Origin: Pseudonocardia sp. CNS-004 | Lineage (GTDB): Bacteria > Actinomycetota > Actinomycetes > Mycobacteriales > Pseudonocardiaceae | DNA length: 64,000 nucleotides | Direction: 5' to 3' | Assembly (NCBI GenBank): GCA_001942185.1 | Contig: MKJV01000070.1 | Coordinates: 1 to 64,000 of the forward strand | Part shown: positions 1 through 64,000 of the stretch, piece by piece | Position numbering within the stretch: the first letter of the stretch is position 1 | Layout: the number at the start of each line of letters is the position of its first letter | Translations under genes and position numbers: made by a program | The notes under the pieces: model-generated | What the model was told of the DNA's origin: nothing | The model's input: only the letters and a program-made list of their open reading frames with translations | Database searches by the model: none

Positions 1-70
1 TTGCCGGCACGACCGGGTACGTCCAGTACAACGGCTCGTGCCGCGCCTTGCCAGGGACGATCTCGATCAC
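1..70 (-). CDS. Partial CDS, unknown product (5' end only)
   Basis: Only the first 23 codons lie in the window. A GTG at 70 overlaps the TGA of the Rrf2 gene in a GTGA arrangement, so the two are probably translationally coupled. The visible residues (MIEIVPGKARHEPLYWTYPV, then VPA) do not let me name a family. By position it would be the target or partner of the Rrf2 regulator. Confidence 0.5.
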   Translation of the reverse strand, partial: MIEIVPGKARHEPLYWTYPVVPA

Positions 71-540
71 GAAGCCCGCGGCCCGGGGCCTACAGGACAG
101 GCCCTATCCGGGAGCGCCCGCTCGCGGGTCACGGTCTCCTGCACCAGGTGGGCGATGGTCGTGCGGCCGAGCCGCTCCTCCATGGCCTGCTCCGCGTCGC
201 GGAACTCGCTCTCGAGCAGGGCCTGCATGTGCCGCCCGACCTCGCACGCCTCGCTGGGCGGATGGGCGTGCCGGGCCAGTACCGGACCGTCCTCCACGGC
301 GACGTACGCGTCGTGGAGGGTGATCTCCCGTGCGGGGAGGGCGAGGGTCCAGCCGCCGCCGCGCCCTTCGGTGGACCACACCAGGCCCGCGTCGCGCAGG
401 CTGCCGAGGATGCGGCGCACCAGAACCGGGTTGCTCGCCAGGCTGTCGGCGATCTCGGCGGACGTGAGCGAGCGGTCGTCCCAGCGGCCGAGCATCGTGA
501 GCGCGTGGATCGCGACCGCGCTCCTGCTGCTGAGACCCAC
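67..540 (-). CDS. Rrf2-family transcriptional regulator
   Basis: 157-residue winged-helix repressor of the Rrf2 family. The N-terminal part (residues 1-60) carries the family signature: SSRSAVAIHALTML, then SAEIADSLASNPVLVRRIL as the recognition region, then a GRGGGWTL wing. Only one cysteine (ACEVG, near residue 100) is present, so the three-Cys iron-sulfur site of IscR/NsrR is missing; it more likely resembles apo or ligand-sensing members. The GTG start at 540 is chosen because an AGGAGG lies just upstream on the minus strand, and residues further upstream are not family-like. It is divergent from glgP and its stop overlaps the start of the next, partial gene. Confidence 0.85.
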   Translation of the reverse strand: MGLSSRSAVAIHALTMLGRWDDRSLTSAEIADSLASNPVLVRRILGSLRDAGLVWSTEGRGGGWTLALPAREITLHDAYVAVEDGPVLARHAHPPSEACEVGRHMQALLESEFRDAEQAMEERLGRTTIAHLVQETVTRERALPDRACPVGPGPRAS

Positions 541-555
541 GTGCCCTCCTTCAAC

Positions 556-592
556 TGCAACCAAGCTAGTTATAGTTTTGATCGGGTGTCAA
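556..592 (-). promoter_or_regulatory. Promoter of the Rrf2 gene
   Basis: On the minus strand TTGACA (592 to 587) is followed after 18 bases by TAGCTT (568 to 563), a good sigma-70-type pair in an otherwise GC-rich region. The AT-rich spacer could also hold the Rrf2 operator (autoregulation is common in the family). The predicted leader to the GTG at 540 is about 15 bases and contains the AGGAGG. Confidence 0.5.
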
Positions 593-648
593 CCCGCCGC
601 GGCGAGGACTGGACCGATCCCGGTATCCATTCATCTAAGGTCTGCAGG

Positions 649-3188
649 GTGAAGGCGCTTCGCAGGTTCACCGTCCGGGCCCAGCTGCCCTCCGCGCTGG
701 CCCCGCTGCAGACCCTGGCCACCAATCTGCGGTGGACCTGGCACACCCCCACCCAGGACCTCTTCGCCACGCTCGACCCCGACGCGTGGGAGCGCGCGGG
801 GCACGACCCGGTGCGGCTGCTCGGCGAGATCTCGTCGGCCCGCTTCGGGGAGCTGGCCAAGGACGCCGAGACCGTCGTCACGATCCAGGAGCTGGCCGAG
901 GACCTCGCCCGCTACCTGCAGGAGCCGCGCTGGTACCAGCAGGAGCGCGAGGACGACCCGACGCTCCCGGCGGCGGTGGGCTACTTCTCGATGGAGTTCG
1001 GCGTCAGCGAGGTGCTGCCGAACTACTCCGGTGGGCTGGGCGTCCTCGCGGGCGACCACCTCAAGGCCGCCTCCGACCTCGGCGTACCGCTGATCGGCGT
1101 CGGGCTGCTCTACCGCTCCGGCTACTTCCGCCAGTCGCTCTCGCTCGACGGCTGGCAGCTCGAGCACTACCCGGTGCTCGACCCGCAGGGCCTCCCGCTC
1201 CAGCTCCTCCTCGACGCCGCGGGCGAGCCGGTGCTCGTCGAGGTGGCCATGCCGGGCGGGCGCACGCTCAAGTCCCGCGTCTGGCAGGCCACCGCCGGGC
1301 GGGTGCCGCTGCTCCTGCTCGACTCCGACATCGAGGAGAACGAGCCCGACCTGCGCGGCGTCACCGACCGCCTCTACGGCGGCGACCAGGACCACCGGAT
1401 CAAGCAGGAGATCCTCGTCGGCATCGGCGGAGTGCGTGCCGTGCGCGCGTTCTGCGCGGCCACCGGGCACCCGGCCCCCGAGGTGTTCCACACCAACGAG
1501 GGACACGCGGGCTACCTCGGGCTGGAGCGCATCCGCGAACTCCAGGAGCACGACGGCCTGTCGTTCGACGAGGCCGTGGCCGCGGTCCGCGCCGGCACCG
1601 TCTTCACCACGCACACCCCGGTGCCCGCCGGCATCGACCGGTTCCCGATCGACCTCGTGCGGCACTACTTCTCCGACCAGATGCTCCCCGGTGTCCCCGT
1701 CGACCGGGTGCTCGCGCTCGGCGCGGAGGACAACCCCAACATGTTCAACATGGCGCACATGGGCCTGCGGCTCGCCCAGCGCGCCAACGGCGTCTCGCAG
1801 CTGCACGGCGCCGTCTCGCGGGGCATGTTCGGGAAGCTGTGGGAGGGCTTCGACACCGACGAGGTGCCGATCGGCTCGGTCACCAACGGCGTGCACGGGG
1901 CCACCTGGGAGGCCCGCGAGGTCACCGCGCTCCTCGGCGACGCGGGGCACGTCACGCACACACCGCCCGACTCGGTCACCGACGAGATGCTGTGGGACCT
2001 GCGCGGGGCGCTGCGGGCCCGGCTGGTGTCCGAGGTGCGCCGCCGGGTGCGGGAGGCCTGGCTGCAGCGCGGCGCGTCCACGCCGGAGCTGTCCTGGACC
2101 GACCACGTCTTCGACCCCGAGGTGCTGACCGTCGGTTCGCCCGTCGCGTGCCCACCTACAAGCGGCTCACGCTGATGCTGCGCGACAAGGACCGGCTGCG
2201 CGACCTGCTGCTCGACCCGCACCGGCCGGTGCAGCTCGTCGTCGCGGGCAAGAGCCACCCCGCCGACGACGGTGGCAAGGCGCTGATCCAGGAGATCGTC
2301 CGGTTCGCCGACGACCCCGCGGTGCGCCACCGCATCGTGTTCCTGCCCGACTACGACATGTCGATGGCGCGCTACCTGTACTGGGGCTGCGACGTCTGGC
2401 TCAACAACCCGCTCCGCCCGTTGGAGGCGTGCGGCACGTCGGGCATGAAGTCGGCGCTGAACGGCGGGCTCAACCTGTCGATCCGTGACGGCTGGTGGGA
2501 CGAGTTCTACGACGGCGCCAACGGCTGGGCCATCCCCACCGCCGACGGCATCGAGGACCCGGTGCGGCGCGACGACCTCGAGGCCAACGCGCTCTACGAG
2601 CTGCTCGCCACCCAGGTCGCGCCCGCGTTCTACGAGCGGGCGGGCGGCGTGCCGCCGCGTTGGGTCGAGCTCGTGCGCCACACGCTCACCACGCTCCGCC
2701 CGCAGGTGCAGGCCACCCGGATGGTCCGCGAGTACGTCGAGGACTGGTACGCCCCGGCGGCCCGGGCGGCGGGCCGGATCTCGGCCGACGAGTTCCGCCC
2801 CGCCCGGGAGCTGGCCGCCTACCGGTCGCGGCTCAACGCGTCGTGGTCGCAGGTGGAGATCACCGGCGTCGACGCGTCCGGGCTGCCGGACACGCCGGAG
2901 GTCGGCGTGCCGATGACGGTGCGCGCGTCGGTGCAGCTGGCCGGGCTCGCCCCGGACGACGTCACCGTGGAGGCCGTGATCGGGCGGGTCGGCGAGTCCG
3001 ACGACCTCGCCGACGCAGTCACCGTCGCCATGGAGCACGTCGGTGCCGCGGACGGGATGGGCGAGCGGTTCGAGTCGGTGGTCAAGCTGCCGCACGCCGG
3101 GCTCACCGGCTACACCGTGCGGGTGCTGCCGGCCCACCCGCAGCTGGCGTCGTCCGCCGAGCTGGCCAAGATCGTCCTGCCGGGCTGA
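649..3188 (+). CDS. glgP: Alpha-glucan (glycogen/maltodextrin) phosphorylase, frameshifted
   Basis: PLP-dependent phosphorylase releasing glucose-1-phosphate from alpha-1,4-glucans. The N-terminal domain is the DUF3417 type of actinobacterial GlgP (FTVRAQLPSALAPLQTLATN), followed by the glycosyltransferase-35 fold. The PLP site CGTSGMKSALNGG has its lysine at about residue 600. About 846 residues once corrected, a normal length for this subfamily. One base seems lost near 2135 (GTCGG before TTCGCC, where GTCGGG would restore LTVGFARRVPTYKR); the protein is otherwise intact, so error is more likely than decay. The GTG at 649 is preferred because family homology starts there. The 3' end overlaps the convergent HTH gene by 79 bases. 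Confidence 0.9.
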
Positions 3189-3955
3189 CTCGCGTCGGGT
3201 GGGCTGAACACGGTCAACCGCAGCGCGGGATCGTCGGTGGGCCGCAGGGTCACGTACTCGTACGCCACCGGGCCGCCGGGCAGGTGGAGCACCTTGCGGC
3301 CCGATCCCGCGACGGCGACCCGGTGCTCGTCCCACCACCCGGCGAGTTCGGGACAGCCCGTGCGGAGACGCTCGGACAGGGCGGTGAACGCCGGATCCGG
3401 CCCGGCCAGGTCGTGGGCCGCCCGGAACTGGGCGACGGCGTGCCGCGCCACCTCGGCCCACCCGGCGCCGAACAGCGAGCGTGCGGCGGGGTCGAGGAGC
3501 AGGTACACGAGGATGTTGCGGTCCTCCACGGGCGCCGCATCGAAGTCGGTCACCAGCTCGGCGGCCGCGGCGTTCCAGACGAGGACGTCCCACCGCCGCC
3601 CGGTGACGTACGCGGGCCGGTCGAGCGTCTCCACCAGCATCTTCAGGCCGTCGGGCACGGTCTCCCGGTGGAAGGCGGGCGGCGTCCCGGCGTCGGCCAG
3701 CGCCCGCAGGTGACGCCGGTCGGTGTCGTCGAGCCGCAGCGCTCCGGCCAGCGCATCGACGGTCTGCGGCGAGGGGTGGACGGGCCGCCCCTGCTCCAGG
3801 CGGATGTACCAGTCGACGCCGATCCCGGCGAGCTCGGCGACCTCCTCGCGGCGCAGGCCCGGTGTGCGGCGCCGCCGGCGCAGCGGCAGCCCGACCGCCT
3901 CCGGGGAGAGCCGCTCGCGGCGCGACCGCAGGAACTCGCCGAGCTGCTCGGGCAC
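3110..3955 (-). CDS. XRE-family regulator with MmyB-like ligand-binding domain
   Basis: Helix-turn-helix protein: residues about 1-75 contain the XRE domain (TPGLRREEVAELAGIGVDWY, then LEQGR), followed by an MmyB-like C-terminal domain with the typical RRWDVLVWNAAA and GGWDEH-like (AGWWDEHRV) segments. This family usually represses a neighbouring oxidoreductase gene and binds a small ligand or fatty-acid-like effector. The divergent MDR oxidoreductase begins 80 bases away, which fits. Start GTG 3955 (VPEQLGEFLRSRRERL) matches the usual N-terminus; upstream alternatives at 4003 and 4036 exist. The 3' end runs 79 bases into the end of glgP, and a lost stop codon through a base error there cannot be excluded. 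Confidence 0.82.
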   Translation of the reverse strand: MPEQLGEFLRSRRERLSPEAVGLPLRRRRRTPGLRREEVAELAGIGVDWYIRLEQGRPVHPSPQTVDALAGALRLDDTDRRHLRALADAGTPPAFHRETVPDGLKMLVETLDRPAYVTGRRWDVLVWNAAAAELVTDFDAAPVEDRNILVYLLLDPAARSLFGAGWAEVARHAVAQFRAAHDLAGPDPAFTALSERLRTGCPELAGWWDEHRVAVAGSGRKVLHLPGGPVAYEYVTLRPTDDPALRLTVFSPPDASQPGRTILASSADDASCGWAGSTRTV

Positions 3956-4034
3956 CCCACCAGGGTAGGACCGCGCCGTCCCAGGCTCGTGCCGGTCCTT
4001 CATCCGATCCGCGGCGGAATCGAGCATCGAGATC

Positions 4035-5105
4035 ATGAGAGCCGCCGTCCTCGAGTCCTTCGGAAGCCCGCTCACCGTGCGCGAGGTGCCCGATCCGGTA
4101 CCCGGCACCGGGGAGGTGGTGGTCGACGTCGCGGCGGCGGGCGTGTTGCCCTACGCCGCCGAGGTGTTCAGCGGCGAGCGGAACTACCTGCTCAGCCTGC
4201 CCGCGGTCCCGGGGGTGGGCGCGGTCGGCAGGGTCCGGTCCGTCGGGCCGGACGCCACCCGGCTGAGCCCCGGCGACTGGGTGCTCTGCGATCCGGCGAT
4301 CCGTTCGCGCGACGACGCGCTCACCCCGGACATCGTGCTGCAGGGGTGGAGCGCCCGCGGCGAGGGCGGGCTGGCGCTGGAGCGCTACTACGGGCGTGGC
4401 TCGTTCGCGGAGCGGCTGCTCGTGCCGACCGAGAACGCGGCACCACTCGGGCCGATCGACCCCGCCGACGCGGGCCGGTGGTGCGCGCTGCACGTGTGCA
4501 CGGTGCCGTACGGCGGGCTGCACGCCGTCGGGCTGCAGCCGGGGGAGACCGTCCTGGTCAGCGGGGCGACCGGCAACTTCGGAAGCGTCGGCGTGGCGAC
4601 GGCGCTCGCGATGGGGGCCGGTGTCGTCGTCGCACCGGGGCGCAACGCCACGATGCTCGCCGAGCTGGAGAAGCGGTTCGGCCCCCGGGTGCGGACCGTC
4701 GAGCTCACCGGGGAGGAGGACACCGAGCGGATGCGGGCGGCCGCGGGACCGGTCGACGTCGTGCTGGACCTGCTGCCGCCGTCGGCCCCGGCGTCCGCGG
4801 TGCGGTCTGCGGTGATGGCGGTCCGCGAGTACGGCCGGGTCGTGCTGATGGGCGGGGTCGGCATGCTCGGGGGCGCCGACCTCGCGCTGCCGTACCCGTG
4901 GCTGATGCGCAACTCGGTGACCGTGCGCGGGCAGTGGATGCACCGGCGCGAGGCCGTCGGCCGGGTGATCGCGCTGGCCAGGGCGGGCCTGCTCGACCTG
5001 GCCGGGTTCGCGGTGACCGAGTTCGCGCTCGACGACGTGGAGGCGGCGGTGCGGGTCGCCGCGGATCGCGGCGGCCGCTTCCGGCTCACCGTGCTCCGCC
5101 CCTGA
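4035..5105 (+). CDS. Medium-chain dehydrogenase/reductase (quinone oxidoreductase-like)
   Basis: 356-residue MDR-superfamily protein. The N-terminal GroES-like domain begins MRAAVLESFGSPLTV; the Rossmann domain has the NAD(P) motif VSGATGNFGSVGVATALA around residue 175-195. The structural-zinc cysteine cluster of classical alcohol dehydrogenases is absent, so a zinc-independent quinone or enone reductase is more likely. Substrate unknown. It is transcribed divergently from the XRE/MmyB regulator, its likely controller, and ends 6 bases from the convergent TetR gene. Confidence 0.82.
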   Translation: MRAAVLESFGSPLTVREVPDPVPGTGEVVVDVAAAGVLPYAAEVFSGERNYLLSLPAVPGVGAVGRVRSVGPDATRLSPGDWVLCDPAIRSRDDALTPDIVLQGWSARGEGGLALERYYGRGSFAERLLVPTENAAPLGPIDPADAGRWCALHVCTVPYGGLHAVGLQPGETVLVSGATGNFGSVGVATALAMGAGVVVAPGRNATMLAELEKRFGPRVRTVELTGEEDTERMRAAAGPVDVVLDLLPPSAPASAVRSAVMAVREYGRVVLMGGVGMLGGADLALPYPWLMRNSVTVRGQWMHRREAVGRVIALARAGLLDLAGFAVTEFALDDVEAAVRVAADRGGRFRLTVLRP

Positions 5106-5111
5106 TCCGCG

Positions 5112-5906
5112 TCACGGCCGCGGCATCTGCAACAGCGGGATCACCACCTCGTCCGCGATCTCGACCAGCACCTCGTCCGCGATCGGGACGCCGCGGGTGA
5201 TGAAGTGGTGGCGCACCATCGCGTGGCCGGCCTCCAGGCGGCGCTCGGTCAGCGCGGCGGGGTCGGCCTCGCCGCGCGCAACCGCGCGCCGGGCGATCTC
5301 GCGCATGCCGATCTGGCTGGCGCCACGGGCGTAGGTGCGCACGCGGCGCGCCAGCTCGGGGTCGCCGAGCGCGTCGCTCAGCACGCCGCCCAGCGCCAGG
5401 CCGGCAGGCCCGGCCAGCTGCTCGGCCACCGCGCGCATCATGGCGAGCAGGTCGCCGCGCAGGCTGCCCGTGTCCGGAGGGGACGCCGCGTTCGGGAAGA
5501 CGTGGTACACGGCGTCCATCACCAGCTCGACCTTGCTCGGCCAGCGCCGGTACACCGACGCCTTGCTCGCCCCCGCGCGCTCGGCCACCCGCTCCATCGA
5601 CAGCCGCCCGTAACCCGCCTCGGTGAGCTCCGCGAGCACCGCCTCGAGAATGGCGGACTCCAGGGCCGCCCCGCGCCTGCGTGGCCGCTTCCGATGATCT
5701 GTGTCCGATCGCCTCCGCTGCGCTACGGCGGGCTCGCGGGCCTTCGAGGCACCGACCTGCTCCCCCGGTGCTCGGTCGCTCGTTCCTCGCTCCCTGTGCG
5801 CCTCCTCCGCAGGTCGGCGCCGGCCCGCGAGCGCGTCTGATTGCCTCGATCCCGCTCCAGCGGGTTCCGGGGCCTTCGAGGAGCCTGGGCGGGCTGTCGT
5901 GGTCAC
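5112..5906 (-). CDS. TetR-family regulator with repeat-derived N-terminal extension
   Basis: The conserved TetR part starts near 5675 (AALESAILEAVLAELTEAGY) with the HTH MERVAERAGASKASVYRRWP and a C-terminal ligand domain. No ATG or GTG with a ribosome site lies directly before this core. The first good start is the GTG at 5906, which overlaps the stop of the PEP-utilizing gene (GTGA), giving 264 residues with about 75 extra, low-complexity residues (two related segments, SSKAPEPAGAGSRQSD and ASKAREPAVAQRRRSD). The extension is encoded by an inverted-repeat-like segment (about 5700-5900) that looks like inserted intergenic DNA. Likely represses the operon it ends; the palindrome at 9857-9887 is a candidate site. 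Confidence 0.75.
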   Translation of the reverse strand: MTTTARPGSSKAPEPAGAGSRQSDALAGRRRPAEEAHRERGTSDRAPGEQVGASKAREPAVAQRRRSDTDHRKRPRRRGAALESAILEAVLAELTEAGYGRLSMERVAERAGASKASVYRRWPSKVELVMDAVYHVFPNAASPPDTGSLRGDLLAMMRAVAEQLAGPAGLALGGVLSDALGDPELARRVRTYARGASQIGMREIARRAVARGEADPAALTERRLEAGHAMVRHHFITRGVPIADEVLVEIADEVVIPLLQMPRP

Positions 5907-8401
5907 GATGCGGGACCGCCCGCGGTCGTGACCCGGCCGGTGTCGCCGTCGACCGTGACGGCCTGGCCGTCGGTCAGCGTGGCCGTACCGGTCGCGGTGG
6001 CCATGACGGCCGGGATGCCGTACTCGCGGGCGACGATCGCGGCATGCGACCCGATGCCCCCGGTGTCCACGACCACGGCGCACGCGCGCTGGAAGAGCGG
6101 TGTCCACGACGGGTTCGTGTTCGGGCAGACCAGCACGTCACCGCCCTGCAGGCGGCCGAACTCGGAGGTGTCGCGGATCACCCGGACCGGCCCGGTCGCC
6201 TGCCCACCGCTGGCCGGGACACCGCGGACCAGTGCGGTGCCGTCGTCCGCCCGGCCCGCGTAGAGCGTCGACGGCGCGATGAGCGGCACCCCGGCCAGCT
6301 CGGCCCGTCGCGCCGAGCGGCGGCGTGCCGTGGCCCGCACGCGCTCGGCGTCGGCCGGGGCGAGCGTGGCCGGGTCGTCGAGGGTTTCCAGCTCCGGGAG
6401 TCGCAGGTGCATGACGTCGTCCGCGTCGCCCAGCACCCCGGCGACGGCGAGCCGCCTGCCCGCTTCCAGCACGGCGCGCCGTACGACCGGCAGGGTCCGC
6501 GTGCCGTGGAAGTGGGTGTCCTCGCGGAACGCGATGCCGGCGCGGGCGCCGGCCACGAGCCGCCGCACCCGTGCCGCCGATCGGGTCAGGCGCACGAGGG
6601 GGTGGGTGAGCAGCCGCTGTTCGGCCCGTTCGGCGCGGTCCGCGAGCGGCGCCTGCGGTGCGTCGGCCACCAGCACCTTCACCATGCCGAGCACCGTAGC
6701 CGGGGACTCCCCCCACGTCGGCGCGGACATCAGCAGCGCGCTCGCCGTCTCGCGGTGGCCGTACTCCTCGGCGAACCGCGCCAGCGCGCCCCGGAAGTCG
6801 GCGAACGCGGGGTCGTGGGCGATCCGGTCGGCGAGCGCCTGCGGTTCGAGCCCGAACACCGCGCGCAACGCCCCGTCGGCGCGCACGTGCTCGGCGAGGT
6901 CCGCGAGCGCGCGGTTGGCGTCCTCCGTGCGGGTGCCGGTGCCGGTGGTCAGACCAGTGAGGTTGTGGCGGCCCAGCAGCGTCTGCAGCAGCCGCAGCCG
7001 GACCAGGTCGGCCCCGCACCGGGGCAGGTAGTCCACCCGCAGGTCGGTGATGGCGTCCATCACCTCGAACGCGCGGCCGGGCAGGGCGATCAGCTCGGCC
7101 CAGGCCAGCGGGCGGACGTCGAGCGCGGCGAGCTCGCGCGCCTCCCGGTCGAAGCGGCGGAACCGGGGGTCGCCGGTCCACTCCGCGGGCCGGAAGCGCC
7201 GGATCCGCGGCAGGTTCCGGGCGGGCGCGGTGAGCACCGCCCGCGTGGGGCGCGGCTGCGGCGGGACGAACCGGTCCACGACGCCGTCGGTCTCGGGGAG
7301 GACGTCGGCGAGGTCGACGTGCAGGCCGCCGATCTCGGCCACCATGCGCCGGACCATCCGGCCAACCCCGCGTTCCAGCCAACCGCTCGTGTCCATCGGG
7401 TAGGGCCGGACCGGGAGCATCTCGAGGAACTGCGGACCGGTGAAGCGCTGGATCCGGGAGAGATGGACGGGTGGTGGCGGTAGCGCCGTCATCGGGCGGG
7501 CCTGCACCAACCGGACCTCGCCGTCGGCCCACGCCCACTCCACGTCCTGCGGACGGCCGAAGTGGGCGGCCACCTTCCTCGCGAGGGCGGCCAGCTCGGC
7601 GAGCACCGCGTCCGGGAGCTCCTCGTGCACCTCGCCGGTGCACTGCTCGACGCCGCCGCCCGCGACCCCGCGCACCACGACCTCCCGCCGCCCGCGCCGC
7701 CGCTCCCGCACGTTCCCGTCGGCGTCGAGGACGTAGTGGTCGGGCGTGACCAGACCGGACACCACGGCCTCGCCGAGCCCGCTGCTCGCGTCGACCACGA
7801 CCTCGTCCCGGGCCCCGCTCACCGGGTTGGCCGTGAACAGCACGCCCGCGAACGCGGCAGGCACCATCCGCTGCACCACGACCGCGATCCGGACGCCTGC
7901 CGGGTCGATGTCGCGGCGCGCCCGGTAGGCGATCGCGCGCTCGGTCCACAGCGACCCCCAGCAGCGGCGGACCGCGTCGATCAGCGCGTCCGGGCCGACG
8001 ATGTTGAGGTAGGTGTCCTGCTGGCCGGCGAAGGCGGCGCCCGGCAGGTCCTCCGCGGTGGCGCTGGACCTGACGGCCACGGGTCCGCTCCCGAGCAGCG
8101 CGTAGGCGTCGAGGATCGCCGTGCGCAGCGCGTCGGGGACGTCGACGGTGGCGAATGCGGCCCGCAGGGCGGCACCGCCGTCCTCCGCCGCGGTGGCGAG
8201 GGCCGGGCCCAGGCGGGCGTGCGCCGCGACGGCCGCGTAGGCGTCGGTGGTGATCACGACGCCGTCGGGCACCGGGAGCCCGGCGCGGACCAGCTCGCCG
8301 AGGTTGGCGCCCTTGCCGCCCGCGGCCGCGAGGTCGTCGCGGCCGATGGCGGACAGCGGGAGCACGAACCCCGTGGCGGGGCGGGTGGGGGCGTGGGTCA
8401 T
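5903..8401 (-). CDS. PEP/pyruvate-binding, PEP-utilizing enzyme (rifampin phosphotransferase-like)
   Basis: 832 residues with three parts: an N-terminal PPDK/PEP-synthase ATP-grasp domain (GGKGANLGELVRAGLPVPDG, then AVRSSATAEDLPGAAFAGQQ), a divergent central region, and a C-terminal swivelling phosphohistidine domain (TGGIGSHAAIVAREYG, His about residue 786). There is no PEP-binding TIM barrel at the C-terminus, so this is not PEP synthase itself. The layout matches rifampin phosphotransferase and related antibiotic- or metabolite-phosphorylating enzymes, and the neighbours (DHA2 exporter 15 bases upstream, TetR overlapping downstream) suit a resistance or detoxification operon. Substrate is not provable here. 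Start ATG 8401 has a strong AAGGAGG. Confidence 0.8.
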   Translation of the reverse strand: MTHAPTRPATGFVLPLSAIGRDDLAAAGGKGANLGELVRAGLPVPDGVVITTDAYAAVAAHARLGPALATAAEDGGAALRAAFATVDVPDALRTAILDAYALLGSGPVAVRSSATAEDLPGAAFAGQQDTYLNIVGPDALIDAVRRCWGSLWTERAIAYRARRDIDPAGVRIAVVVQRMVPAAFAGVLFTANPVSGARDEVVVDASSGLGEAVVSGLVTPDHYVLDADGNVRERRRGRREVVVRGVAGGGVEQCTGEVHEELPDAVLAELAALARKVAAHFGRPQDVEWAWADGEVRLVQARPMTALPPPPVHLSRIQRFTGPQFLEMLPVRPYPMDTSGWLERGVGRMVRRMVAEIGGLHVDLADVLPETDGVVDRFVPPQPRPTRAVLTAPARNLPRIRRFRPAEWTGDPRFRRFDREARELAALDVRPLAWAELIALPGRAFEVMDAITDLRVDYLPRCGADLVRLRLLQTLLGRHNLTGLTTGTGTRTEDANRALADLAEHVRADGALRAVFGLEPQALADRIAHDPAFADFRGALARFAEEYGHRETASALLMSAPTWGESPATVLGMVKVLVADAPQAPLADRAERAEQRLLTHPLVRLTRSAARVRRLVAGARAGIAFREDTHFHGTRTLPVVRRAVLEAGRRLAVAGVLGDADDVMHLRLPELETLDDPATLAPADAERVRATARRRSARRAELAGVPLIAPSTLYAGRADDGTALVRGVPASGGQATGPVRVIRDTSEFGRLQGGDVLVCPNTNPSWTPLFQRACAVVVDTGGIGSHAAIVAREYGIPAVMATATGTATLTDGQAVTVDGDTGRVTTAGGPAS

Positions 8402-8416
8402 CAGGCCCTCCTTTCC

Positions 8417-9847
8417 TCAGGATCTGACGTGCGCGGTCTCGCGCAGGGGGTGAGCCGGGAGTGCGATGGCCAGCACGCAGGCCAGCGCGAGCAGCGGAGC
8501 GACGTAGCCGAACACGGGCGCGGCGGCCGTGGCGAAGGCCTCGCGCACGGTGTCGGGCAGGTGGGCGAGCTGCTCCGGGGAGAGCGTGGTGGCGACGCGC
8601 GGGTCGGTGCCCGCGGGGAGCGCCGCGGCGAAGCGGGACGTGATCAGGGCGCCGACCACGGCGACTCCGACGCTCGCGCCGATCTGGCGCACGAACGTCA
8701 CCGCGGAGGTGGCAGCCCCGAGGTCTCGGTGCTCGGCCCCGTTCTGCGCCACGAGCACCATCACCTGCATCACCAACCCGACGCCCACGCCGACGAGCAG
8801 CAGCGCGGCGAGCACCAGGGGGATCGGTGTCTCCCGTCCGACGGTGCCCAGCAGGGCCAGCCCGAGCGTCGCCACGGCCGTGCCGGCGACGGGGAACGCC
8901 TTGTAGCGGCCGGTGCGTGTGATGATCCGGCCGGACGCGACCGTGGCGGTGAGGACGCCCACCATCAGCACCGTGACCACGAGGGCGGCCTGCGTGGCCG
9001 AGATGCCCCTCGCCACCTGGAGGAACGCCGGCAGGTAGCTGACCGTGCCGAACAGGGCGAAGCCGACGAGCACGCTGATGGCCGTCGGGATCGCGATCGA
9101 GCGGGTGCGGAACAGCCGCAGCGGCAGCACCGGATCGGCGGCCCGGCGGGCCGTCAGGAGCCAGCAGGCGGCGGCGAGCACGGTGGCCGCCCCGACCAGC
9201 GGGGCGAGGTCGCCGGGACCGCTGCCGAGCAGGACGACACCCGTGACGGTGAGCGCGAGCAGCAGCGCGCCGAGCACGTCGAACGGTGGGCGCCGCGCCG
9301 GCGCGGGCAGCTGCAACGTACGGATCACGACGACCAGCGCGACCACGCCGAGCGGCGGGTGGATCGCGAAGATCCAGCGCCACGTGAGGTGGTCGACGGC
9401 GAGGCCACCCAGCACCGGCCCACCCACGGCCGCGACGGCGTACACGCCGCCGAGCAGGCCGAGGTAACGCCCGCGTTCGCGCGGGCTCACCACCTCGCCG
9501 AGCACCGCCTGGGCGCCGATCATGAGCCCGCCGCCGCCCGCGCCCTGCAGCACCCGCCAGGCCACGAGCTGGGGCATCGACGTCGCCGTGGCGCACAGGA
9601 CGGCGCCGAGCACGAAGACACCGATCGCGCCGAGCAGCACCGGTTTGCGCCCGAACCGGTCTCCGAGCTTGCCGTGCAGCGGCATCGAGACGGTGGCGGC
9701 CGCCAGGTACGCCGTGAGGACCGCGGGCATGAGGTCGAGCCGGCCCAGGTCGGCGGCCACGGCGGGCAGCGCGGGCGCCATCGCGGTCTGGTCGAGGGCA
9801 CCGAGCAGCATCACGAGCGTGAGCCCCGGCAGCACGCGGCGCGCCAT
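8417..9847 (-). CDS. DHA2-family MFS drug exporter
   Basis: 476-residue EmrB/QacA-type transporter, about 14 hydrophobic segments, with the loop 2-3 motif GKLGDRFGRKPVLL and the DHA2 motif C region (GPVLGGLAVDHLTWRWIFAI). It exports drugs or other amphiphiles using the proton gradient. The ATG at 9847 (MARRVLPG) is chosen over the one at 9862 because GGAGGG sits 8 bases before it. First gene of an operon with the PEP-utilizing enzyme and TetR regulator; a perfect-arm palindrome covers its ribosome site and upstream region. Confidence 0.88.
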   Translation of the reverse strand: MARRVLPGLTLVMLLGALDQTAMAPALPAVAADLGRLDLMPAVLTAYLAAATVSMPLHGKLGDRFGRKPVLLGAIGVFVLGAVLCATATSMPQLVAWRVLQGAGGGGLMIGAQAVLGEVVSPRERGRYLGLLGGVYAVAAVGGPVLGGLAVDHLTWRWIFAIHPPLGVVALVVVIRTLQLPAPARRPPFDVLGALLLALTVTGVVLLGSGPGDLAPLVGAATVLAAACWLLTARRAADPVLPLRLFRTRSIAIPTAISVLVGFALFGTVSYLPAFLQVARGISATQAALVVTVLMVGVLTATVASGRIITRTGRYKAFPVAGTAVATLGLALLGTVGRETPIPLVLAALLLVGVGVGLVMQVMVLVAQNGAEHRDLGAATSAVTFVRQIGASVGVAVVGALITSRFAAALPAGTDPRVATTLSPEQLAHLPDTVREAFATAAAPVFGYVAPLLALACVLAIALPAHPLRETAHVRS

Positions 9848-9856
9848 CCCCGATCC

Positions 9857-9887
9857 CTCCATAGAGTACGGTCCGTGCTCTATGGAG
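9857..9887. promoter_or_regulatory. 31-bp palindromic operator before the exporter operon
   Basis: Perfect 10-base arms CTCCATAGAG and CTCTATGGAG, with two more paired bases after a single mismatch and a 5-base centre. It lies 10 to 40 bases upstream of the exporter ATG and overlaps its Shine-Dalgarno (9855-9860). Size and symmetry suit a TetR operator; the TetR gene that ends the operon is the obvious candidate ligand. An RNA hairpin hiding the ribosome site is an alternative. Confidence 0.7.
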
Positions 9888-9945
9888 ACTACGGTTCGCG
9901 CTTAAGAAACGCAACGTTCACTTGATGGCCATGTCGGCACCCGGA

Positions 9946-10040
9946 GCACCGCGACTCGTGCACACGCAGACCCCGACTCGCGCAGGTGTGGGCCCACCCC
10001 TTCCGCGAGTCGGGGTCCGGATGCGTGCGAGTCGCGGTGC
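9946..10040. repeat. Large imperfect inverted repeat with CGCGACTCG cores
   Basis: Two 37-base arms (9946-9982 and 10004-10040). Their outer 13 bases (GCACCGCGACTCG) and inner 13 bases (ACCCCGACTCGCG) pair perfectly around a diverged middle. It lies between the exporter promoter and the end of the USP gene, so it may also act as a terminator for the USP transcript. It shares the CGCGACTCG core with the repeat at 26909-26997. Confidence 0.65.
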
Positions 10041-10050
10041 CGGGCGGCGT

Positions 10051-10505
10051 TCAGTCGTGGGTGGGCACCACGAGCACCGGGCGGTGCTGGCGCTGGATCA
10101 CGCCGTGGGAGATCGACGGGTCCATCAGGCGGCCGATCGCACGGCGCAGCCCTTCCCCGCGGGAGCCGACGACGATCAGGAGGGCGTCGTGCTCGGACGC
10201 CACGTCGCAGAGCACCGTGGCGGGGTCGCCGTGGCGGGCCTCGTAGGTCCACGGCACCGGCGCGCCCGCGAGCAGTCCCTCGACATCGCGCTGTTCGGCC
10301 TGCACCGCCTCGGCGCCCCGTTGCTCCCAGTCGGCGCGTCGACGTTGAGCGGGTAGTCGTTCAGGTCGATCACGTGCACGACGTGCAGCCGCCCGCCGAG
10401 CCTGCGGCCGAGGTCGACCGCGGCGCGCAGGGCCTGGTCGCTGGACGGGTCGCGGCCGTGGCCGACGACCAGCGCCGGCTCGGTCGGGTCGAAGGAGCTG
10501 CTCAC
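10051..10505 (-). CDS. Universal stress protein (UspA family), frameshifted
   Basis: Single USP domain. The N-terminal part VSSSFDPTEPALVVGHG and the C-terminal nucleotide-binding signature VVGSRGEGLRRAIGRLMDPS, then HRPVLVVP, are both clear but in different frames. One base is missing near 10341 (GTCGACGCG then GCC would restore NVDAADWEQRG). GTG start at 10505 with GGAGG 7 bases upstream. USPs bind ATP and support survival under stress, acting in the cytoplasm. It follows the second crcB gene on the same strand after 42 bases. Confidence 0.8.
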
Positions 10506-10547
10506 CGCCGTCCTCCCGGGGTCTTGCCCAGTGTCCCGGATCACGGC

Positions 10548-10940
10548 TCAGCCGGCCACGGCGAGCGCCGCCCACCATCCGATCGCGGCCACCAGCAGTC
10601 CGGAGGCGACGCTGCCCACGACGTAGGCGAGCGCGGTGCGGCGGGCCGCGCCCTCGAGTGCCGTGCCCTCGAGGAGCGTGAACGCCTCGTAGCCGAACGT
10701 GCTGTAGGTGGTCAACGCTCCGCAGAACCCGGTGCCGACGATCGCGGAGACGGCCGGTGGCAGGGCGGTCGACGCACCGGCGATGGCGCCGAGGACGAAC
10801 GAGCCCACCATGTTGACCGTGAACGTGCCCCACGGGAACCGGGTCCCGTTCCGGGCCTGCACGAGGCGGTCGAGCACGTACCGCAGCGGTGCGCCGACCG
10901 CGGCGCCGAGCGCGACCCAGAGCACGGTGAGGGCGTCCAT
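10548..10940 (-). CDS. crcB: Fluoride channel subunit FluC/CrcB (second copy)
   Basis: 130 residues with four predicted membrane helices and the family motifs [21 protein letters not shown] and [17 protein letters not shown] (the central Na+ and fluoride-path residues, including the TTYSTF segment). Fluc channels export F- as dual-topology dimers. Here two adjacent genes, this one and the one at 10940-11371, suggest a heterodimer of oppositely oriented subunits. The start ATG overlaps the upstream stop (TGATG). Confidence 0.93.
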
Positions 10941-11371
10941 CAGGCCGCCGCCGGGGGTCCGGCCGGACGGCCCGCGAGCAGCCGGGCGGTGACGACGCCC
11001 GCACCGCACCCGAGTACGGCGAGCACAGGAGAGGCCACGAGGTAGCCGATCGCGAGGCCCGGGTGTGCGCCGGTCAGCAGCGTCAGCGCCTCCACCGTGG
11101 CCGTCGAGAAGGTGGTGTAGCCGCCGAGCACGCCGACGCCGAGGAACGGGCGGACGAGCCGGTGGGCGTCCCGCAGTTCGGTGATCACGACCATGAGTAC
11201 ACCGATCAGGAGGCACCCCGAGAAGTTGATCAGCTGGGTGGCCCACGGCCACGTGCCCGGCGCGTGCGGGAGGAGGACACCGACGGCAAAGCGGGCCTCC
11301 GCGCCGAGCACGCCGCCCGCCGCGATCACGCCCAGCACGTCGACCCGGTACCCGGGCGGCGACGTGGTCAT
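10940..11371 (-). CDS. crcB: Fluoride channel subunit FluC/CrcB (first copy)
   Basis: 143 residues. Motifs [22 protein letters not shown] and [13 protein letters not shown] match the CrcB family, with four membrane segments. Its ATG overlaps the stop of the debranching enzyme gene (ATGA) and its own stop overlaps the next crcB start, so the three are translationally coupled. The sequence is clearly different from the second copy, as expected for two-gene heterodimeric Fluc channels in Gram-positive bacteria. Confidence 0.93.
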
Positions 11372-13362
11372 GGCGCGCGGAGCAGGAGCAGCGAGCGGGG
11401 CGGCAGCGTGATGGTGGATCCACCGTTCAGCGGTCGCGTGCCGGACGGGACGCCGTCGGAGCGGGTGCTGTCCAGCTCGGGGGTGAACGGGCCACCGGGC
11501 GGCAACGTGGCGGCCACCGCGTCGGTCCCGGCGTGCAGGAGCAGCAGCCACTCCCCGCGCAGCAGTCCGAGGGTGTGCAGCCCCGGGCCGTGCCAGTCGG
11601 CGCCGCCGAGCCTGCGGCCCTCCGGGTGCCACCAGAGCACCTCGCCGTCGCGGTAGAACCGGTCGCGGTGCAGGGCGGGGGAGCCGCGGCGGATCGCCGC
11701 AGCCCTCGCGGTGAACGCCGCCAGCGCTCCGTCGCGCAGCGACCAGTCCACCCAGGACGTCTCGTCGTCGAGGCAGTACGCGTTGTTGTTGCCCCGCTGG
11801 GTGCGCCACAGCTCGTCGCCGCCCAGCAGCATGGGCGTGCCGGTCGACAGGAGGAGGGTGCCGAGCATCGCCCGCGCGGTGGCGAGCCTGGCGGCGGCCC
11901 GCACCGGTGAGGTCGTCTCGCCCTCCTCGCCGAAGTTCTGCGAGCGGTTGTCGTCGGTGCCGTCGCGGTTGTCCTCGCCGTTGGCCTCGTTGTGCTTGCG
12001 CTCGTACGACAGCAGGTCGCGCAGCGTGAAGCCGTCGTGGGCCGTCACGAAGTTGATCGACGCCCACGGCCGCCGCCCGGAGATCCGGTACAGGTCGGAG
12101 CTTCCTGCGAGCCGGGACGCCACCTCGCCGATGCCGCCGTGGCCGCGCCAGAAGTCGCGCACGGCGTCGCGGTAGCGCCCGTTCCACTCCGACCACGCCA
12201 CGCCGAACCCGCCGACCTGGTAGCCCTCGCCGGTGGCGTCCCACGGTTCCGCGATGAGCTTGACGGTCGACAGCACCGGGTCGACGGCGATCGCCGTGAG
12301 CAGCGGCGCGTGCGGGTCGAACGGGCCGGAGCCGGGCCTGCCCAGCACGCTCGCCAGGTCGATCCGGAACCCGTCGACGCCCAGCGCCGTGACCCAGTAC
12401 CGCATGGCGTCGCAGACCAGCCGGATGACGGTGGGCGAGCCTGCGTCGAGGGTGTTGCCGGTGCCGGTGATGTCGGCGTCGTGGCCGTCGCTGCGCAGCG
12501 CGTAGTAGGCCGGGGCGTCCAACCCCCGGTAGGACAGCGTGGTGCCGCCCACCCCGCCCTCCGCGGTGTGGTTCGGGACGATGTCGAGGATCACCTCGAT
12601 GCCCGCGGCGTGCAGTGCCGCCACCATCGCGGCGAACTCCTCGACCTCCTCTCCCGGCGCTCGCGTAGCGGGGTGGGGGGCGAGAAAGCCGAGCGTGGCG
12701 TAGCCCAGTAGTTCGGCGCCCGCGCTCCAACAACGGCGGCTCGTCGGCGATCGCCGCCACCGGCAGCAGCTCCACCGCGGTGACGCCGAGGCGGCACAGG
12801 TGCTCGATCACGGCGGGGTGGGCGAGGCCCAGGTACGTGCCGCGCTGCTCGGGGGGCACGTCCGGGTGCAGCCGCGTGTAGCCGCGCACGTGCAGCTCGG
12901 CGATCACCGTCTCCGACCACGGCACGTCGGGGCGTGGGCCGGGAGCTGCCCCGTCGGGCCCGGTGACCACCGAGAGCGGCACGTGGCCGAGCGAGTCGAC
13001 CGTGCTGGCCGGGCCGGTCATCGGGTCGTCCACCCAGCCCCGGGCGGCGATCGGATCCGTGACCCGGCCGATGATGCGCCGCGCGTACGGGTCGACGAGG
13101 ATCTTCGCCGGATTGCGCGCACGCCGTCCCACGGCCGGTACGGACCGTGCACGCGATAGCCGTAGCGCTGCCCGGGCCGCACCCCTTCGACGTATCCGTG
13201 CCACACCCCGAACGTGCGCTCCGTGAGCGCCACCCGCTTCTCGGACAGGGCGTCGTCCACCCCGTCGACGAGGCAGACGTCGACGGCATCTGCGCTGGTC
13301 GAGGCCACGGCGAAGCGCACGCCGCCCTCGTCGGCATGGGCACCCAATGGGAAGACCGGCAC
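11368..13362 (-). CDS. treX: Glycogen debranching enzyme / isoamylase-type GH13, frameshifted
   Basis: GH13 enzyme cleaving alpha-1,6 branches. In order: CBM48-like N-terminus ([20 protein letters not shown]), [23 protein letters not shown], the catalytic-barrel pieces [21 protein letters not shown] (nucleophile Asp) and [14 protein letters not shown], and a [17 protein letters not shown] segment typical of GlgX/TreX. Three one-base losses (about 13111, 12718 and 12697) split it into four frames; each is repaired by one base. Start is uncertain: GTG 13362 fits the family, TTG 13401 is possible. Leads the crcB pair; the divergent ABC gene starts only 20 bases away, so each promoter lies within the other's gene. 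Confidence 0.85.
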
Positions 13363-13382
13363 GATCGGCGAGGATATGCCCC

Positions 13383-14216
13383 GTGGCTGCGCCCGGATCA
13401 AGCTCTGAGCCCCCGCCCGTCGTGGACGACCTCGAGGACACCGTCGTCAGGATGACCGGTGTCACCGTCCGCCGCGGGGCGTCCACCCTGTTGCGCGACG
13501 TCGACTGGACGGTCGAACTCGACGAGCGCTGGGTCGTCCTCGGCCCGAACGGCGCCGGGAAGACGACCCTGCTGCGCATCGCCGCGGCCGAGCTGCACCC
13601 GACGGCCGGCACGGTGCACGTGCTCGGCGAGCGGCTCGGCGGGGTCAACGTCTTCGAGCTGCGGACCCGGATCGGTCTGACGTCCGCAGCTCTGGGTCTG
13701 CGCGTGCCGGGCGACGAGGTCGTGCGTGACGTCGTCGTCAGCGCCGGGTGGGGGGTGCTCGGGCGCTGGCGGGAGGCCTACGACGCCTTCGACACCGACC
13801 GCGCCGACCACCTGCTCGCCGCGCTGGGTATGGGTGCGTTGGCCGGCCGCGAGTACGGCACCCTGTCCGAGGGCGAGCGCAAGCGCACCCTGATCGCCCG
13901 CGCGCTCATGACCGACCCGGAGCTCATCCTCTTCGACGAGCCGGCCGCGGGGCTCGACCTGGGCGGGCGCGAGGACCTCGTCGCGCGCCTCGCGGAGCTC
14001 GCCGCCGACCCGGACGCCCCGGCGTCGGTGCTGGTCACCCACCACGTCGAGGAGATCCCGGTGGGCTACAGCCACGCGCTGCTGCTGCGCGACGGCGCGG
14101 TGGTGGCCGCCGGGCTCCTGGACGACGTGCTGACCGACGAGAACCTGAGCACGACGTTCGGCCTGCCGCTCTCGGTGCAGAAGCGGAGGGGCCGCTACAC
14201 CGCCTGGCGCAGGTAG
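13383..14216 (+). CDS. ABC transporter-type ATPase
   Basis: About 277 residues, a single ATP-binding cassette: Walker A GPNGAGKTTLL, signature LSEGERKRTLIARAL, Walker B LILFDEPAAGLD and H-loop VTHHVEE. No permease or binding protein gene is adjacent, so it may work with a membrane subunit encoded elsewhere or be a soluble cassette protein. The resemblance to YlmA/ModF-type lone ATPases is noted but not firm. GTG 13383 is chosen for a weak GAGGA upstream; GTG 13422 is an alternative. Divergent from the debranching gene. Confidence 0.85.
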   Translation: MAAPGSSSEPPPVVDDLEDTVVRMTGVTVRRGASTLLRDVDWTVELDERWVVLGPNGAGKTTLLRIAAAELHPTAGTVHVLGERLGGVNVFELRTRIGLTSAALGLRVPGDEVVRDVVVSAGWGVLGRWREAYDAFDTDRADHLLAALGMGALAGREYGTLSEGERKRTLIARALMTDPELILFDEPAAGLDLGGREDLVARLAELAADPDAPASVLVTHHVEEIPVGYSHALLLRDGAVVAAGLLDDVLTDENLSTTFGLPLSVQKRRGRYTAWRR

Positions 14217-14262
14217 GCCGCCGACGAAGTCCGCTGTTCCCCTTTCCGCCTGCGCACCGTAT

Positions 14263-14285
14263 GTTTGTCAGACAGACCGACAAAC
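14263..14285. promoter_or_regulatory. Inverted repeat upstream of the MHS transporter
   Basis: GTTTGTC (14263-14269) and GACAAAC (14279-14285) form perfect 7-base arms, overlapping a short run of GACCGAC direct repeats. It lies about 37 bases before the ATG of the transporter and has the size of a dimeric repressor site. No regulator gene is adjacent on that strand, so the ligand is unknown. Confidence 0.5.
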
Positions 14286-14321
14286 AGACCGACCGACCAT
14301 CCGGAAGGCGGCAACGCAACG

Positions 14322-15674
14322 ATGCAGACGCAGAGCAGTCCGGTTCACGGCAGTCCGGCCCAGGCGGAGTCCACGCGGCGGGTGGCGCTGGCCAGCATGG
14401 TCGGGACGTCCATCGAGTGGTACGACTTCTTCATCTTCGGCACCGCATCCGCGCTGGTGTTCGGGCAGCTGTTCTTCCCCAACTTCTCCGAGCTCGCCGG
14501 CACGCTGGCCGCCTTCGCCTCGTTCGCGGTCGGCTTCGTGGCCCGGCCGGTGGGTGGGCTGCTGTTCGGCCACATCGGCGACCGTGTCGGGCGCAAGACC
14601 ACGCTGATCGTGACGCTCACGATGATGGGCCTGGCCACGTTCGTGATGGGCCTGCTGCCCACGTTCGCGACCATCGGGATCTGGGCGCCGATCCTCATGG
14701 TCGTGCTCCGGTTCGTGCAGGGCATGGCCGTCGGCGGCGAGTGGGGCGGCGCCGTGCTGATGGCCGTGGAGCACTCGGACAAGAAGCGGCGGGGCTTCTT
14801 CGGCAGCTTCGCGCAGGTCGGCAGCGCCGTGGGTGGCCTGCTGTCGACGGGCATGTTCCTGCTGATGCAGCAGCTGCCCGAGGAGGACTTCCTGGCGTGG
14901 GGCTGGCGGGTGCCATTCCTGGTCAGCATCGTGCTGGTGGGGATCGGTCTGTTCATCCGGCTGCGCATCACCGAGTCGCCCGAGTTCACGAAGGTCCAGC
15001 AGACCCGCGGTGTCGCGAAGGTGCCGGTGGTCGAGCTGCTGCGGGGCGATGCGCGCAACGTGCTGCTGGCCGCCGGGCTCTACCTGTCGCACGGCGTGCT
15101 GTTCTACGCGATGACCGTCTACACGATCTCGTACACCACGAGGGCGTACGGCCTCGAGCAGAACCTCTACCTGGTGGGTGTCACCGCGGCCGGAGCGGTG
15201 CAGATCCTCACGATCCCCCTGATGGGCATCCTGTCCGACCGGCTGGGCAGGCGCCCGGTGATCATCTTCGGAACCGTCTTCATCGCGCTGTTCGCGATCC
15301 CGCTGAACTTCATGATCACCGCGCAGGTTCCGGTGCTGGCCTGGCTCGCGGTGGTCATCTCCATCTGCATCGGCCACAACGCGGTGTACTCCCCGACGGC
15401 CGCGCTGTACTCGGAGATGTTCCCCGCGCGGGTCCGCTACAGCGGCGCGTCCATCGGCTACCAGTTCGGCGGTGCGATCGCCGGGTTCGTCCCGCTCGTC
15501 GCCGCATCGCTCGTGGGTGCCGCGGGCGGCGCCTACTGGCCCATCCCGGCGATGATCGCGCTCGCCGCGCTGATCGGCCTCGGGTGCATCCTGCTGGTGC
15601 GCCCGGCGGTGGAGGACGAGGACCCGGCGCCCGCGGACCTTCCTCGAGAACCGGTCCCGCCGGACCCGGCCTGA
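14322..15674 (+). CDS. MHS-family MFS transporter (metabolite:H+ symporter)
   Basis: 450 residues, 12 membrane segments, with the MHS hallmarks GTSIEWYDFFIFGTAS near the N-terminus, GHIGDRVGRKTTLI in loop 2-3 and RFVQGMAVGGEWGGAVLM in helix 4-5. Such proteins take up dicarboxylates, shikimate, proline/betaine or similar acids; the substrate cannot be read from sequence alone. GGAAGG lies 13 bases before the ATG at 14322. The acidic, proline-rich C-terminal tail is cytoplasmic. It stands alone between the ABC gene and a repeat region. Confidence 0.88.
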   Translation: MQTQSSPVHGSPAQAESTRRVALASMVGTSIEWYDFFIFGTASALVFGQLFFPNFSELAGTLAAFASFAVGFVARPVGGLLFGHIGDRVGRKTTLIVTLTMMGLATFVMGLLPTFATIGIWAPILMVVLRFVQGMAVGGEWGGAVLMAVEHSDKKRRGFFGSFAQVGSAVGGLLSTGMFLLMQQLPEEDFLAWGWRVPFLVSIVLVGIGLFIRLRITESPEFTKVQQTRGVAKVPVVELLRGDARNVLLAAGLYLSHGVLFYAMTVYTISYTTRAYGLEQNLYLVGVTAAGAVQILTIPLMGILSDRLGRRPVIIFGTVFIALFAIPLNFMITAQVPVLAWLAVVISICIGHNAVYSPTAALYSEMFPARVRYSGASIGYQFGGAIAGFVPLVAASLVGAAGGAYWPIPAMIALAALIGLGCILLVRPAVEDEDPAPADLPREPVPPDPA

Positions 15675-15729
15675 CGACCCGGACGAGTGAGCCCGAGGAC
15701 CGTCGCCGGTCGGGCAGGCCACGGCGAGC

Positions 15730-15835
15730 AGCACGCCACGGTCGCGGTCACCACGATGGCGTACTGCTCGAACCGATCACGCCGCGCGAGCAGCACCTCG
15801 GTGTGGTCGCGGCCGCACTGCGGTGCTGCTCAGAT
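15730..15835. repeat. GTGCTGCTC-type dispersed repeat, copy A
   Basis: Two related units containing a TACTGCTC or TGCTGCTC core followed by CGATCACG, plus perfect 9-base arms GAGCAGCAC (15788-15796) and GTGCTGCTC (15823-15831). By eye the segment 15744-15793 resembles the tandem repeats at 51808-51985 (shared pattern CGGT.ACCACG, then TGCTCG, then GATCA). The repeat fills the gap between the transporter and the HxlR gene. Confidence 0.5.
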
Positions 15836-15838
15836 CGA

Positions 15839-16540
15839 TCACGGGTCGCGCCGCTCCGCGCCCCCTGCGAGACCGCGGGTGCGTTCCCCGGAGCCCACCG
15901 GGGCCGGGCGCGGGAAGCGAGCCACGAAGCGGGTCGCCTTCTCCGCATCGCCCCGGACCTCGGCGTCGCCCGCCGCGACGGCCTCGGCCAGCCGGCGCCC
16001 GGCGAACACCACCGAGCGCAACCCGGCCGCGGTGGTGCGGATCTCCGCATCCGCCCACACGGCCTCGCCACGGACGATCTCGAGCCGCCCGCCGGTGACC
16101 TCCGCGGCGAACCGGTCGTCGCCGAGCACCAGCGCGACCCGGACGTCCTCGGCGCCGTCCGGGTCGAACGTGGTGAGCAGCGCGAGGACCAGCGCGTCGG
16201 GGGAGAGGCCCGCGCGTGACGACGTGGGGATCCGGCTGCCCCACCGGGCGAGCTCGACCACCACCGGTCGCAGCGCGGACCCACGCTCGGTGAGCTCGTA
16301 GACCTGCCCGCTCACCGGTGGTCCGAGCCGGCGCCGCTCGACGAGCCCGGCGCCCGCCAGCTCGCGGAGTCGCTGCGACAGCACGTTCTGACTCATCCCG
16401 GGCAGCCCGCGCACCAGGTCGGAGAAGCGCTTCGGCCCGAACAGCAGCTCGCGCACGACGAGCAGCGTCCACCGCTCGCCGACCACGTCCAGGGCGCGGG
16501 CGACACCACAGGGGTCGTCGTAGTTCCGAGCTCCAGCCAT
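15839..16540 (-). CDS. HxlR-family regulator with SCP2-like C-terminal domain
   Basis: 233 residues. The winged-helix HxlR domain covers about residues 8-100 (DVVGERWTLLVVRELLFGPK, then MSQNVLSQRLRELAGAGLVE). The C-terminal half (LLTTFDPDGAEDVRVALVLG onward) resembles the SCP2 sterol-carrier fold often attached to actinobacterial HxlR proteins, probably for a hydrophobic ligand. It is divergent from the PPOX gene, and the 19-bp palindrome at 16579-16597 is its likely binding site. ATG start at 16540; no strong ribosome site is visible. Confidence 0.85.
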   Translation of the reverse strand: MAGARNYDDPCGVARALDVVGERWTLLVVRELLFGPKRFSDLVRGLPGMSQNVLSQRLRELAGAGLVERRRLGPPVSGQVYELTERGSALRPVVVELARWGSRIPTSSRAGLSPDALVLALLTTFDPDGAEDVRVALVLGDDRFAAEVTGGRLEIVRGEAVWADAEIRTTAAGLRSVVFAGRRLAEAVAAGDAEVRGDAEKATRFVARFPRPAPVGSGERTRGLAGGAERRDP

Positions 16541-16578
16541 GAGGGAACTGTAGCAACTACTTGTGTTCTAGTCGGGAT

Positions 16579-16597
16579 TACTCCTAAATTAGGAGTA
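16579..16597. promoter_or_regulatory. 19-bp palindromic operator over the PPOX start
   Basis: TACTCCTAAATTAGGAGTA: perfect 9-base arms around one central base. Its right arm includes the AGGAG before the PPOX ATG (the A of ATG is its last base). Placement between divergent HxlR and PPOX genes suggests binding by the HxlR protein and direct blocking of transcription or translation. Confidence 0.65.
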
Positions 16598-17099
16598 TGA
16601 CGATCTCGACGCTCCCGCAGGGGCATCCGGACCTGATCCACAGCGACACCGCGCGCAGGCTGCTCGCCTCGCCCGAGCCGGCCCGGCTCGCCTACACGGC
16701 CGCCGACGGCACGCCGCGCGTGTTCCCGATGCTCTTCCACTGGACGGGCGAGGAGATCGTCTTCGGGACGTTCGCGGGCCCCGCAAGATCACCGCCCTCC
16801 GGGCGCGGCCGGACGTGGCGGTCACGATCGACACGGCGTCGATGCCGCCGGAGGTGCTGCTGCTGCGCGGGCGTGCCGAGGTCACCGATGTCGACGGCAT
16901 CGTGCCCGAGTACGCGCTCGCCCACATCCGCTGCGGCGGGGAGGAAGCCGGCCGGGCCGCGGTGGCCGAGGCCGACCGTCCCGGCGTGCGGATGGCCCGG
17001 ATCGCGGTACGCCCGACCTGGGTCGGCGTGCTGGACTTCGCCACCCGCTTCCCCGGCGGCGGCACCGCCGACGACTTCGCGCAGCGAGGCCGGGGATGA
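16597..17099 (+). CDS. Pyridoxamine 5'-phosphate oxidase-like flavin protein, frameshifted
   Basis: About 167 residues with a split-barrel PPOX/F420 fold: LLASPEPARLAYTAADGTPR and VFPMLFHWTGEEIVFGT at the N-terminus, then KITALRARPDVAVTIDT and VLLLRGRAEVTDVDG. One base lost near 16781 (GGCCCCGCAAG) separates the two halves. Such proteins bind FMN or F420 and often act in oxidative detoxification. Its stop overlaps the hydrolase ATG (ATGA), forming an operon with the hydrolase and crotonase. The palindrome over its start indicates HxlR control. Confidence 0.75.
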
Positions 17100-17774
17100 C
17101 GACGTCGTGCTGGTCCCCGGTGCGGGCGGGCAGGCGTGGTACTGGCATCGGGTGGTGCCCGAGCTGCGGGCGAGGAGCCACGAGGCGATCGCGGTCGACC
17201 TCCCCGCCGCCGACGACGGCGCCGGGTTCGTGGAGTACGCCGACGCGGTGGTCGCGGCGATCGGTGACCGGCGCGGCGACCTCGTCCTCGTCGGCAGTCG
17301 CTGGGCGGGTTCACCGTGCCGCTGGTGGCCGAGCGGGTGCCGGTCGAGCAGATCGTGCTGCTCAACGCGATGGTGCCGAAACCGGGCGAGTCCGGGGGCG
17401 AGTGGTGGGAGGCCACCGGGCAGGCCGCGGCGCGTGCCGCGTACGCCGCGCGGGACGGCCGGTCCGCCGACTCCTTCGACCCGCTCGTCGACTTCTTCCA
17501 CGACGTCCCGCCGGACGTCACCGCGGTGGCGGTGGCCGGCGGCGTGGACCAGTCCGGCACTCCCTTCGAGGAGCCGTGGCCGCTCGCGGCGTGGCCGGAC
17601 GTCCCCACCCGGTTCCTGCAGGGCCGGGAGGACCGGTTGTTCCCGCTGGGGTTCCAGCGCCGGGTGGCGGCCGAGCGGCTGCCCGGCGTCGAGGTCGAGG
17701 AGCTCCCCGGCGGGCACCTCCTGGCGCTCAGCCGGCCTGTCGAGCTGGCGACGGCACTAATGTCACCGGCGTGA
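17096..17774 (+). CDS. Alpha/beta hydrolase, frameshifted
   Basis: About 226 residues. An ATG overlapping the PPOX stop begins the gene, but one base is lost almost at once (near 17101), after which DVVLVPGAGGQAWYWHRVVP is clear. A second loss near 17309 breaks the nucleophile elbow; repair gives G-Q-S-L-G-G followed by FTVPLVAERV. The C-terminal half keeps FLQGREDRLFP (acid region) and LPGGHLLALS (catalytic His). A small esterase or hydrolase of the salicylate-esterase-like type is likely, substrate unknown. Confidence 0.72.
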
Positions 17775-18549
17775 CGGAATTCGTGAGGCTCGACGTCGAA
17801 GGCGGAATCGGCACGATCCGGCTGGACCGGCCGCCATGAACGCGTTCAACCGCCAACTGCAGGAGGAGCTCAAGGCCTGCGCGGAGGAAGCCACCCGGCG
17901 CGCGGACGTGCACGCCGTGGTCGTGTACGGCGGCGAGAAGGTGTTCGCGGCGGGAGCCGACATCAAGGAGATGGTCGGGCTCTCCTACGCCGAGATGGCG
18001 CCGGTCGCGCGCAGGCTGTCGGCGTGTTTCGGGGCGTTGTCGGAGGTGCCCAAGCCCACGGTCGCGGCGATCACCGGGTACGCGCTCGGCGGCGGCATGG
18101 AGGTGGCGCTGGGCTGTGACCGGCGCGTCTGCGGCGACAACGCGAAGCTCGGGCAGCCGGAGATCCTGCTCGGCATCATCCCCGGTGGGGGTGGCACGCA
18201 GCGGATGTCGCGCCTGATCGGCCCGTCGCGCGCCAAGGACCTGATCTACACGGGCCGCATGGTGGGGGCACAGGAGGCACTCGAGATCGGGCTGGTGGAC
18301 GAGGTCGTCCCGGCCGACGAGGTCCACGCCGCCGCCCGACGGTGGGCCGAGAAGTTCGTGAACGGCCCCGCGGTGGCGCTGGCCGCCGCCAAGAAGGCGA
18401 TCGACGGCGGCCTCGAGACCGACCTGCGCACGGGCCTGGACATCGAGGCCGACCTGTTCGCGGCGCTGTTCGCGACGGACGACCGCCGCATCGGCATGGA
18501 GTCGTTCGTCGAGAACGGTCCCGGCAAGGCGAAGTTCACCGGCCGCTGA
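17771..18549 (+). CDS. Enoyl-CoA hydratase/isomerase (crotonase family), frameshifted near start
   Basis: About 259 residues. GTG at 17771 overlaps the hydrolase stop (GTGA). N-terminal VRLDVEGGIGTIRLDRPP and the remainder beginning MNAFNRQLQEE are in different frames, with one base lost near 17835. Oxyanion-hole motifs FAAGADIKEM and YALGGGMEVALGCD, and both catalytic Glu positions (MEVAL and QPEILLGIIPGGGGTQ), are kept, so hydratase activity is expected. Role in beta-oxidation is probable; the operon with PPOX and hydrolase genes hints at degradation of a specific acyl compound. Confidence 0.88.
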
Positions 18550-18660
18550 GCGCCACCCACAACCGATAGCCGCGGTGTCACGCCGCGTTCGGCCGGCTGA
18601 CGGTCGAGCTCAGCGTGGCGCCAGCGCGCCCCACGCCCCGCGGGCCACGACCACCCGCGG

Positions 18661-18726
18661 CGTGATCGCCGGGAATGGTCGGAGAGCGCCGGACGTGACG
18701 CGCCGGCACCACTTCCGGCGATCACG
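18661..18726. repeat. Intergenic inverted repeat (CGTGATCGCCGG)
   Basis: Perfect 12-base arms CGTGATCGCCGG (18661-18672) and CCGGCGATCACG (18715-18726), with partial further pairing inside a 42-base centre. It lies between two convergent genes (crotonase and a membrane protein) and could act as a bidirectional terminator or be a dispersed palindromic repeat. Confidence 0.6.
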
Positions 18727-18781
18727 AGCCACCGGTCGGCTCATCACCCCGGTCCTGATCGCCGACGGCCATTGGCCGAGC

Positions 18782-19171
18782 TCAGCCCGCCGAGGGGAAG
18801 GTGACCGTCGGCAGCACCTCGACGATGCGCACCACGGCCCACACGAGCAGCACCAGGCACACGACGCCCGCCGCGGCGAACAGCGCCCGGGTGCGGGGCT
18901 CGGCGCGCGCCCAGAGCGTGACCACGAGCGCGACCGGCACGACGAGTGCGCCGACGGCGAGCAGCAGCACGAGCAGGCCGATCAGGCCCCCGCCGATGGC
19001 CGGGCTGACCGCGACGAGGCCCGCGGAGAGCGCGATCGTGACCCCGACGACCACGCCGTGGCCCGTGGTCGGCACGAGCGGCTCGTGGCCCCCGCTCCAG
19101 GCACCGTGCGGAACGGCCGCGCGCGGGTGGGGGTGACCCGGCGTACGGGGCGGTCGGGGCGGCTCGCTCAT
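18782..19171 (-). CDS. Small membrane protein, unknown function
   Basis: 129 residues. A proline- and histidine-rich cytoplasmic N-terminus (about 35 residues) is followed by three hydrophobic stretches: GVVVGVTIALSAGLVAVSPA, IGLLVLLLAVGALVVPVALV and ALFAAAGVVCLVLLVWAVVR. It resembles the many short DUF-type actinobacterial membrane proteins; no catalytic motif is seen. ATG start at 19171, divergent from the methyltransferase gene 41 bases away. Confidence 0.7.
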   Translation of the reverse strand: MSEPPRPPRTPGHPHPRAAVPHGAWSGGHEPLVPTTGHGVVVGVTIALSAGLVAVSPAIGGGLIGLLVLLLAVGALVVPVALVVTLWARAEPRTRALFAAAGVVCLVLLVWAVVRIVEVLPTVTFPSAG

Positions 19172-19212
19172 CGACCACGATCTTAACCGGCGTGCGGGAT
19201 AGGTCCCGACCC

Positions 19213-20165
19213 ATGAGCACGCCCGACCCGGCCCCGAACCCCCACGCCACCGCCGAGCAGGTGGCGGCCGCGCGGCACGACCGGAAGCTGGCCAACGTGC
19301 TCTACCACGACTGGGAGGCCGGCACCTACGACGAGAAGTGGTCGATCTCCTACGACGAGCGCTGCATCGACTACGCCGCCGACCGTTTCCGGTACGCCGC
19401 GGGCGAGCTGGGGTGGCCGTACGGGCGGGCGCTGGAGCTGGGTTCGGGCACCGGGTTCTTCCTGCTGAACCTGATGCAGGCGGGGGTCGCCACCCGTGGC
19501 TCGGTCACCGACCTCTCGCCGGGCATGGTGACGGCCGCGCTGCGCAACGCGGAGCACCTCGGCCTCGACGTCGACGGCCGGGTCGCCGACGCCGAGCGCA
19601 TCCCGTACGACGACGAGACGTTCGACCTGGTCGTCGGGCACGCGGTCCTGCACCACATCCCGGACGTGGAGCTGGCGCTGCGCGAGGTGCTGCGCGTCCT
19701 GAAGCCGGGCGGGCGGTTCGTGTTCGCGGGGGAGCCGACGCGCATCGGCGACCGGTACGCCCGCAGGCTCGGCTCGCTGACCTGGAAGGCCGTCACCACC
19801 GTCACCCGGCTGCCGCGCTGCGGGGATGGCGGCGGCCGCAGGAGGAGCTCGACGAGTCCTCGCGGGCCGCGGCGCTGGAGGCGGTGGTGGACATCCACGT
19901 CTTCGACCCCGCCCAGCTCGAGGCCACGGCGCGCCGGGCCGGTTCGCGGGACGCACGGGTCGTCACCGAGGAGCTCACGGCGGCGATGCTCGGCTGGCCG
20001 GTCCGCACGTTCGAGGCCGCGGTGCCGCCGGGGAAGCTCGGGTGGAGCTGGGCGATGTTCGCGTACCGGTCGTGGCAGCGGCTGTCCTGGCTGGACGCCA
20101 CCGTGCTCGCGCCGGTCCTGCCCCGCTCGTGGTTCTACAACGCGCTCCTGACCGGGACGAGATGA
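19213..20165 (+). CDS. Class I SAM-dependent methyltransferase, frameshifted
   Basis: About 317 residues: motif I ALELGSGTGFFLLNL, motif II region FDLVVGHAVLHHIPD, post-motif REVLRVLKPGGRFVFAGEP. The C-terminal part (QEELDESSRAAALEAVVDIH onward) lies in another frame after a one-base loss near 19815. The C-terminal hydrophobic segments suggest membrane contact and perhaps a lipid or quinone-like substrate. ATG 19213. The stop overlaps the sensor kinase ATG (ATGA), which is unusual for a two-component operon and implies functional linkage. Confidence 0.82.
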
Positions 20166-21325
20166 CCCGTCCCGGCTCCGACGTCGAGCACCCGTTCGAG
20201 CCGCTGTGGCGGGGGATGCTCGTCTACCGGGTGCTCACGCTGGTCAGCGCCGCGGCCGGGGTGCTGCTGTCGCTGGACGACTACGCGTCCCGCGCGGGCG
20301 CGCTCGCCGTGCTCGCGGCGATGGTCGCGTGGACGGCCGCATCGGGCTACCTCTACCTGCGCCGCCCGGTCGGCCCGGACCGGCGGGGGCGGGTGGCCGC
20401 CGCGGACGTCGTCGTCACGTTCGCGGTCATGGCGTCCACGCCGCTCGTGCAGACCCCGGAGCAGCTCGCGGCCGATGCAGCCGTGATGGGCTCGATCTGG
20501 ACGTCCGGCCCGGTGCTGGCCTGCGCGATCGCGTTCGGGATCCCCGGTGGCATCGTCGCCGCCGCCGTCATCTCCGCCGCGCTCGCCGGGTTCCAGGCAC
20601 AGCTGGAGGCCGAGCTGCCGGACATCCAGCTCCTCGCGCTCGCCGGGCTGACCATCGGGTTCGCCTCCACCGTGCTGCGCCGCTCCGCCGAGCGCGTGCG
20701 CCGGGCCGTCGCCTCCGAGGCCGCGATGGCCGAGCGGGAGCGGCTGGCCCGCGCCGTGCACGACGGGGTGCTGCAGGTGCTCGGGTACGTGCGGCGGCGA
20801 GGCGCGGAGCTCGGCGGCCCGGCGGGCGAGCTCGGCACGCTGGCGGGGGAGCAGGAGGTGGCGCTGCGGACGATGCTCACGAGCGGCCCCGCCGCCGTCG
20901 ACGAGCGCGGCCGTCGGGACCTGGCCGCCGCGCTGCGGGGGCTCGGGTCGTCCCGGATCACGGTGTCGGCGCCCGCACATCCGGTCGAGCTGCCGGCACA
21001 CACCGTCGACGAGTTGATGGCCGTGGTCGGTGCCGCGCTCGCCAACGTCGCGCTGCACGTCGGCCCGGACGCGCCGGCCTGGGTGCTGCTCGACGACGTC
21101 GGGCCCGGCGTCGAGATCAGCGTGCGCGACGAGGGGCCGGGCATCCCCGACGGCAGGCTCGCCGCGGCGGAGGCCGAGGGGCGGCTCGGGGTGGCCCGGT
21201 CGATGCGCGGCCGCGTGCATGACCTGGGTGGCACGATCACCTGCGACACCGGCCCCGGCCGGGGCACCGAGTGGATCATCGAGTTGGCGCGGGAGGACCC
21301 GTCGTGGCGGACGCGATCACGGTGA
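20162..21325 (+). CDS. NarL-type (HisKA_3) sensor histidine kinase
   Basis: 387 residues: about six membrane segments in the first 170 residues (MacS/DesK-like), a short coiled linker, then the HisKA_3 helix RERLARAVHDGVLQVLGYV with the phospho-acceptor His about residue 200, and an HATPase_c domain with an N-box-like ALANVALHVG and G-boxes DEGPGI and GPGRGTEW. ATG overlaps the methyltransferase stop, and the 3' end overlaps the regulator gene by 22 bases. Stimulus unknown; intramembrane or envelope sensing is typical for this topology. Confidence 0.88.
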   Translation: MTRPGSDVEHPFEPLWRGMLVYRVLTLVSAAAGVLLSLDDYASRAGALAVLAAMVAWTAASGYLYLRRPVGPDRRGRVAAADVVVTFAVMASTPLVQTPEQLAADAAVMGSIWTSGPVLACAIAFGIPGGIVAAAVISAALAGFQAQLEAELPDIQLLALAGLTIGFASTVLRRSAERVRRAVASEAAMAERERLARAVHDGVLQVLGYVRRRGAELGGPAGELGTLAGEQEVALRTMLTSGPAAVDERGRRDLAAALRGLGSSRITVSAPAHPVELPAHTVDELMAVVGAALANVALHVGPDAPAWVLLDDVGPGVEISVRDEGPGIPDGRLAAAEAEGRLGVARSMRGRVHDLGGTITCDTGPGRGTEWIIELAREDPSWRTRSR

Positions 21326-21957
21326 TGGTGGTCGACGACCACCCGATCTGGCGCGAGGGTGTGGCCCGCGACCTGACCGAGCGCGGCCTCGACGTCGTGG
21401 CCACCGCCCCCGACGCGGGTGCGGCCGTCCGGATCGCCCGCGCCGTCCGCCCGCGCGTCGTGCTGATGGACCTCAACCTCGGCGAGACGTCCGGGGTGCA
21501 GGCGATCGAGGGGATCCTCGAGGCGCTGCCAGAGACCCGGATCCTGGTGCTCTCGGCGAGCGGCGAGCACGCCGACGTCCTGGAGGCGGTGAAGGCGGGC
21601 GCCGCCGGGTACCTCGTGAAGTCGGCGAGCGCGGAGGAGCTCCTCGCCGCCGTGCGACGCACGGCCGACGGGTTCCCGGTGTTCACCCCGGGCCTCGCCG
21701 GGCTGGTGCTGGGCGAGTACCGCAGGCTCGCGGGCACCGACCACACCGGCCCGGAGGTGCCCGCGCTCACCGCGCGGGAGACCGACGTGCTGCGCCTCGT
21801 CGCGAAGGGCCTCACGGCGCGTCAGATCGGCGAGCGGCTCGGGGTCTCGCACCGCACCGTCGAGACCCACGTGCAGAGCACGCTGCGCAAACTCCAGCTC
21901 CACAACCGCGTGCAGCTGGCCCGGTACGCGATCGAGAAGGGCATCGTCGAGGAGTGA
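21304..21957 (+). CDS. NarL/FixJ-type response regulator
   Basis: 217 residues: receiver domain with acidic pair VMVVDDHPIWREG, phospho-acceptor Asp about residue 56 (VVLMDLNLGE), and conserved Lys in GYLVKSAS; C-terminal LuxR-type HTH (LTARETDVLRLVAKGLTARQ, then RTVETHV). GTG start at 21304 lies inside the kinase gene, as usual for coupled pairs. It is the cognate partner of the kinase upstream. Confidence 0.92.
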   Translation: MADAITVMVVDDHPIWREGVARDLTERGLDVVATAPDAGAAVRIARAVRPRVVLMDLNLGETSGVQAIEGILEALPETRILVLSASGEHADVLEAVKAGAAGYLVKSASAEELLAAVRRTADGFPVFTPGLAGLVLGEYRRLAGTDHTGPEVPALTARETDVLRLVAKGLTARQIGERLGVSHRTVETHVQSTLRKLQLHNRVQLARYAIEKGIVEE

Positions 21958-22016
21958 GCACGGCCCGTGACGGCCTGCGCCGTACGGGTGATCAGCTCGG
22001 AACCGGCTCCGCACAG

Positions 22017-22033
22017 CCTCCCACTTTGGGAGG
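22017..22033. promoter_or_regulatory. Short palindrome upstream of the second LuxR gene
   Basis: CCTCCCA-CTT-TGGGAGG: perfect 7-base arms with a 3-base centre, 41 bases before the ATG at 22074. It is the right size for a regulator site in the promoter or a 5' hairpin; autoregulation by the LuxR-type protein is one possibility. Confidence 0.4.
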
Positions 22034-22073
22034 ATCCGGACATGATCGTGCGGCGGTGGGCGGCGTCAGCGGA

Positions 22074-22697
22074 ATGAACACCCGGGCTTCCGCCGTCCTC
22101 GTCGCCACCGGGCGCAGCGTGCCGCACGTCGCGGCGGCGCTGGCACGGGGCGGCGTCGACGTCGCAGGCAGCACCGACCCGTCGGGGGCCGTCCCGCTCG
22201 TCGAGGCGCACCGCCCCCAGGTCGTCGTCGTCGACCTCGACGGCGACGACACGGCCCTCGACACCGTGGCCGCACTCGCCGCCACCGTGCCCCAGGTGCC
22301 CGTGCTCACCCTCTACGGCGAGCCCGACCACGCCGTCGCGCTCGCCGCCGTACGCGCCGGGGCCACCAGCCACCTCGCGGGCCCGGTGCCGCCCACCGAG
22401 CTCGCAGGCGCGGTCCGGCGCACCGCGGCGGGGGAGGTGGTGTTCAGCCCCGGCCTCGCCGACGTGCTCCTCGAGGAGTTCGGGCGTCCCGCCGCCGAAC
22501 GCGAGCGCCACCTCACCGAGCGGGAGTCCGACGTCGTGCGGCTCGTCGTCGAGGGCCTCACCGCCCGCCAGATCGCCAACCGCCTGGTGCTCTCCCCCCG
22601 CACCGTCGAGAACCACGTGCAGAACGTGCTGCGCAAGCTGCGGCTGCACAGCAGGGCCTCCCTGGTCCGCTACGCGATAGAACGCGGCCTGGCCTGA
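22074..22697 (+). CDS. LuxR-type regulator with degenerate receiver domain
   Basis: 207 residues. The N-terminal 120 residues have the receiver fold pattern but lack the acidic pair (ASAVLVATGRSV where a DD pair is normal) and the conserved Lys (SHLAGPVPP); an Asp remains in VVVVDLDGDD. The C-terminal LuxR HTH is canonical (LTERESDVVRLVVEGLTARQ, then RTVENHVQNVLRKL). It is 116 bases after the complete two-component pair and similar in its HTH, so it may be a duplicated regulator that works without phosphorylation. Confidence 0.82.
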   Translation: MNTRASAVLVATGRSVPHVAAALARGGVDVAGSTDPSGAVPLVEAHRPQVVVVDLDGDDTALDTVAALAATVPQVPVLTLYGEPDHAVALAAVRAGATSHLAGPVPPTELAGAVRRTAAGEVVFSPGLADVLLEEFGRPAAERERHLTERESDVVRLVVEGLTARQIANRLVLSPRTVENHVQNVLRKLRLHSRASLVRYAIERGLA

Positions 22698-22720
22698 GGT
22701 CCGGCGTACGGGTGGGGGCC

Positions 22721-23658
22721 TCAGCCCGGCGTGCGCAGGCGGGTCAGGATCTCCGCCAGCACCTTCTCCGTGTCGGCGTCCAGGGCCACCTGCACCGAGG
22801 GGCCCGAGTCCACGGGCATCCCGACCGTGGCGCCGCGGGCCGGTCCGAGGTCGCAGGCCACCGCCATCGGTGTGGGCGTGGTGCGCAGCGTCCCGGGGAG
22901 CACGGCCTCCAGCACCGCCACCGCGTCGTGCACGGCCACCGCGTCGACGCCGTACCGCTCCCGGTACGCCGCCCGGTAGTGCGTGATCACGCCGGCGAGG
23001 GCGGCGCCGCGGGCTCCGGACGCTCCGAGCGCCTCGATCCACCCGGGGCTCGCCGCGCAGCGCAGGGTGAGGTCCAGCGGCACCATCGTGACCGGCACCT
23101 CGGCCTGGGTGAGCACGCGGTGGGCGGCCTCCGGGTCGCAGTGCGCGTTGAACTCGGCGGCTCCTGTGGTGTTCCCGCCGGCGAGCGCCCCACCCATCCA
23201 GACGATCCGCTCGATCCGCGACACCAGCTCCGGGTGTGCGGCCAGCAGGAGCGCGACGTTCGTCAGCGGCCCGATCGGCACGAGCGTCACCGGGCGGTCG
23301 GACGCGCGCAGCACCGACGCGAGCAGCTCCAGCGCGGGCTGCGACTGCGGGGCGACCGGCTCGGGGAGCTCGGTCGCGCGCCCGCCGAGCCCGTCCCACC
23401 CGTGCACCTCCCCGGCCCGCAGCGCCTGCGGGTGCACGAGCGGCCGGGCGGCGCCCACCGCGAGCGGGACGTCCGCGCGATCGCAGAGCGCGAGGACGCG
23501 GCCCGCGTCGCGGTGGTGAGATCCAGCGCGACGTTGCCGAAGACCGTGGTCACGGCCTTCAGCTCCACCTCGGGCGACGCGAGCGCCAGCATGATCGCAA
23601 CGGCGTCGTCGACGCCCGGATCGGTGTCGATCACGATCGGCGTACTCACAGCGCTCAC
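22721..23658 (-). CDS. Inosine-uridine-type nucleoside hydrolase, frameshifted
   Basis: About 312 residues. The Ca2+-binding signature VIDTDPGVDDAVAIMLAL sits at the N-terminus; later PIGPLTNVALLL, WMGGALAGGNTTGAAEFNAH and a C-terminal VDAVAVHDAVAV (catalytic/His region) confirm the family. One base lost near 23510 joins FGNVALDLTT to the rest. Hydrolyses ribonucleosides to ribose and base; the ribokinase directly upstream would phosphorylate the ribose. GTG 23658 overlaps the ribokinase stop (GTGA). Confidence 0.88.
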
Positions 23659-24491
23659 AACACGGCCTCCAGTTCGGCCGCGGTCGGCAGCGACGGCTGC
23701 GCGCCCGGCTTCGTGACGGCCAGCGCCCCGGCGGCGCAGGCCCGGCGCAACGCCTCGGCGTCGGGAGCGCCGTCGAGCAGCGCGACGGCGAGCGCCGCGG
23801 TGAACGTGTCGCCCGCCGCGGTGCCGTCGACGACCGTCACGGGCGGCGGCTCCGCACGGGCCACCTCGCGCCCGCCGCGGCGCAGCACGGCCCCCTTCCC
23901 GCCGTACGTCACGGCGACCGCGCCCGCGGCGTCGAGCCCGTCGATCGCGGCGTACTCGGCGGCGTTGACGACCGCCAGGTCGACGCGGCGGACCAGGTCG
24001 GGGTCCAGTGCCCGGGCCGGGGCGGCGTTGAGCACGACCATGCCGGACGCGAGCCGCACGGCGTCGCTGACGGCGGCGTCGGGAATCTCCAGGACGGTCA
24101 GCACGGCGTCGGCGTCGCGGACGTCGTCCGGGGTGACGGACAGGGTGGCGTTGGCCCCGGCGATCACGACGATCGTGGTCTCGCCCGCGTCGTCCACCGT
24201 GATGAGCGCGTGTCCGGTGGGCTCCCCGGGCTCCCGGCGCAGCCGGTCGAGCCGCACCCCGTCGGCGGCGAGCAGGGCGAGCGCCTCGCCCGCCGCGGCG
24301 TCCTCGCCCACCGCGGCCACCATCGTGACGTCGGCCCCGAGCCGTCGCGCGGCGAGCGCCTGGTTCGCGCCCTTGCCGCCGGGCACCCGCCGCAACCCGC
24401 TCGCGGCGAGCGTCTCACCCGGCCCGGGCAGGCGCGGCACCCTGGCCACGAGGTCGAGGTTGACGCTGCCGATCACGGCGATCCGGGACAC
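23655..24491 (-). CDS. rbsK: Ribokinase (PfkB family)
   Basis: 278 residues. PfkB signatures: N-terminal GSVNLDLVARVPRLPGPGET, RVPGGKGANQALAARRLG, and C-terminal VDGTAAGDTFTAALAVAL with the catalytic Asp and anion hole. Phosphorylates ribose to ribose-5-phosphate. It forms a two-gene salvage operon with the nucleoside hydrolase, releasing and then trapping ribose. It starts 68 bases from the divergent acetyltransferase gene. A slightly short C-terminus is within family range. Confidence 0.9.
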   Translation of the reverse strand: MSRIAVIGSVNLDLVARVPRLPGPGETLAASGLRRVPGGKGANQALAARRLGADVTMVAAVGEDAAAGEALALLAADGVRLDRLRREPGEPTGHALITVDDAGETTIVVIAGANATLSVTPDDVRDADAVLTVLEIPDAAVSDAVRLASGMVVLNAAPARALDPDLVRRVDLAVVNAAEYAAIDGLDAAGAVAVTYGGKGAVLRRGGREVARAEPPPVTVVDGTAAGDTFTAALAVALLDGAPDAEALRRACAAGALAVTKPGAQPSLPTAAELEAVL

Positions 24492-24559
24492 ACCGACGAC
24501 GTTCGCCGATCACCGCCGCCTCCGCAAGCGGCGCAGCCGCGCGTCATAGGGTCGCCGCC

Positions 24560-25305
24560 ATGAAGAGCACGTGGGGTGCGCCGCCACACCACCGGTGGGG
24601 GCGCGACCCGCGGCAGGCGCGCTTCCTCACGCTCGCGTCGCTGCGCTGGGTGCTGCGCCACCGCGCCTACACCCCCTGGTACCTCGTGCGCTACTGGCGG
24701 CTGCTGCGGTTCCGGCTCGCGAACCCGCACGTGGTGCTGCGCGGCATGGTCTTCCTCGGCAAGCGCGTGGAACTGCGCGCGCGGCCCGGCTACGGACGGC
24801 TGGAGATCGGCCGGTGGGTCCACATCGGCGACGGCAACGCGATCCGCTGCCACGAAGGCTCGCTGCGCATCGGCGACAAGGTCGTGCTGGGGCGAGAGAA
24901 CACGATCAACTGCTACCTCGACGTCGAGATCGGCGCCGCCACGATCGTCGCCGACTGGGTGTACGTCACCGACTTCGACCACCGCACCGACGACATCCAC
25001 ATGCCGATCAAGGACCAGGGGATCGTCAAGACGCCGGTGCGGATCGGTCCCGACTGCTGGCTCGGCGTGAAGGCCACAGTGCTGCGCGGCTCCCGCGTGG
25101 GCCGCGGGTCGGTGCTCGGCGCACACGCGTGGTGCGGGGCGACGTGCCGGAGTACGCGATCGCGGTGGGGACACCCGCCCGCGTCGTGCGTGACCGGAAG
25201 GCCGACTACGAGGCCGCGGCGCAGCGGCGCGCGGACCTCGCCGACGTCGCCCGCAAGACCGCCGCGGCGGTCCAGGAGAGGCTCGCGCGTTCTGAATCGA
25301 TGTGA
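24560..25305 (+). CDS. Hexapeptide-repeat (LbH) acyltransferase, frameshifted
   Basis: About 248 residues. After a basic N-terminus (LRWVLRHRAYTPWYLVRYWR), a left-handed beta-helix of hexapeptide repeats begins at VELRARPGYGRLEIGRWVHI and runs through IGPDCWLGVKATVLRGSRVG; the usual closing DVPEYAIAVGTPARVVRDRK is in another frame after a one-base loss near 25129. Similar proteins acetylate sugars in cell-envelope or polysaccharide synthesis. Its position next to the GT4 and GH57 genes suggests a part in the methylglucose polysaccharide pathway, where glucose residues are acylated. Confidence 0.82.
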
Positions 25306-25438
25306 GCGTGGGTGCGAGCCCCGGTGTCGGATTCGGTGTGAGCCTCGGCATGTCGAGATCCTTCCGGGAACGAAGCGGGACCTCACCCCGTTGGTCACGG
25401 TGGAATCACACACCGTTCCGAGAGGAAGCGTTCCGACC

Positions 25439-25597
25439 ATGAAGGACGCCACCGTCCGTCGCCTGCAGGCACTCGAGGAGGAGTACACCTTCGCGGTGAA
25501 CGCAGCGATCGGCGAGAACCGCGACGACCTCGTGGAGCAGCTCGCCAACGATTACCCCGACGCGGCACTCGACGTGCTGCGCAGCGACGCGGCCTGA
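25439..25597 (+). CDS. Small conserved actinobacterial protein (52 aa)
   Basis: ATG at 25439 with AGAGGAAG about 10 bases upstream. The 52 residues are acidic and helical (MKDATVRRLQALEEEYTFAV, ending YPDAALDVLRSDAA), with no cysteine or membrane segment. Codon use is like that of the neighbours. It is convergent with the glycosyltransferase gene, only 2 bases apart. Short proteins of this kind occur beside the Rv3032-type glycosyltransferase in related genomes as far as I recall; function unknown. Confidence 0.65.
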   Translation: MKDATVRRLQALEEEYTFAVNAAIGENRDDLVEQLANDYPDAALDVLRSDAA

Positions 25598-25599
25598 GC

Positions 25600-26859
25600 T
25601 CAGGAACGCCCGAAGACGTTCCCGGTAGGGATCTTCGGGCGGCCCGGCTCGGCCGCGCCGCCGCGGGTGGCCCTCGCGTACACCGACGCGGTGTCGCCGG
25701 CGATCCGCCCCCAGTCGAACGCGCTCCCCAGACGCTTCCGCGCCGCGCGCGCCCTCCGGGCGGCCGCCGCGGGCCCGGCGAGCAGCGCGCCCACCGCCCC
25801 GGCCAGACCGGCCACGTCACCCGGCGCGAACGACAGGCCCGTCTCCCCGTCCAGCACCACCTCGCCGAGACCCCCCGCCGTCGAGGCCACCAGCGGAGCA
25901 CCCGCGGCCGCCGCCTCCAGCGCGACGATCCCGAACGGCTCGTAGCGGCTCGGCAGCACGACGGCGTCCACGGCGTGCAGCAGTGCCGGGAGGTCGCCGT
26001 CCGGGAGGTGGCCGGTGAAGGTGACGCTGCGGCGCACGCGGTGCTTCCCGACCGCGGCCACGAGCTGGTCGTGCGCCGTCCCGGTGCCGGTCACCAGCAG
26101 GCGGGTGCCCGGGTGGGCGCGGCGGATGCGGGGCAGGGCCGCGATCAGGTCCTGCACCCCCTTCTCGTACTCCAGCCGGCCGAAGTACAGCAGCACCGGC
26201 GCCGCACCCGGCGCGTACCGCTCGCGCACGGCCCGCACCCGCGCCGCCGTCGCGCGCCAGCGCCGCGGCGCGATGCCGTTGTGCAGCACCTCGATCGGGC
26301 CGGCATCGACGTCGAACAGCTCGGCCACCTCGGCGCGCATGGCAGCCGAGCAGGTGATCAACGTGTCGGCTCGCCGCGCGAGCCACCACTCCACGGAGTG
26401 CACCTGGCGCGACAGCGCCGACGACAGCCAGCCGGCGTGCCTACCGGCCTCGGTGGCGTGGATCGTGGCGACGAGCGGGACCGCGAGCACGTCCGCCAGC
26501 GCGATCGCCGGGTGCGCCACCAGCCAGTCGTGGGCGTGCACGACGTCCGGGCGCCACTCCGGCACCAGCCGGGTCAGCGCGGCGCGCAGCATCCCGTGAC
26601 CCATCGCGAGCGTCCACGCCACCATGTCCCGCTCGAACTCCAGGTGCGGCGGATCCTCGGCCACCCGCAGCACCCGCACACCGTCCAGGGCCTCGACGGA
26701 CGTCGGGTGCGTGGTGGCGTCGCTGCCCGCGGGCTGACGCGAGAGCACGACGACGTCGTGGCCTGCGGCGGCCAGCTCGGTGGCGAGGGCGTGCACGTGC
26801 CGGCCGAGGCCACCGACGACGACGGGCGGGTACTCCCACGAGACCATCAGCACGCGCAC
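25600..26859 (-). CDS. GT4 alpha-1,4-glucosyltransferase (Rv3032-like)
   Basis: 419 residues, GT-B fold: N-terminal MRVLMVSWEYPPVVVGGLGR, DVVHAHDWLV, YFGRLEYEKGVQDLI and the E-x7-E motif in SRYEPFGIVALEAAA (donor-sugar site). Closely resembles mycobacterial Rv3032, which elongates the alpha-1,4-glucan of methylglucose lipopolysaccharide and also contributes to glycogen. Likely nucleotide-sugar donor (UDP- or ADP-glucose). The GH57 branching enzyme and SAM methyltransferase lie just upstream on the same strand, separated by a 200-base repeat region. Confidence 0.9.
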   Translation of the reverse strand: MRVLMVSWEYPPVVVGGLGRHVHALATELAAAGHDVVVLSRQPAGSDATTHPTSVEALDGVRVLRVAEDPPHLEFERDMVAWTLAMGHGMLRAALTRLVPEWRPDVVHAHDWLVAHPAIALADVLAVPLVATIHATEAGRHAGWLSSALSRQVHSVEWWLARRADTLITCSAAMRAEVAELFDVDAGPIEVLHNGIAPRRWRATAARVRAVRERYAPGAAPVLLYFGRLEYEKGVQDLIAALPRIRRAHPGTRLLVTGTGTAHDQLVAAVGKHRVRRSVTFTGHLPDGDLPALLHAVDAVVLPSRYEPFGIVALEAAAAGAPLVASTAGGLGEVVLDGETGLSFAPGDVAGLAGAVGALLAGPAAAARRARAARKRLGSAFDWGRIAGDTASVYARATRGGAAEPGRPKIPTGNVFGRS

Positions 26860-26908
26860 GCGTGGAACCTACCCGCCGGTAGTGGATCGCAGGACGCGCA
26901 CGCCCGGG

Positions 26909-26997
26909 GCGCGACTCGCGTGCACTCAGAGCGCGACTCGCGGGAGTGGGGTTACCAACCACCCGCGAGTCGCGCTCTCCATGCACGCGAGTCGCGC
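26909..26997. repeat. Inverted repeat with GCGACTCGC cores
   Basis: Two 36-base arms (26909-26944 and 26962-26997) that pair at about 33 of 36 positions around a 17-base loop; each arm carries two copies of the CGCGACTCGCG type core. Located between the GH57 and GT4 genes (same strand), where it may weaken read-through or stabilise the upstream mRNA. Same core as the repeat at 9946-10040. Confidence 0.7.
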
Positions 26998-27000
26998 TCT

Positions 27001-27050
27001 CGGTGCGTGCGAGTCGCTCTGTCGGTGCGTGCGAGTCGCTCTGTCGGTGC
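27001..27050. repeat. 22-bp direct repeats
   Basis: CGGTGCGTGCGAGTCGCTCT plus GT occurs at 27001-27022 and again at 27023-27044, followed by a partial third unit (CGGTGC). It directly continues the inverted repeat and shares its GCGAGTCGC core. Only two full units and no spacers, so it is not a CRISPR array. Confidence 0.65.
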
Positions 27051-27062
27051 GCGGTCGGCTGA

Positions 27063-28578
27063 TCACGGGCGGCGCGGAGCGACCAGGGTGCGGGCGTCGA
27101 GGTGGCCGAAGGGCGCGGCGTCGCCGCCCCAGCTCGCGGCGCGGCGTTCGGCCGCGCGGCGCCGGCCCGCGGTGAGCAGGCCGGCGAGCTCCGTGACACG
27201 CGTGGCGTGCCCGGACGCGCGTTGCCGCGCGTAGTCGGCCGCCGAGTTCTTGCTGACCATGAACGCCCAGTCGCTCGACAGGGCGAGCAGCGCCTCGGTG
27301 GCGAGCGTGTCGCGGAGCGGGTCGCGCGCGAACCCCGGAGCCACCGCGCCGAGCAGCGCCTTCTGCACCTCGTCCTGCTGCGCCACCAGATCGGCGACCT
27401 GCGGGCCTGCCCAGACGCGCCAGTCCTTGCCCGACCCCCACGACGACGGCGGCAGCGCCACCGGCGGGCCGACCAGCCCGGCGGCCGCGGCGCCCTGCAG
27501 CGTCGTGACCCGCACGCCGGCATCGGGGAGGCGCGCAGCACCGCCTCCAGCCACGCCGGGCCTTCGTGCCACCAGTGCCCGAACAGCTCCGTGTCGAACG
27601 CCGCGACGGTGAGGGCGGGCCGGCCCAGCCGCTGCCGGCGCGCGACGAGGCGCTCGCGCACCACGCGCACGAAGTCCGCGGCGTCCCTGGCGACGGCCGC
27701 GGCGGCGCGCTCGGGGTCGTAGGGCCGTTTGGCCTCGGGCGGCACCCGCCGCCCCGTCACCCGCGCCGGCTTGAGCCCGGACGCGTGGTCGTAGGTGTGG
27801 AAATCGCGGTAGTCGCGGCCGCCCGGGTAGCCCGACCGCGGCGACCAGACCCGGTAGGTCACCTCGAGGTCGCGGCCGAACGCGAGCACGTCCGATGCGC
27901 CGACGGGGCGGGCGAGCGCGGTGTCGCCGTGCAGCGCCGGGCCGTCCACGAGGAAGCGCTGCACCCCGGCCGCGGCGTACCCGCGTTCCATGCCGGGCGC
28001 GTAGCCGCACTCGGGCGCCAGATCCCGGCCGGCCGGGCCCCGAGCCGGACGGTCGTGTCGGTGAGCCCCGCCTCCAGCGCGAACGTGCGGACGTCGGGCT
28101 GCAGTAGCGGGCCGAACGCGTGCGTCGCCGGCCCGCCGAGCAGCTCGAGCGCCCCGATGCCGGACAGCGAGCGCAGCAGGGGTGACGCGCCGTGGCGCCA
28201 GTCGCGCTCGAACAGCCCGATCGCGGCCGTCGCGGCCCGGTGTTCCCGCGCGGCGAGCTCGGGTTGCCGGGGAGCGGCAGCGTGTGCGCGCAGCAGCCAG
28301 CCGCCGAGCCAGTCGTGCACGCCGCGCAGGCAGTGCGGGTCGTCGAGCTGGGCGGCCAGCACCGGTGTGACGCCGAGCGTGAGCAGCTCCCGCCCGCCCT
28401 CCTCGGCGAGCCGCTGCACGAGGTCGAGGACGGGCAGGTACGCCTGCGCCCAGGACTGGTAGAGCCACTCCTCCCCGACGGGCCACCGCCCGTGGTGCGC
28501 GAGCCAGGGCAGGTGGCTGTGCAGCACGAGGCAGAACGTGCCTACGGGTGCGGTGGCCGCGGATGTCAGCAAAGCCAC
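27063..28578 (-). CDS. GH57 1,4-alpha-glucan branching enzyme (Rv3031-like), frameshifted
   Basis: About 505 residues. GH57 motifs in order: LVLHSHLPWLAHHGRWPVGE, a WAPECGYAPG segment (nucleophile Glu near residue 190), AFDTELFGHWWHEGP (acid/base Asp near residue 329) and LSSDWAFMVSKNSAADYA. One-base losses near 28018 and 27532 break the frame within and after the Glu motif; both are repaired by a single base. Rv3031-type enzymes branch the glucan chain of methylglucose lipopolysaccharide. Start is uncertain: GTG 28578 lies within an inverted repeat and inside the end of the methyltransferase gene; TTG 28572 is an alternative. Confidence 0.88.
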
Positions 28579-28620
28579 TTTCCTGTCACCTCGCGTCCTG
28601 AAAGTGGCCTTGCTGACATC
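28562..28620. repeat. 59-bp inverted repeat at a gene junction
   Basis: Arms of 21 bases (28562-28582 and 28600-28620) pair at 20 positions around a 17-base loop; the arm begins GATGTCAGCAA and ends CCACTTTC. It encodes the last residues of the methyltransferase and the first residues of the GH57 enzyme. No homologous tail is expected in either family, so the repeat looks inserted exactly at the junction without breaking either gene. Confidence 0.75.
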
Positions 28621-29366
28621 GGGGAGCGGGCGAACACCAGCAGATCCAGGCTCGCGTCCACCCCCTCGTGGCGGAGCTCGAAGTCCGCCGCCGCCACCGA
28701 CTCGACGTCCGCCCTCAGCCCGGCGGGCCACTCGCCGCCGCGGAGGGCCACCGCCACCTGGGCGTCGACGAGCGAGCCGCCGTGCAGAGCGTCGAGCTCG
28801 CGCAGCCGGGGCCCGTGGTGCAGCCCGTGGACCTCGACGTCGGCGAAGCCCGCGTCCCGGACGATGCCGCCGAGCTCCGCGGCGGACAGCTCCCGGGTGT
28901 GGAACGGGTTGAGCGGGGTGTCGCGGCCGGGGGAGAACGTGAGGCGGTTGGGCGTGGACAGCATCAGCTCCCCACCGGGGCGCAGCACCCGCAGGCATTC
29001 GCGCAGGAACCGCTCCTGGTCCCACAGGTGTTCGAGCACCTGCAGCGACACGACGGCGTCACAGCCGCCGTCGCGCACCGGCAGCGCGACGAGGTTCGCC
29101 CGTGCGACGCCGGCGCGCGGGTAGCGGCGTGCGACGTGGGCCGCCGTGAGCGGGTCGAGCTCCAGCGCGAGAACCGCGGCGGCCACCTGCGCCAGCATCC
29201 CCGCGCCGTACCCCTCGCCACAGCCGGCCTCCAGCACCCGCGCGCCGGTGCACCGATCCCGCAGCGCGGTGTAGACGGCCTCGTGCCGCCGGAACCAGTA
29301 GTTCTCCTCCGGGACGCCCGGCACCGTGCGTTCGCCGGTGAGGGGCAGCGCCGCGTCGGGGCTCAT
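28566..29366 (-). CDS. SAM-dependent methyltransferase (Rv3030-like)
   Basis: 266 residues. Motif [21 protein letters not shown], acidic end of strand 2 (LALELDP), [20 protein letters not shown] and [19 protein letters not shown]. The Rv3030 family is proposed to methylate the polysaccharide of methylglucose lipopolysaccharide. ATG 29366 overlaps the stop of the YnfA-like gene (ATGA). The C-terminal residues after VFARSP come from an inverted repeat. Next gene on the strand is the GH57 enzyme, overlapping by about a dozen bases. Confidence 0.88.
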
Positions 29367-29698
29367 GCGGGGCGCGGGGCGTACATGATCACGGCGACGC
29401 CCGCGAGGCAGATCACCGCGCCGACGAGGTCGAAGCGGTCGGGCCGGAACCCGTCGAGCAGCACGCCCCACAGCAGCGAGCCAGCCACGAAGACGCCCCC
29501 GTACGCGGCGAGGATCCGCCCGAAGTGCGGGTCCGGTTGCAGGGTCGCGACGAATCCGTACGCGCCGAGTGCGAGCACACCGGCCCCGATCCAGAGGAGG
29601 CCGCGGTGTTCCCGCACACCCTGCCAGATCAGCCACGCCCCGCCGATCTCGGCGAGCGCGGCCAGGACGAACAGGGCGACGGAGCGTGCAACGGTCAC
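29363..29698 (-). CDS. YnfA/UPF0060 family membrane protein
   Basis: 111 residues, four membrane helices, with the UPF0060 pattern [40 protein letters not shown] and [18 protein letters not shown], resembling small multidrug-resistance-like carriers. Transport role unproven. It is coupled by ATGA overlap to the Rv3030-like methyltransferase, heading that operon. GTG start at 29698. Confidence 0.9.
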
Positions 29699-29716
29699 GC
29701 CGGAAACATAGGCGGC

Positions 29717-32433
29717 CTACCGCCCGCCGAGAGCGGGGAACCGGGCCAGCTCGACGCGCGAGCTGATGCCGAGCTTCTGGAACACCTTCCGCAGGTGGTA
29801 GTCGATGGTGCGGGTGCTGAGGAACAGCTGGGCGGCGATCTCGCGGTTGGTGGCGCCGTTCCCCGCGGCCTCGGCGATGCGCAGTTCCTGGGGGGTGAGC
29901 GCGGCGAGCGCGTCGGCGGCGCCGTCGCTGGTGGTCTCGCCGGTGGCGCGAAGCTCGTCGCGGGCGCGGTCGGCCCACGCCGTGGCCCCGAGGCCGGTGA
30001 ACGTCTCACACGCGGCCCGCAGGAGGGTGCGAGCGTCGGAACGGCGGCGGAGCCTGCGCAGGTGCTCGCCGAACAGCAGCTGGGTGCGGGCGAGCTCCAG
30101 CGGTTCCTCGCCCGCGGGGTGCAGCCCCAGTGCGCGACGGAACGCGGCCTCGGCGTCGCCGGTGCCACTCAGCGCCGCGCAGCGGGCGGCGACCGCGCGC
30201 AGCTCGGGCGAGCCGCTCGCCTCGGCCCACGCGGTGAACTGCCGGAGCGGTTCGGCCGCGAGCGCGGGACGGTCGATGCGGTGCGCCGCCTCCACGAGAT
30301 CGGGCACGCTCTGGAGCACGATCCCCGGGTGCGGCGTGCCGGGGGCGTCCACCGGGCGGAGGTGCACGAGCGCCTGTTCGGCCCGCCCGGCGGCCAGGTC
30401 GAGCAGGCCGAGTGCGCGGCGGGCCTGCGCGGTGGTGGCGACGAGGCCACGACCCGCGGTCGCGGCGAGCACGTGCTCAGCGAGCTGCCGCGCGTCCGCG
30501 TCGCGCCCCTCCAGCGCCGCGAGCACGGCGAGCGTGCTTCGGTACCAGTGGCCGAGATTGGGCTGCGCGGTCTCGACGGCGTGCAGGTCGCCTTCGTCGG
30601 CGTACGCCCGGGCCGCGCGGAACCGCCCGGCGGCCATCTCGTCGACGACGACGTACTCGAGCACCCAGGCCAGGGTGCCGGTGGCGCCGGTCGCCCTCGC
30701 GCGGGCCATCGCCCTGCGCCGGAGCCAGCGTCCGCGCGGGCGGTCGCCGAGGCCGAAGAACATCCCGCCGGCCCAGCAGAGCCTGCCCGGATCGGTCAGC
30801 CCCTCGATCGTGGCGGCGTCGTCGTCGGTGAGCCCGCTCGGGGCGCCGCGGCGGACCCGGGTGACGGCGCGGGCGAGGCGCAGGAGCGCCGGTGCGGGTC
30901 CGTCGCCGGTGAGCGGGAGGCGTTCGACGAGCTCGGACATGTCCCGCCACGCCGTGGTGTCGCCTGCGTGGTAGCCGGCGTCGCCGAGGAGCATCAGCAG
31001 CTCGATCGCCGCGGCCGGGCCGCCGTCCACGGTGTGCGGCAGCACCGGCCGCAGCAGCCGCAGCGCATCGGCCGGGCTGCCCGTGCGGAGCTCGATCAGC
31101 GCCCGGAGCACGGCGAGGTCGGTGCGGACGCGGGGCGACGGTGTCGTCGCCTCGGCGCGTTCGGCGAGGTCGAGGCGCTCGACGGCGCGCGCTGCGTCGC
31201 CGCCCCGCCAGTACGCCGACGCCGCGGCGACGAGCCTGCGGGCCTGGTCGGCGCCCGGACGGCTCAGCCGGGCCGCCTTGTCGAGCGCCGCGGCCGCCGC
31301 GGGGCCCGCGCGGCGGAGGGTGCGTTCGGCGAGCGTTCGAGCTCGGCGGCCACCGTGTCGTCCGGTCCGTCGGCCGCCTGGCGAGGTGCCACACCCTGCG
31401 GTCCTGCTCGCCGGGCTCGTGCGCGAGCGAGGTGCCACACCCTGCGGTCCTGCTCGCCGGGCTCGTGCGCGAGCGCGGCGGCGAGTGCCCGGTGGGCGGC
31501 GCGCCGTTCGGCGGGTGCCGCGGCGTGGTAGACGGCCGACCGGACGAGCGGATGCCGGAACGCGATGGTCGGGCCGTCCACGACGAGCTGGGCGGGCAGG
31601 TCCTCGGGCGCCGGCTGGCCGAGCGCCCGGTTCAGGACGTCGCGACGCCCGGTGCCGTCGGACGCGGCCAGCAGGAGCAGCCGCCGGGCGGCGCCCACGG
31701 GTGGCAGGTGGGAGAGGAACGCGTCCTGCAGCCGCTCGACGAGGGGTAGCGGCTCGCCCGCCGGCAGGCCGGCCGGGAGTTCCCTGAGCGCGAGCGGGTT
31801 GCCGGCGGCGGTGCGCAGGAGGAGCTCGTCGTCGGCGGGTGCGCTGCCGCGTTCCCGCAGCACCAGCCGCGCGGCCGCCCGGTCGAGCCCGGTGAGCGGG
31901 AGCTCCGGGAGCCCGGCGAAGACGCCGTCCGCCGACTCGTCCGAGCGGGCCGCGACGACGAGCGCGATCGGTTCGGCCGCCAGCCTGCGTGCGGTGAAGG
32001 CGAGCGCGTCGAGCGACGGCCGGTCGGCCCAGTGCGCGTCGTCCACCAGGCACAGCAGCGGCCCGTGCCGGGCGGCGTCGCCGAGGAGCGTGAGGGTGGC
32101 CAGCGCGACGAGGAACCGGTCCGGCACGGCGGTGCGGGAGCGTCCGAACACGGCGTCGAGCGCGTCGGCCTGCGCAGGGGGCAGCTCGTGCACCGCGTGC
32201 AGGAGAGGCAGCAGCAGGCGGTGCAGCGTGGCGTGGCCCAGGTCCTGCTCGGGCTGGACCCCGGCCGTGCGCAGGACCTGCATCCCGGCCGCCTGCCCGG
32301 CGGCGTACTCGAGCAACGCGGACTTGCCGATGCCCGGCTCACCGCGCAGCACCACGGCCGCGCCCGTGCCCTCCCGGGCCTGCGCGAGGAGCGCGTCGAT
32401 GCGGGCCCGCTCGCCCTCCCGCCCGTGCAGCAC
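29717..32433 (-). CDS. LAL-family ATP-binding LuxR regulator, frameshifted
   Basis: About 905 residues. N-terminal STAND/AAA ATPase: Walker A LRGEPGIGKSALLEYA, Walker B LLCLVDDAHWADRPSLD. A long TPR-like helical middle follows, then a C-terminal LuxR HTH (LTPQELRIAEAAGNGATNRE, then RTIDYHLRKVFQKL). An exact 46-bp tandem repeat (31381-31472) interrupts the region after VWHLA, and one base seems lost near 31340 (ELERSAERTL is expected). LAL proteins typically activate secondary-metabolite or catabolic genes. It is divergent from the membrane protein and SDR genes, which are its likely targets. Confidence 0.85.
31381..31472. repeat. 46-bp tandem duplication inside the LAL gene
   Basis: Identical 46-base units at 31381-31426 and 31427-31472 (starting GCGAGGTGCCACACCCTGCG). 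The size is not a multiple of three; in the long frame it adds about 15 residues after WHLAR that are not expected from the family. Could be a real slippage event or an assembly artefact. Confidence 0.85.
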
Positions 32434-32542
32434 GTCCGGAGGCTATCGGCCCGGTGACGGGACTGGCGACTTCGCCGATTCGGCGGGGTGCGTTCGTCCC
32501 TAGCGTCGTCACCAGCGAAAACGGCATCCCAAGGAGGTAGCC

Positions 32543-33247
32543 ATGATCACCGAGAGTTCCCGGGGCCGCAAGGGGTACCGCGCCGACGCCGGTCCGCCGC
32601 TCGTCGTCCTCGCCGCCGTGTCGACCGGCCTGCTGCTGGCCGGGTTGATCACGAGCACCGTGCTCGCCGGAACGACGTTCCCCTCGCCGTTCGACGCGGC
32701 AGGCACCGTGGAGGCCTATTTCCGCGAGCAGTCGGCGGCCGTCGCCGTCACCGCGTTCGCCACCTTCGCGTCCGCCGTGCCGCTGGCGATCTACGCCGCC
32801 ACCGTGTCGGCCCGCCTGCACAACCTGGGCATCCGCAACCCGGGCGCCACGATCGCGCTGGTCGGCGGGGTGGTGGCCGCCGCGTTCCTCGGCCTCTCGG
32901 GGATGCTCAGCTGGACCCTGTCCCGCCCGGCGACCGCGGGCGATCCCGCGGTCGTGCACGCGCTGCAGGCCCTCACGTTCATGACCGGCGGTCCCGGGCA
33001 CGTCGTGATGCTGGGACTGCTGGTGGCGGGCATCGCGGTGCCCGGGTTGCTGGCCGGCCTGCTGCCCCGCCGGTTCGCGCTCGCGGGCCTGGTCATCGCC
33101 GCCGTGTCTGAGCTGGCGACGTTCTCGCTGCTGTTCGACGCCGCCATCCCGCTCGTGCCGGTCGGCCGGTTCGGCGGGCTGATCTGGTTGATCGCCGCCG
33201 CGGTGCTGCTGCCCCGGCGTCGTGGCCGGGCGGGAGCGCGGTCGTGA
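32543..33247 (+). CDS. Polytopic membrane protein of unknown function
   Basis: 234 residues with about six membrane segments (for example VVLAAVSTGLLLAGLITSTV, VMLGLLVAGIAVPGLLAGLL and LIWLIAAAVLLP) and a basic C-terminus. Nothing catalytic is visible. Very strong ribosome site (AAGGAGGTAGCC) before ATG 32543. Coupled to the SDR gene (GTGA overlap) and divergent from the LAL regulator, whose start is about 110 bases away. It may handle the SDR substrate or product at the membrane. Confidence 0.75.
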   Translation: MITESSRGRKGYRADAGPPLVVLAAVSTGLLLAGLITSTVLAGTTFPSPFDAAGTVEAYFREQSAAVAVTAFATFASAVPLAIYAATVSARLHNLGIRNPGATIALVGGVVAAAFLGLSGMLSWTLSRPATAGDPAVVHALQALTFMTGGPGHVVMLGLLVAGIAVPGLLAGLLPRRFALAGLVIAAVSELATFSLLFDAAIPLVPVGRFGGLIWLIAAAVLLPRRRGRAGARS

Positions 33248-34023
33248 ACGGGATGCTGGACGGGCGGGTGGCCGTCGTCACCGGGGCCACCAGCGGGATC
33301 GGCGCCGCCATCTCGCACGCGCTGAGCGCCGCCGGGGCCAGGGTCGTGCTGGCCGCTCGTGACGAGCACGCGTTGCAGGCGCTCGCCGCGGACATCACCG
33401 GGAGGGGCGGCAGTGCTGTGGCCGTACCCACCGACGTCGGCTACCCCGAGTCGGTGTGCCGGCTGGTCGAGCAGACGCTGGGTGCGCACGGCAGGCTCGA
33501 CATCGCCGTCAACAACGCCGCGGACGGCGGGCACCGCCCGGCACCGCTCGCCGACGTCCCGATCGGCGACTTCGACCGCGCGATCGCGATCAGCCTCCGC
33601 GGGGTGTTCCTGGCGATGAAGTACGAGATCCCCGCGATGCTGCGCGGGGGAGGCGGTGCGATCGTCAACACGGCGTCGACGGCGGCGGGCCGTCCCGTCG
33701 GCGGGCTCGCGGGCTACGTCGCCGCCAAGTCCGCGGTGATCGGCCTGACCCGGACGGCCGCACTGGACTACGCCGCGGACGGGGTCCGGATCAACGCCCT
33801 CGCGCCCGGACCGGTCCTGAGCGGGGGGCTGCAGGACGCCGGGCCGCAGGCGCAGCGCGCCGTCGCCGCGTCACTGCCCGTGCGGCGGCTCGGGCGCCCC
33901 GAGGACGTCGCGGCGGCCGCGGTCTGGCTCTGCGGGCCGGACGCGTCGTTCGTCACCGGGACGACCCTCACCGTGGACGGCGGCCTGCTCGCCGGCATGC
34001 CGACGTTCGCCCGGCCCGCATGA
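33244..34023 (+). CDS. Short-chain dehydrogenase/reductase
   Basis: 259 residues, classical SDR: cofactor motif VVTGATSGIGAAISHAL, NNAADGG segment (NNAG position), catalytic Ser in IVNTASTAA, Tyr/Lys in LAGYVAAKSAVIGL and C-terminal TGTTLTVDGG. Basic residues after the second strand (VVLAARDEHA) suit NADP or NAD equally. GTG 33244 overlaps the upstream stop. Substrate unknown; presumably controlled by the neighbouring LAL protein. Confidence 0.9.
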   Translation: MNGMLDGRVAVVTGATSGIGAAISHALSAAGARVVLAARDEHALQALAADITGRGGSAVAVPTDVGYPESVCRLVEQTLGAHGRLDIAVNNAADGGHRPAPLADVPIGDFDRAIAISLRGVFLAMKYEIPAMLRGGGGAIVNTASTAAGRPVGGLAGYVAAKSAVIGLTRTAALDYAADGVRINALAPGPVLSGGLQDAGPQAQRAVAASLPVRRLGRPEDVAAAAVWLCGPDASFVTGTTLTVDGGLLAGMPTFARPA

Positions 34024-34048
34024 CATCGCGCGGGCGAGCACCGGCCGC

Positions 34049-34423
34049 TCAGCCCGCCGGGGGGCGCGGCGCGCCGCGGACGGACAGCACGCCACCCACG
34101 TCGTGCATGAGCCACGCCAGGATCGTGGTGTCGTCGAGCGTGAGCGGGACCCGTGGGCCCTGCCAGCCCAGCAGCGCGGTCGGGCGGGTCCGCAGCGCGT
34201 CCCGCAGCGTCGCCGCGAGCTCGGGGGTGGCCCGCACGGTGATGCCGGCGTGGCTGACCTCCTCGCCCACCGGGACGCCGTCCGTGGCGTCCGGGCCCGT
34301 GCGCAGGACGTACCCGCAACCCTGGCGGTCGTCGTAACCCGTGACGATCATCCGCGCCGCCGGGGAAGGTCCGGGGCGACCGTCGAGGTGCAGCGTGACC
34401 GTCCACGATCCCCACAGTGCCAC
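34049..34423 (-). CDS. Hypothetical protein (124 aa)
   Basis: 124 residues, GTG start at 34423, no signal peptide or membrane segment. It starts MALWGSWTVTLHLDGRPGPS and contains a tryptophan-rich C-terminal part (LLGWQGPRV, ILAWLMHDVGG). Codon use is normal for the window, which supports a real gene. I do not recognise the family. Convergent with the SDR gene, 25 bases apart. Confidence 0.55.
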   Translation of the reverse strand: MALWGSWTVTLHLDGRPGPSPAARMIVTGYDDRQGCGYVLRTGPDATDGVPVGEEVSHAGITVRATPELAATLRDALRTRPTALLGWQGPRVPLTLDDTTILAWLMHDVGGVLSVRGAPRPPAG

Positions 34424-34624
34424 CGCCGGCCGTGATCGGGTCGGCGGGGCGGGGGCGCGCGGGTCGGGCCGGTACTGACATGCGCGCTCCGCGGGTCGGG
34501 GTGGCAGGACAGTACCCGCAGGGCGCCGCGTGCGTGAGTGGTGCCTGCCGTGTTTCGCCCGTCGGCGCTCCTTCCCGCGGCCGGACGGGTCAGCGGCGCG
34601 CGTCAGCGGCGCACGGCGCAGGGA

Positions 34625-34765
34625 TCAGCGGCGGCGCAGGCGCGCCAGGAAGCCGCGGGCGCGTTCGCGGTTGCGCGGGTCGGCGGCCATCCGCCGGCCC
34701 TGGTCGGTGAGGCGTCGCCCCTGCGGGCTGTTGAGGAATGTGCGGATTCGTCGCAGAAGTGACAT
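34625..34765 (-). CDS. Small basic protein (46 aa)
   Basis: ATG at 34765 preceded by GGGAGG (very close spacing). 46 residues beginning MSLLRRIRTFLNSPQGRRLT and ending with an arginine-rich tail (FLARLRRR). Seventeen arginines and a balanced amphipathic pattern suggest a nucleic-acid- or membrane-associated peptide; short proteins with an SPQGRRL segment are common in actinobacteria. Function unknown. It is divergent from etfB. Confidence 0.5.
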   Translation of the reverse strand: MSLLRRIRTFLNSPQGRRLTDQGRRMAADPRNRERARGFLARLRRR

Positions 34766-34995
34766 ACCTCCCTGCTACCCGCTGATGCGCCTGCTCACGC
34801 AAGCGGGTGAGGAGTCTCACCTGCGGGACGTTTGCCGCTCCGCTACCCGCTGGTAACAATGGCCCGAACCGGGCATCCGTCGCGCCGGAACCATCCGGTG
34901 GTGGCATTGTCGGCATGGCATTGTCGGCGGGGATGCCGAGCGCCCCACAGGCCAATCGCGGCTCGTCCGCACCGGCAGGAGGTCGAAGAGGTCCG

Positions 34996-35784
34996 ATGAA
35001 CATCGTCGTGCTGGTCAAGCAGGTGCCCGATTCGAACTCGGAGCGGAAACTCCGGGCCGACGGCACGTTGGACCGTGACGCCGCCGATGTCGTGCTGGAC
35101 GAGAGCAGCCAGCAGGCGGTGGAGGCGGCGTTGCGGTTGAAGGAGGCCCAGGCCGGTGGGGATGCCGTGGTCACGGTGTTGACCATGGGCCCGGATCAGG
35201 CCACGGACTCGATCCGCAAGGCGCTCGCGATGGGTGCCGACGCCGCGGTCCACCTGTCGGACGAGGCGATCGCCGGGTCCGACGCGGTGCAGACCGCGCG
35301 GGCGCTGGCGACGGCGATCGGCACGGTCGAGGGTGTCGACCTGGTGGTGGCCGGCAACGAGGCGTCCGACGGGCGGGTCGGTGCGGTGCCGGCGATGGTG
35401 GCCGAGGTGCTCGGGCTGCCGGCGTTGACGCACGCCCGGGAGGTCACCGTGGAGGGTTCGACGGTGACCGTCACGCGGCAGACCGACGACGGGGTCACCA
35501 CGCTGACCGCTCAGCTGCCTGCGGTGGTGTCGGTGGGCGAGAAGATCGGCGAGCCGCGGTACCCGTCGTTCAAGGGGATCATGGCGGCGAAGAAGAAGCC
35601 GGTCTCCACGCTGTCGGTGGCGGACGCGGGGATCGACGCGTCCGAGGTCGGGCTGGCGGCCGCGCTGACCACGGTGACCTCGGCGCAGGCGAAGCCGCCG
35701 AGGAGCGCCGGCGAGAAGGTCACCGACGAGGGTGACGGCGGTCAGAAGATCGCCGCGTACCTGGTGTCGCAGAAGCTCATCTGA
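34996..35784 (+). CDS. etfB: Electron transfer flavoprotein beta subunit
   Basis: 262 residues: NIVVLVKQVPDSNSERKLRA at the N-terminus, DLVVAGNEASDGRVGAVPAM (the AMP/adenine-binding region) and the ETF-beta signature EPRYPSFKGIMAAKKKPVST. Pairs with EtfA to carry electrons from acyl-CoA dehydrogenases to the ETF:quinone oxidoreductase. ATG at 34996 is preceded by AAGAGGTCCG. Same position as fixA (Rv3029c) in M. tuberculosis. Upstream 34766-34995 holds the promoter region and no further gene. Confidence 0.95.
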   Translation: MNIVVLVKQVPDSNSERKLRADGTLDRDAADVVLDESSQQAVEAALRLKEAQAGGDAVVTVLTMGPDQATDSIRKALAMGADAAVHLSDEAIAGSDAVQTARALATAIGTVEGVDLVVAGNEASDGRVGAVPAMVAEVLGLPALTHAREVTVEGSTVTVTRQTDDGVTTLTAQLPAVVSVGEKIGEPRYPSFKGIMAAKKKPVSTLSVADAGIDASEVGLAAALTTVTSAQAKPPRSAGEKVTDEGDGGQKIAAYLVSQKLI

Positions 35785-35817
35785 GTCCGGTCCGACGAGA
35801 AGGAGTGAGGCAAGCTC

Positions 35818-36760
35818 ATGGCTGAGGTGCTGGTCCTCGTCGACCACGTCGAGGGTGAGATCAAGAAGAGCACGTTCGAGCTGCTGACGGCGGCGCGCAC
35901 GCTGGGCGAGCCGTCCGCGGTGGTGGTCGGCCCGGCCGGTACGGCGGGGAAGCTGGCCGACGGGCTGAAGGAGTACGGCGCGGCGAAGATCTACGTCGCG
36001 GAGACCGATTCGGACGAGTTCCTCTCGCCCGAGGTCGGGGTGCTGTCGGCGTTGGTGGGGTCGACCGACCCGGCGGCGGTGTTGATCTCGCTGTCGGCGG
36101 ACGGCAGGGAGATCGCGGGCCGGGTGGCGGTGCGCACCGGCTCCGGTCTGCTGGCCGACGTGGTCGCCGTGTCGACCGACGGCGTCACGCACGCGGTGTT
36201 CGGCGGGGCCTACATCGCGGAGGCGAGGTCCACCGGCCCCCACCCGGTGATCACGTTGCGGCCCAGCTCGGTGGAGCCGGAGCCGCTCCCGGCGCGGGCG
36301 CGAGGAGACCGTCGAGGTGCCCGCGGTCGGCCGGTCGGCCACCGTGGTGTCGCGGGAGCCGGTCGTCGGCGGTGACCGTCCGGAGCTGACCGAGGCGTCG
36401 GTGGTGGTCTCCGGTGGCCGTGGTGTGGGGTCCGCGGAGGACTTCGCGCTGGTCGAGGCGCTGGCCGACTCGCTGGGTGCCGCGGTGGGCGCGTCGCGGG
36501 CCGCGGTCGACTCGGGGTACTACCCGCACCAGTTCCAGGTGGGGCAGACCGGTAAGACGGTGGCGCCGCAGCTGTACATCGCGCTCGGCATCTCGGGGGC
36601 GATCCAGCACCGGGCGGGCATGCAGTCCTCGAAGACGATCATCGCGGTGAACAAGGACCCGGAGGCCCCGATCTTCGAGATCGCGGACTACGGCGTGGTG
36701 GGCGACCTGTTCAAGGTCGCGCCCCAGCTGAAGGACGAGGTCGCCAAGCGCAAGGGCTGA
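35818..36760 (+). CDS. etfA: Electron transfer flavoprotein alpha subunit, frameshifted
   Basis: About 314 residues. N-terminal domain [21 protein letters not shown]-terminal FAD domain with [40 protein letters not shown] and [14 protein letters not shown], then [11 protein letters not shown]. One base lost near 36295 in a GC run in the variable linker splits it. AAGGAG precedes the ATG; the gene follows etfB by 33 bases. A good rho-independent-like hairpin follows at 36775. Confidence 0.93.
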
Positions 36761-36774
36761 CCCGCGCACGACCC

Positions 36775-36807
36775 GCGTGCCCCGGGCGGTGTTCCGCCCG
36801 GGCACGC
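36775..36807 (+). terminator. Terminator hairpin after etfA
   Basis: GCGTGCCCCGGGCGG and CCGCCCGGGCACGC pair with one bulged C around a TGTT loop, starting 15 bases after the etfA stop. No U-run follows, as is usual in very GC-rich actinobacteria. Confidence 0.7.
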
Positions 36808-36904
36808 GTATGTCCACCGATCGCAGCGCTGTTCATCCCCCTGCCACTCGATCGTTCATGCATTCGGGGGGCTGCTGTTGCTTGCGGCCCGTACCAAGAC
36901 CCGC

Positions 36905-37668
36905 GTGACCTCGACGCAGGTACTCGCCCGTACACCGCAGTCGGATACCGCCCCCCGCTACTCCCTGCTGCTCTCGACGGAGCCCGACGAGGTACGCGCG
37001 GCCCAGCGGCTGCGGCACCGCGTCTTCGCCGACGAGCTGGGCGCCGTGCTGCACACCTCCGAGCCCGGTCTCGACGTCGACCGCTTCGACGCCTTCTGCG
37101 ACCACCTGCTGGTCCGGGAGGAGAACACCGGCGAGATCGTCGGGAACTACCGGATGCTCCCGCCCGCGGCGGCCACGCGCGCCGGAGGGCTGTACTCGGA
37201 GGGCGAGTTCGTCCTCGACGAGCTCGCCCCGATGCGCTCGTCCCTGGTGGAGACCGGACGCTCGTGCGTGCACCCCGACCACCGCAGCGGGGCCGTCGTC
37301 GGCCTGGTCTGGGCGGCATCGCGCGGTACATGCTGCTCACCGGCAACCGCTGGCTCGCGGGCTGCGCGAGCGTGCCGCTCGGCGACGGCGGTGCGGCCGC
37401 ATCGGCCGTGTGGGACCGCGCGCTCGCCCGGCACCTGTCGCCCGACGAGTACCGCGTCCGGCCCCTGCGGCCGTGGCAGCCGCCGGTGCTGCGCAGGCCC
37501 CGCCGGGTCACGATCCCGCCGCTGCTGCAGGGTTACCTGCGGCTGGGCGCGTGGGTGTGCGGGCCGCCCGCGCTGGACCCGGACTTCGACTGCGCCGACT
37601 TCTTCGTCCTCCTCGGCCTCGACCACATGGACGAGCGCTACGCCCGGTTCTTCCTCGGCGAGTCCTGA
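36905..37668 (+). CDS. GNAT-type N-acyltransferase (Rv3027c-like), frameshifted
   Basis: About 255 residues, similar to OlsB/hemolysin-type GNAT acyltransferases: LRHRVFADELGAVLH, DRFDAFCDHLLVREENTGEI, GNYRMLPP and SCVHPDHRSGAVVGLVW. After a one-base loss near 37313 the protein resumes with GGIARYMLLTGNRWLAGCAS and ends FDCADFFVLLGLDHMDERYA. Its partner, the PlsC-like gene, overlaps by TGATG; the pair suggests ornithine-lipid-type or related acyl-amino-lipid synthesis. Start GTG 36905 or TTG 36878. Confidence 0.82.
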
Positions 37669-38515
37669 TGCGCGGGCATCCTGCTGCGCAGGCGACCGGC
37701 TGGCTGCCGGTGTCGCCGTGCGGGGCCGGCTGCACCCGCCCCACGACGGCGTGGGCCGGCCGGCGCTGGTCGCGGTCCGGCTCTGCGTGCTCGCGGCCGT
37801 GCTGGTGGTCACGGTCGTCGGCGTCGCGCTGCTGCCCGGCGGTGCGCGGGCCCGCTGGCTCCGCACGTGCAACCGGGTGGTGCTGCGCTGCTGCGGCGTG
37901 CGGCTGCGGATCGTGGGTGAGCTCGGCGCCGGCGGCGAGCTCCTCTCCGTCAACCACCTGTCGTGGATCGAGGTGCTCGCGGTCGGGACGCTGCGCCCGG
38001 TGCGCATGGTGGCGAAGCGGGAGATGGGCGACTGGCCCGTGATCGGTGGGATCGCCCGCCGCAGCGGTGCGCTGTTCGTCGACCGCGCCGGGCTGCGTGG
38101 GCTGCGCACCACGGTCGCGGACACCGCTGACGCGCTGCGGGACGGCGGCGACGTGGCCGTGTTCCCCGAGGGCACGACATGGTGCGGCGCCGCGGCAGGG
38201 CCGTTCCGGCGTGCGGTGTTCCAGGCGGCGATCGACGCCGCGGCACCCGTGCGTCCGATCGCCGCCGTGCTGCGGCTGCCGAGCGGGGAGCGGGCGACGG
38301 CGGCGGCGTTCATCGGCGAGCAGACGCTGTGGGACTCCCTGATGCGGGTGCTGCGGCTGCCCGGTCTCGAGTGCGAGCTCACGATCCTGCCTGCGCTGCC
38401 GCCGTCGGCCGACCGCCGGGAGCTGGCCGCACGGGCGGGCGACGCGATCGCGGCGGTGACGCAGGTGCCCCACCCGGCGGTGCGCCGCCGGGCACGCACG
38501 TCGATGGCGGCGTAG
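37668..38515 (+). CDS. PlsC-type 1-acyl-glycerol-3-phosphate acyltransferase-like protein, frameshifted
   Basis: About 282 residues. N-terminal [13 protein letters not shown], one base lost near 37742, then a membrane segment ([20 protein letters not shown]) and the LPLAT domain. Motif I is [11 protein letters not shown]: His is present, but the usual Asp of H-x4-D is Glu. Motif III VFPEGTT is kept, as is RSGALFVDR (motif II). Acts at the inner face of the membrane. Coupled to the GNAT gene upstream, matching Rv3026c. Confidence 0.82.
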
Positions 38516-38642
38516 CGGAGCTCCCGCTCGTACGAGCGGCACTCCTGTCCGGTGGAGCGGTTCGACGGGCCGCTCGTGCGGTGGCCGGAACGGGACCGGC
38601 CGGCCGGCGACTATTCTGGACCCGATCGATCCGACCGGGGAG

Positions 38643-39853
38643 GTGGCCGCCACGAGCGCGACCTACCTCGACCACGCCGCCACCACGCCGATGCTTCCCG
38701 AGGCCGTGGCGGCGATGGCTGAGGCACTCACCCACACCGGCAACGCGTCCTCGCTGCACACGGCGGGCCGCCGCGCCCGCCGCGACGTCGAGGAGGCCCG
38801 CGAGCGGATCGCCGCCTCCGTCGGTGCCCGGCCGTCGGAGGTCGTGTTCACCACCGGCGGCACGGAGAGCGACAACCTCGCCGTCAAGGGCCTGTTCTGG
38901 GCCCGCCGCGACGCCGACCCGCGCCGTGTCCGGGTGCTGGTCTCGGCGATCGAGCACCACGCCGTGCTCGACGCGGCCCACTGGCTCGGCACGCACGAGG
39001 CGCCGAGGTCGAGCTGCTCGACGTCGACCACGTCGGCCGGGTGCGCCCGGAGACGCTGCGCGCCGCGCTCGCCCGGGAACCCGAGCGGGTCGCGCTGGTC
39101 TCGGTGATGTGGGCCAACAACGAGGTCGGCACGGTCAACCCGGTGCGCGAGCTCGCCGCGATCGCCCACGAGTTCGGCGTGCCGATGCACACCGACGCGG
39201 TCCAGGCCGTCGGTGTGCTCCCCGTCGACTTCGCCGCGTCGGGGGTCGACGCGCTGTCGCTCACCGGCCACAAGCTCGGCGGTCCCATCGGTGCCGGGGT
39301 GCTGCTGCTGGGACGCGAGGTGGTGCTCACCCCGCTGCTGCACGGCGGCGGGCAGGAGCGCGACGTGCGGTCCGGCACCCTCGACACGCCCGCGGTGGTG
39401 GGCCTGGCCGCGGCCGTGGAGCTCGCGGTGGCCGACGCGCCGCGGCGCGCTCCCGCGCTCGCCGCCCTGCGCGACGACCTCGTCGCCCGGATCACCGCCG
39501 TGGCGCCGGACGCCACCGTGAACGGCGACCCGGGCACCGGGGTCGTCGAGGGCGGGCCGTCGCGGCTGCCCGGCAACGCCCACCTGTCGTTCCCCGGGTG
39601 CGAGGGCGACAGCCTGCTCATGCTGCTCGACGCCCAGGGCATCGAGTGCTCCACCGGATCGGCGTGCACCGCCGGGGTGGCCCAGCCCAGCCACGTGCTC
39701 CTCGCGATGGGTGCGGGCGAAGCCACCGCCCGCGGCTCCCTGCGGTTCTCCCTCGGCCACACGTCCACCGCCGCCGACGTCGACGCGGTCGCCGCCGCGA
39801 TCGGCCCGGTCCTCGAGCGGGCGCGGCGTGCGGGGAAGGCGGTGGCGCGATGA
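38643..39853 (+). CDS. iscS: Cysteine desulfurase, frameshifted
   Basis: About 403 residues, class-V PLP enzyme: [51 protein letters not shown] Lys in [13 protein letters not shown] (about residue 210) and active-site Cys in [20 protein letters not shown]. One base is lost at 39000 (GAGG|CGCC; GAGGGCGCC restores [10 protein letters not shown]). Supplies sulfur for tRNA 2-thiolation by MnmA just downstream and possibly for Fe-S clusters. GTG at 38643; TATTCT at 38612-38617 is a possible -10. Confidence 0.92.
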
Positions 39854-39923
39854 GCGAGCTTGCGAGCGAATCATGTTGCAGTGCTTGCGCGAAGCGCCGG
39901 CCGAGCCTCGGCGAGGCCGAGCG

Positions 39924-41000
39924 ATGAGGGTGCTCGCGGCGATGAGCGGTGGTGTCGACTCCGCGGTGGCGGCCGCGCGCGCGGTCGATGCGGGGCACGA
40001 CGTCGTCGGCGTGCACCTGGCGCTGTCGGAGACCCCGGACGCCCTGCGCAGCGGGTCTCGTGGCTGCTGCTCCCGGGAGGACGCCGCCGATGCCCGCCGG
40101 GCGGCGGACGTGCTCGACATCCCGTTCTACGTCTGGGACTTCGCGGCGCGGTTCCGCGAGGACGTGGTGGACGACTTCGTCGCGGCGTACGCGGCGGGGC
40201 AGACCCCGAACCCCTGCCTGCGGTGCAACGAGAAGATCAAGTTCGCCGCGTTGCTGGACAAGGCGCTCGCGCTGGGCTTCGACGCCGTCTGCACGGGCCA
40301 CTACGCCCGGCTGGTCGGGGGCGAGCTGCGGCGGGCCGCCGACGCCGACAAGGACCAGTCCTACGTGCTCGCGGTGCTCGACCGCCACCAGCTCGCGCAC
40401 GCGATGTTCCCGATCGGCGACACGCCGAAGCCCGCCGTGCGTGTCGAGGCCGCGGCGCGTGGCCTGCGGGTGGCCGACAAGCCCGACAGCCACGACATCT
40501 GCTTCATCCCGTCCGGCGACACCCGGGTGTTCCTCGGCAGCCGCCTCGGGGTGCGGCCGGGTGCCGTGGTCGACGCCGCCTCGGGCGAGGTGCTGGCCCG
40601 CCACGAGGGCGTGCACGGCTTCACGGTGGGGCAGCGCAAGGGGCTCGGGATCGCCGCCCCGGCCGCCGACGGCCGCCCGCGCTACGTGCTCGGGATCGAG
40701 CCGGCCACCGGCACCGTCACGGTCGGGCCGGCCGACAAGCTGGACGTCCGCATGATCGAGGGTGCCCGTCCGGTCTGGAGCGCCGGGGTCGCGCCGGGAG
40801 CCCGCTTCGACTGCATCGCACAGGTCAGGGCGCACGGGGGCCTGTCCGGCGCCGTCGCCGAGCCCACGGCCGACGGCCTGCGCGTCGAGCTGGTGGAGCC
40901 GCTGCGGGGCGTGGCCCCCGGCCAGGCGGTGGCGCTCTACCGTCCCGACGCCGGGGGCGATGTCGTGCTGGGCAGCGCCACGATCACCGCCGCCGCGTAG
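39924..41000 (+). CDS. mnmA: tRNA-specific 2-thiouridylase
   Basis: 358 residues: PP-loop [17 protein letters not shown] at the N-terminus, catalytic cysteines in [18 protein letters not shown] and [11 protein letters not shown], plus [12 protein letters not shown] in the C-terminal domain. Makes 2-thiouridine at the wobble position of Lys, Glu and Gln tRNAs using sulfur from the desulfurase upstream. ATG 39924. The 70-base gap before it contains a GAGCGAGCTTGCGAGCGA-like repeat. Its end overlaps the convergent next gene by 17 bases. Confidence 0.95.
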
Positions 41001-41265
41001 GCGGGTACCGCCGCAGCGGGCAGCGCTCGCACAGGTCGGGCGATCGGTTGCGCAGCACGTCGACCTCCTCCGTCAGGCGCAGGCGCTCCTGCCGCAGCCG
41101 CTCCCGCTCCTGGTGGAGCGCCGTCAGCTCCTCCCGGTGTTCCTTCCGCTCGTGGGCGACCTTCCGCCATGCGGACCGCTGCGCCTCGGTGTCCATCGAC
41201 ATGCCGATGAGCAGGCTCAGCCCGATGAGGACGGTGATCCCCACGGCGACGACCAGCGTGTTCAC
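40984..41265 (-). CDS. Membrane-anchored coiled-coil protein with C-terminal CxxC
   Basis: 93 residues. One N-terminal membrane helix ([20 protein letters not shown]), then a heptad-rich charged coiled coil (about residues 30-75), then [16 protein letters not shown] with a CxxC pair that could bind metal or form a disulfide. GTG start at 41265. It faces away from the XRE gene across a 398-base gap and overlaps the end of mnmA. Function unknown. Confidence 0.6.
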
Positions 41266-41663
41266 AGCAGTGACCTCGGCTCGAACCGGTCCGGTCGTAG
41301 CGGTCTGTCGGGAACGGGGCGTAAGGTCGACATCGCTCTCGAACTCCTGAGGCATCGGGTGAGAGGAGCACATCCCGCCGCCAGGTGTCGTCAGCACCTG
41401 GCTGCGGCCCGCGAGGCGCCGTCACGCGTCTCGCAGTGAAGGGCGTCGGCCATCTCGTCGGCGCCCTTTCTGCGGGCAGGGCGTACCCGCCCGTCGTCGG
41501 GATTCGTTGGCGTATCACCTGCCTCGATCGGGTCACGTTCGCCGGGGCCGCCGTCACACGGTCGCCGGGCTCTTGTACGCTACGGTGCAACCATGGTAAC
41601 TGGCATATCCCTGATCGGCTAGGGCTGCGTAACAGTCGTGGTGCCGGACCCGAGGAGACCTGA
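41266..41663. other. Divergent intergenic region without a gene
   Basis: 398 bases between divergently transcribed genes. No gene is supported on either strand. The stretch 41575-41630 is relatively AT-rich (ACGCTACGGTGCAACCATGG, then TAACTGGCATATCC) and probably holds the promoter of the XRE regulator; no clear palindrome was found. Confidence 0.5.
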
Positions 41664-42521
41664 GTGACGGTGGCGACCGATGCCAACCCGACGCTTGCTC
41701 GTCGGGAGCTGTCCGTGTACTTCCGCACACTGCGTGAGCAGCACGGATTCAGCGTCGGTCGGCTCGCCGAGGTGCTCGGGGTGGCGCAGAGCCAGGCCTC
41801 CCGGCTCGACACCGGGGCCCGGAACTTCCGCGACCAGGACGTGCGCGAGCTCTGCGAGCTCTACGGCCTGGGGCCGGATGAGCGCAGCCGCCTCCTGGCA
41901 ATTGCCGAAGAGAGCCGGATGCGCGCGTGGTGGCAGCAGGTCGAGCTGCTCGACTCGTACCGCACCCTGATCGGCCTCGAGCAGGGTGCGCTCGCGATCC
42001 ACGAGTTCTGCGCGGGGGCCATCCCCGGCCTCCTGCAGACCCGGTCGTACGCCGAGGCGGCGGCGCGCGACAGCCAGATGGGGGCCAAGGAGGCCGACAT
42101 CCGGCGCGGGGTCGACGTCCGCATCCGTCGGCAACGACTCCTGGAACGGCCCGAACCGCCGGAGATGTCGTTCATCGTCGACGAGGCGGCGCTGGCACGG
42201 GGCGCCGGCACCGCCGACACGATGCGCGAGCAGTTCCAGCACCTCATCGACCTCTCCCGGCGACCCGAGATCACGATCCAGATCATCGGATTCGAGGAGG
42301 GGGTCTACCCCGGGCACGTCGGGCAGTTCATCCTCCTGCGGATGAGCCGCGGCCTCCCCGACGTGTACTACACGGAGGACCAGCTCAACACGTCCGACAC
42401 GACCGACGTCGACGCCGTGGAGGCCGCTCGACACCTCTGGGGTCTGTTGCGGGCGCGCGCCCTCTCACCACGGAAGTCGGTGGAGCGGATCACGGAGTAC
42501 CGCGACCGCCTCGACCGGTGA
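41664..42521 (+). CDS. XRE-family regulator with DUF5753 domain (WhiJ-like)
   Basis: 285 residues. N-terminal HTH (about 15-70: FRTLREQHGFSVGRLAEVLG, then AQSQASRLDTGARN) and C-terminal DUF5753 domain (YRTLIGLEQGALAIHEFCAG, AIPGLLQTRSYAEA, QIIGFEEGVYPGH, DVYYTED). Such proteins occur many times per actinobacterial genome with small DUF397 partners and influence development and antibiotic production. GTG 41664 after GGAGACCTGA. Two DUF397 genes follow on the same strand. Confidence 0.9.
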   Translation: MTVATDANPTLARRELSVYFRTLREQHGFSVGRLAEVLGVAQSQASRLDTGARNFRDQDVRELCELYGLGPDERSRLLAIAEESRMRAWWQQVELLDSYRTLIGLEQGALAIHEFCAGAIPGLLQTRSYAEAAARDSQMGAKEADIRRGVDVRIRRQRLLERPEPPEMSFIVDEAALARGAGTADTMREQFQHLIDLSRRPEITIQIIGFEEGVYPGHVGQFILLRMSRGLPDVYYTEDQLNTSDTTDVDAVEAARHLWGLLRARALSPRKSVERITEYRDRLDR

Positions 42522-42567
42522 CCACGACACCCCACCACCCACCCTCGAGAACGGAGCGGACCGAACG

Positions 42568-42822
42568 GTGCGCACGACGAACCCGGGTCTCCACTGGATC
42601 AAGGCGAGCAGCAGCGTGGGCACCGGTGCCTGCGTCGAGCTCGCCCGGGACGGCGACATGATCGCCCTGCGGGACTCGAAGAACCCGGACACCGCCCCGC
42701 TCCGGTACACCGCCCGCGAGATCTCGGCCTTCCTGAACGGTGCGAAGAGCGGCGAGTTCGATCACCTCGTCGAGCCGCTCGCGGAGCCAGGAGGCGGACG
42801 GACCGCGATTCCGGCGACATGA
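42568..42822 (+). CDS. DUF397 protein, first copy
   Basis: 84 residues. Core pattern WIKASSSVGTGACVELARDG, then IALRDSKNPDTAPLRYTARE, then FLNGAKSGEFDHL is the DUF397 signature. GTG 42568, 46 bases after the XRE gene, likely the cognate partner of the XRE-DUF5753 regulator (by analogy with WhiJ-type pairs). The C-terminal tail (PLAEPGGGRTAIPAT) is longer than in the second copy. Confidence 0.88.
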   Translation: MRTTNPGLHWIKASSSVGTGACVELARDGDMIALRDSKNPDTAPLRYTAREISAFLNGAKSGEFDHLVEPLAEPGGGRTAIPAT

Positions 42823-42920
42823 CCGTCACCGCGCTCGACTGGTGATCTGCCGACGCGGAATGGCACCGTGATCCCACGACACGACGAACGGGCGATCTCG
42901 TCCTTCGGAGGGGAGCATCG

Positions 42921-43121
42921 GTGTCGGAGCGCACGCTGTCATGGATCAAGGCTCGGGCCAGTGTCGGGAACAACGCCTGCGTCGAGCTCGCCGAACACGA
43001 CGGGATGGTCGTCCTGCGCAACTCGCGGGAACCGGAGATCGTGCTGGTGTTCACCCGCGAGGAGATGAGGGCGTTCGTGCACGGCGCCGCCGCTGGCGAG
43101 TTCGACCGCTTGCTCGGCTAG
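42921..43121 (+). CDS. DUF397 protein, second copy
   Basis: 66 residues. SERTLSWIKARASVGNNACV and VVLRNSREPEIVLVFTREEM, then FVHGAAAGEFDRLLG match DUF397. GTG 42921 after GAGGGGAGC. It is related to but clearly diverged from the first copy. It may come from an old duplication, leaving one regulator with two small partners. Confidence 0.88.
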   Translation: MSERTLSWIKARASVGNNACVELAEHDGMVVLRNSREPEIVLVFTREEMRAFVHGAAAGEFDRLLG

Positions 43122-43146
43122 ATCCCGACGGTGGTAGACACCGGCC

Positions 43147-44301
43147 GTGAGTACCGATCCGCTCGAGGACGCCCTCGCCGCCGCCGGCCTCGCCGGCCCC
43201 ACTCCGGGGGAGACGGTGGGGGGTGGCGGCTTCGTCGTGCCCGGGCCCGCCGGGGACGACGAGCAGGCCGTCGAGCCGGCGCGCTGGGCCGACGGCGCCG
43301 CGACCGGGGTGGGATCGCTGCCCGGCACCGACCCGCGGGAAGCCGCCGCGACCGTGGTGGGGGAGCTGCCGCTGCTGCCGCACCTGCCGGAGCTGCCGGC
43401 CCGCGGGGTCGGGGCGGACATGATCGGGCGGACGGCGGGGTTGCTCGTCGATCTCGCCGTGGAGGTCGTGCCCACCGGTTACCGGGTCTCGGCGCGGCCC
43501 GGCCGGGACCACCGCCGGGCCGTCGACCTGCTCCGTGGTGATCTCGACGCGTTCGACGAGGCCTGCGAGCCCGCGCGGCCGGCCTGGGTGAAGGTGCAGG
43601 CCGCAGGCCCGTGGACGCTGGCGGCGGCGGTGGAGCTGCACAGCGGCCACCGGGTGCTGACCGACGCGGGCGCGGTCCGCGAGTTCACCGCGAGCCTGCA
43701 GGAGGGGCTGCGCGCGCACGTGGCGGAGGTGGCCACCCGCACCGGCGCCCACGTCCTCGTCCAGCTCGACGAGCCGACGTTGCCCGCCGTGCTCGCGGGC
43801 ATGCTGCCCACGGCGTCCGGTTACGGCACGGTGCGGGCGGTGGGGCGCGTGGAGGCCCAGGACGCGCTGCGGGACCTCGTCGCCGGGCTCGGGGTGCCGG
43901 TGGTCGTGCACTGCTGCGCCGACCGGCCGCCGGTCCGGCTGCTCGCCGGCATCGGAGCGGCGGGCGTCGGGATCGACGCGACGCTGCCGGTGTTCCGCGG
44001 GGAGACGGCGTTGCCGGCAGCTCTCGACGCGCTCGGCGAGACCTGGGACGCCGGCACGCCCTTGCTGCTCGGCATCGTGCCCGCGCGCGAGCCCGCGACC
44101 CGGCCGCAGCTGCGCGACCTCGCCCGCACCGCGTTCGACCTGGCCGACCGGCTCGGGTTCGACCGGGCCCGGCTCGGCTCGCTCGCCGTGCCCACCCCCA
44201 CCTGCGGGCTCGCCGGGGCCACGCCGGAGTGGGCGCTGCGGGCGATGGCGCTGGTCCGCGACCTCGGCCAGGCGTTCGTGGACCCGCCCGAGGACTGGTA
44301 G
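43147..44301 (+). CDS. MetE-like (cobalamin-independent methionine synthase C-terminal) protein, Rv3015c-like
   Basis: 384 residues, half the length of full MetE. Resembles the UROD/MetE barrel: GVGSLPGTDPREAAATVVGE, VKVQAAGPWTLAAAVELHSG, VLVQLDEPTLPAVLAGM and a metal-type His-Cys pair in VVVHCCADRPP. C-terminal VPTPTCGLAGATPEWALRAM supplies another Cys. Homologues of this length are common in actinobacteria near ligA; the reaction is unproven and may be a methyl transfer. GTG 43147. Confidence 0.82.
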   Translation: MSTDPLEDALAAAGLAGPTPGETVGGGGFVVPGPAGDDEQAVEPARWADGAATGVGSLPGTDPREAAATVVGELPLLPHLPELPARGVGADMIGRTAGLLVDLAVEVVPTGYRVSARPGRDHRRAVDLLRGDLDAFDEACEPARPAWVKVQAAGPWTLAAAVELHSGHRVLTDAGAVREFTASLQEGLRAHVAEVATRTGAHVLVQLDEPTLPAVLAGMLPTASGYGTVRAVGRVEAQDALRDLVAGLGVPVVVHCCADRPPVRLLAGIGAAGVGIDATLPVFRGETALPAALDALGETWDAGTPLLLGIVPAREPATRPQLRDLARTAFDLADRLGFDRARLGSLAVPTPTCGLAGATPEWALRAMALVRDLGQAFVDPPEDW

Positions 44302-44324
44302 CCGCTTCTGGCACGGTTGGTGAG

Positions 44325-46019
44325 GTGAGTCCGCAGAGCAAGGGACGGAAGCGCGGCAAGTCGGGGGCGCGCGGAAGCCGGAACCGGGCACCGCGGCCCG
44401 CCGAGGTGGTCGCCCGCGTCGCGCAGGATGCCTTCCGGCAGTTGGAGAGCACCTCCGACGTGCTCGACGCGGAGCAGTACGTGTCCGGCCTGCTGGGCAC
44501 GTGGTGGGGCCGGCCGGAGTCACCCGCCGACCCCGAGGTGCTGCTGGGCGAGGGCATCGTGGCCTACGCGGCCAGGCGGCCACGGGCAGGCGCCGTCGGC
44601 CTGCTGCGGGCGATCGCGGTGCTCGGCACCGCACAGCAGCGGGAGCAGGCCGCTGCGGCGGCCGACGCGCTGACCGCGGGCGGCACCGACGGCCCCGCCT
44701 GGGTGCAGGACCTCGGCACGGAGCGGGTGACCGCGGCATGGGAGTACGGCGACGTCTTCGGCGACGCCACCGGCGTGCTGCTCGTCGTCGAGCGTGCCGG
44801 CGCCCGCCACGGGGTGGTCGTGCTGGTGGACCACACGCTCGGCGGCATGGTGACCGACGCGCTGATCACCGACGAACCGGACGAGGTGCTCGACGACCTG
44901 CGCGGCGACACCGGCACCCCGGACCCGCGGGCGATCACCACCGATGCGGCCGCCGCGCTGCTGGTGCCGGCGTTCGAGGCCACGGACACCACGGCGCGTG
45001 CCGGTGCCGGACCGGAGGTGGACGAGGAGTTCGCGGCGTCCCGTGCGCTGGTCCTCGCCCGGGTGCAGCTGCTCCCGGCGCCGCCGCCCGCGCCGCGCGT
45101 CGTCGGGCTCGACGCCGCCGCGCGCACGGCGGCCGTGGACGACTTCCTCGGTTCGGCGGAGGCACGCGACCTCCCGCCGGGGGCGCGCGGATGCGCGGAG
45201 CTGCTCGTCGAGTTCGGGGAGGTGGTGGATCCCGCCCGCCCGCTCCGCGTCGGGCCCGGCCTGATCGACCGGTTCCTCGACGCGATCCTGAACGACGAGA
45301 CGCCGAACGACGGGACGCTGGACGAGGGCCCGGAGCTCTCCGACGAGGAGCTCGACGCGCTGCCCGCGACGCTGCGCGCGTGGGCCGAATGGGCGGGGCG
45401 CCGCTCCGGGTTGCCCGAGGAGGCGATGGCGGAGCTGCGCGAGGCCGTGGACGACATGGCGTGCGCGATCGGGCGGCCCGGTGACCCCGAGCCGCTGGCG
45501 GGTGACGTCGCCGACGCCTTCCTCGCCGGTCTGGACCTCGACGAGCTGGGGCCGCAGGACCTCGTCGAGGTGCTGGAGCGCCGGATGTTCGCGATCCCCG
45601 CCGTGGGCGCTCGCATCGGGGAGGAGGAGTTCCCGTTCCTCGACCCGAGCGACCCCGACGACCGCGGCATGTTCATCGAGGGGGAGCACCCGGAGTTCCA
45701 CGAGGCGCTCGCCGACCCGGACCCCGAGCCCGTCGACGGGGTGAACCCCCGCCTGCACATCACGATGCACGAGATCATCGCCAACCAGCTGTGGGACGAC
45801 GAGCCCAAGGAGGTCTGGCAGGCGGCCCGCCGCCTGTCCGCCGCCGGGCACGACCGGCACGACGTGCTGCACGCGATCGGCGAGGTGCTGGCGAGGCACC
45901 TGCACGGCGCGCTCACCGGGAGCGGCGCGTTCGATGCCGCCCGCTACGCGGAGGAGATCGACGGGTTGGGTCGGGCGGAGGACGCCCGCGTCGTCGTCCC
46001 GATGCGCCGGAAGCGGTGA
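44325..46019 (+). CDS. DUF1841-containing protein
   Basis: 564 residues, acidic. Basic N-terminal tail (SPQSKGRKRGKSGARGSRNR) and a long alanine/acidic middle; the last about 110 residues match the DUF1841 pattern NPRLHITMHEIIANQLWDDE, then EVWQAARRLSAAGHDRHDVL. The conserved histidines there could bind a metal. GTG 44325. It lies between the MetE-like gene and ligA on the same strand. No catalytic role known. Confidence 0.75.
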   Translation: MSPQSKGRKRGKSGARGSRNRAPRPAEVVARVAQDAFRQLESTSDVLDAEQYVSGLLGTWWGRPESPADPEVLLGEGIVAYAARRPRAGAVGLLRAIAVLGTAQQREQAAAAADALTAGGTDGPAWVQDLGTERVTAAWEYGDVFGDATGVLLVVERAGARHGVVVLVDHTLGGMVTDALITDEPDEVLDDLRGDTGTPDPRAITTDAAAALLVPAFEATDTTARAGAGPEVDEEFAASRALVLARVQLLPAPPPAPRVVGLDAAARTAAVDDFLGSAEARDLPPGARGCAELLVEFGEVVDPARPLRVGPGLIDRFLDAILNDETPNDGTLDEGPELSDEELDALPATLRAWAEWAGRRSGLPEEAMAELREAVDDMACAIGRPGDPEPLAGDVADAFLAGLDLDELGPQDLVEVLERRMFAIPAVGARIGEEEFPFLDPSDPDDRGMFIEGEHPEFHEALADPDPEPVDGVNPRLHITMHEIIANQLWDDEPKEVWQAARRLSAAGHDRHDVLHAIGEVLARHLHGALTGSGAFDAARYAEEIDGLGRAEDARVVVPMRRKR

Positions 46020-46056
46020 CCCCTGGTTGCGGCGGGATGTCGGGCCCGCTCGCTAA

Positions 46057-49260
<3,204 letters not shown>

Positions 49261-49267
49261 GGAGCGC

Positions 49268-49414
49268 GCCGAAGGGCCCCGGCCTACTGCGCGACGCCCA
49301 GGCGGCCACCTCGCTGCGTTGTCGTCGTCGCAGATACGACCCGGTATCGGCCTCCTCCTCCGCCTTGCGATGCGGCCACCTGGCCGCCGCTCGCTACGGC
49401 CGGGGCCCTTCGGC
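49268..49414. repeat. Intergenic element with 17-bp perfect terminal inverted repeats
   Basis: GCCGAAGGGCCCCGGCC at 49268-49284 and its exact reverse complement at 49398-49414. The 113-base interior contains direct GCGGCCACCT repeats and a CGTTGTCGTCGTCGCAGATA stretch. Looks like a miniature inverted-repeat or dispersed intergenic element placed between the BKACE and reductase genes. Confidence 0.65.
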
Positions 49415-49509
49415 ACACTCCTAGGCTTTGGCTTTTGCCACAGAACTGAGGTCATCACCGTGGCCGGAGCCGTGGCATCGTGTGGGATGCGCGCAATAGC
49501 GTCGCCTAC

Positions 49510-50582
49510 ATGGGAGTGCTCGGCGAGATCGGTAGGCGAGCGCGGGGGGCTGCGTCCTGGTTCACCCAGCCGCTGCTGCCCGACGACCTGCTCGGCACGC
49601 TGAACCCGCTGTGGTCCACCAGCGAGCCACATGCGCGTGTGGTGGGGCTGCGCCGCGAGACAGCTGACACGACCACGCTGCTGCTGCACACCGGCCGGAT
49701 GCGCATCCCGCACCGGCCGGGTCAGTTCGTCGGGATCGGGACCCGGCTCGACGGCGTGTGGCAGTGGCGCACCTACTCGGTCACGTCCTGCCCGGGCGAC
49801 CCGCGGCTGGCCGTCACGGTCACCGCGGTGCCGGGTGGCACCGTGTCCGGCGCGCTGGCCCACCGCACGCCGGTGGGTGCGCTGCTGCGGATCGGGCCGC
49901 CCGCGGGCGACTTCGTGCTGCCGGACCCGGTGCCGGAGAAGCTCCTGTTCGTCACGGCGGGCAGCGGGATCACCCCGGTCATGGGGATACTGCGCGACCT
50001 CGCGGCCACCCGGCGCAGCGCGCTGGGCGGGGCCGTGGTGGTGCACTGCGACCGCACCCCGGCCGACGTGGTGTTCCGCGGCGAGCTGCGCGCGCTGGCC
50101 GCGACCACCGGGTTGCAGCTGGTCGAACGGCACACCGCCACGGCGGGCAGGCTCACCCCCGACGAGCTCACCGACACCGTTCCCGACTGGCGGCGCGCCA
50201 GGCGTGGGCCTGCGGTCCGGCGGGGCTGCTGGACGCGTTGGACGAGCACTGGTCGCGTTACGGCGACCCCGAGACGCTGCACGTCGAGCGTTTCGTCGCA
50301 CCCACACCGGTCGCCGACCCCGGCACGGGCGGCCGCGTCACGTTCACCACCAGCCGGATCACCGCCGACGCCGGTCCCGGTGTCGCGTTGATGGCCGCGG
50401 GGGAGGCGGCGGGCGCGCTGCTGCCCAACGGCTGCCGCATGGGCATCTGCCACACCTGCGTCGGGAAGCTCCGCTCCGGCGGAGTGTGCGACCTGCGCAC
50501 CGGTGAGGTGCACGACACCCCAGGACAGAGCGTCCGCACGTGCGTCTCCGGCGCCGCGGGCGACGTCGAGATCGAGCTGTAG
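49510..50582 (+). CDS. Ferredoxin reductase with plant-type 2Fe-2S domain (desaturase electron donor), frameshifted
   Basis: About 358 residues: FNR FAD domain (RIPHRPGQFVGIGTRLDGVW, then QWRTYSVTS), NAD(P) domain (LLFVTAGSGITPVMGILRDL, ACGPAGLLDALDEHW) and a C-terminal plant-type ferredoxin with cysteines in NGCRMGICHTCVGKLRSG, then TCVSGAAGD. One base lost near 50193. Same arrangement as Rv3230c, the reductase of mycobacterial DesA3, and it directly precedes a desaturase gene here (its stop overlaps the AGGAG of that gene). ATG 49510. Confidence 0.9.
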
Positions 50583-50589
50583 GAGCGAC

Positions 50590-51743
50590 ATGCCTGACAC
50601 CCCCAGCGCCGTCGGCACGACCGCGGATGCACACCTGACCGACGAGCAGGTCGAGGCCATCGGTGCCGAGCTCGACGCGATCCGCGCCGAGGTCGTCGGC
50701 AGCCTCGGCGAGCGCGACGCCCGCTACATCCAGAAGGTCGTCGCCGTGCAGCGGGCGCTGGAGATCGGCGGCCGCGCCACCCTGCTGTTCTCCCGGTTCC
50801 CCCCGGCGTGGATCGCGGGCACGGCGGCCCTGTCCGTCGCCAAGATCCTCGAGAACATGGAGCTCGGCCACAACATCCTGCACGGCCAGTGGGACTGGAT
50901 GCGCGACCCGCGGATCCACTCCACGACGTGGGAGTGGGACCACGCCTCGCCCGCCGAGTCGTGGAAGAAGTCGCACAACTACGAGCACCACACGTTCACC
51001 AACATCCGCGGCAAGGACCGCGACCTCGGCTACGCGATCATGCGCGTCACGCCGGAGCAGGAGGTGGAAGCCGTCTACCTGCGCAGCGATCTACACGTCG
51101 GCCTCTCCATGATCTTCAGGTGGGGCACCGCCTGTACGACCTCGAGATCGAGAAGGCGCAGGAGGGCACCAAGTCGTGGGCGCAGGTCCGCAAGGAGGCC
51201 CGCGGTCTGTGGCGCAAGGCGCGCAAGCAGCTCGCCAAGGACTACGTGCTGTTCCCGCTGCTGTCCGGCCCCGGCTTCCTCTCCACGATGGCGGCGAACG
51301 CCACCGCCAGCGTCGTGCGCAACATGTGGTCGCACGCCGTGATCTTCTGCGGCCACTTCCCGGACGGCACCGAGACGTTCGAGGAGGAGCGGCTCGAGGG
51401 TGAGACGAAGGGCCAGTGGTACGTCCGGCAGATGCTCGGCTCGGCCAACCTCTCCGGCGGCCCGCTGTTCCACATCATGACCGGGAACCTGTCGCACCAG
51501 ATCGAGCACCACCTGTTCCCGGACATCCCGAGCAACCGCTACGCCGAGATCGCCCCGCGCGTGCGGGAGATCTGCGAGCGGTACGGCCTGCCCTACACCA
51601 CGGGTTCGCTCCCGAAGCAGTACGGCACGGTCGTGCGCAAGCTCGCCCGCCTGGCCTTCCCCGGCGGTGGCCCGAAGGCGGAGGTCACCCCGCTCCCGAC
51701 CCGCCGGACGCCGTCCGGGACCCCCGTCCGCCTCGCCGGCTGA
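50590..51743 (+). CDS. Membrane acyl-CoA/lipid fatty acid desaturase (DesA3-like), frameshifted
   Basis: About 384 residues. Three histidine boxes for the di-iron site: HNILHGQWDW, HNYEHHTFTN and HQIEHHLFPD, with hydrophobic segments in between. One base lost near 51132 (ACCGC|CTGTAC) shifts the frame in WGTALYDLEIEKA. With the ferredoxin reductase upstream it forms a two-component oxygen-dependent desaturase system acting at the membrane. AGGAG 5 bases before ATG 50590. Acyl specificity (probably delta-9) inferred from the pair only. Confidence 0.9.
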
Positions 51744-51807
51744 CGCCCGAACGCGGCCGGCCGCGCTCGTCGCCTCGTGGTGAGGGACCGACCTGGTGGC
51801 GGGCTGC

Positions 51808-51985
51808 GGTGACCACGCTGGTGTGCTGCTCGGGCTGATCAACCGCGCTTGGTCGGTCCGAGCCGTACGTCATTGCTGTGGCGTCGACCGTGGCGTGCTG
51901 TTCGGACTGATCAACCGCGCTTGGTCGGTCTGAGCCGCACGTCCCTGCTGTGAGGGCGGCCGTGACGTGCTGGTCGGACCGATCA
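51808..51985. repeat. 72-bp tandem repeats, about 2.5 units
   Basis: Period 72: the core CTGATCAACCGCGCTTGGTC starts at 51835 and 51907, with a diverged third copy (CCGATCATG) at 51979. Units about 51808-51879, 51880-51951 and 51952-51985. A related unit is found at 15744-15793. Confidence 0.75.
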
Positions 51986-52156
51986 TGCCGACGCCGTCGG
52001 TGCCGGGTTCGAGATCGAACCCCTGGTGTCGACCCGACCATGAAACGCTGCGGTGGGCGCGCCGTACCCGACCGATCACAGGCCCGTCTTTCGCCCCTTC
52101 GACCCGGCCCGGCGTTGCGTTCACCCCCGTTGGTCGCAGACCACCGGTCGGCCCGT

Positions 52157-52680
52157 GGCTGGGTGGGGTGCACTACCGGACCCTGGGGTTGCGTGGACGG
52201 CGGTCCCCGGCTTGGGGGCACGCCCGTTCTGGACGAGACCGTCACCGCAGGGCAGCTACGCGACTGTCCGGTGGTCCCGTTCCCCGCCAGCACAGTTCTC
52301 GACGACAGTCCGGTGCGTTCCGCGGAACACGCCCCGGGGGGAAGTGGTCCACCGGCTCGGCGTCGACGTCACTGCTCCCGGTCGGTGATCCATCAACGGT
52401 GAGGTCCTACGCCGTCCCGGTGGACGACTTTCCTCCCGTTCCCGGCGGCACGAACAGCTCGCGGGCCGGGCGGCACGTGCTCCGTGCGAGGGCCGCAGGC
52501 GCGCGGTACTGGCGGCGCAGCCAGAGTGATCTCCCGGCGGGCTGCAGGTCGCACGCGATCGGCACCACCGGACGTCGCGCGGGCACCCGGCAGCGACGGT
52601 CTCGTCGGAAACGGGCGTGCCCCCGAGCCGGGGACGGCCGCACACGCAACCCCAGGGCCCGGTAGTGAACCCACCCGACC
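52157..52680. repeat. Large imperfect inverted repeat
   Basis: Outer arms 52157-52279 and 52560-52680 pair at about 80-85% by eye; both contain CCTGGGGTTGCGTG, GTCCCCGGC and GACGAGACCGTC. A second pairing (52338-52372 with 52401-52437) lies near the centre, around a short loop at 52373-52400. The intervening segments differ in length (about 60 against 120 bases). Either two inverted copies of one dispersed element or a long structured RNA. Confidence 0.7.
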
Positions 52681-52926
52681 ACGTCGACCAGGCGCGGGCC
52701 AGAGCCGACGCGGGTGCCCACACCCGAATCCCGGACGGGGATGGATGAGATCAGGTCCCGACGGTGACCGGGCGCGCCCACCGCAGCCCGAACCGCTCCG
52801 CGCCCGGGCGGCAGCACGACCGATCCCGGCCCGGGCGGCGTTGACCAAGGGCCGATGGTCGCTGCAGGAGATCGACTGGCGACCATCTCCCCTTGATCAC
52901 CGAACACCGGCAGGGAGAGACGGTGA

Positions 52927-53559
52927 TCACCGCGGATCGCCTGCCGGTCGGACGAGACCGTGGTCCTCGGCGTAGACCTTCCGGCACGACGGGGCGCAGA
53001 AGGCGTGGTCGACGCCGTTGTGCGAGATCGTGTAGCGGGCCGTGGACCATTCGACCGGCATGCCGCAGACCGGGTCGACGGTGCTGCCCTCCGGGGCATC
53101 CGGCAGCTCGCCCGAGTCGCGGAAGCCCCGGGTCATCAGCCGAGTGATCTCGGTGCTGGTGGTGGCCCGGCCGAGCGTGCCGAGGCAGTGTTCGCGCAGG
53201 CCGACGATCTGCACGACGCAGTGGGGTTCGCGGCGTAGCCGGGTCGGGTCGGGCTCCGTCGCGGCGATGGCCTCGGTGATCCGGGGCACGACGTAGTTCC
53301 CGAACTCCCGGTCGTTGCTCCAGGACCGGGGGACCGTGAGCCGCACCAGGTAGCGGGGTGCCGTGCCCGTCGGCGGACCGCCGGTGGCCCATGCCCGCGG
53401 CTGCGTGACCAGGACGTGGGTGAACTCGCGCGCCGACTCCAGCACCGATTCGGGCGCCGACTCCTCGGTGGTCAGTGCTCGCAGCAGGTTGTCGGCGAGA
53501 TCGCGTTCCTCCTCGCCGGTCAGCGTGCGGCCGGAGACGTTCACCTCGATGGTCATCAT
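52927..53559 (-). CDS. Tautomerase-like protein with C-terminal YHS domain
   Basis: 210 residues. The N-terminal about 150 residues (MTIEVNVSGRTLTGEEERDL, then PRYLVRLTVPRSWS, EFGNYVVPRITEAIAATEPD) look like the fold of tautomerase-type proteins but lack an N-terminal catalytic Pro. The C-terminal YHS domain (VDPVCGMPVEWSTARYTIS, then HAFCAPSCRKVY) carries two Cys clusters and is often linked to metal or redox proteins. ATG 53559 overlaps the peroxiredoxin-like stop (ATGA); likely one operon with it. Confidence 0.7.
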   Translation of the reverse strand: MMTIEVNVSGRTLTGEEERDLADNLLRALTTEESAPESVLESAREFTHVLVTQPRAWATGGPPTGTAPRYLVRLTVPRSWSNDREFGNYVVPRITEAIAATEPDPTRLRREPHCVVQIVGLREHCLGTLGRATTSTEITRLMTRGFRDSGELPDAPEGSTVDPVCGMPVEWSTARYTISHNGVDHAFCAPSCRKVYAEDHGLVRPAGDPR

Positions 53560-54116
53560 GCCCGGTGCTCCCCTCCGACCGGGACGAGTGCGAGCAGCTC
53601 GTCCACCGACCACTGGTCGTCGACGTGCGCGCCGTGCTTGGCGGCGAGCACCCGGCCGTCGGGGGCGATCAGGAAGTCGGCGGGTAGGCCGAGCCTGCCG
53701 CCCTCCGGGACGGTGGGTGGGGCCGGCCGCACGCCGCGCCGCACGGCCCGGAGCTCGTGCCGGACGGCGCGGGCGATCGCGGGCCAGCCGCGCGGGTCGA
53801 GCAGGGCCCGCGGCCCGTGCTCCACGCCGAACTCGCGGTAGAGGACGCGGCCGGGATCGGCGATCACGTCGAGTGGCAGGTCCGCCGTGTAGGTGCGCAG
53901 CGTTTCGGCGGTCGAGTGGAAGACCACGACCTCGTGGATGCCGGCGGCCTCGACGTCGGCGAGCCGGTCGACGAACGAGCGCAGGTGCAGGTTGCAGACC
54001 GGGCACCCGGCGAACCGGCGGAACTGCAGGTGGACCAGGTGCTCGGGGTGGGGAACGGGCACGCGCGAACGGGCGACGGTGTCCAGCGTGCGGGCGGCGA
54101 CGTGGGTGGGGGCCAC
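53556..54116 (-). CDS. Peroxiredoxin-like AhpC/TSA-fold protein
   Basis: 186 residues, thioredoxin fold. Redox motif FRRFAGCPVCNLHLRSF has a C-x-x-C (CPVC) as in peroxiredoxin-like (PRX-like2/SelL) proteins, then VVVFHSTAETLRTY and FLIAPDGRVLAAKHG. No second resolving Cys seen. GTG 54116 with AAGGAGG; its promoter region overlaps the TetR operator, so the TetR next door probably represses it. Acts in cytoplasmic thiol redox. Confidence 0.82.
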   Translation of the reverse strand: MAPTHVAARTLDTVARSRVPVPHPEHLVHLQFRRFAGCPVCNLHLRSFVDRLADVEAAGIHEVVVFHSTAETLRTYTADLPLDVIADPGRVLYREFGVEHGPRALLDPRGWPAIARAVRHELRAVRRGVRPAPPTVPEGGRLGLPADFLIAPDGRVLAAKHGAHVDDQWSVDELLALVPVGGEHRA

Positions 54117-54131
54117 GGACCCTCCTTAGGA

Positions 54132-54180
54132 GTACGAAGTACGCTTACGTCCAGTATGCGCGTACCTTGTACGCTGTCAA
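54132..54180. promoter_or_regulatory. Divergent promoter and TetR operator
   Basis: GTACGAAGTACGC (54132-54144) and GCGTACCTTGTAC (54160-54172) form imperfect inverted arms around a 15-base centre, midway between the TetR and peroxiredoxin genes. TTGACA on the minus strand (54180 to 54175) may be the -35 of the peroxiredoxin operon; TACGCT at 54170-54175 may be the -10 of the TetR gene. Both fall within the arms, as expected for repression. Confidence 0.55.
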
Positions 54181-54183
54181 GTC

Positions 54184-54795
54184 GTGCCCCGCCCCCGCTC
54201 GCTCACCGACGACCAGCTGGTCGCCGCCGCACTCGCCGTCGTCGACCGCGAAGGGCTCGCGGCGCTCACGATGCGCGCGGTCGCGCGCGAGCTGGGCGTG
54301 GCCACGATGGGCCTCTACCGGTACGTGGCCGACCGGCAGGCCCTCGAGCTGCTGGTCGTCGACCACGTGTTCCGCGCGGTGGACACGTCGCTTCCCGAGG
54401 CCGGCTGGCAGGAGCGCATCCGGGTGCTGCTGGACCGGATGCGGGTGGCCGTCGCCCGCCACCCGGCGGTGGTGCCGCTCGTGCTGCGGCACCGGCAGGC
54501 CGCACCCGGTTCGCTGCGCCTGATCGAGACCATGTTGTCGGTGCTCACCGACGGTGGTCTCGACGGCACCGACCGCGTGCTCGCGCAGCGCACCCTGATC
54601 GGCCACCTGCTCGGCTTCCTGCAGAACGAGCACTCCGCCGCGCTGTCCGGGCCGGGCACGATCGTGATGTCGGAGCTGGCCCCCGACGACTACCCGCTGC
54701 TCGCGCGCACGGCCGCCGACGCCCGCTCGGTGCCGCCCGACGAGGAGTTCCGGCGGGGCCTCGACATCGTCCTGCGCGGGCTGTCGACGACCTGA
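54184..54795 (+). CDS. TetR-family regulator
   Basis: 203 residues. HTH region LTMRAVARELGVATMGLYRY lies at about residues 28-50, followed by an all-helical ligand/dimer domain with the TetR_C signature typical of TetR (class-A-like) proteins. GTG 54184. Divergent from the peroxiredoxin/YHS operon; its own promoter lies in the palindrome. Ligand unknown, possibly an electrophile given its targets. Confidence 0.9.
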   Translation: MPRPRSLTDDQLVAAALAVVDREGLAALTMRAVARELGVATMGLYRYVADRQALELLVVDHVFRAVDTSLPEAGWQERIRVLLDRMRVAVARHPAVVPLVLRHRQAAPGSLRLIETMLSVLTDGGLDGTDRVLAQRTLIGHLLGFLQNEHSAALSGPGTIVMSELAPDDYPLLARTAADARSVPPDEEFRRGLDIVLRGLSTT

Positions 54796-54816
54796 GCGCG
54801 GCGCGTGGCGGGAGGG

Positions 54817-55026
54817 TCAGAGCTGGGACGCGCCGCCGTCGACGGTGAGCTCGGCACCGGTGGTGCAGGTGGCCTCGAAAGCGAGGAACACGAACGCCCT
54901 GACGACCTCGTCCGATGTTCCGGGTCGCACCATCGGATGTGGGCGGTCATTCCCGGGCTGATCGCGTTGACGCGGATCTTGTTCGGCAGCAGCTCGCGGG
55001 CCATGCTGCGGGTCATCGAGCGCAGA
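54817..55026 (-). pseudogene. SDR dehydrogenase remnant (C-terminal third)
   Basis: Minus-strand fragments [20 protein letters not shown], then ISPGMTA, then, in another frame, [20 protein letters not shown], then [13 protein letters not shown] and a TGA at 54817-54819, are the end of a classical SDR. The Rossmann motif and catalytic Ser/Tyr are missing. It breaks off near 55020, where a LysR remnant begins on the opposite strand. Confidence 0.7.
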
Positions 55027-55217
55027 TCGCCGTGGTGCCCGCCGGCGATCGGCGCGCCACGCTCCGCGACGACCTCGCCACCGTCCCCATCGACGGGATC
55101 GAACCCTGCCAGGTGGTCGTCGTCACCCGCCCCGGCGATCGCAACCCGCTCGTCGCCCACTTCCGGGAGTCCGCGATGAAGTGCCTCGTCCGCGACGACG
55201 AGCGGGTCCGCTCATGA
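55023..55217 (+). pseudogene. LysR-type regulator remnant (C-terminal end)
   Basis: Plus-strand [20 protein letters not shown], then [20 protein letters not shown], then NPLVAHFRESAMKCL, looks like the end of a LysR substrate-binding domain. No HTH part is present. LysR and SDR genes are often divergent neighbours; a deletion that removed both 5' parts would join the two 3' ends as seen. Confidence 0.6.
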
Positions 55218-56380
55218 CGTGGAGTTCTCACAGGTAGCACCGGCCCGCAACGCCACGGCCAACTCCAGGCGGGCCGTGGGGTCGTCGAGCACCCCGCCGA
55301 ACGTCTCGCGGAGGGAGGCGAGGCGGTAGCGCACGGTCTGCGGGTGCACGTGCAGTGCGGTGGCGGTGGCGGTGACGTCGCCGTGGGCGTCGAGCCATGC
55401 GCGCAGGGTCTCCTCGGAGCGTGCACCGGCACCCGGTGGGAGTGCACGCAGCGGGGCCAGTGCACGTTCGGCGAGCGCAGCGGCGAGGTCGGGGGCGGCC
55501 GCGAGCAGCAGGGGGAGCAGGTGTTCGTCGGCCCGGACGAGCGGAGCGTCGCCGTCGAGGCGCCTGCGGCGTGCAGCGGCCACGCGGCCTGGGCGAGCGC
55601 GGCCGAGCGGTGTGCCTGCGCGGGCTCGACCACCGGGCCGAGCACGGCGCGGCGCTCCCCGGTGGCGCCGCGGACGCGGTCCAGCCAGCCGCCGTCCGCC
55701 TCCCCCCGTGCGGAGACGATGACCATCCCCACCGGGTCCAGGTCGGCGCCGACCGCGCCGGGCAGGCGGGCCGCGACGGCCACGGCATCGTCCACGACGA
55801 GCGCGGCGACCCGGGCGGGCACGGTCCAGCCGGCCGCCGCGGCGGCCGCTTCGAGCTCGGCGGGCGGCGTCGGCCTGGCGAGCAGCTCCACCAGCGCGTG
55901 CCGGCGGGCCTGCAGCGAGCCTGCCTGGCTGGCCTCCTCGTCGGCCCACCCGACCACGGATGCCGCGCTGATCTGTTCGATGTAGCCGAAGAGCGCCTCG
56001 GCCAGGTTGAAGATCACTTCAGGGGGGAGCTGGCGCGCGGTCCTGCTGGCGGCGAGGCGCTGCCACAACGTGCGCGTCCCCACCTGGTAGGCCGTCTGCA
56101 GCGCCGCGAGCGTGCGGCCCTCGCGGTGTTCCAGCTGGCCGAGCGCGCGGTACACGGTGGAGTCGCCGAGGGGGTCGTCGCGGCCCAGCAGGTCGAGGAA
56201 CTGGCCGAGCGCCACCGAGACGCCCTCGGTGATCCGGGCGCCGAACCGGCCGGTGAGCGGGCGCGCGTACTCGGGCACCTCGGCGCGCACGGCGGCGATG
56301 ATGCCGTCGATCGTGCCGGCGAGCTCGGGCCGCAGCGCGGCGCCGACCCAGCTCGGAACGCGGGACCAGGGGCGATCCAT
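55212..56380 (-). CDS. PucR/CdaR-type regulator, frameshifted
   Basis: About 390 residues. N-terminal helical sensor region (LRPELAGTIDGIIAAVRAEV, then LGQLEHREGRTLAALQTAYQ), central GGDEF-like part (VPARVAALVVDDAVAVAARL), and C-terminal PucR HTH (LRAWLDAHGDVTATATALHV, then HPQTVRYRLASLRE). One base lost near 55561 (GCAGGC|GCCTCG). The C-terminal HTH type activates or represses catabolic genes. ATG 56380; the stop overlaps the end of the LysR remnant. Confidence 0.85.
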
Positions 56381-56402
56381 CACACCTGCGGACCCGTCAC
56401 AC

Positions 56403-57053
56403 CTATGGACCCAGCACCGTGACGACGATGCCGGCGAGGTGGGTGAGGCGCGCGAGCTCCGACGGCCGGAACGCAGGCCCACCCGGCCGCCCGACGACGA
56501 GGGCGCGCGCTTCGGGCCGAACGGCGCGGCGGCGAGCTCGGTGTCGAGCGCACTCCACGGCTCCGGCATCCAGTGCACCGCGGGGTCGAGCACCGCGGCC
56601 TTCTCGAGTGGCAGCCACGGCAGGTCGCCGCGCGGGTCTCCGGGGCAGCGGTGCTCTCGGCGAGCCGGTAGGACGATCCGTTCTCGCGGACGGCGATGAT
56701 CGCCCAGCCGGCGCGGAAGATCCGGGGTACGCCCTCGGCGAGCAGCTGGAACCCGTTGGCCGGGTCACCCGCGATCCGGTCGACCAGCTCCAGCTCGTGG
56801 TGGGTCTCGAGCTTGCCCGAGTGGGGCCGGACCGACTCGACCTCGACGTCGGGCACCGACTCGGCCGCCGTGATCAGCACGTCCGGTGGTCTGCCGGACG
56901 CAGCTCCACCGCGAGGTCGTCGATGGCATGGCCGTTGCTGCGCTCCACGACGTCGACGCCCAATATGTCGGCTCCCGCGTTGCCCAACGCGGTGGCCACG
57001 GCGCCCAGGCTGCCCGGCTTGTCCGGAAGAACGACCCGGAGCAGGAACGACAC
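56403..57053 (-). CDS. ACT-domain protein (Rv3013-like), frameshifted three times
   Basis: About 218 residues after correction. N-terminal ACT domain (VSFLLRVVLPDKPGSLGAVA, then GNAGADILGVDVVERSNGHA) for amino-acid binding, then a second domain (LETHHELELVDRIAGDPANG, then FQLLAEGVPRIFRAGWAIIA) ending RLTHLAGIVVTVLGP. Single-base losses near 56890, 56631 and 56525. Located beside gatC as Rv3013 is. GTG 57053. Confidence 0.8.
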
Positions 57054-57309
57054 ACCACACGTCCTCTCGCGTACGCGCCCCCCACCGCGGACTCGGCCCG
57101 CGTCGGAGCGGGGCGGTGCACGCGGCGGCGCTGCTCCCAGGATTGTGTCAGCACCGGGCCGCATCGGCACAACATCCGGTGCGGCCGAGAACCGGTATCC
57201 GCCCCGCCACTAGAATCGCGGGATCGATGCCGGCGCCCGGCGCGGCACCGGATCGTCATCGTCCGCAGCCTGTTGCGGGCTCCGATGAGCACACCAGTCC
57301 TGGAGGGAC

Positions 57310-57627
57310 ATGTCCGCCGAACCCGCGGCAGCGCACATCAGCCGGGAGGAGGTTGCGCACCTCGCCCGGCTCTCCCGGCTCGCCGTCACCGACGGTGAGC
57401 TGGATGTCTTCGCCGGCCAGCTCGAGGTGATCCTCGGTGCGGTCGCCCGCGTCGGCGAGGTCGCCGCCGACGACATCCCGCCCACCTCGCACGCGGTGCC
57501 GTTGCAGAACGTGTTCCGCCCCGACGAGCTGCGGCCCGGCCTCACCCAGGAGCAGGCGCTGGCCGGTGCGCCCGCCGCGGAGGACGGCCGCTTCCGCGTG
57601 CCGCGGATCCTGGGGGAGGAAGCATGA
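57310..57627 (+). CDS. gatC: Asp/Glu-tRNA amidotransferase subunit C
   Basis: 105 residues; [20 protein letters not shown] and [20 protein letters not shown] are the GatC signature. Wraps around GatA and GatB in the complex that turns Glu-tRNA(Gln) and Asp-tRNA(Asn) into the correct amides. ATG 57310 after GGAGGGAC. A TAGAAT at 57211-57216 in the 256-base divergent gap may be the -10 of the gat operon, but no good -35 is visible. Overlaps gatA by 4 bases. Confidence 0.95.
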
Positions 57628-59126
57628 GCGACCTCACCCGGATGACCGCGGCCGGCCTCGCCGAGAAGATCCACTCCCGCGAGGTGTCGGCCGTCGAGGT
57701 CGCGCAGGCCCACCTCGACCGCATCGCGGCGGTCGACGGCGACGTGCACGCGTTCCTGCACGTCGCCACGGACGCCGCGCTCGCGTCGGCGGCCATGGTG
57801 GACGAGCGCATCGCCGCAGGCGCCGCGCCCGCGTCGCCGCTGGCCGGTGTCCCGCTGGCGCTCAAGGACGTGTTCACCACGAGCGACATGCCCACCACCG
57901 CGGGCTCGAAGATCCTCGACGGGTGGCGCCCGCCGTACGACGCCACGGTCACGGCGCGGCTGCGTGCCGCCGGTGTCACGATCCTCGGCAAGACCAACAT
58001 GGATGAGTTCGCGATGGGCTCCTCCACCGAGTACTCGGCATTCGGCCCCACCCACAACCCGTGGGACACCACGCGGGTACCGGGCGGCTCGGGTGGCGGC
58101 TCGGCCGCCGCGCTCGCCGCGTTCGAGGCGCCGCTCGCGATCGGCACCGACACCGGTGGATCGATCCGCCAGCCCGCCGCGTTCACCGGCACCGTCGGCG
58201 CCAAGCCGACCTACGGCGGCGTGTCCCGCTACGGACTGATCGCGTGCGCGTCGTCGCTCGACCAGGCCGGGCCGTGCGCCCGCACCGTGCTCGACGCCGC
58301 GATGCTGCACGAGGTGATCGCCGGGTACGACCCGATGGACTCCACCTCGATCGACCAGCCGGTGCCCGCCGTCGTCGAGGCCGCCCGCCACGGCGCGGGC
58401 GGTGACCTGTCCGGCCTGCGTGTCGGCGTGGTGCGCGAGCTGTCCGGCGAGGGCTACCAGCCCGGCGTCCGCGCCTCCTACGAGGACGCGCTGCGGCAGC
58501 TGGAGAAGCTCGGCGCCGAGCTGGTGGAGGTGTCCTGCCCGCACTTCGAGTACGGGCTGGCGGCCTACTACCTGATCCTGCCCAGCGAGGTGTCGTCGAA
58601 CCTCGCCCGGTTCGACGCCATGCGCTACGGGCTGCGGGTCGACGGCGGTGCGTCGGCCGAGGAGGTCATGGCCGCCACGCGCGAGGCCGGGTTCGGCCCC
58701 GAGGTGAAGCGCCGGGTCATCCTCGGCACGTACGCGCTGTCGTCGGGCTACTGGGACGCCTACTACGGGCAGGCCCAGAAGGTGCGCACGCTCATCAGCC
58801 GCGACTTCGCCGCGGCGTTCGAGCAGGCCGACGTGCTGGTCTCCCCGACGACGCCCACCACGGCGTTCCCGATCGGCGACAAGGTCGACGACCCGCTGGC
58901 CATGTACCTCAACGACCTGGCCACGATCCCCACCAACCTGGCGGGCACCGCCGCGATGTCGGTGCCGTCCGGGCTCGCCGACGGGCTGCCGGTCGGGCTG
59001 CAGGTGATGGCGCCCGCGCTCGGCGAGGCCGTCATGTACCGGGTGGCCGCCGCGTACGAGGCGGCCCGCAACTCGGAGGACGGCGTCGTGATCGATCGCG
59101 TCCCGTCGCTGGAGGTGTCGTCATGA
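57624..59126 (+). CDS. gatA: Asp/Glu-tRNA amidotransferase subunit A
   Basis: 500 residues, amidase-signature family. Catalytic Lys in [12 protein letters not shown], cis-Ser in [12 protein letters not shown] and nucleophile Ser in [16 protein letters not shown], all intact. Releases ammonia from glutamine for GatB. ATG 57624 overlaps gatC (ATGA); stop overlaps gatB ATG. No frameshift in this gene. In M. tuberculosis pfkA lies between gatA and gatB; here the two are adjacent. Confidence 0.97.
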
Positions 59127-60624
59127 CCGCGCCGACGCTGGTGGACTACGCGGAGGTGCTGGAGCGCTTCGACCCGGTGCTCGGGCTCGAGGTGCACGTC
59201 GAGCTGAACACGCAGACCAAGATGTTCTGCGGCTGCCCCACCACGTTCGGGGCCGAGCCGAACACCCAGGTGTGCCCCGTGTGCCTCGGCCTGCCCGGAG
59301 CGCTGCCGGTGGTCAACCGCATCGGAGTGGAGTCGGCGATCCGGATCGGCCTGGCGCTGAACTGCACCATCGCGCCGTGGGGCCGGTTCGCGCGGAAGAA
59401 CTACTTCTACCCGGACATGCCGAAGAACTTCCAGACCTCCCAGTACGACGAGCCGATCGCCACGGGCGGGTACCTGGACGTCCCGCTCGACGACGGCTCG
59501 GTGTTCCGCGTGGAGATCGAGCGCGCACACATGGAGGAGGACACCGGCAAGTCGCTGCACGTCGGCGGCGCCACCGGCCGGATCCACGGCGCCGAGTACT
59601 CGCTGCTCGACTACAACCGGGCAGGCGTGCCGCTGATCGAGATCGTCACGAAGCCGGTCGTCGGCACGGGGGAGCGGGCGCCGAGGTCGCACGTGCGTAC
59701 GTCACGGCGCTGCGCGACCTGCTGCGCGCACTCGGGGTCTCCGACGTGCGCATGGACCAGGGCTCGCTGCGCTGCGACGCCAACATCTCGCTGATGCCCA
59801 AGGGCGCCACCGAGTTCGGCACCCGCACCGAGACGAAGAACGTCAACTCGCTGCGGTCGGTGGAGCGCGCCGTCCGCTACGAGATGACGCGCCAGGCGGG
59901 TGTGCTCATCGGCGGCGGGCGCGTGACCCAGGAGACGCGGCACTTCGACGAGGCCGGCGGCACCACGTCGGCCGGCCGCACGAAGGAGACCGCCGAGGAC
60001 TACCGGTACTTCCCGGAGCCGGACCTGGTGCCGATCGCGCCGTCCGCGGAGTGGGTCGAGGAACTGCGGGCCACGCTGCCGGAGCTGCCATGGGAGCGGC
60101 GCCGCCGGATCCAGCAGGACTGGGGCCTCACCGACGCCGAGCTGCGGGACCTCGTCAACGCCGGCGCACTCGAGCTGATCGAGGCCACGGTCGCCGCGGG
60201 CGCCCCGGCGGGCGAGGCACGCTCGTGGTGGGTCTCCTACCTCACGCAGCAGGCGAACACCCGCGGCGTCGAGCTGGCCGGGTTGCCGATCACGCCGGCC
60301 CAGGTGGCCAGGGTGATCGAGCTCGTGGCGTCCGGCGAGCTGTCCAACAAGCTGGCCCGCCAGGCCGTCGACGGCGTGCTCGCCGGCGAGGGAGAGCCCG
60401 ACGAGGTCGTCGCCGCGCGCGGGCTGGTCGTCGTCTCGGACGACACGGCGCTGCTCGCCGCCGTCGACGAGGCACTCGCGGCCCAGCCGGACGTCGCCGA
60501 GAAGATCCGCGGCGGCAAGGTCCAGGCCGCCGGTGCGATCGTCGGGGCCGTCATGAAGGCGACCAAGGGGCAGGCCGACGCCAAGCGCGTGCGGGAACTC
60601 GTGATCGAGCGAGTCGCCCAGTAG
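59123..60624 (+). CDS. gatB: Asp/Glu-tRNA amidotransferase subunit B, frameshifted
   Basis: About 501 residues. N-terminal [51 protein letters not shown] and IEIVTKPVV; then, after a one-base loss near 59680 (CGGGCG|CCGAG), [35 protein letters not shown] and the C-terminal YqeY-like tail [20 protein letters not shown]. Essential in bacteria lacking GlnRS, so the frameshift is almost certainly an error. ATG 59123 overlaps gatA. Confidence 0.97.
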
Positions 60625-60628
60625 CCCT

Positions 60629-60670
60629 CGTGAGTGGATACGAGTGCTCCAGCACTCGTATCCACTCACG
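60629..60670. terminator. Near-perfect 42-bp palindrome between convergent genes
   Basis: Twenty-base perfect arms (CGTGAGTGGATACGAGTGCT and its exact complement) around a 2-base centre. It lies 5 bases after the gatB stop and 12 before the stop of the convergent LppZ-like gene, where a bidirectional terminator would be expected. Confidence 0.7.
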
Positions 60671-60681
60671 GATGGGGGCTG

Positions 60682-61834
60682 CTACTGGCGGTTGTCGCCG
60701 CCCGCCGCGAGCGGCTGGATCCGGATCACCCGGTCGTCGGAGGACACCGGCGCGCCGCCTGCCTTGTTGACGGTGCCCAGCCACAGCAGCCCGTCCGGGG
60801 CGAGGGTGGCGGCGGAGAGCCGGCCGTAGGTCTCCTGCAGCAGGGTCTCGGGTGCCCGACGAACAGGTTCTTGGCGTCGGTGCGGATGACGAACAACGAC
60901 TGCGGCCGCACCTGGGCCACTGCGACGGCGCCGTCCTGGGCCGTGCAGCCCGCCACCCCCGGGCGGTCGGGCCAGCGCCATGCCGGCGAGGGGAGCGGGC
61001 CGGGCACGACCAGGTGCAGCACGTCCTCGCTCGCGCGCCGGTCGGTGACCCACGCGGCGCCGCGGCGGGGGTCGATGCAGATCCCGCCGGGGGACTGCAG
61101 CCCGGTGCTCAGCGTGGGGGACAGGCGTCCGGGTTGCCCTTCGCCGGACGTCCTTGCAGGTCGACGCGCAGCAGCTTGCCCGCGAGGGAATCGGGGGCCG
61201 GGGCGGCCTGGCCTGCGTTGCCGGTGGCCACGAGCAGCGATCCGTCGTCGTCGACGGCGAGCGCTCCGCCGTTGTTCGCCGGGCCGCGGGGGATGCCGGT
61301 GAGCACGGGCTTGGCGGCCTCGCCTGCCGCGATGCGCACGACCCGGTTGTCCTCCGGAGTGGTGACGTAGGCGTACACGAGCTGGTCCTCGACGTAGGAG
61401 GGCGACAGCACCAGCCCGGTGAGGCCGCCTCCGCCGGTGGCGTCCACCGGGATGGTGGTCACGAGCTCCGGCTCGCTGCCGTGCTCGACCCGCAGCACCC
61501 GCCCGGTCTGCCGTTCCCCGACGAGGGCCGAGGTCGTGTCGGGGAGCACCGCGATGGCACCAATCGGCTCCAGGCAGGTGGCGACGACCTGGGGATCGGG
61601 ATCCTGGCAGCCGGACGGTGCCAGCTCGGGACCCTCCTGCCCCTCCTGACCCGGCGGCTGCTGCGGTTGCGGCTGGGGTGTCTGCTCCGGGACGACCGGC
61701 GGGCCGCCGAGCTCGCCCGCGCCCTCCAGCTGCTCGTGCCACTCGCGGGGCCCCTGCTCGGGGAACGTGGCACATCCGCCGAACGCCAGCACGAGCAGCG
61801 CCGCCGCGGCCGCGCGCCGCACCCGTCCTCCCAC
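60682..61834 (-). CDS. LppZ-like lipoprotein, PQQ-dependent sorbosone/glucose dehydrogenase fold, frameshifted
   Basis: About 384 residues. Signal peptide RRAAAAALLVLAFGGC with lipobox LAFGGC; then a Pro/Gln-rich linker and a beta-propeller (GAIAVLPDTTSALVGERQTG, LAVDDDGSLLVATGNAGQAA, QSPGGICIDPRRGAAWVTDR). Frame breaks near 61124 and 60858, each repaired by one base. Similar to the mycobacterial LppZ, which lies at the same place. Exported and lipid-anchored; enzymatic role unproven. GTG 61834. Confidence 0.85.
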
Positions 61835-61888
61835 GTGGCCCAGGTTAGGTCGCGTCGAGTGAGCGGCCGGTGAGTAGCGTCGCTCTCC

Positions 61889-62805
61889 ATGGGGCAGATC
61901 ACGGTGCTCGTACCGGAGGACGAGGGGGAGGCAGCGCTCGCCGACGTGGAGGGCGTGGAGGTCGTACGGTACGACCCCGACGGCGCGCTCCCGGAGGCGG
62001 CGGCGCGGGCCCAGGTCCTCGTCCCGCCGTTCCTCCCGCAGACCTCCTCGGTGGAGGTGGTGGAGCGGCTGCCGGAGCTCCGGCTGGTGCAGCTGCTCAC
62101 CGCCGGCGCCGAGGCGTGGGTCGGGAGACTACCGGCGGGCGTCACGCTCTCCGACTGCCGCGGCGCGCACAGCGGGGCCACCGCGGAGTGGATCGTCGGC
62201 GCGCTGATCAGCGTCTACCGGCACTTCCCGCAGTTCGTCCGCGCCCAGGACGCCGGGCGCTGGGACTACCACGTCACCGACACGCTCGCCGGCAAGCGCG
62301 TGCTCATCGTCGCGCCGGGGACGTCGCGGAGCACACCGTGCGCAGGCTCGCCCCGTTCGAGGTGACCACCACGCTCGTCGCCCGCCGGGCCCGTGCCGGC
62401 GTCCACGGGATCGACGAGGTGCACGACCTGCTGGGCCGCCACGACGCGTGCGTCGTGATCGTCCCGCTGACCGACGCCACCCGCGGCCTCGTCGACGCCC
62501 GGTTCCTCGCCGCCATGCCGGACGGGGCGCTGCTGGTCAACGCCGCGCGCGGACCCGTCGCCGACACCGCCGCGCTCACCGCCGAGCTGGTCAGCGGCCG
62601 GTTGCGGGCCGCGTTGGACGTCACAGAACCCGAGCCGCTGCCCGCGGGCCACCCGCTGTGGGCCGCGCCGGGGCTCTTCCTGTGCCCGCACGTCGGCGGC
62701 AGTGTGCCGGGCAGGCTGGAGCGGGCCTACCGGGTCGCGGCAGCGCAGATCGCGGCCTTCGCCCGCGGCGAGCAGCCCTCCAACGTGGTGGCGAACGGCT
62801 ACTGA
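61889..62805 (+). CDS. D-isomer-specific 2-hydroxyacid dehydrogenase, frameshifted
   Basis: About 306 residues. N-terminal ITVLVPEDEGEAALADVEGV, HSGATAEWIVGALISVYRHF; NAD motif restored as GAGDVAEHTVRRL after a one-base loss near 62312. Catalytic Arg in LLVNAARGPVADTAAL, Glu in DVTEPEPLP and His in FLCPHVGGSVPGRL. Reduces a 2-keto acid or oxidises a D-hydroxy acid; substrate unknown. ATG 61889, divergent from the LppZ-like gene. Confidence 0.88.
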
Positions 62806-62898
62806 ACGGCGCCCGTGCGCGTCGGTGGGGCCGCTCTGCGACATGTGGTTGCAGCAATGTGGCGTTGCCGGCATCGGGGACGGCTACGCTCCGGTGCC

Positions 62899-63495
62899 AT
62901 GAGCGACCAGCCCACGTCGATCCTGCCTGGCGGGGGCGGTTTCGGGTCCCCGGAGCCCGCCACGACGCGGCCGAACCGCAGGCCGCTGACGTGGAACCCC
63001 GGCACCGACGTGGGGTTGCTGCTGTTGCGCCTCGCGGTCGGCGGCACGTTCTTCGCGCACGGGATGCAGATCGTCACCGGGATGTGGGGCGGGCAGGGCG
63101 TCGCGGAGTTCACCCGCGTCCTGGAGGGTCTCGGCTACCAGCAGCCGCAGGTGCTGGCCTGGGTCGCGGGGCTCACGGCGCTGGTGGGCGGCGGCCTGGT
63201 GGTGCTGGGGTTCCTCACCCCGATCGCGGCGGCGGGCCTGCTGGCCCTGATGATCAACTCGGTGGCGTTGAGGTTCGGCAACGGGTTCTTCATCGCCTCG
63301 CCCGCGGGCGCGAACGCGGTCGAGCTGGACGTGGTGCTCGGCACGGCCGCTGCGGCGCTCGCGCTCACCGGGGCGGGCCGGATCGCCATCGACAAGGGAC
63401 GCACCTGGAACCTCCGCCCGGCTCCGTGGGGGGTGCTGGCCCTGGTCGTCGGCGTGACCGCGGCCGTGCTGGTGCTCCTGCTGCTGCGGCGGTGA
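62899..63495 (+). CDS. DoxX-family membrane protein (Rv3005c-like)
   Basis: 198 residues. Proline-rich cytoplasmic N-terminus (about 35), then four membrane helices: VGLLLLRLAVGGTFFAHGMQ, VLAWVAGLTALVGGGLVVLG, ALMINSVALRFGNGFF and a last helix LALVVGVTAAVLVLLLL. The DoxX family is linked to thiol/oxidative-stress complexes with SodA and SseA in mycobacteria. ATG 62899. Its stop overlaps the GTG of the next gene. Confidence 0.9.
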   Translation: MSDQPTSILPGGGGFGSPEPATTRPNRRPLTWNPGTDVGLLLLRLAVGGTFFAHGMQIVTGMWGGQGVAEFTRVLEGLGYQQPQVLAWVAGLTALVGGGLVVLGFLTPIAAAGLLALMINSVALRFGNGFFIASPAGANAVELDVVLGTAAAALALTGAGRIAIDKGRTWNLRPAPWGVLALVVGVTAAVLVLLLLRR

Positions 63496-64000
63496 CCTCC
63501 CCTCCGCCGGACACCGCGTGGCTGGAGGCCGCGGCGCGCTGGGCGGGAGCGCCGGTGGCGGTCACCGGGCGGGCGCCGCTCGCGGGAGGGTACGTCGCCG
63601 ACGCCGTGGAGCGCGTCGACCTGGAGGTGCGCGGGCACGGCCCCACCGCGGTCGTGCTCAAGCGGGCCCGGCCGAGCGAGGTGGCCGCGATGCGCGCGCT
63701 CGCCGTGGTGCCCGGCGTGGACCGCCCGCGCCTGCTCGCCGCAGGCCAGGACCCGCACGGGACCTGGCTGCTCGTGCCCTTCTACACCGGCCCCGCCCTC
63801 GACGGCGGCGACGTACCCGGCGCGGTGTGGGACGTCCTCGCCAGGGTGCACACCCACTGGCACCGCAAGCGCCCGCGCGGTCTCCCGGTCGTCGATGCGC
63901 GGTGGTGGCGGGAGATGCTCGCCGGGCACACACTGCCCGCGGTCCGCGGCGCACACGACCGCACCGGTGACCCGCGGCTCACCCGGATCGCCGAACTGCT
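63492..64000 (+). CDS. Aminoglycoside phosphotransferase-fold kinase-like protein, partial
   Basis: GTG at 63492 overlaps the DoxX stop (GTGA); 169 complete codons before the window ends. N-lobe: LAGGYVADAVERVDLEVRGH, then TAVVLKRARPSEVAAMRA (likely ATP-site Lys), WLLVPFYTGPALDGGD (hinge), VLARVHTHWHRKRPRG. The catalytic HGD and DFG motifs lie beyond the window. Likely small-molecule kinase. Confidence 0.75.
   Translation, partial: MTSPPPDTAWLEAAARWAGAPVAVTGRAPLAGGYVADAVERVDLEVRGHGPTAVVLKRARPSEVAAMRALAVVPGVDRPRLLAAGQDPHGTWLLVPFYTGPALDGGDVPGAVWDVLARVHTHWHRKRPRGLPVVDARWWREMLAGHTLPAVRGAHDRTGDPRLTRIAEL

Follow-up and report, generated by a model that had tools for sequence, protein, structure and literature searches.

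Comparison with described repeat systems

MITEs are short, gene-less sequences with inverted ends that are found in many copies and derive from a larger element by internal deletion. The dispersed palindromes known as REP or REPIN occur only together with a cognate gene, RAYT (TnpA-REP), which the palindrome flanks; the RAYT protein is an HUH/Y1 transposase. DUF222-HNH genes form a large family to which, to our knowledge, no function has been ascribed. REP13E12 is described as a multi-copy repeat without a defined biological function (PMC13061034, PMC10589994).

The locus analyzed here lies in a 64,000-nucleotide stretch of Pseudonocardia DNA (the window) and shares features with each of these systems. 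As in the REP13E12/13E12 family, full-size Pseudonocardia members encode DUF222 (PF02720) and HNH (PF01844) domains and are present in several copies per genome; as far as the descriptions go, the Pseudonocardia family is set apart by inverted arms, a cognate 16-bp palindrome (GCGTTCCGCGGAACGC, here called M), empty sites and gene-less derivatives. Like MITEs, the window copy is short and gene-less, with inverted ends and many relatives, but its presumed parent encodes an HNH protein rather than a known transposase, and no target duplication was found at the window copy. The likeness to REP/REPIN-RAYT systems is that M is found with a cognate HNH gene (21/22 versus 0/38 genomes, at a cut set post hoc) and flanks it, whereas the protein here is of the DUF222-HNH type and not an HUH/Y1 transposase.

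DUF222-HNH/REP13E12 repeats and MITEs are thus kinds of elements that are already known. The literature searched contained no DUF222-HNH element derivative that lacks the gene and has a cognate palindrome: in the accessible portions of work on DUF222-HNH proteins, REP13E12, MITEs and REPINs (including PMC10589994, PMC13061034 and PMC12542641), we found no account of the arms, of M or of gene-less derivatives. The present results give DUF222-HNH genes defined ends and a cognate palindrome, together with empty sites and derivatives that lack the gene. The role of the protein can accordingly be probed by simple assays of binding to, or cleavage of, M and arm DNA.

Structure of the inverted-repeat locus

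The features of the locus are listed in Table 1. Gene calling placed nothing between positions 51743 and 52927, Pfam matched none of the three open frames scanned within the element, and no remnant of an HNH gene was detected in the window, the 227-nt spacer included. A protein-coding reading of the frames was rejected, given the missing gene call and the lack of a Pfam match in the three frames. The preliminary description of the locus as gene-free therefore stands. The inverted arms that it had placed at 52157-52279 and 52560-52680 are real as well, with a best ungapped block of 99 nt (52166-52264 and 52574-52672 in a repeat search) that is 83% complementary, and the second arm pair that it had seen near the center corresponds to the central hairpin in Table 1. 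Since the arms recur both in the same genome and in congeneric genomes, the inverted repeat is not a product of chance.

The succession of arm, short gap and M in the window copy is the same as in the 5′ leaders of full-size copies described below. A single match to M was found in the window, against 0.18 expected.

Table 1. Coordinates of the repeat copy, its parts and its neighbors in the window
Feature	Position	Strand	Basis or remark
Left neighbor: fatty acid desaturase, C-terminal part, stop at 51743	51120-51743	+	Pfam PF00487
Whole repeat copy, extent common with the second near-complete copy in the same genome (G000:C101, L009)	51801-52905	.	
Tandem duplication, 72 nt, outer left part	51803-51946	.	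82%, repeat search
Left inverted end	52010-52334	+	67.9% over 333 columns versus 5′ side of full-size HNH element L159
Outer perfect inverted pair, 17 nt	52047-52063 / 52771-52787		repeat search
5′ arm, conserved family core	52158-52281	+	family profile match; alignment of 32 arms
Palindrome M (GCGTTCCGCGGAACGC), one mismatch, 33 nt past 5′ arm	52315-52330	.	pattern search
Spacer, 227 nt, occupies the place of the DUF222-HNH gene	52331-52557	.	
Central hairpin inside the 227-nt spacer	52336-52363 / 52409-52436		28 nt, 82%
Right inverted end	52557-52789	-	68.9% over 244 columns versus 3′ side of full-size HNH element L148
3′ arm, inverted	52558-52675	-	family profile match; alignment of 32 arms
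Small hairpin, ~60 nt	52843-52902	.	separate REP-like repeat
Right neighbor, convergent: gene with C-terminal YHS-like stretch	52927-53559	-	gene call, Pfam

Several smaller observations concern the margins of the locus. Pieces of the tandem duplication recur alone, without arms, elsewhere in the genome, and the small hairpin on the right is likewise dispersed on its own, both in this genome and in the congeneric genome G022. The YHS-like stretch of the right neighbor falls below the Pfam cut-off (PF04945, E value of 0.0012, 19.3 bits versus a cut-off of 30.3). The desaturase frame is split over two open reading frames (50503-51342 and 50808-51743), by a frameshift or an assembly indel, and the reductase-like frame that precedes it also looks split (49480-50391 and 49758-50582).

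A dispersed family in Pseudonocardia

Arm copies were found on at least 19 contigs of the window's own genome (G000; G-numbers denote genomes and L-numbers loci in the comparison) at an E value of ≤1e-4, the best 40 of 306 first-look candidates having been scored. Across 41 genomes, the arms were matched in 7, the window's own included, and all 7 belong to the genus Pseudonocardia; 18 of 25 genomes of the genus and all 16 genomes outside it gave no arm match. The comparison of the arms with the host genome and its relatives, which had been suggested in the preliminary description, thus bears out a dispersed repeat. The outcome that would have refuted it, absence of the arms from all close relatives, did not occur.

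The second near-complete copy in G000 (L009) is 90.6% identical to the window copy over 1,042 nt (window positions 51801-52839) and also matches positions 52804-52905 at 88%. Three congeneric genomes hold many further arm copies; in G022, family sequence is present at no fewer than 33 places (15 loci plus 18 of 19 further loci, several of them partial). None of 38 two-arm copies elsewhere has a called gene between or on its arms, and the mean column identity of the arms is 80% over 32 examples. The MITE features of multiple copies, absence of genes and inverted ends are all present in this family. Outside the set of compared genomes, the exact arm pattern had no match in a wider collection of genome contigs, from which near relatives were possibly left out, and plasmid and phage collections contained no DNA match to the element; the plasmid collection yielded one relative of the HNH protein, at 38%.

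This gene-less stretch of 1.1 kb is a member of a mobile DNA family with many scattered copies. The suggestion that a mobile or dispersed element is present here in two inverted copies came close: the arms are the two inverted ends of a single mobile element family, in which full-size members have a DUF222-HNH gene between them.

Empty sites and genomic position

The convergent pair of desaturase and YHS-like genes was recovered in four relatives, which are all those among 29 other desaturase loci with a YHS gene found alongside. The anchors in these genes are separated by 90 nt in G049, 104 nt in G022, and 92 nt in both G011 and G004, as opposed to 1,218 nt in the window. It follows that the window copy was gained by insertion, in the lineage of the window's species, with junctions located to less than single-base precision. 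No target-site duplication was seen for it. At one G022 copy (L053), CTAG is found at both sides; the relative has it once, at the flank on the left.

Two-arm copies are located between convergent genes more often than expected from control gaps (24/38 versus 26/90, Fisher p of 6e-4) and are absent between divergent genes (0/38 versus 20/90, Fisher p of 8e-4), with the proviso that the 90 control gaps are not independent, most coming from orthologous loci. They replaced a first spacing control (4/54 convergent) that was biased, being made of the elements' own neighbors. In Pseudonocardia, the family explains one class of long hairpins that contain no gene and lie between convergent genes.

The excess between convergent genes could mean that the copies are of use to the cell at 3′ ends, as nucleoid sites or as terminators acting in both directions, and the empty sites in the four relatives (L081-L084) do hold other, unrelated short hairpins, one type in G049 and G022 and another in G011 and G004. 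We nevertheless consider such a service extremely improbable. The position is not conserved, as the element is absent at the window site in all four relatives; 18 of the 25 congeneric genomes are without an arm match; and avoidance of promoters accounts equally well for the bias in position.

Full-size elements with a DUF222-HNH gene

Other arm copies of the window's genome adjoin genes in which Pfam confirmed DUF222 (PF02720) and HNH (PF01844) domains; these two were the only domains matched, and no HUH/Y1 transposase was among the results. To count such genes, 49 rows were merged by genome place into 35 distinct HNH places, since merging by shared 60-mers had joined different places, the copies being repeats. 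A profile of the arm detected inverted arms on both sides of the gene at five places (L148, L153, L158, L169 and L159), the 5′ arm only at 15, the 3′ inverted arm only at two, and no arm at 12. The one further place, L012, has an arm and the last 46 codons of an HNH gene and is a deletion intermediate. Some of the 35 places were picked because of their arms; of the 27 found by HNH search alone, one arm or more is present at 15. Contig ends cut several places in G000, so that the one-arm count for this genome is a minimum and a pair of fragments may belong to a single copy as its two halves. In named records, the full-size element is found in Pseudonocardia: both arms and M are present in L252, and L253 has M without detectable arms.

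In full-size copies, the gene between the arms measures 1.4 kb. One complete unit, L153 of G049, spans positions 594-3105 of its locus (2.5 kb), arms and gene together. G064 and G022 lack the whole unit; its flanks are 92-97% identical there and are separated by 9 and 11 nt, respectively.

Given the membership of the window copy in this repeat family, the same inverted arms on either side of HNH genes, and the empty sites, the locus is probably a non-autonomous, internally deleted, MITE-like copy of a DUF222-HNH mobile element. The full-size form would be made of a 5′ inverted arm, M, a DUF222-HNH endonuclease gene, a second M and a 3′ inverted arm. The window copy would have kept both inverted ends and the 5′ M, lost the gene, and been inserted between two convergent genes, where the insertion may have been tolerated because no promoter was cut. 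The copy aligns with both sides of full-size units, and a stretch of 227 nt separates its M from the 3′ arm; it is most simply read as an internal deletion derivative. It has the shared inverted ends of the DUF222-HNH element and M beside the 5′ arm, and it has no gene. As the spacer keeps neither HNH codons nor a 3′ M, the deletion itself is not directly visible, and because the window contains no HNH match, we claim only a gene-less derivative of a DUF222-HNH element. The deleted form presumably arose from a full-size one, and the window copy would have moved in trans; the HNH protein may be the moving enzyme or may act on M or on the arms.

Several observations count against a deletion derivative, namely, the 12 of 35 HNH places without an arm, the lack of HNH codons and of a 3′ M in the spacer, the failure to see a target-site duplication at the window copy, and the terminal repeat of the G022 copies, which was not seen in full-size loci. 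The armless places would also fit a different history, in which the arms form a dispersed palindromic repeat of their own and the DUF222-HNH genes, as well as an IS-like terminal repeat in G022, were inserted beside or between them later. Some HNH copies in G000 have two direct arms upstream (L011 and L018), and the terminal repeat of 19 two-arm or deleted G022 copies is absent from full-size loci, both of which agree with such a history. It is, however, unlikely: five HNH genes are flanked on either side by an arm, the two being inverted relative to each other; both arms and the gene are jointly missing at the empty sites of L153; and the arms are as conserved as the gene, their nucleotide identity being higher than that of the HNH gene in 10 of 15 pairs and lower in the 5 pairs involving L159.

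Folding and conservation of the arms

Folding of the arm region, suggested in the preliminary description, gave structures far better than those of shuffled sequences on both strands (z scores of -12.7 and -13.1 for 561 nt around the arms, with 0/100 shuffles as good). A strong fold is not telling by itself, since any inverted repeat would fold in this way. We compared the left and right arms of single copies with those of different copies. In G022 (24 copies), likeness was 0.842 within and 0.870 between copies; in G011 (4 copies), likeness within copies likewise fell below that between copies; and in G004 (9 copies), the values were 0.831 within and 0.808 between copies, a marginal difference (permutation p of 0.053). 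In G022, 1,999 of 2,000 shuffles were at or above the within-copy likeness, as if perfect palindromes were selected against.

Production of a long structured RNA from the locus, or of an omega-RNA-like guide that would serve the HNH protein, is very unlikely. The fold of both strands and the good conservation of the arms at the nucleotide level (the 80% mean column identity of 32 arms) would suit an RNA, and the HNH domain has a weak similarity to that of IscB (E values of 0.012 to 0.024, HNH part only). On the other hand, the locus has no match in Rfam, pairing within copies is not in excess in two of three species and is marginal in the third, and in full-size copies the arms are parted by the 1.4-kb gene. 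A search for covarying base pairs, also suggested beforehand, found changes on both sides in just 1 of 18 pairs of the consensus fold of a single arm. Together, the Rfam result, the arm comparison (with G004 marginal) and the single compensated pair led us to reject a structured RNA, and the long folded RNA of the preliminary description is not supported. Pairing is not what is kept in the arms; a role in DNA binding is the more plausible one for the arm.

Palindrome M tracks one nuclease subfamily

M is present in 27 of 60 congeneric genomes, at 1 to 97 occurrences per genome, and in none of the other 33; its reversed control pattern is absent from all 60. With up to 2 mismatches allowed and rows with identical last 120 bases removed, HNH genes sharing 53% identity or more with the L148 gene had M within 300 nt after the stop codon in 29/33 cases; in 30/31, M preceded the aligned start by no more than 500 nt. 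For genes less than 50% identical to the L148 gene, the corresponding numbers were 0/4 and 0/5. Five or more occurrences of M were found in 22 of the 60 genomes, and in 21 of these there is an HNH match that is 57% identical or more; the sole exception, G006, is 72% complete. No such match was found in the remaining 38 genomes, 4 of which have one at an E value of ≤1e-60 (46-54% identical). The association has a Fisher p of 3e-15 at an identity cut chosen after the data were seen. M thus tracks one DUF222-HNH nuclease subfamily. Among 298 genomes of the order, M was found in 6, including two of the genus Pseudonocardia and three of one other genus.

Not all occurrences of M are close to HNH genes: others form clusters of up to 11, spaced by tens to a few hundred bases, and an HNH gene was present in 3 of 20 fetched loci of this kind. 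G063 combines 97 occurrences of M with one HNH match. Tentatively, DUF222-HNH proteins could be the enzymes of an undescribed actinobacterial system resembling REP-RAYT, a possibility we consider less likely than not. They would recognize and cut their own palindrome (M in this clade), copy themselves with inverted arms between M-marked ends and spread M, M arrays and gene-less arm elements such as the window copy through the genome; the palindromes would differ in other clades.

Four loci, L175 (1712-2317), L176 (1531-2034), L183 (1519-2074) and L185 (1680-2993), have clusters of 7 to 11 M, and the sequence fetched around these contains no HNH gene. In G009, M lies near single genes (L191-L194); that of L191 is in a coding stretch and may be there by chance. 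No palindrome was seen upstream of the HNH genes of L243, L245, L162, L167 and L172 comparable to those of three more distant HNH genes (L161, L246 and L247), in which the aligned start is preceded, at 60-120 nt, by a perfect palindrome of 20-22 nt that is different from M.

Terminal repeat of the G022 copies

The copies in G022 are about 1.2-1.3 kb long and are bounded by a terminal repeat of their own, (C)TAGTACTNCAGCYSGACTTCGTGATC, adjoining CTAG. Nineteen copies, either two-armed or deleted, carry it. The repeat was found at a further 19 places, of which 18 proved to be more copies of the family, the exception being L119. A terminal repeat common to the G022 copies and the full-size units had looked plausible by eye; it was discarded, as the sequence was not found in 9 full-size loci with up to 8 substitutions allowed. 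Nor is it present in G000 at 3 mismatches, and a search for a partner IS carrying it found none. Because the repeat was not seen in full-size loci, the mover may differ in G022, where another transposase, dependent on the terminal repeat, may move the copies. Four of the G022 copies end at the TAG stop codon of a neighboring called gene.
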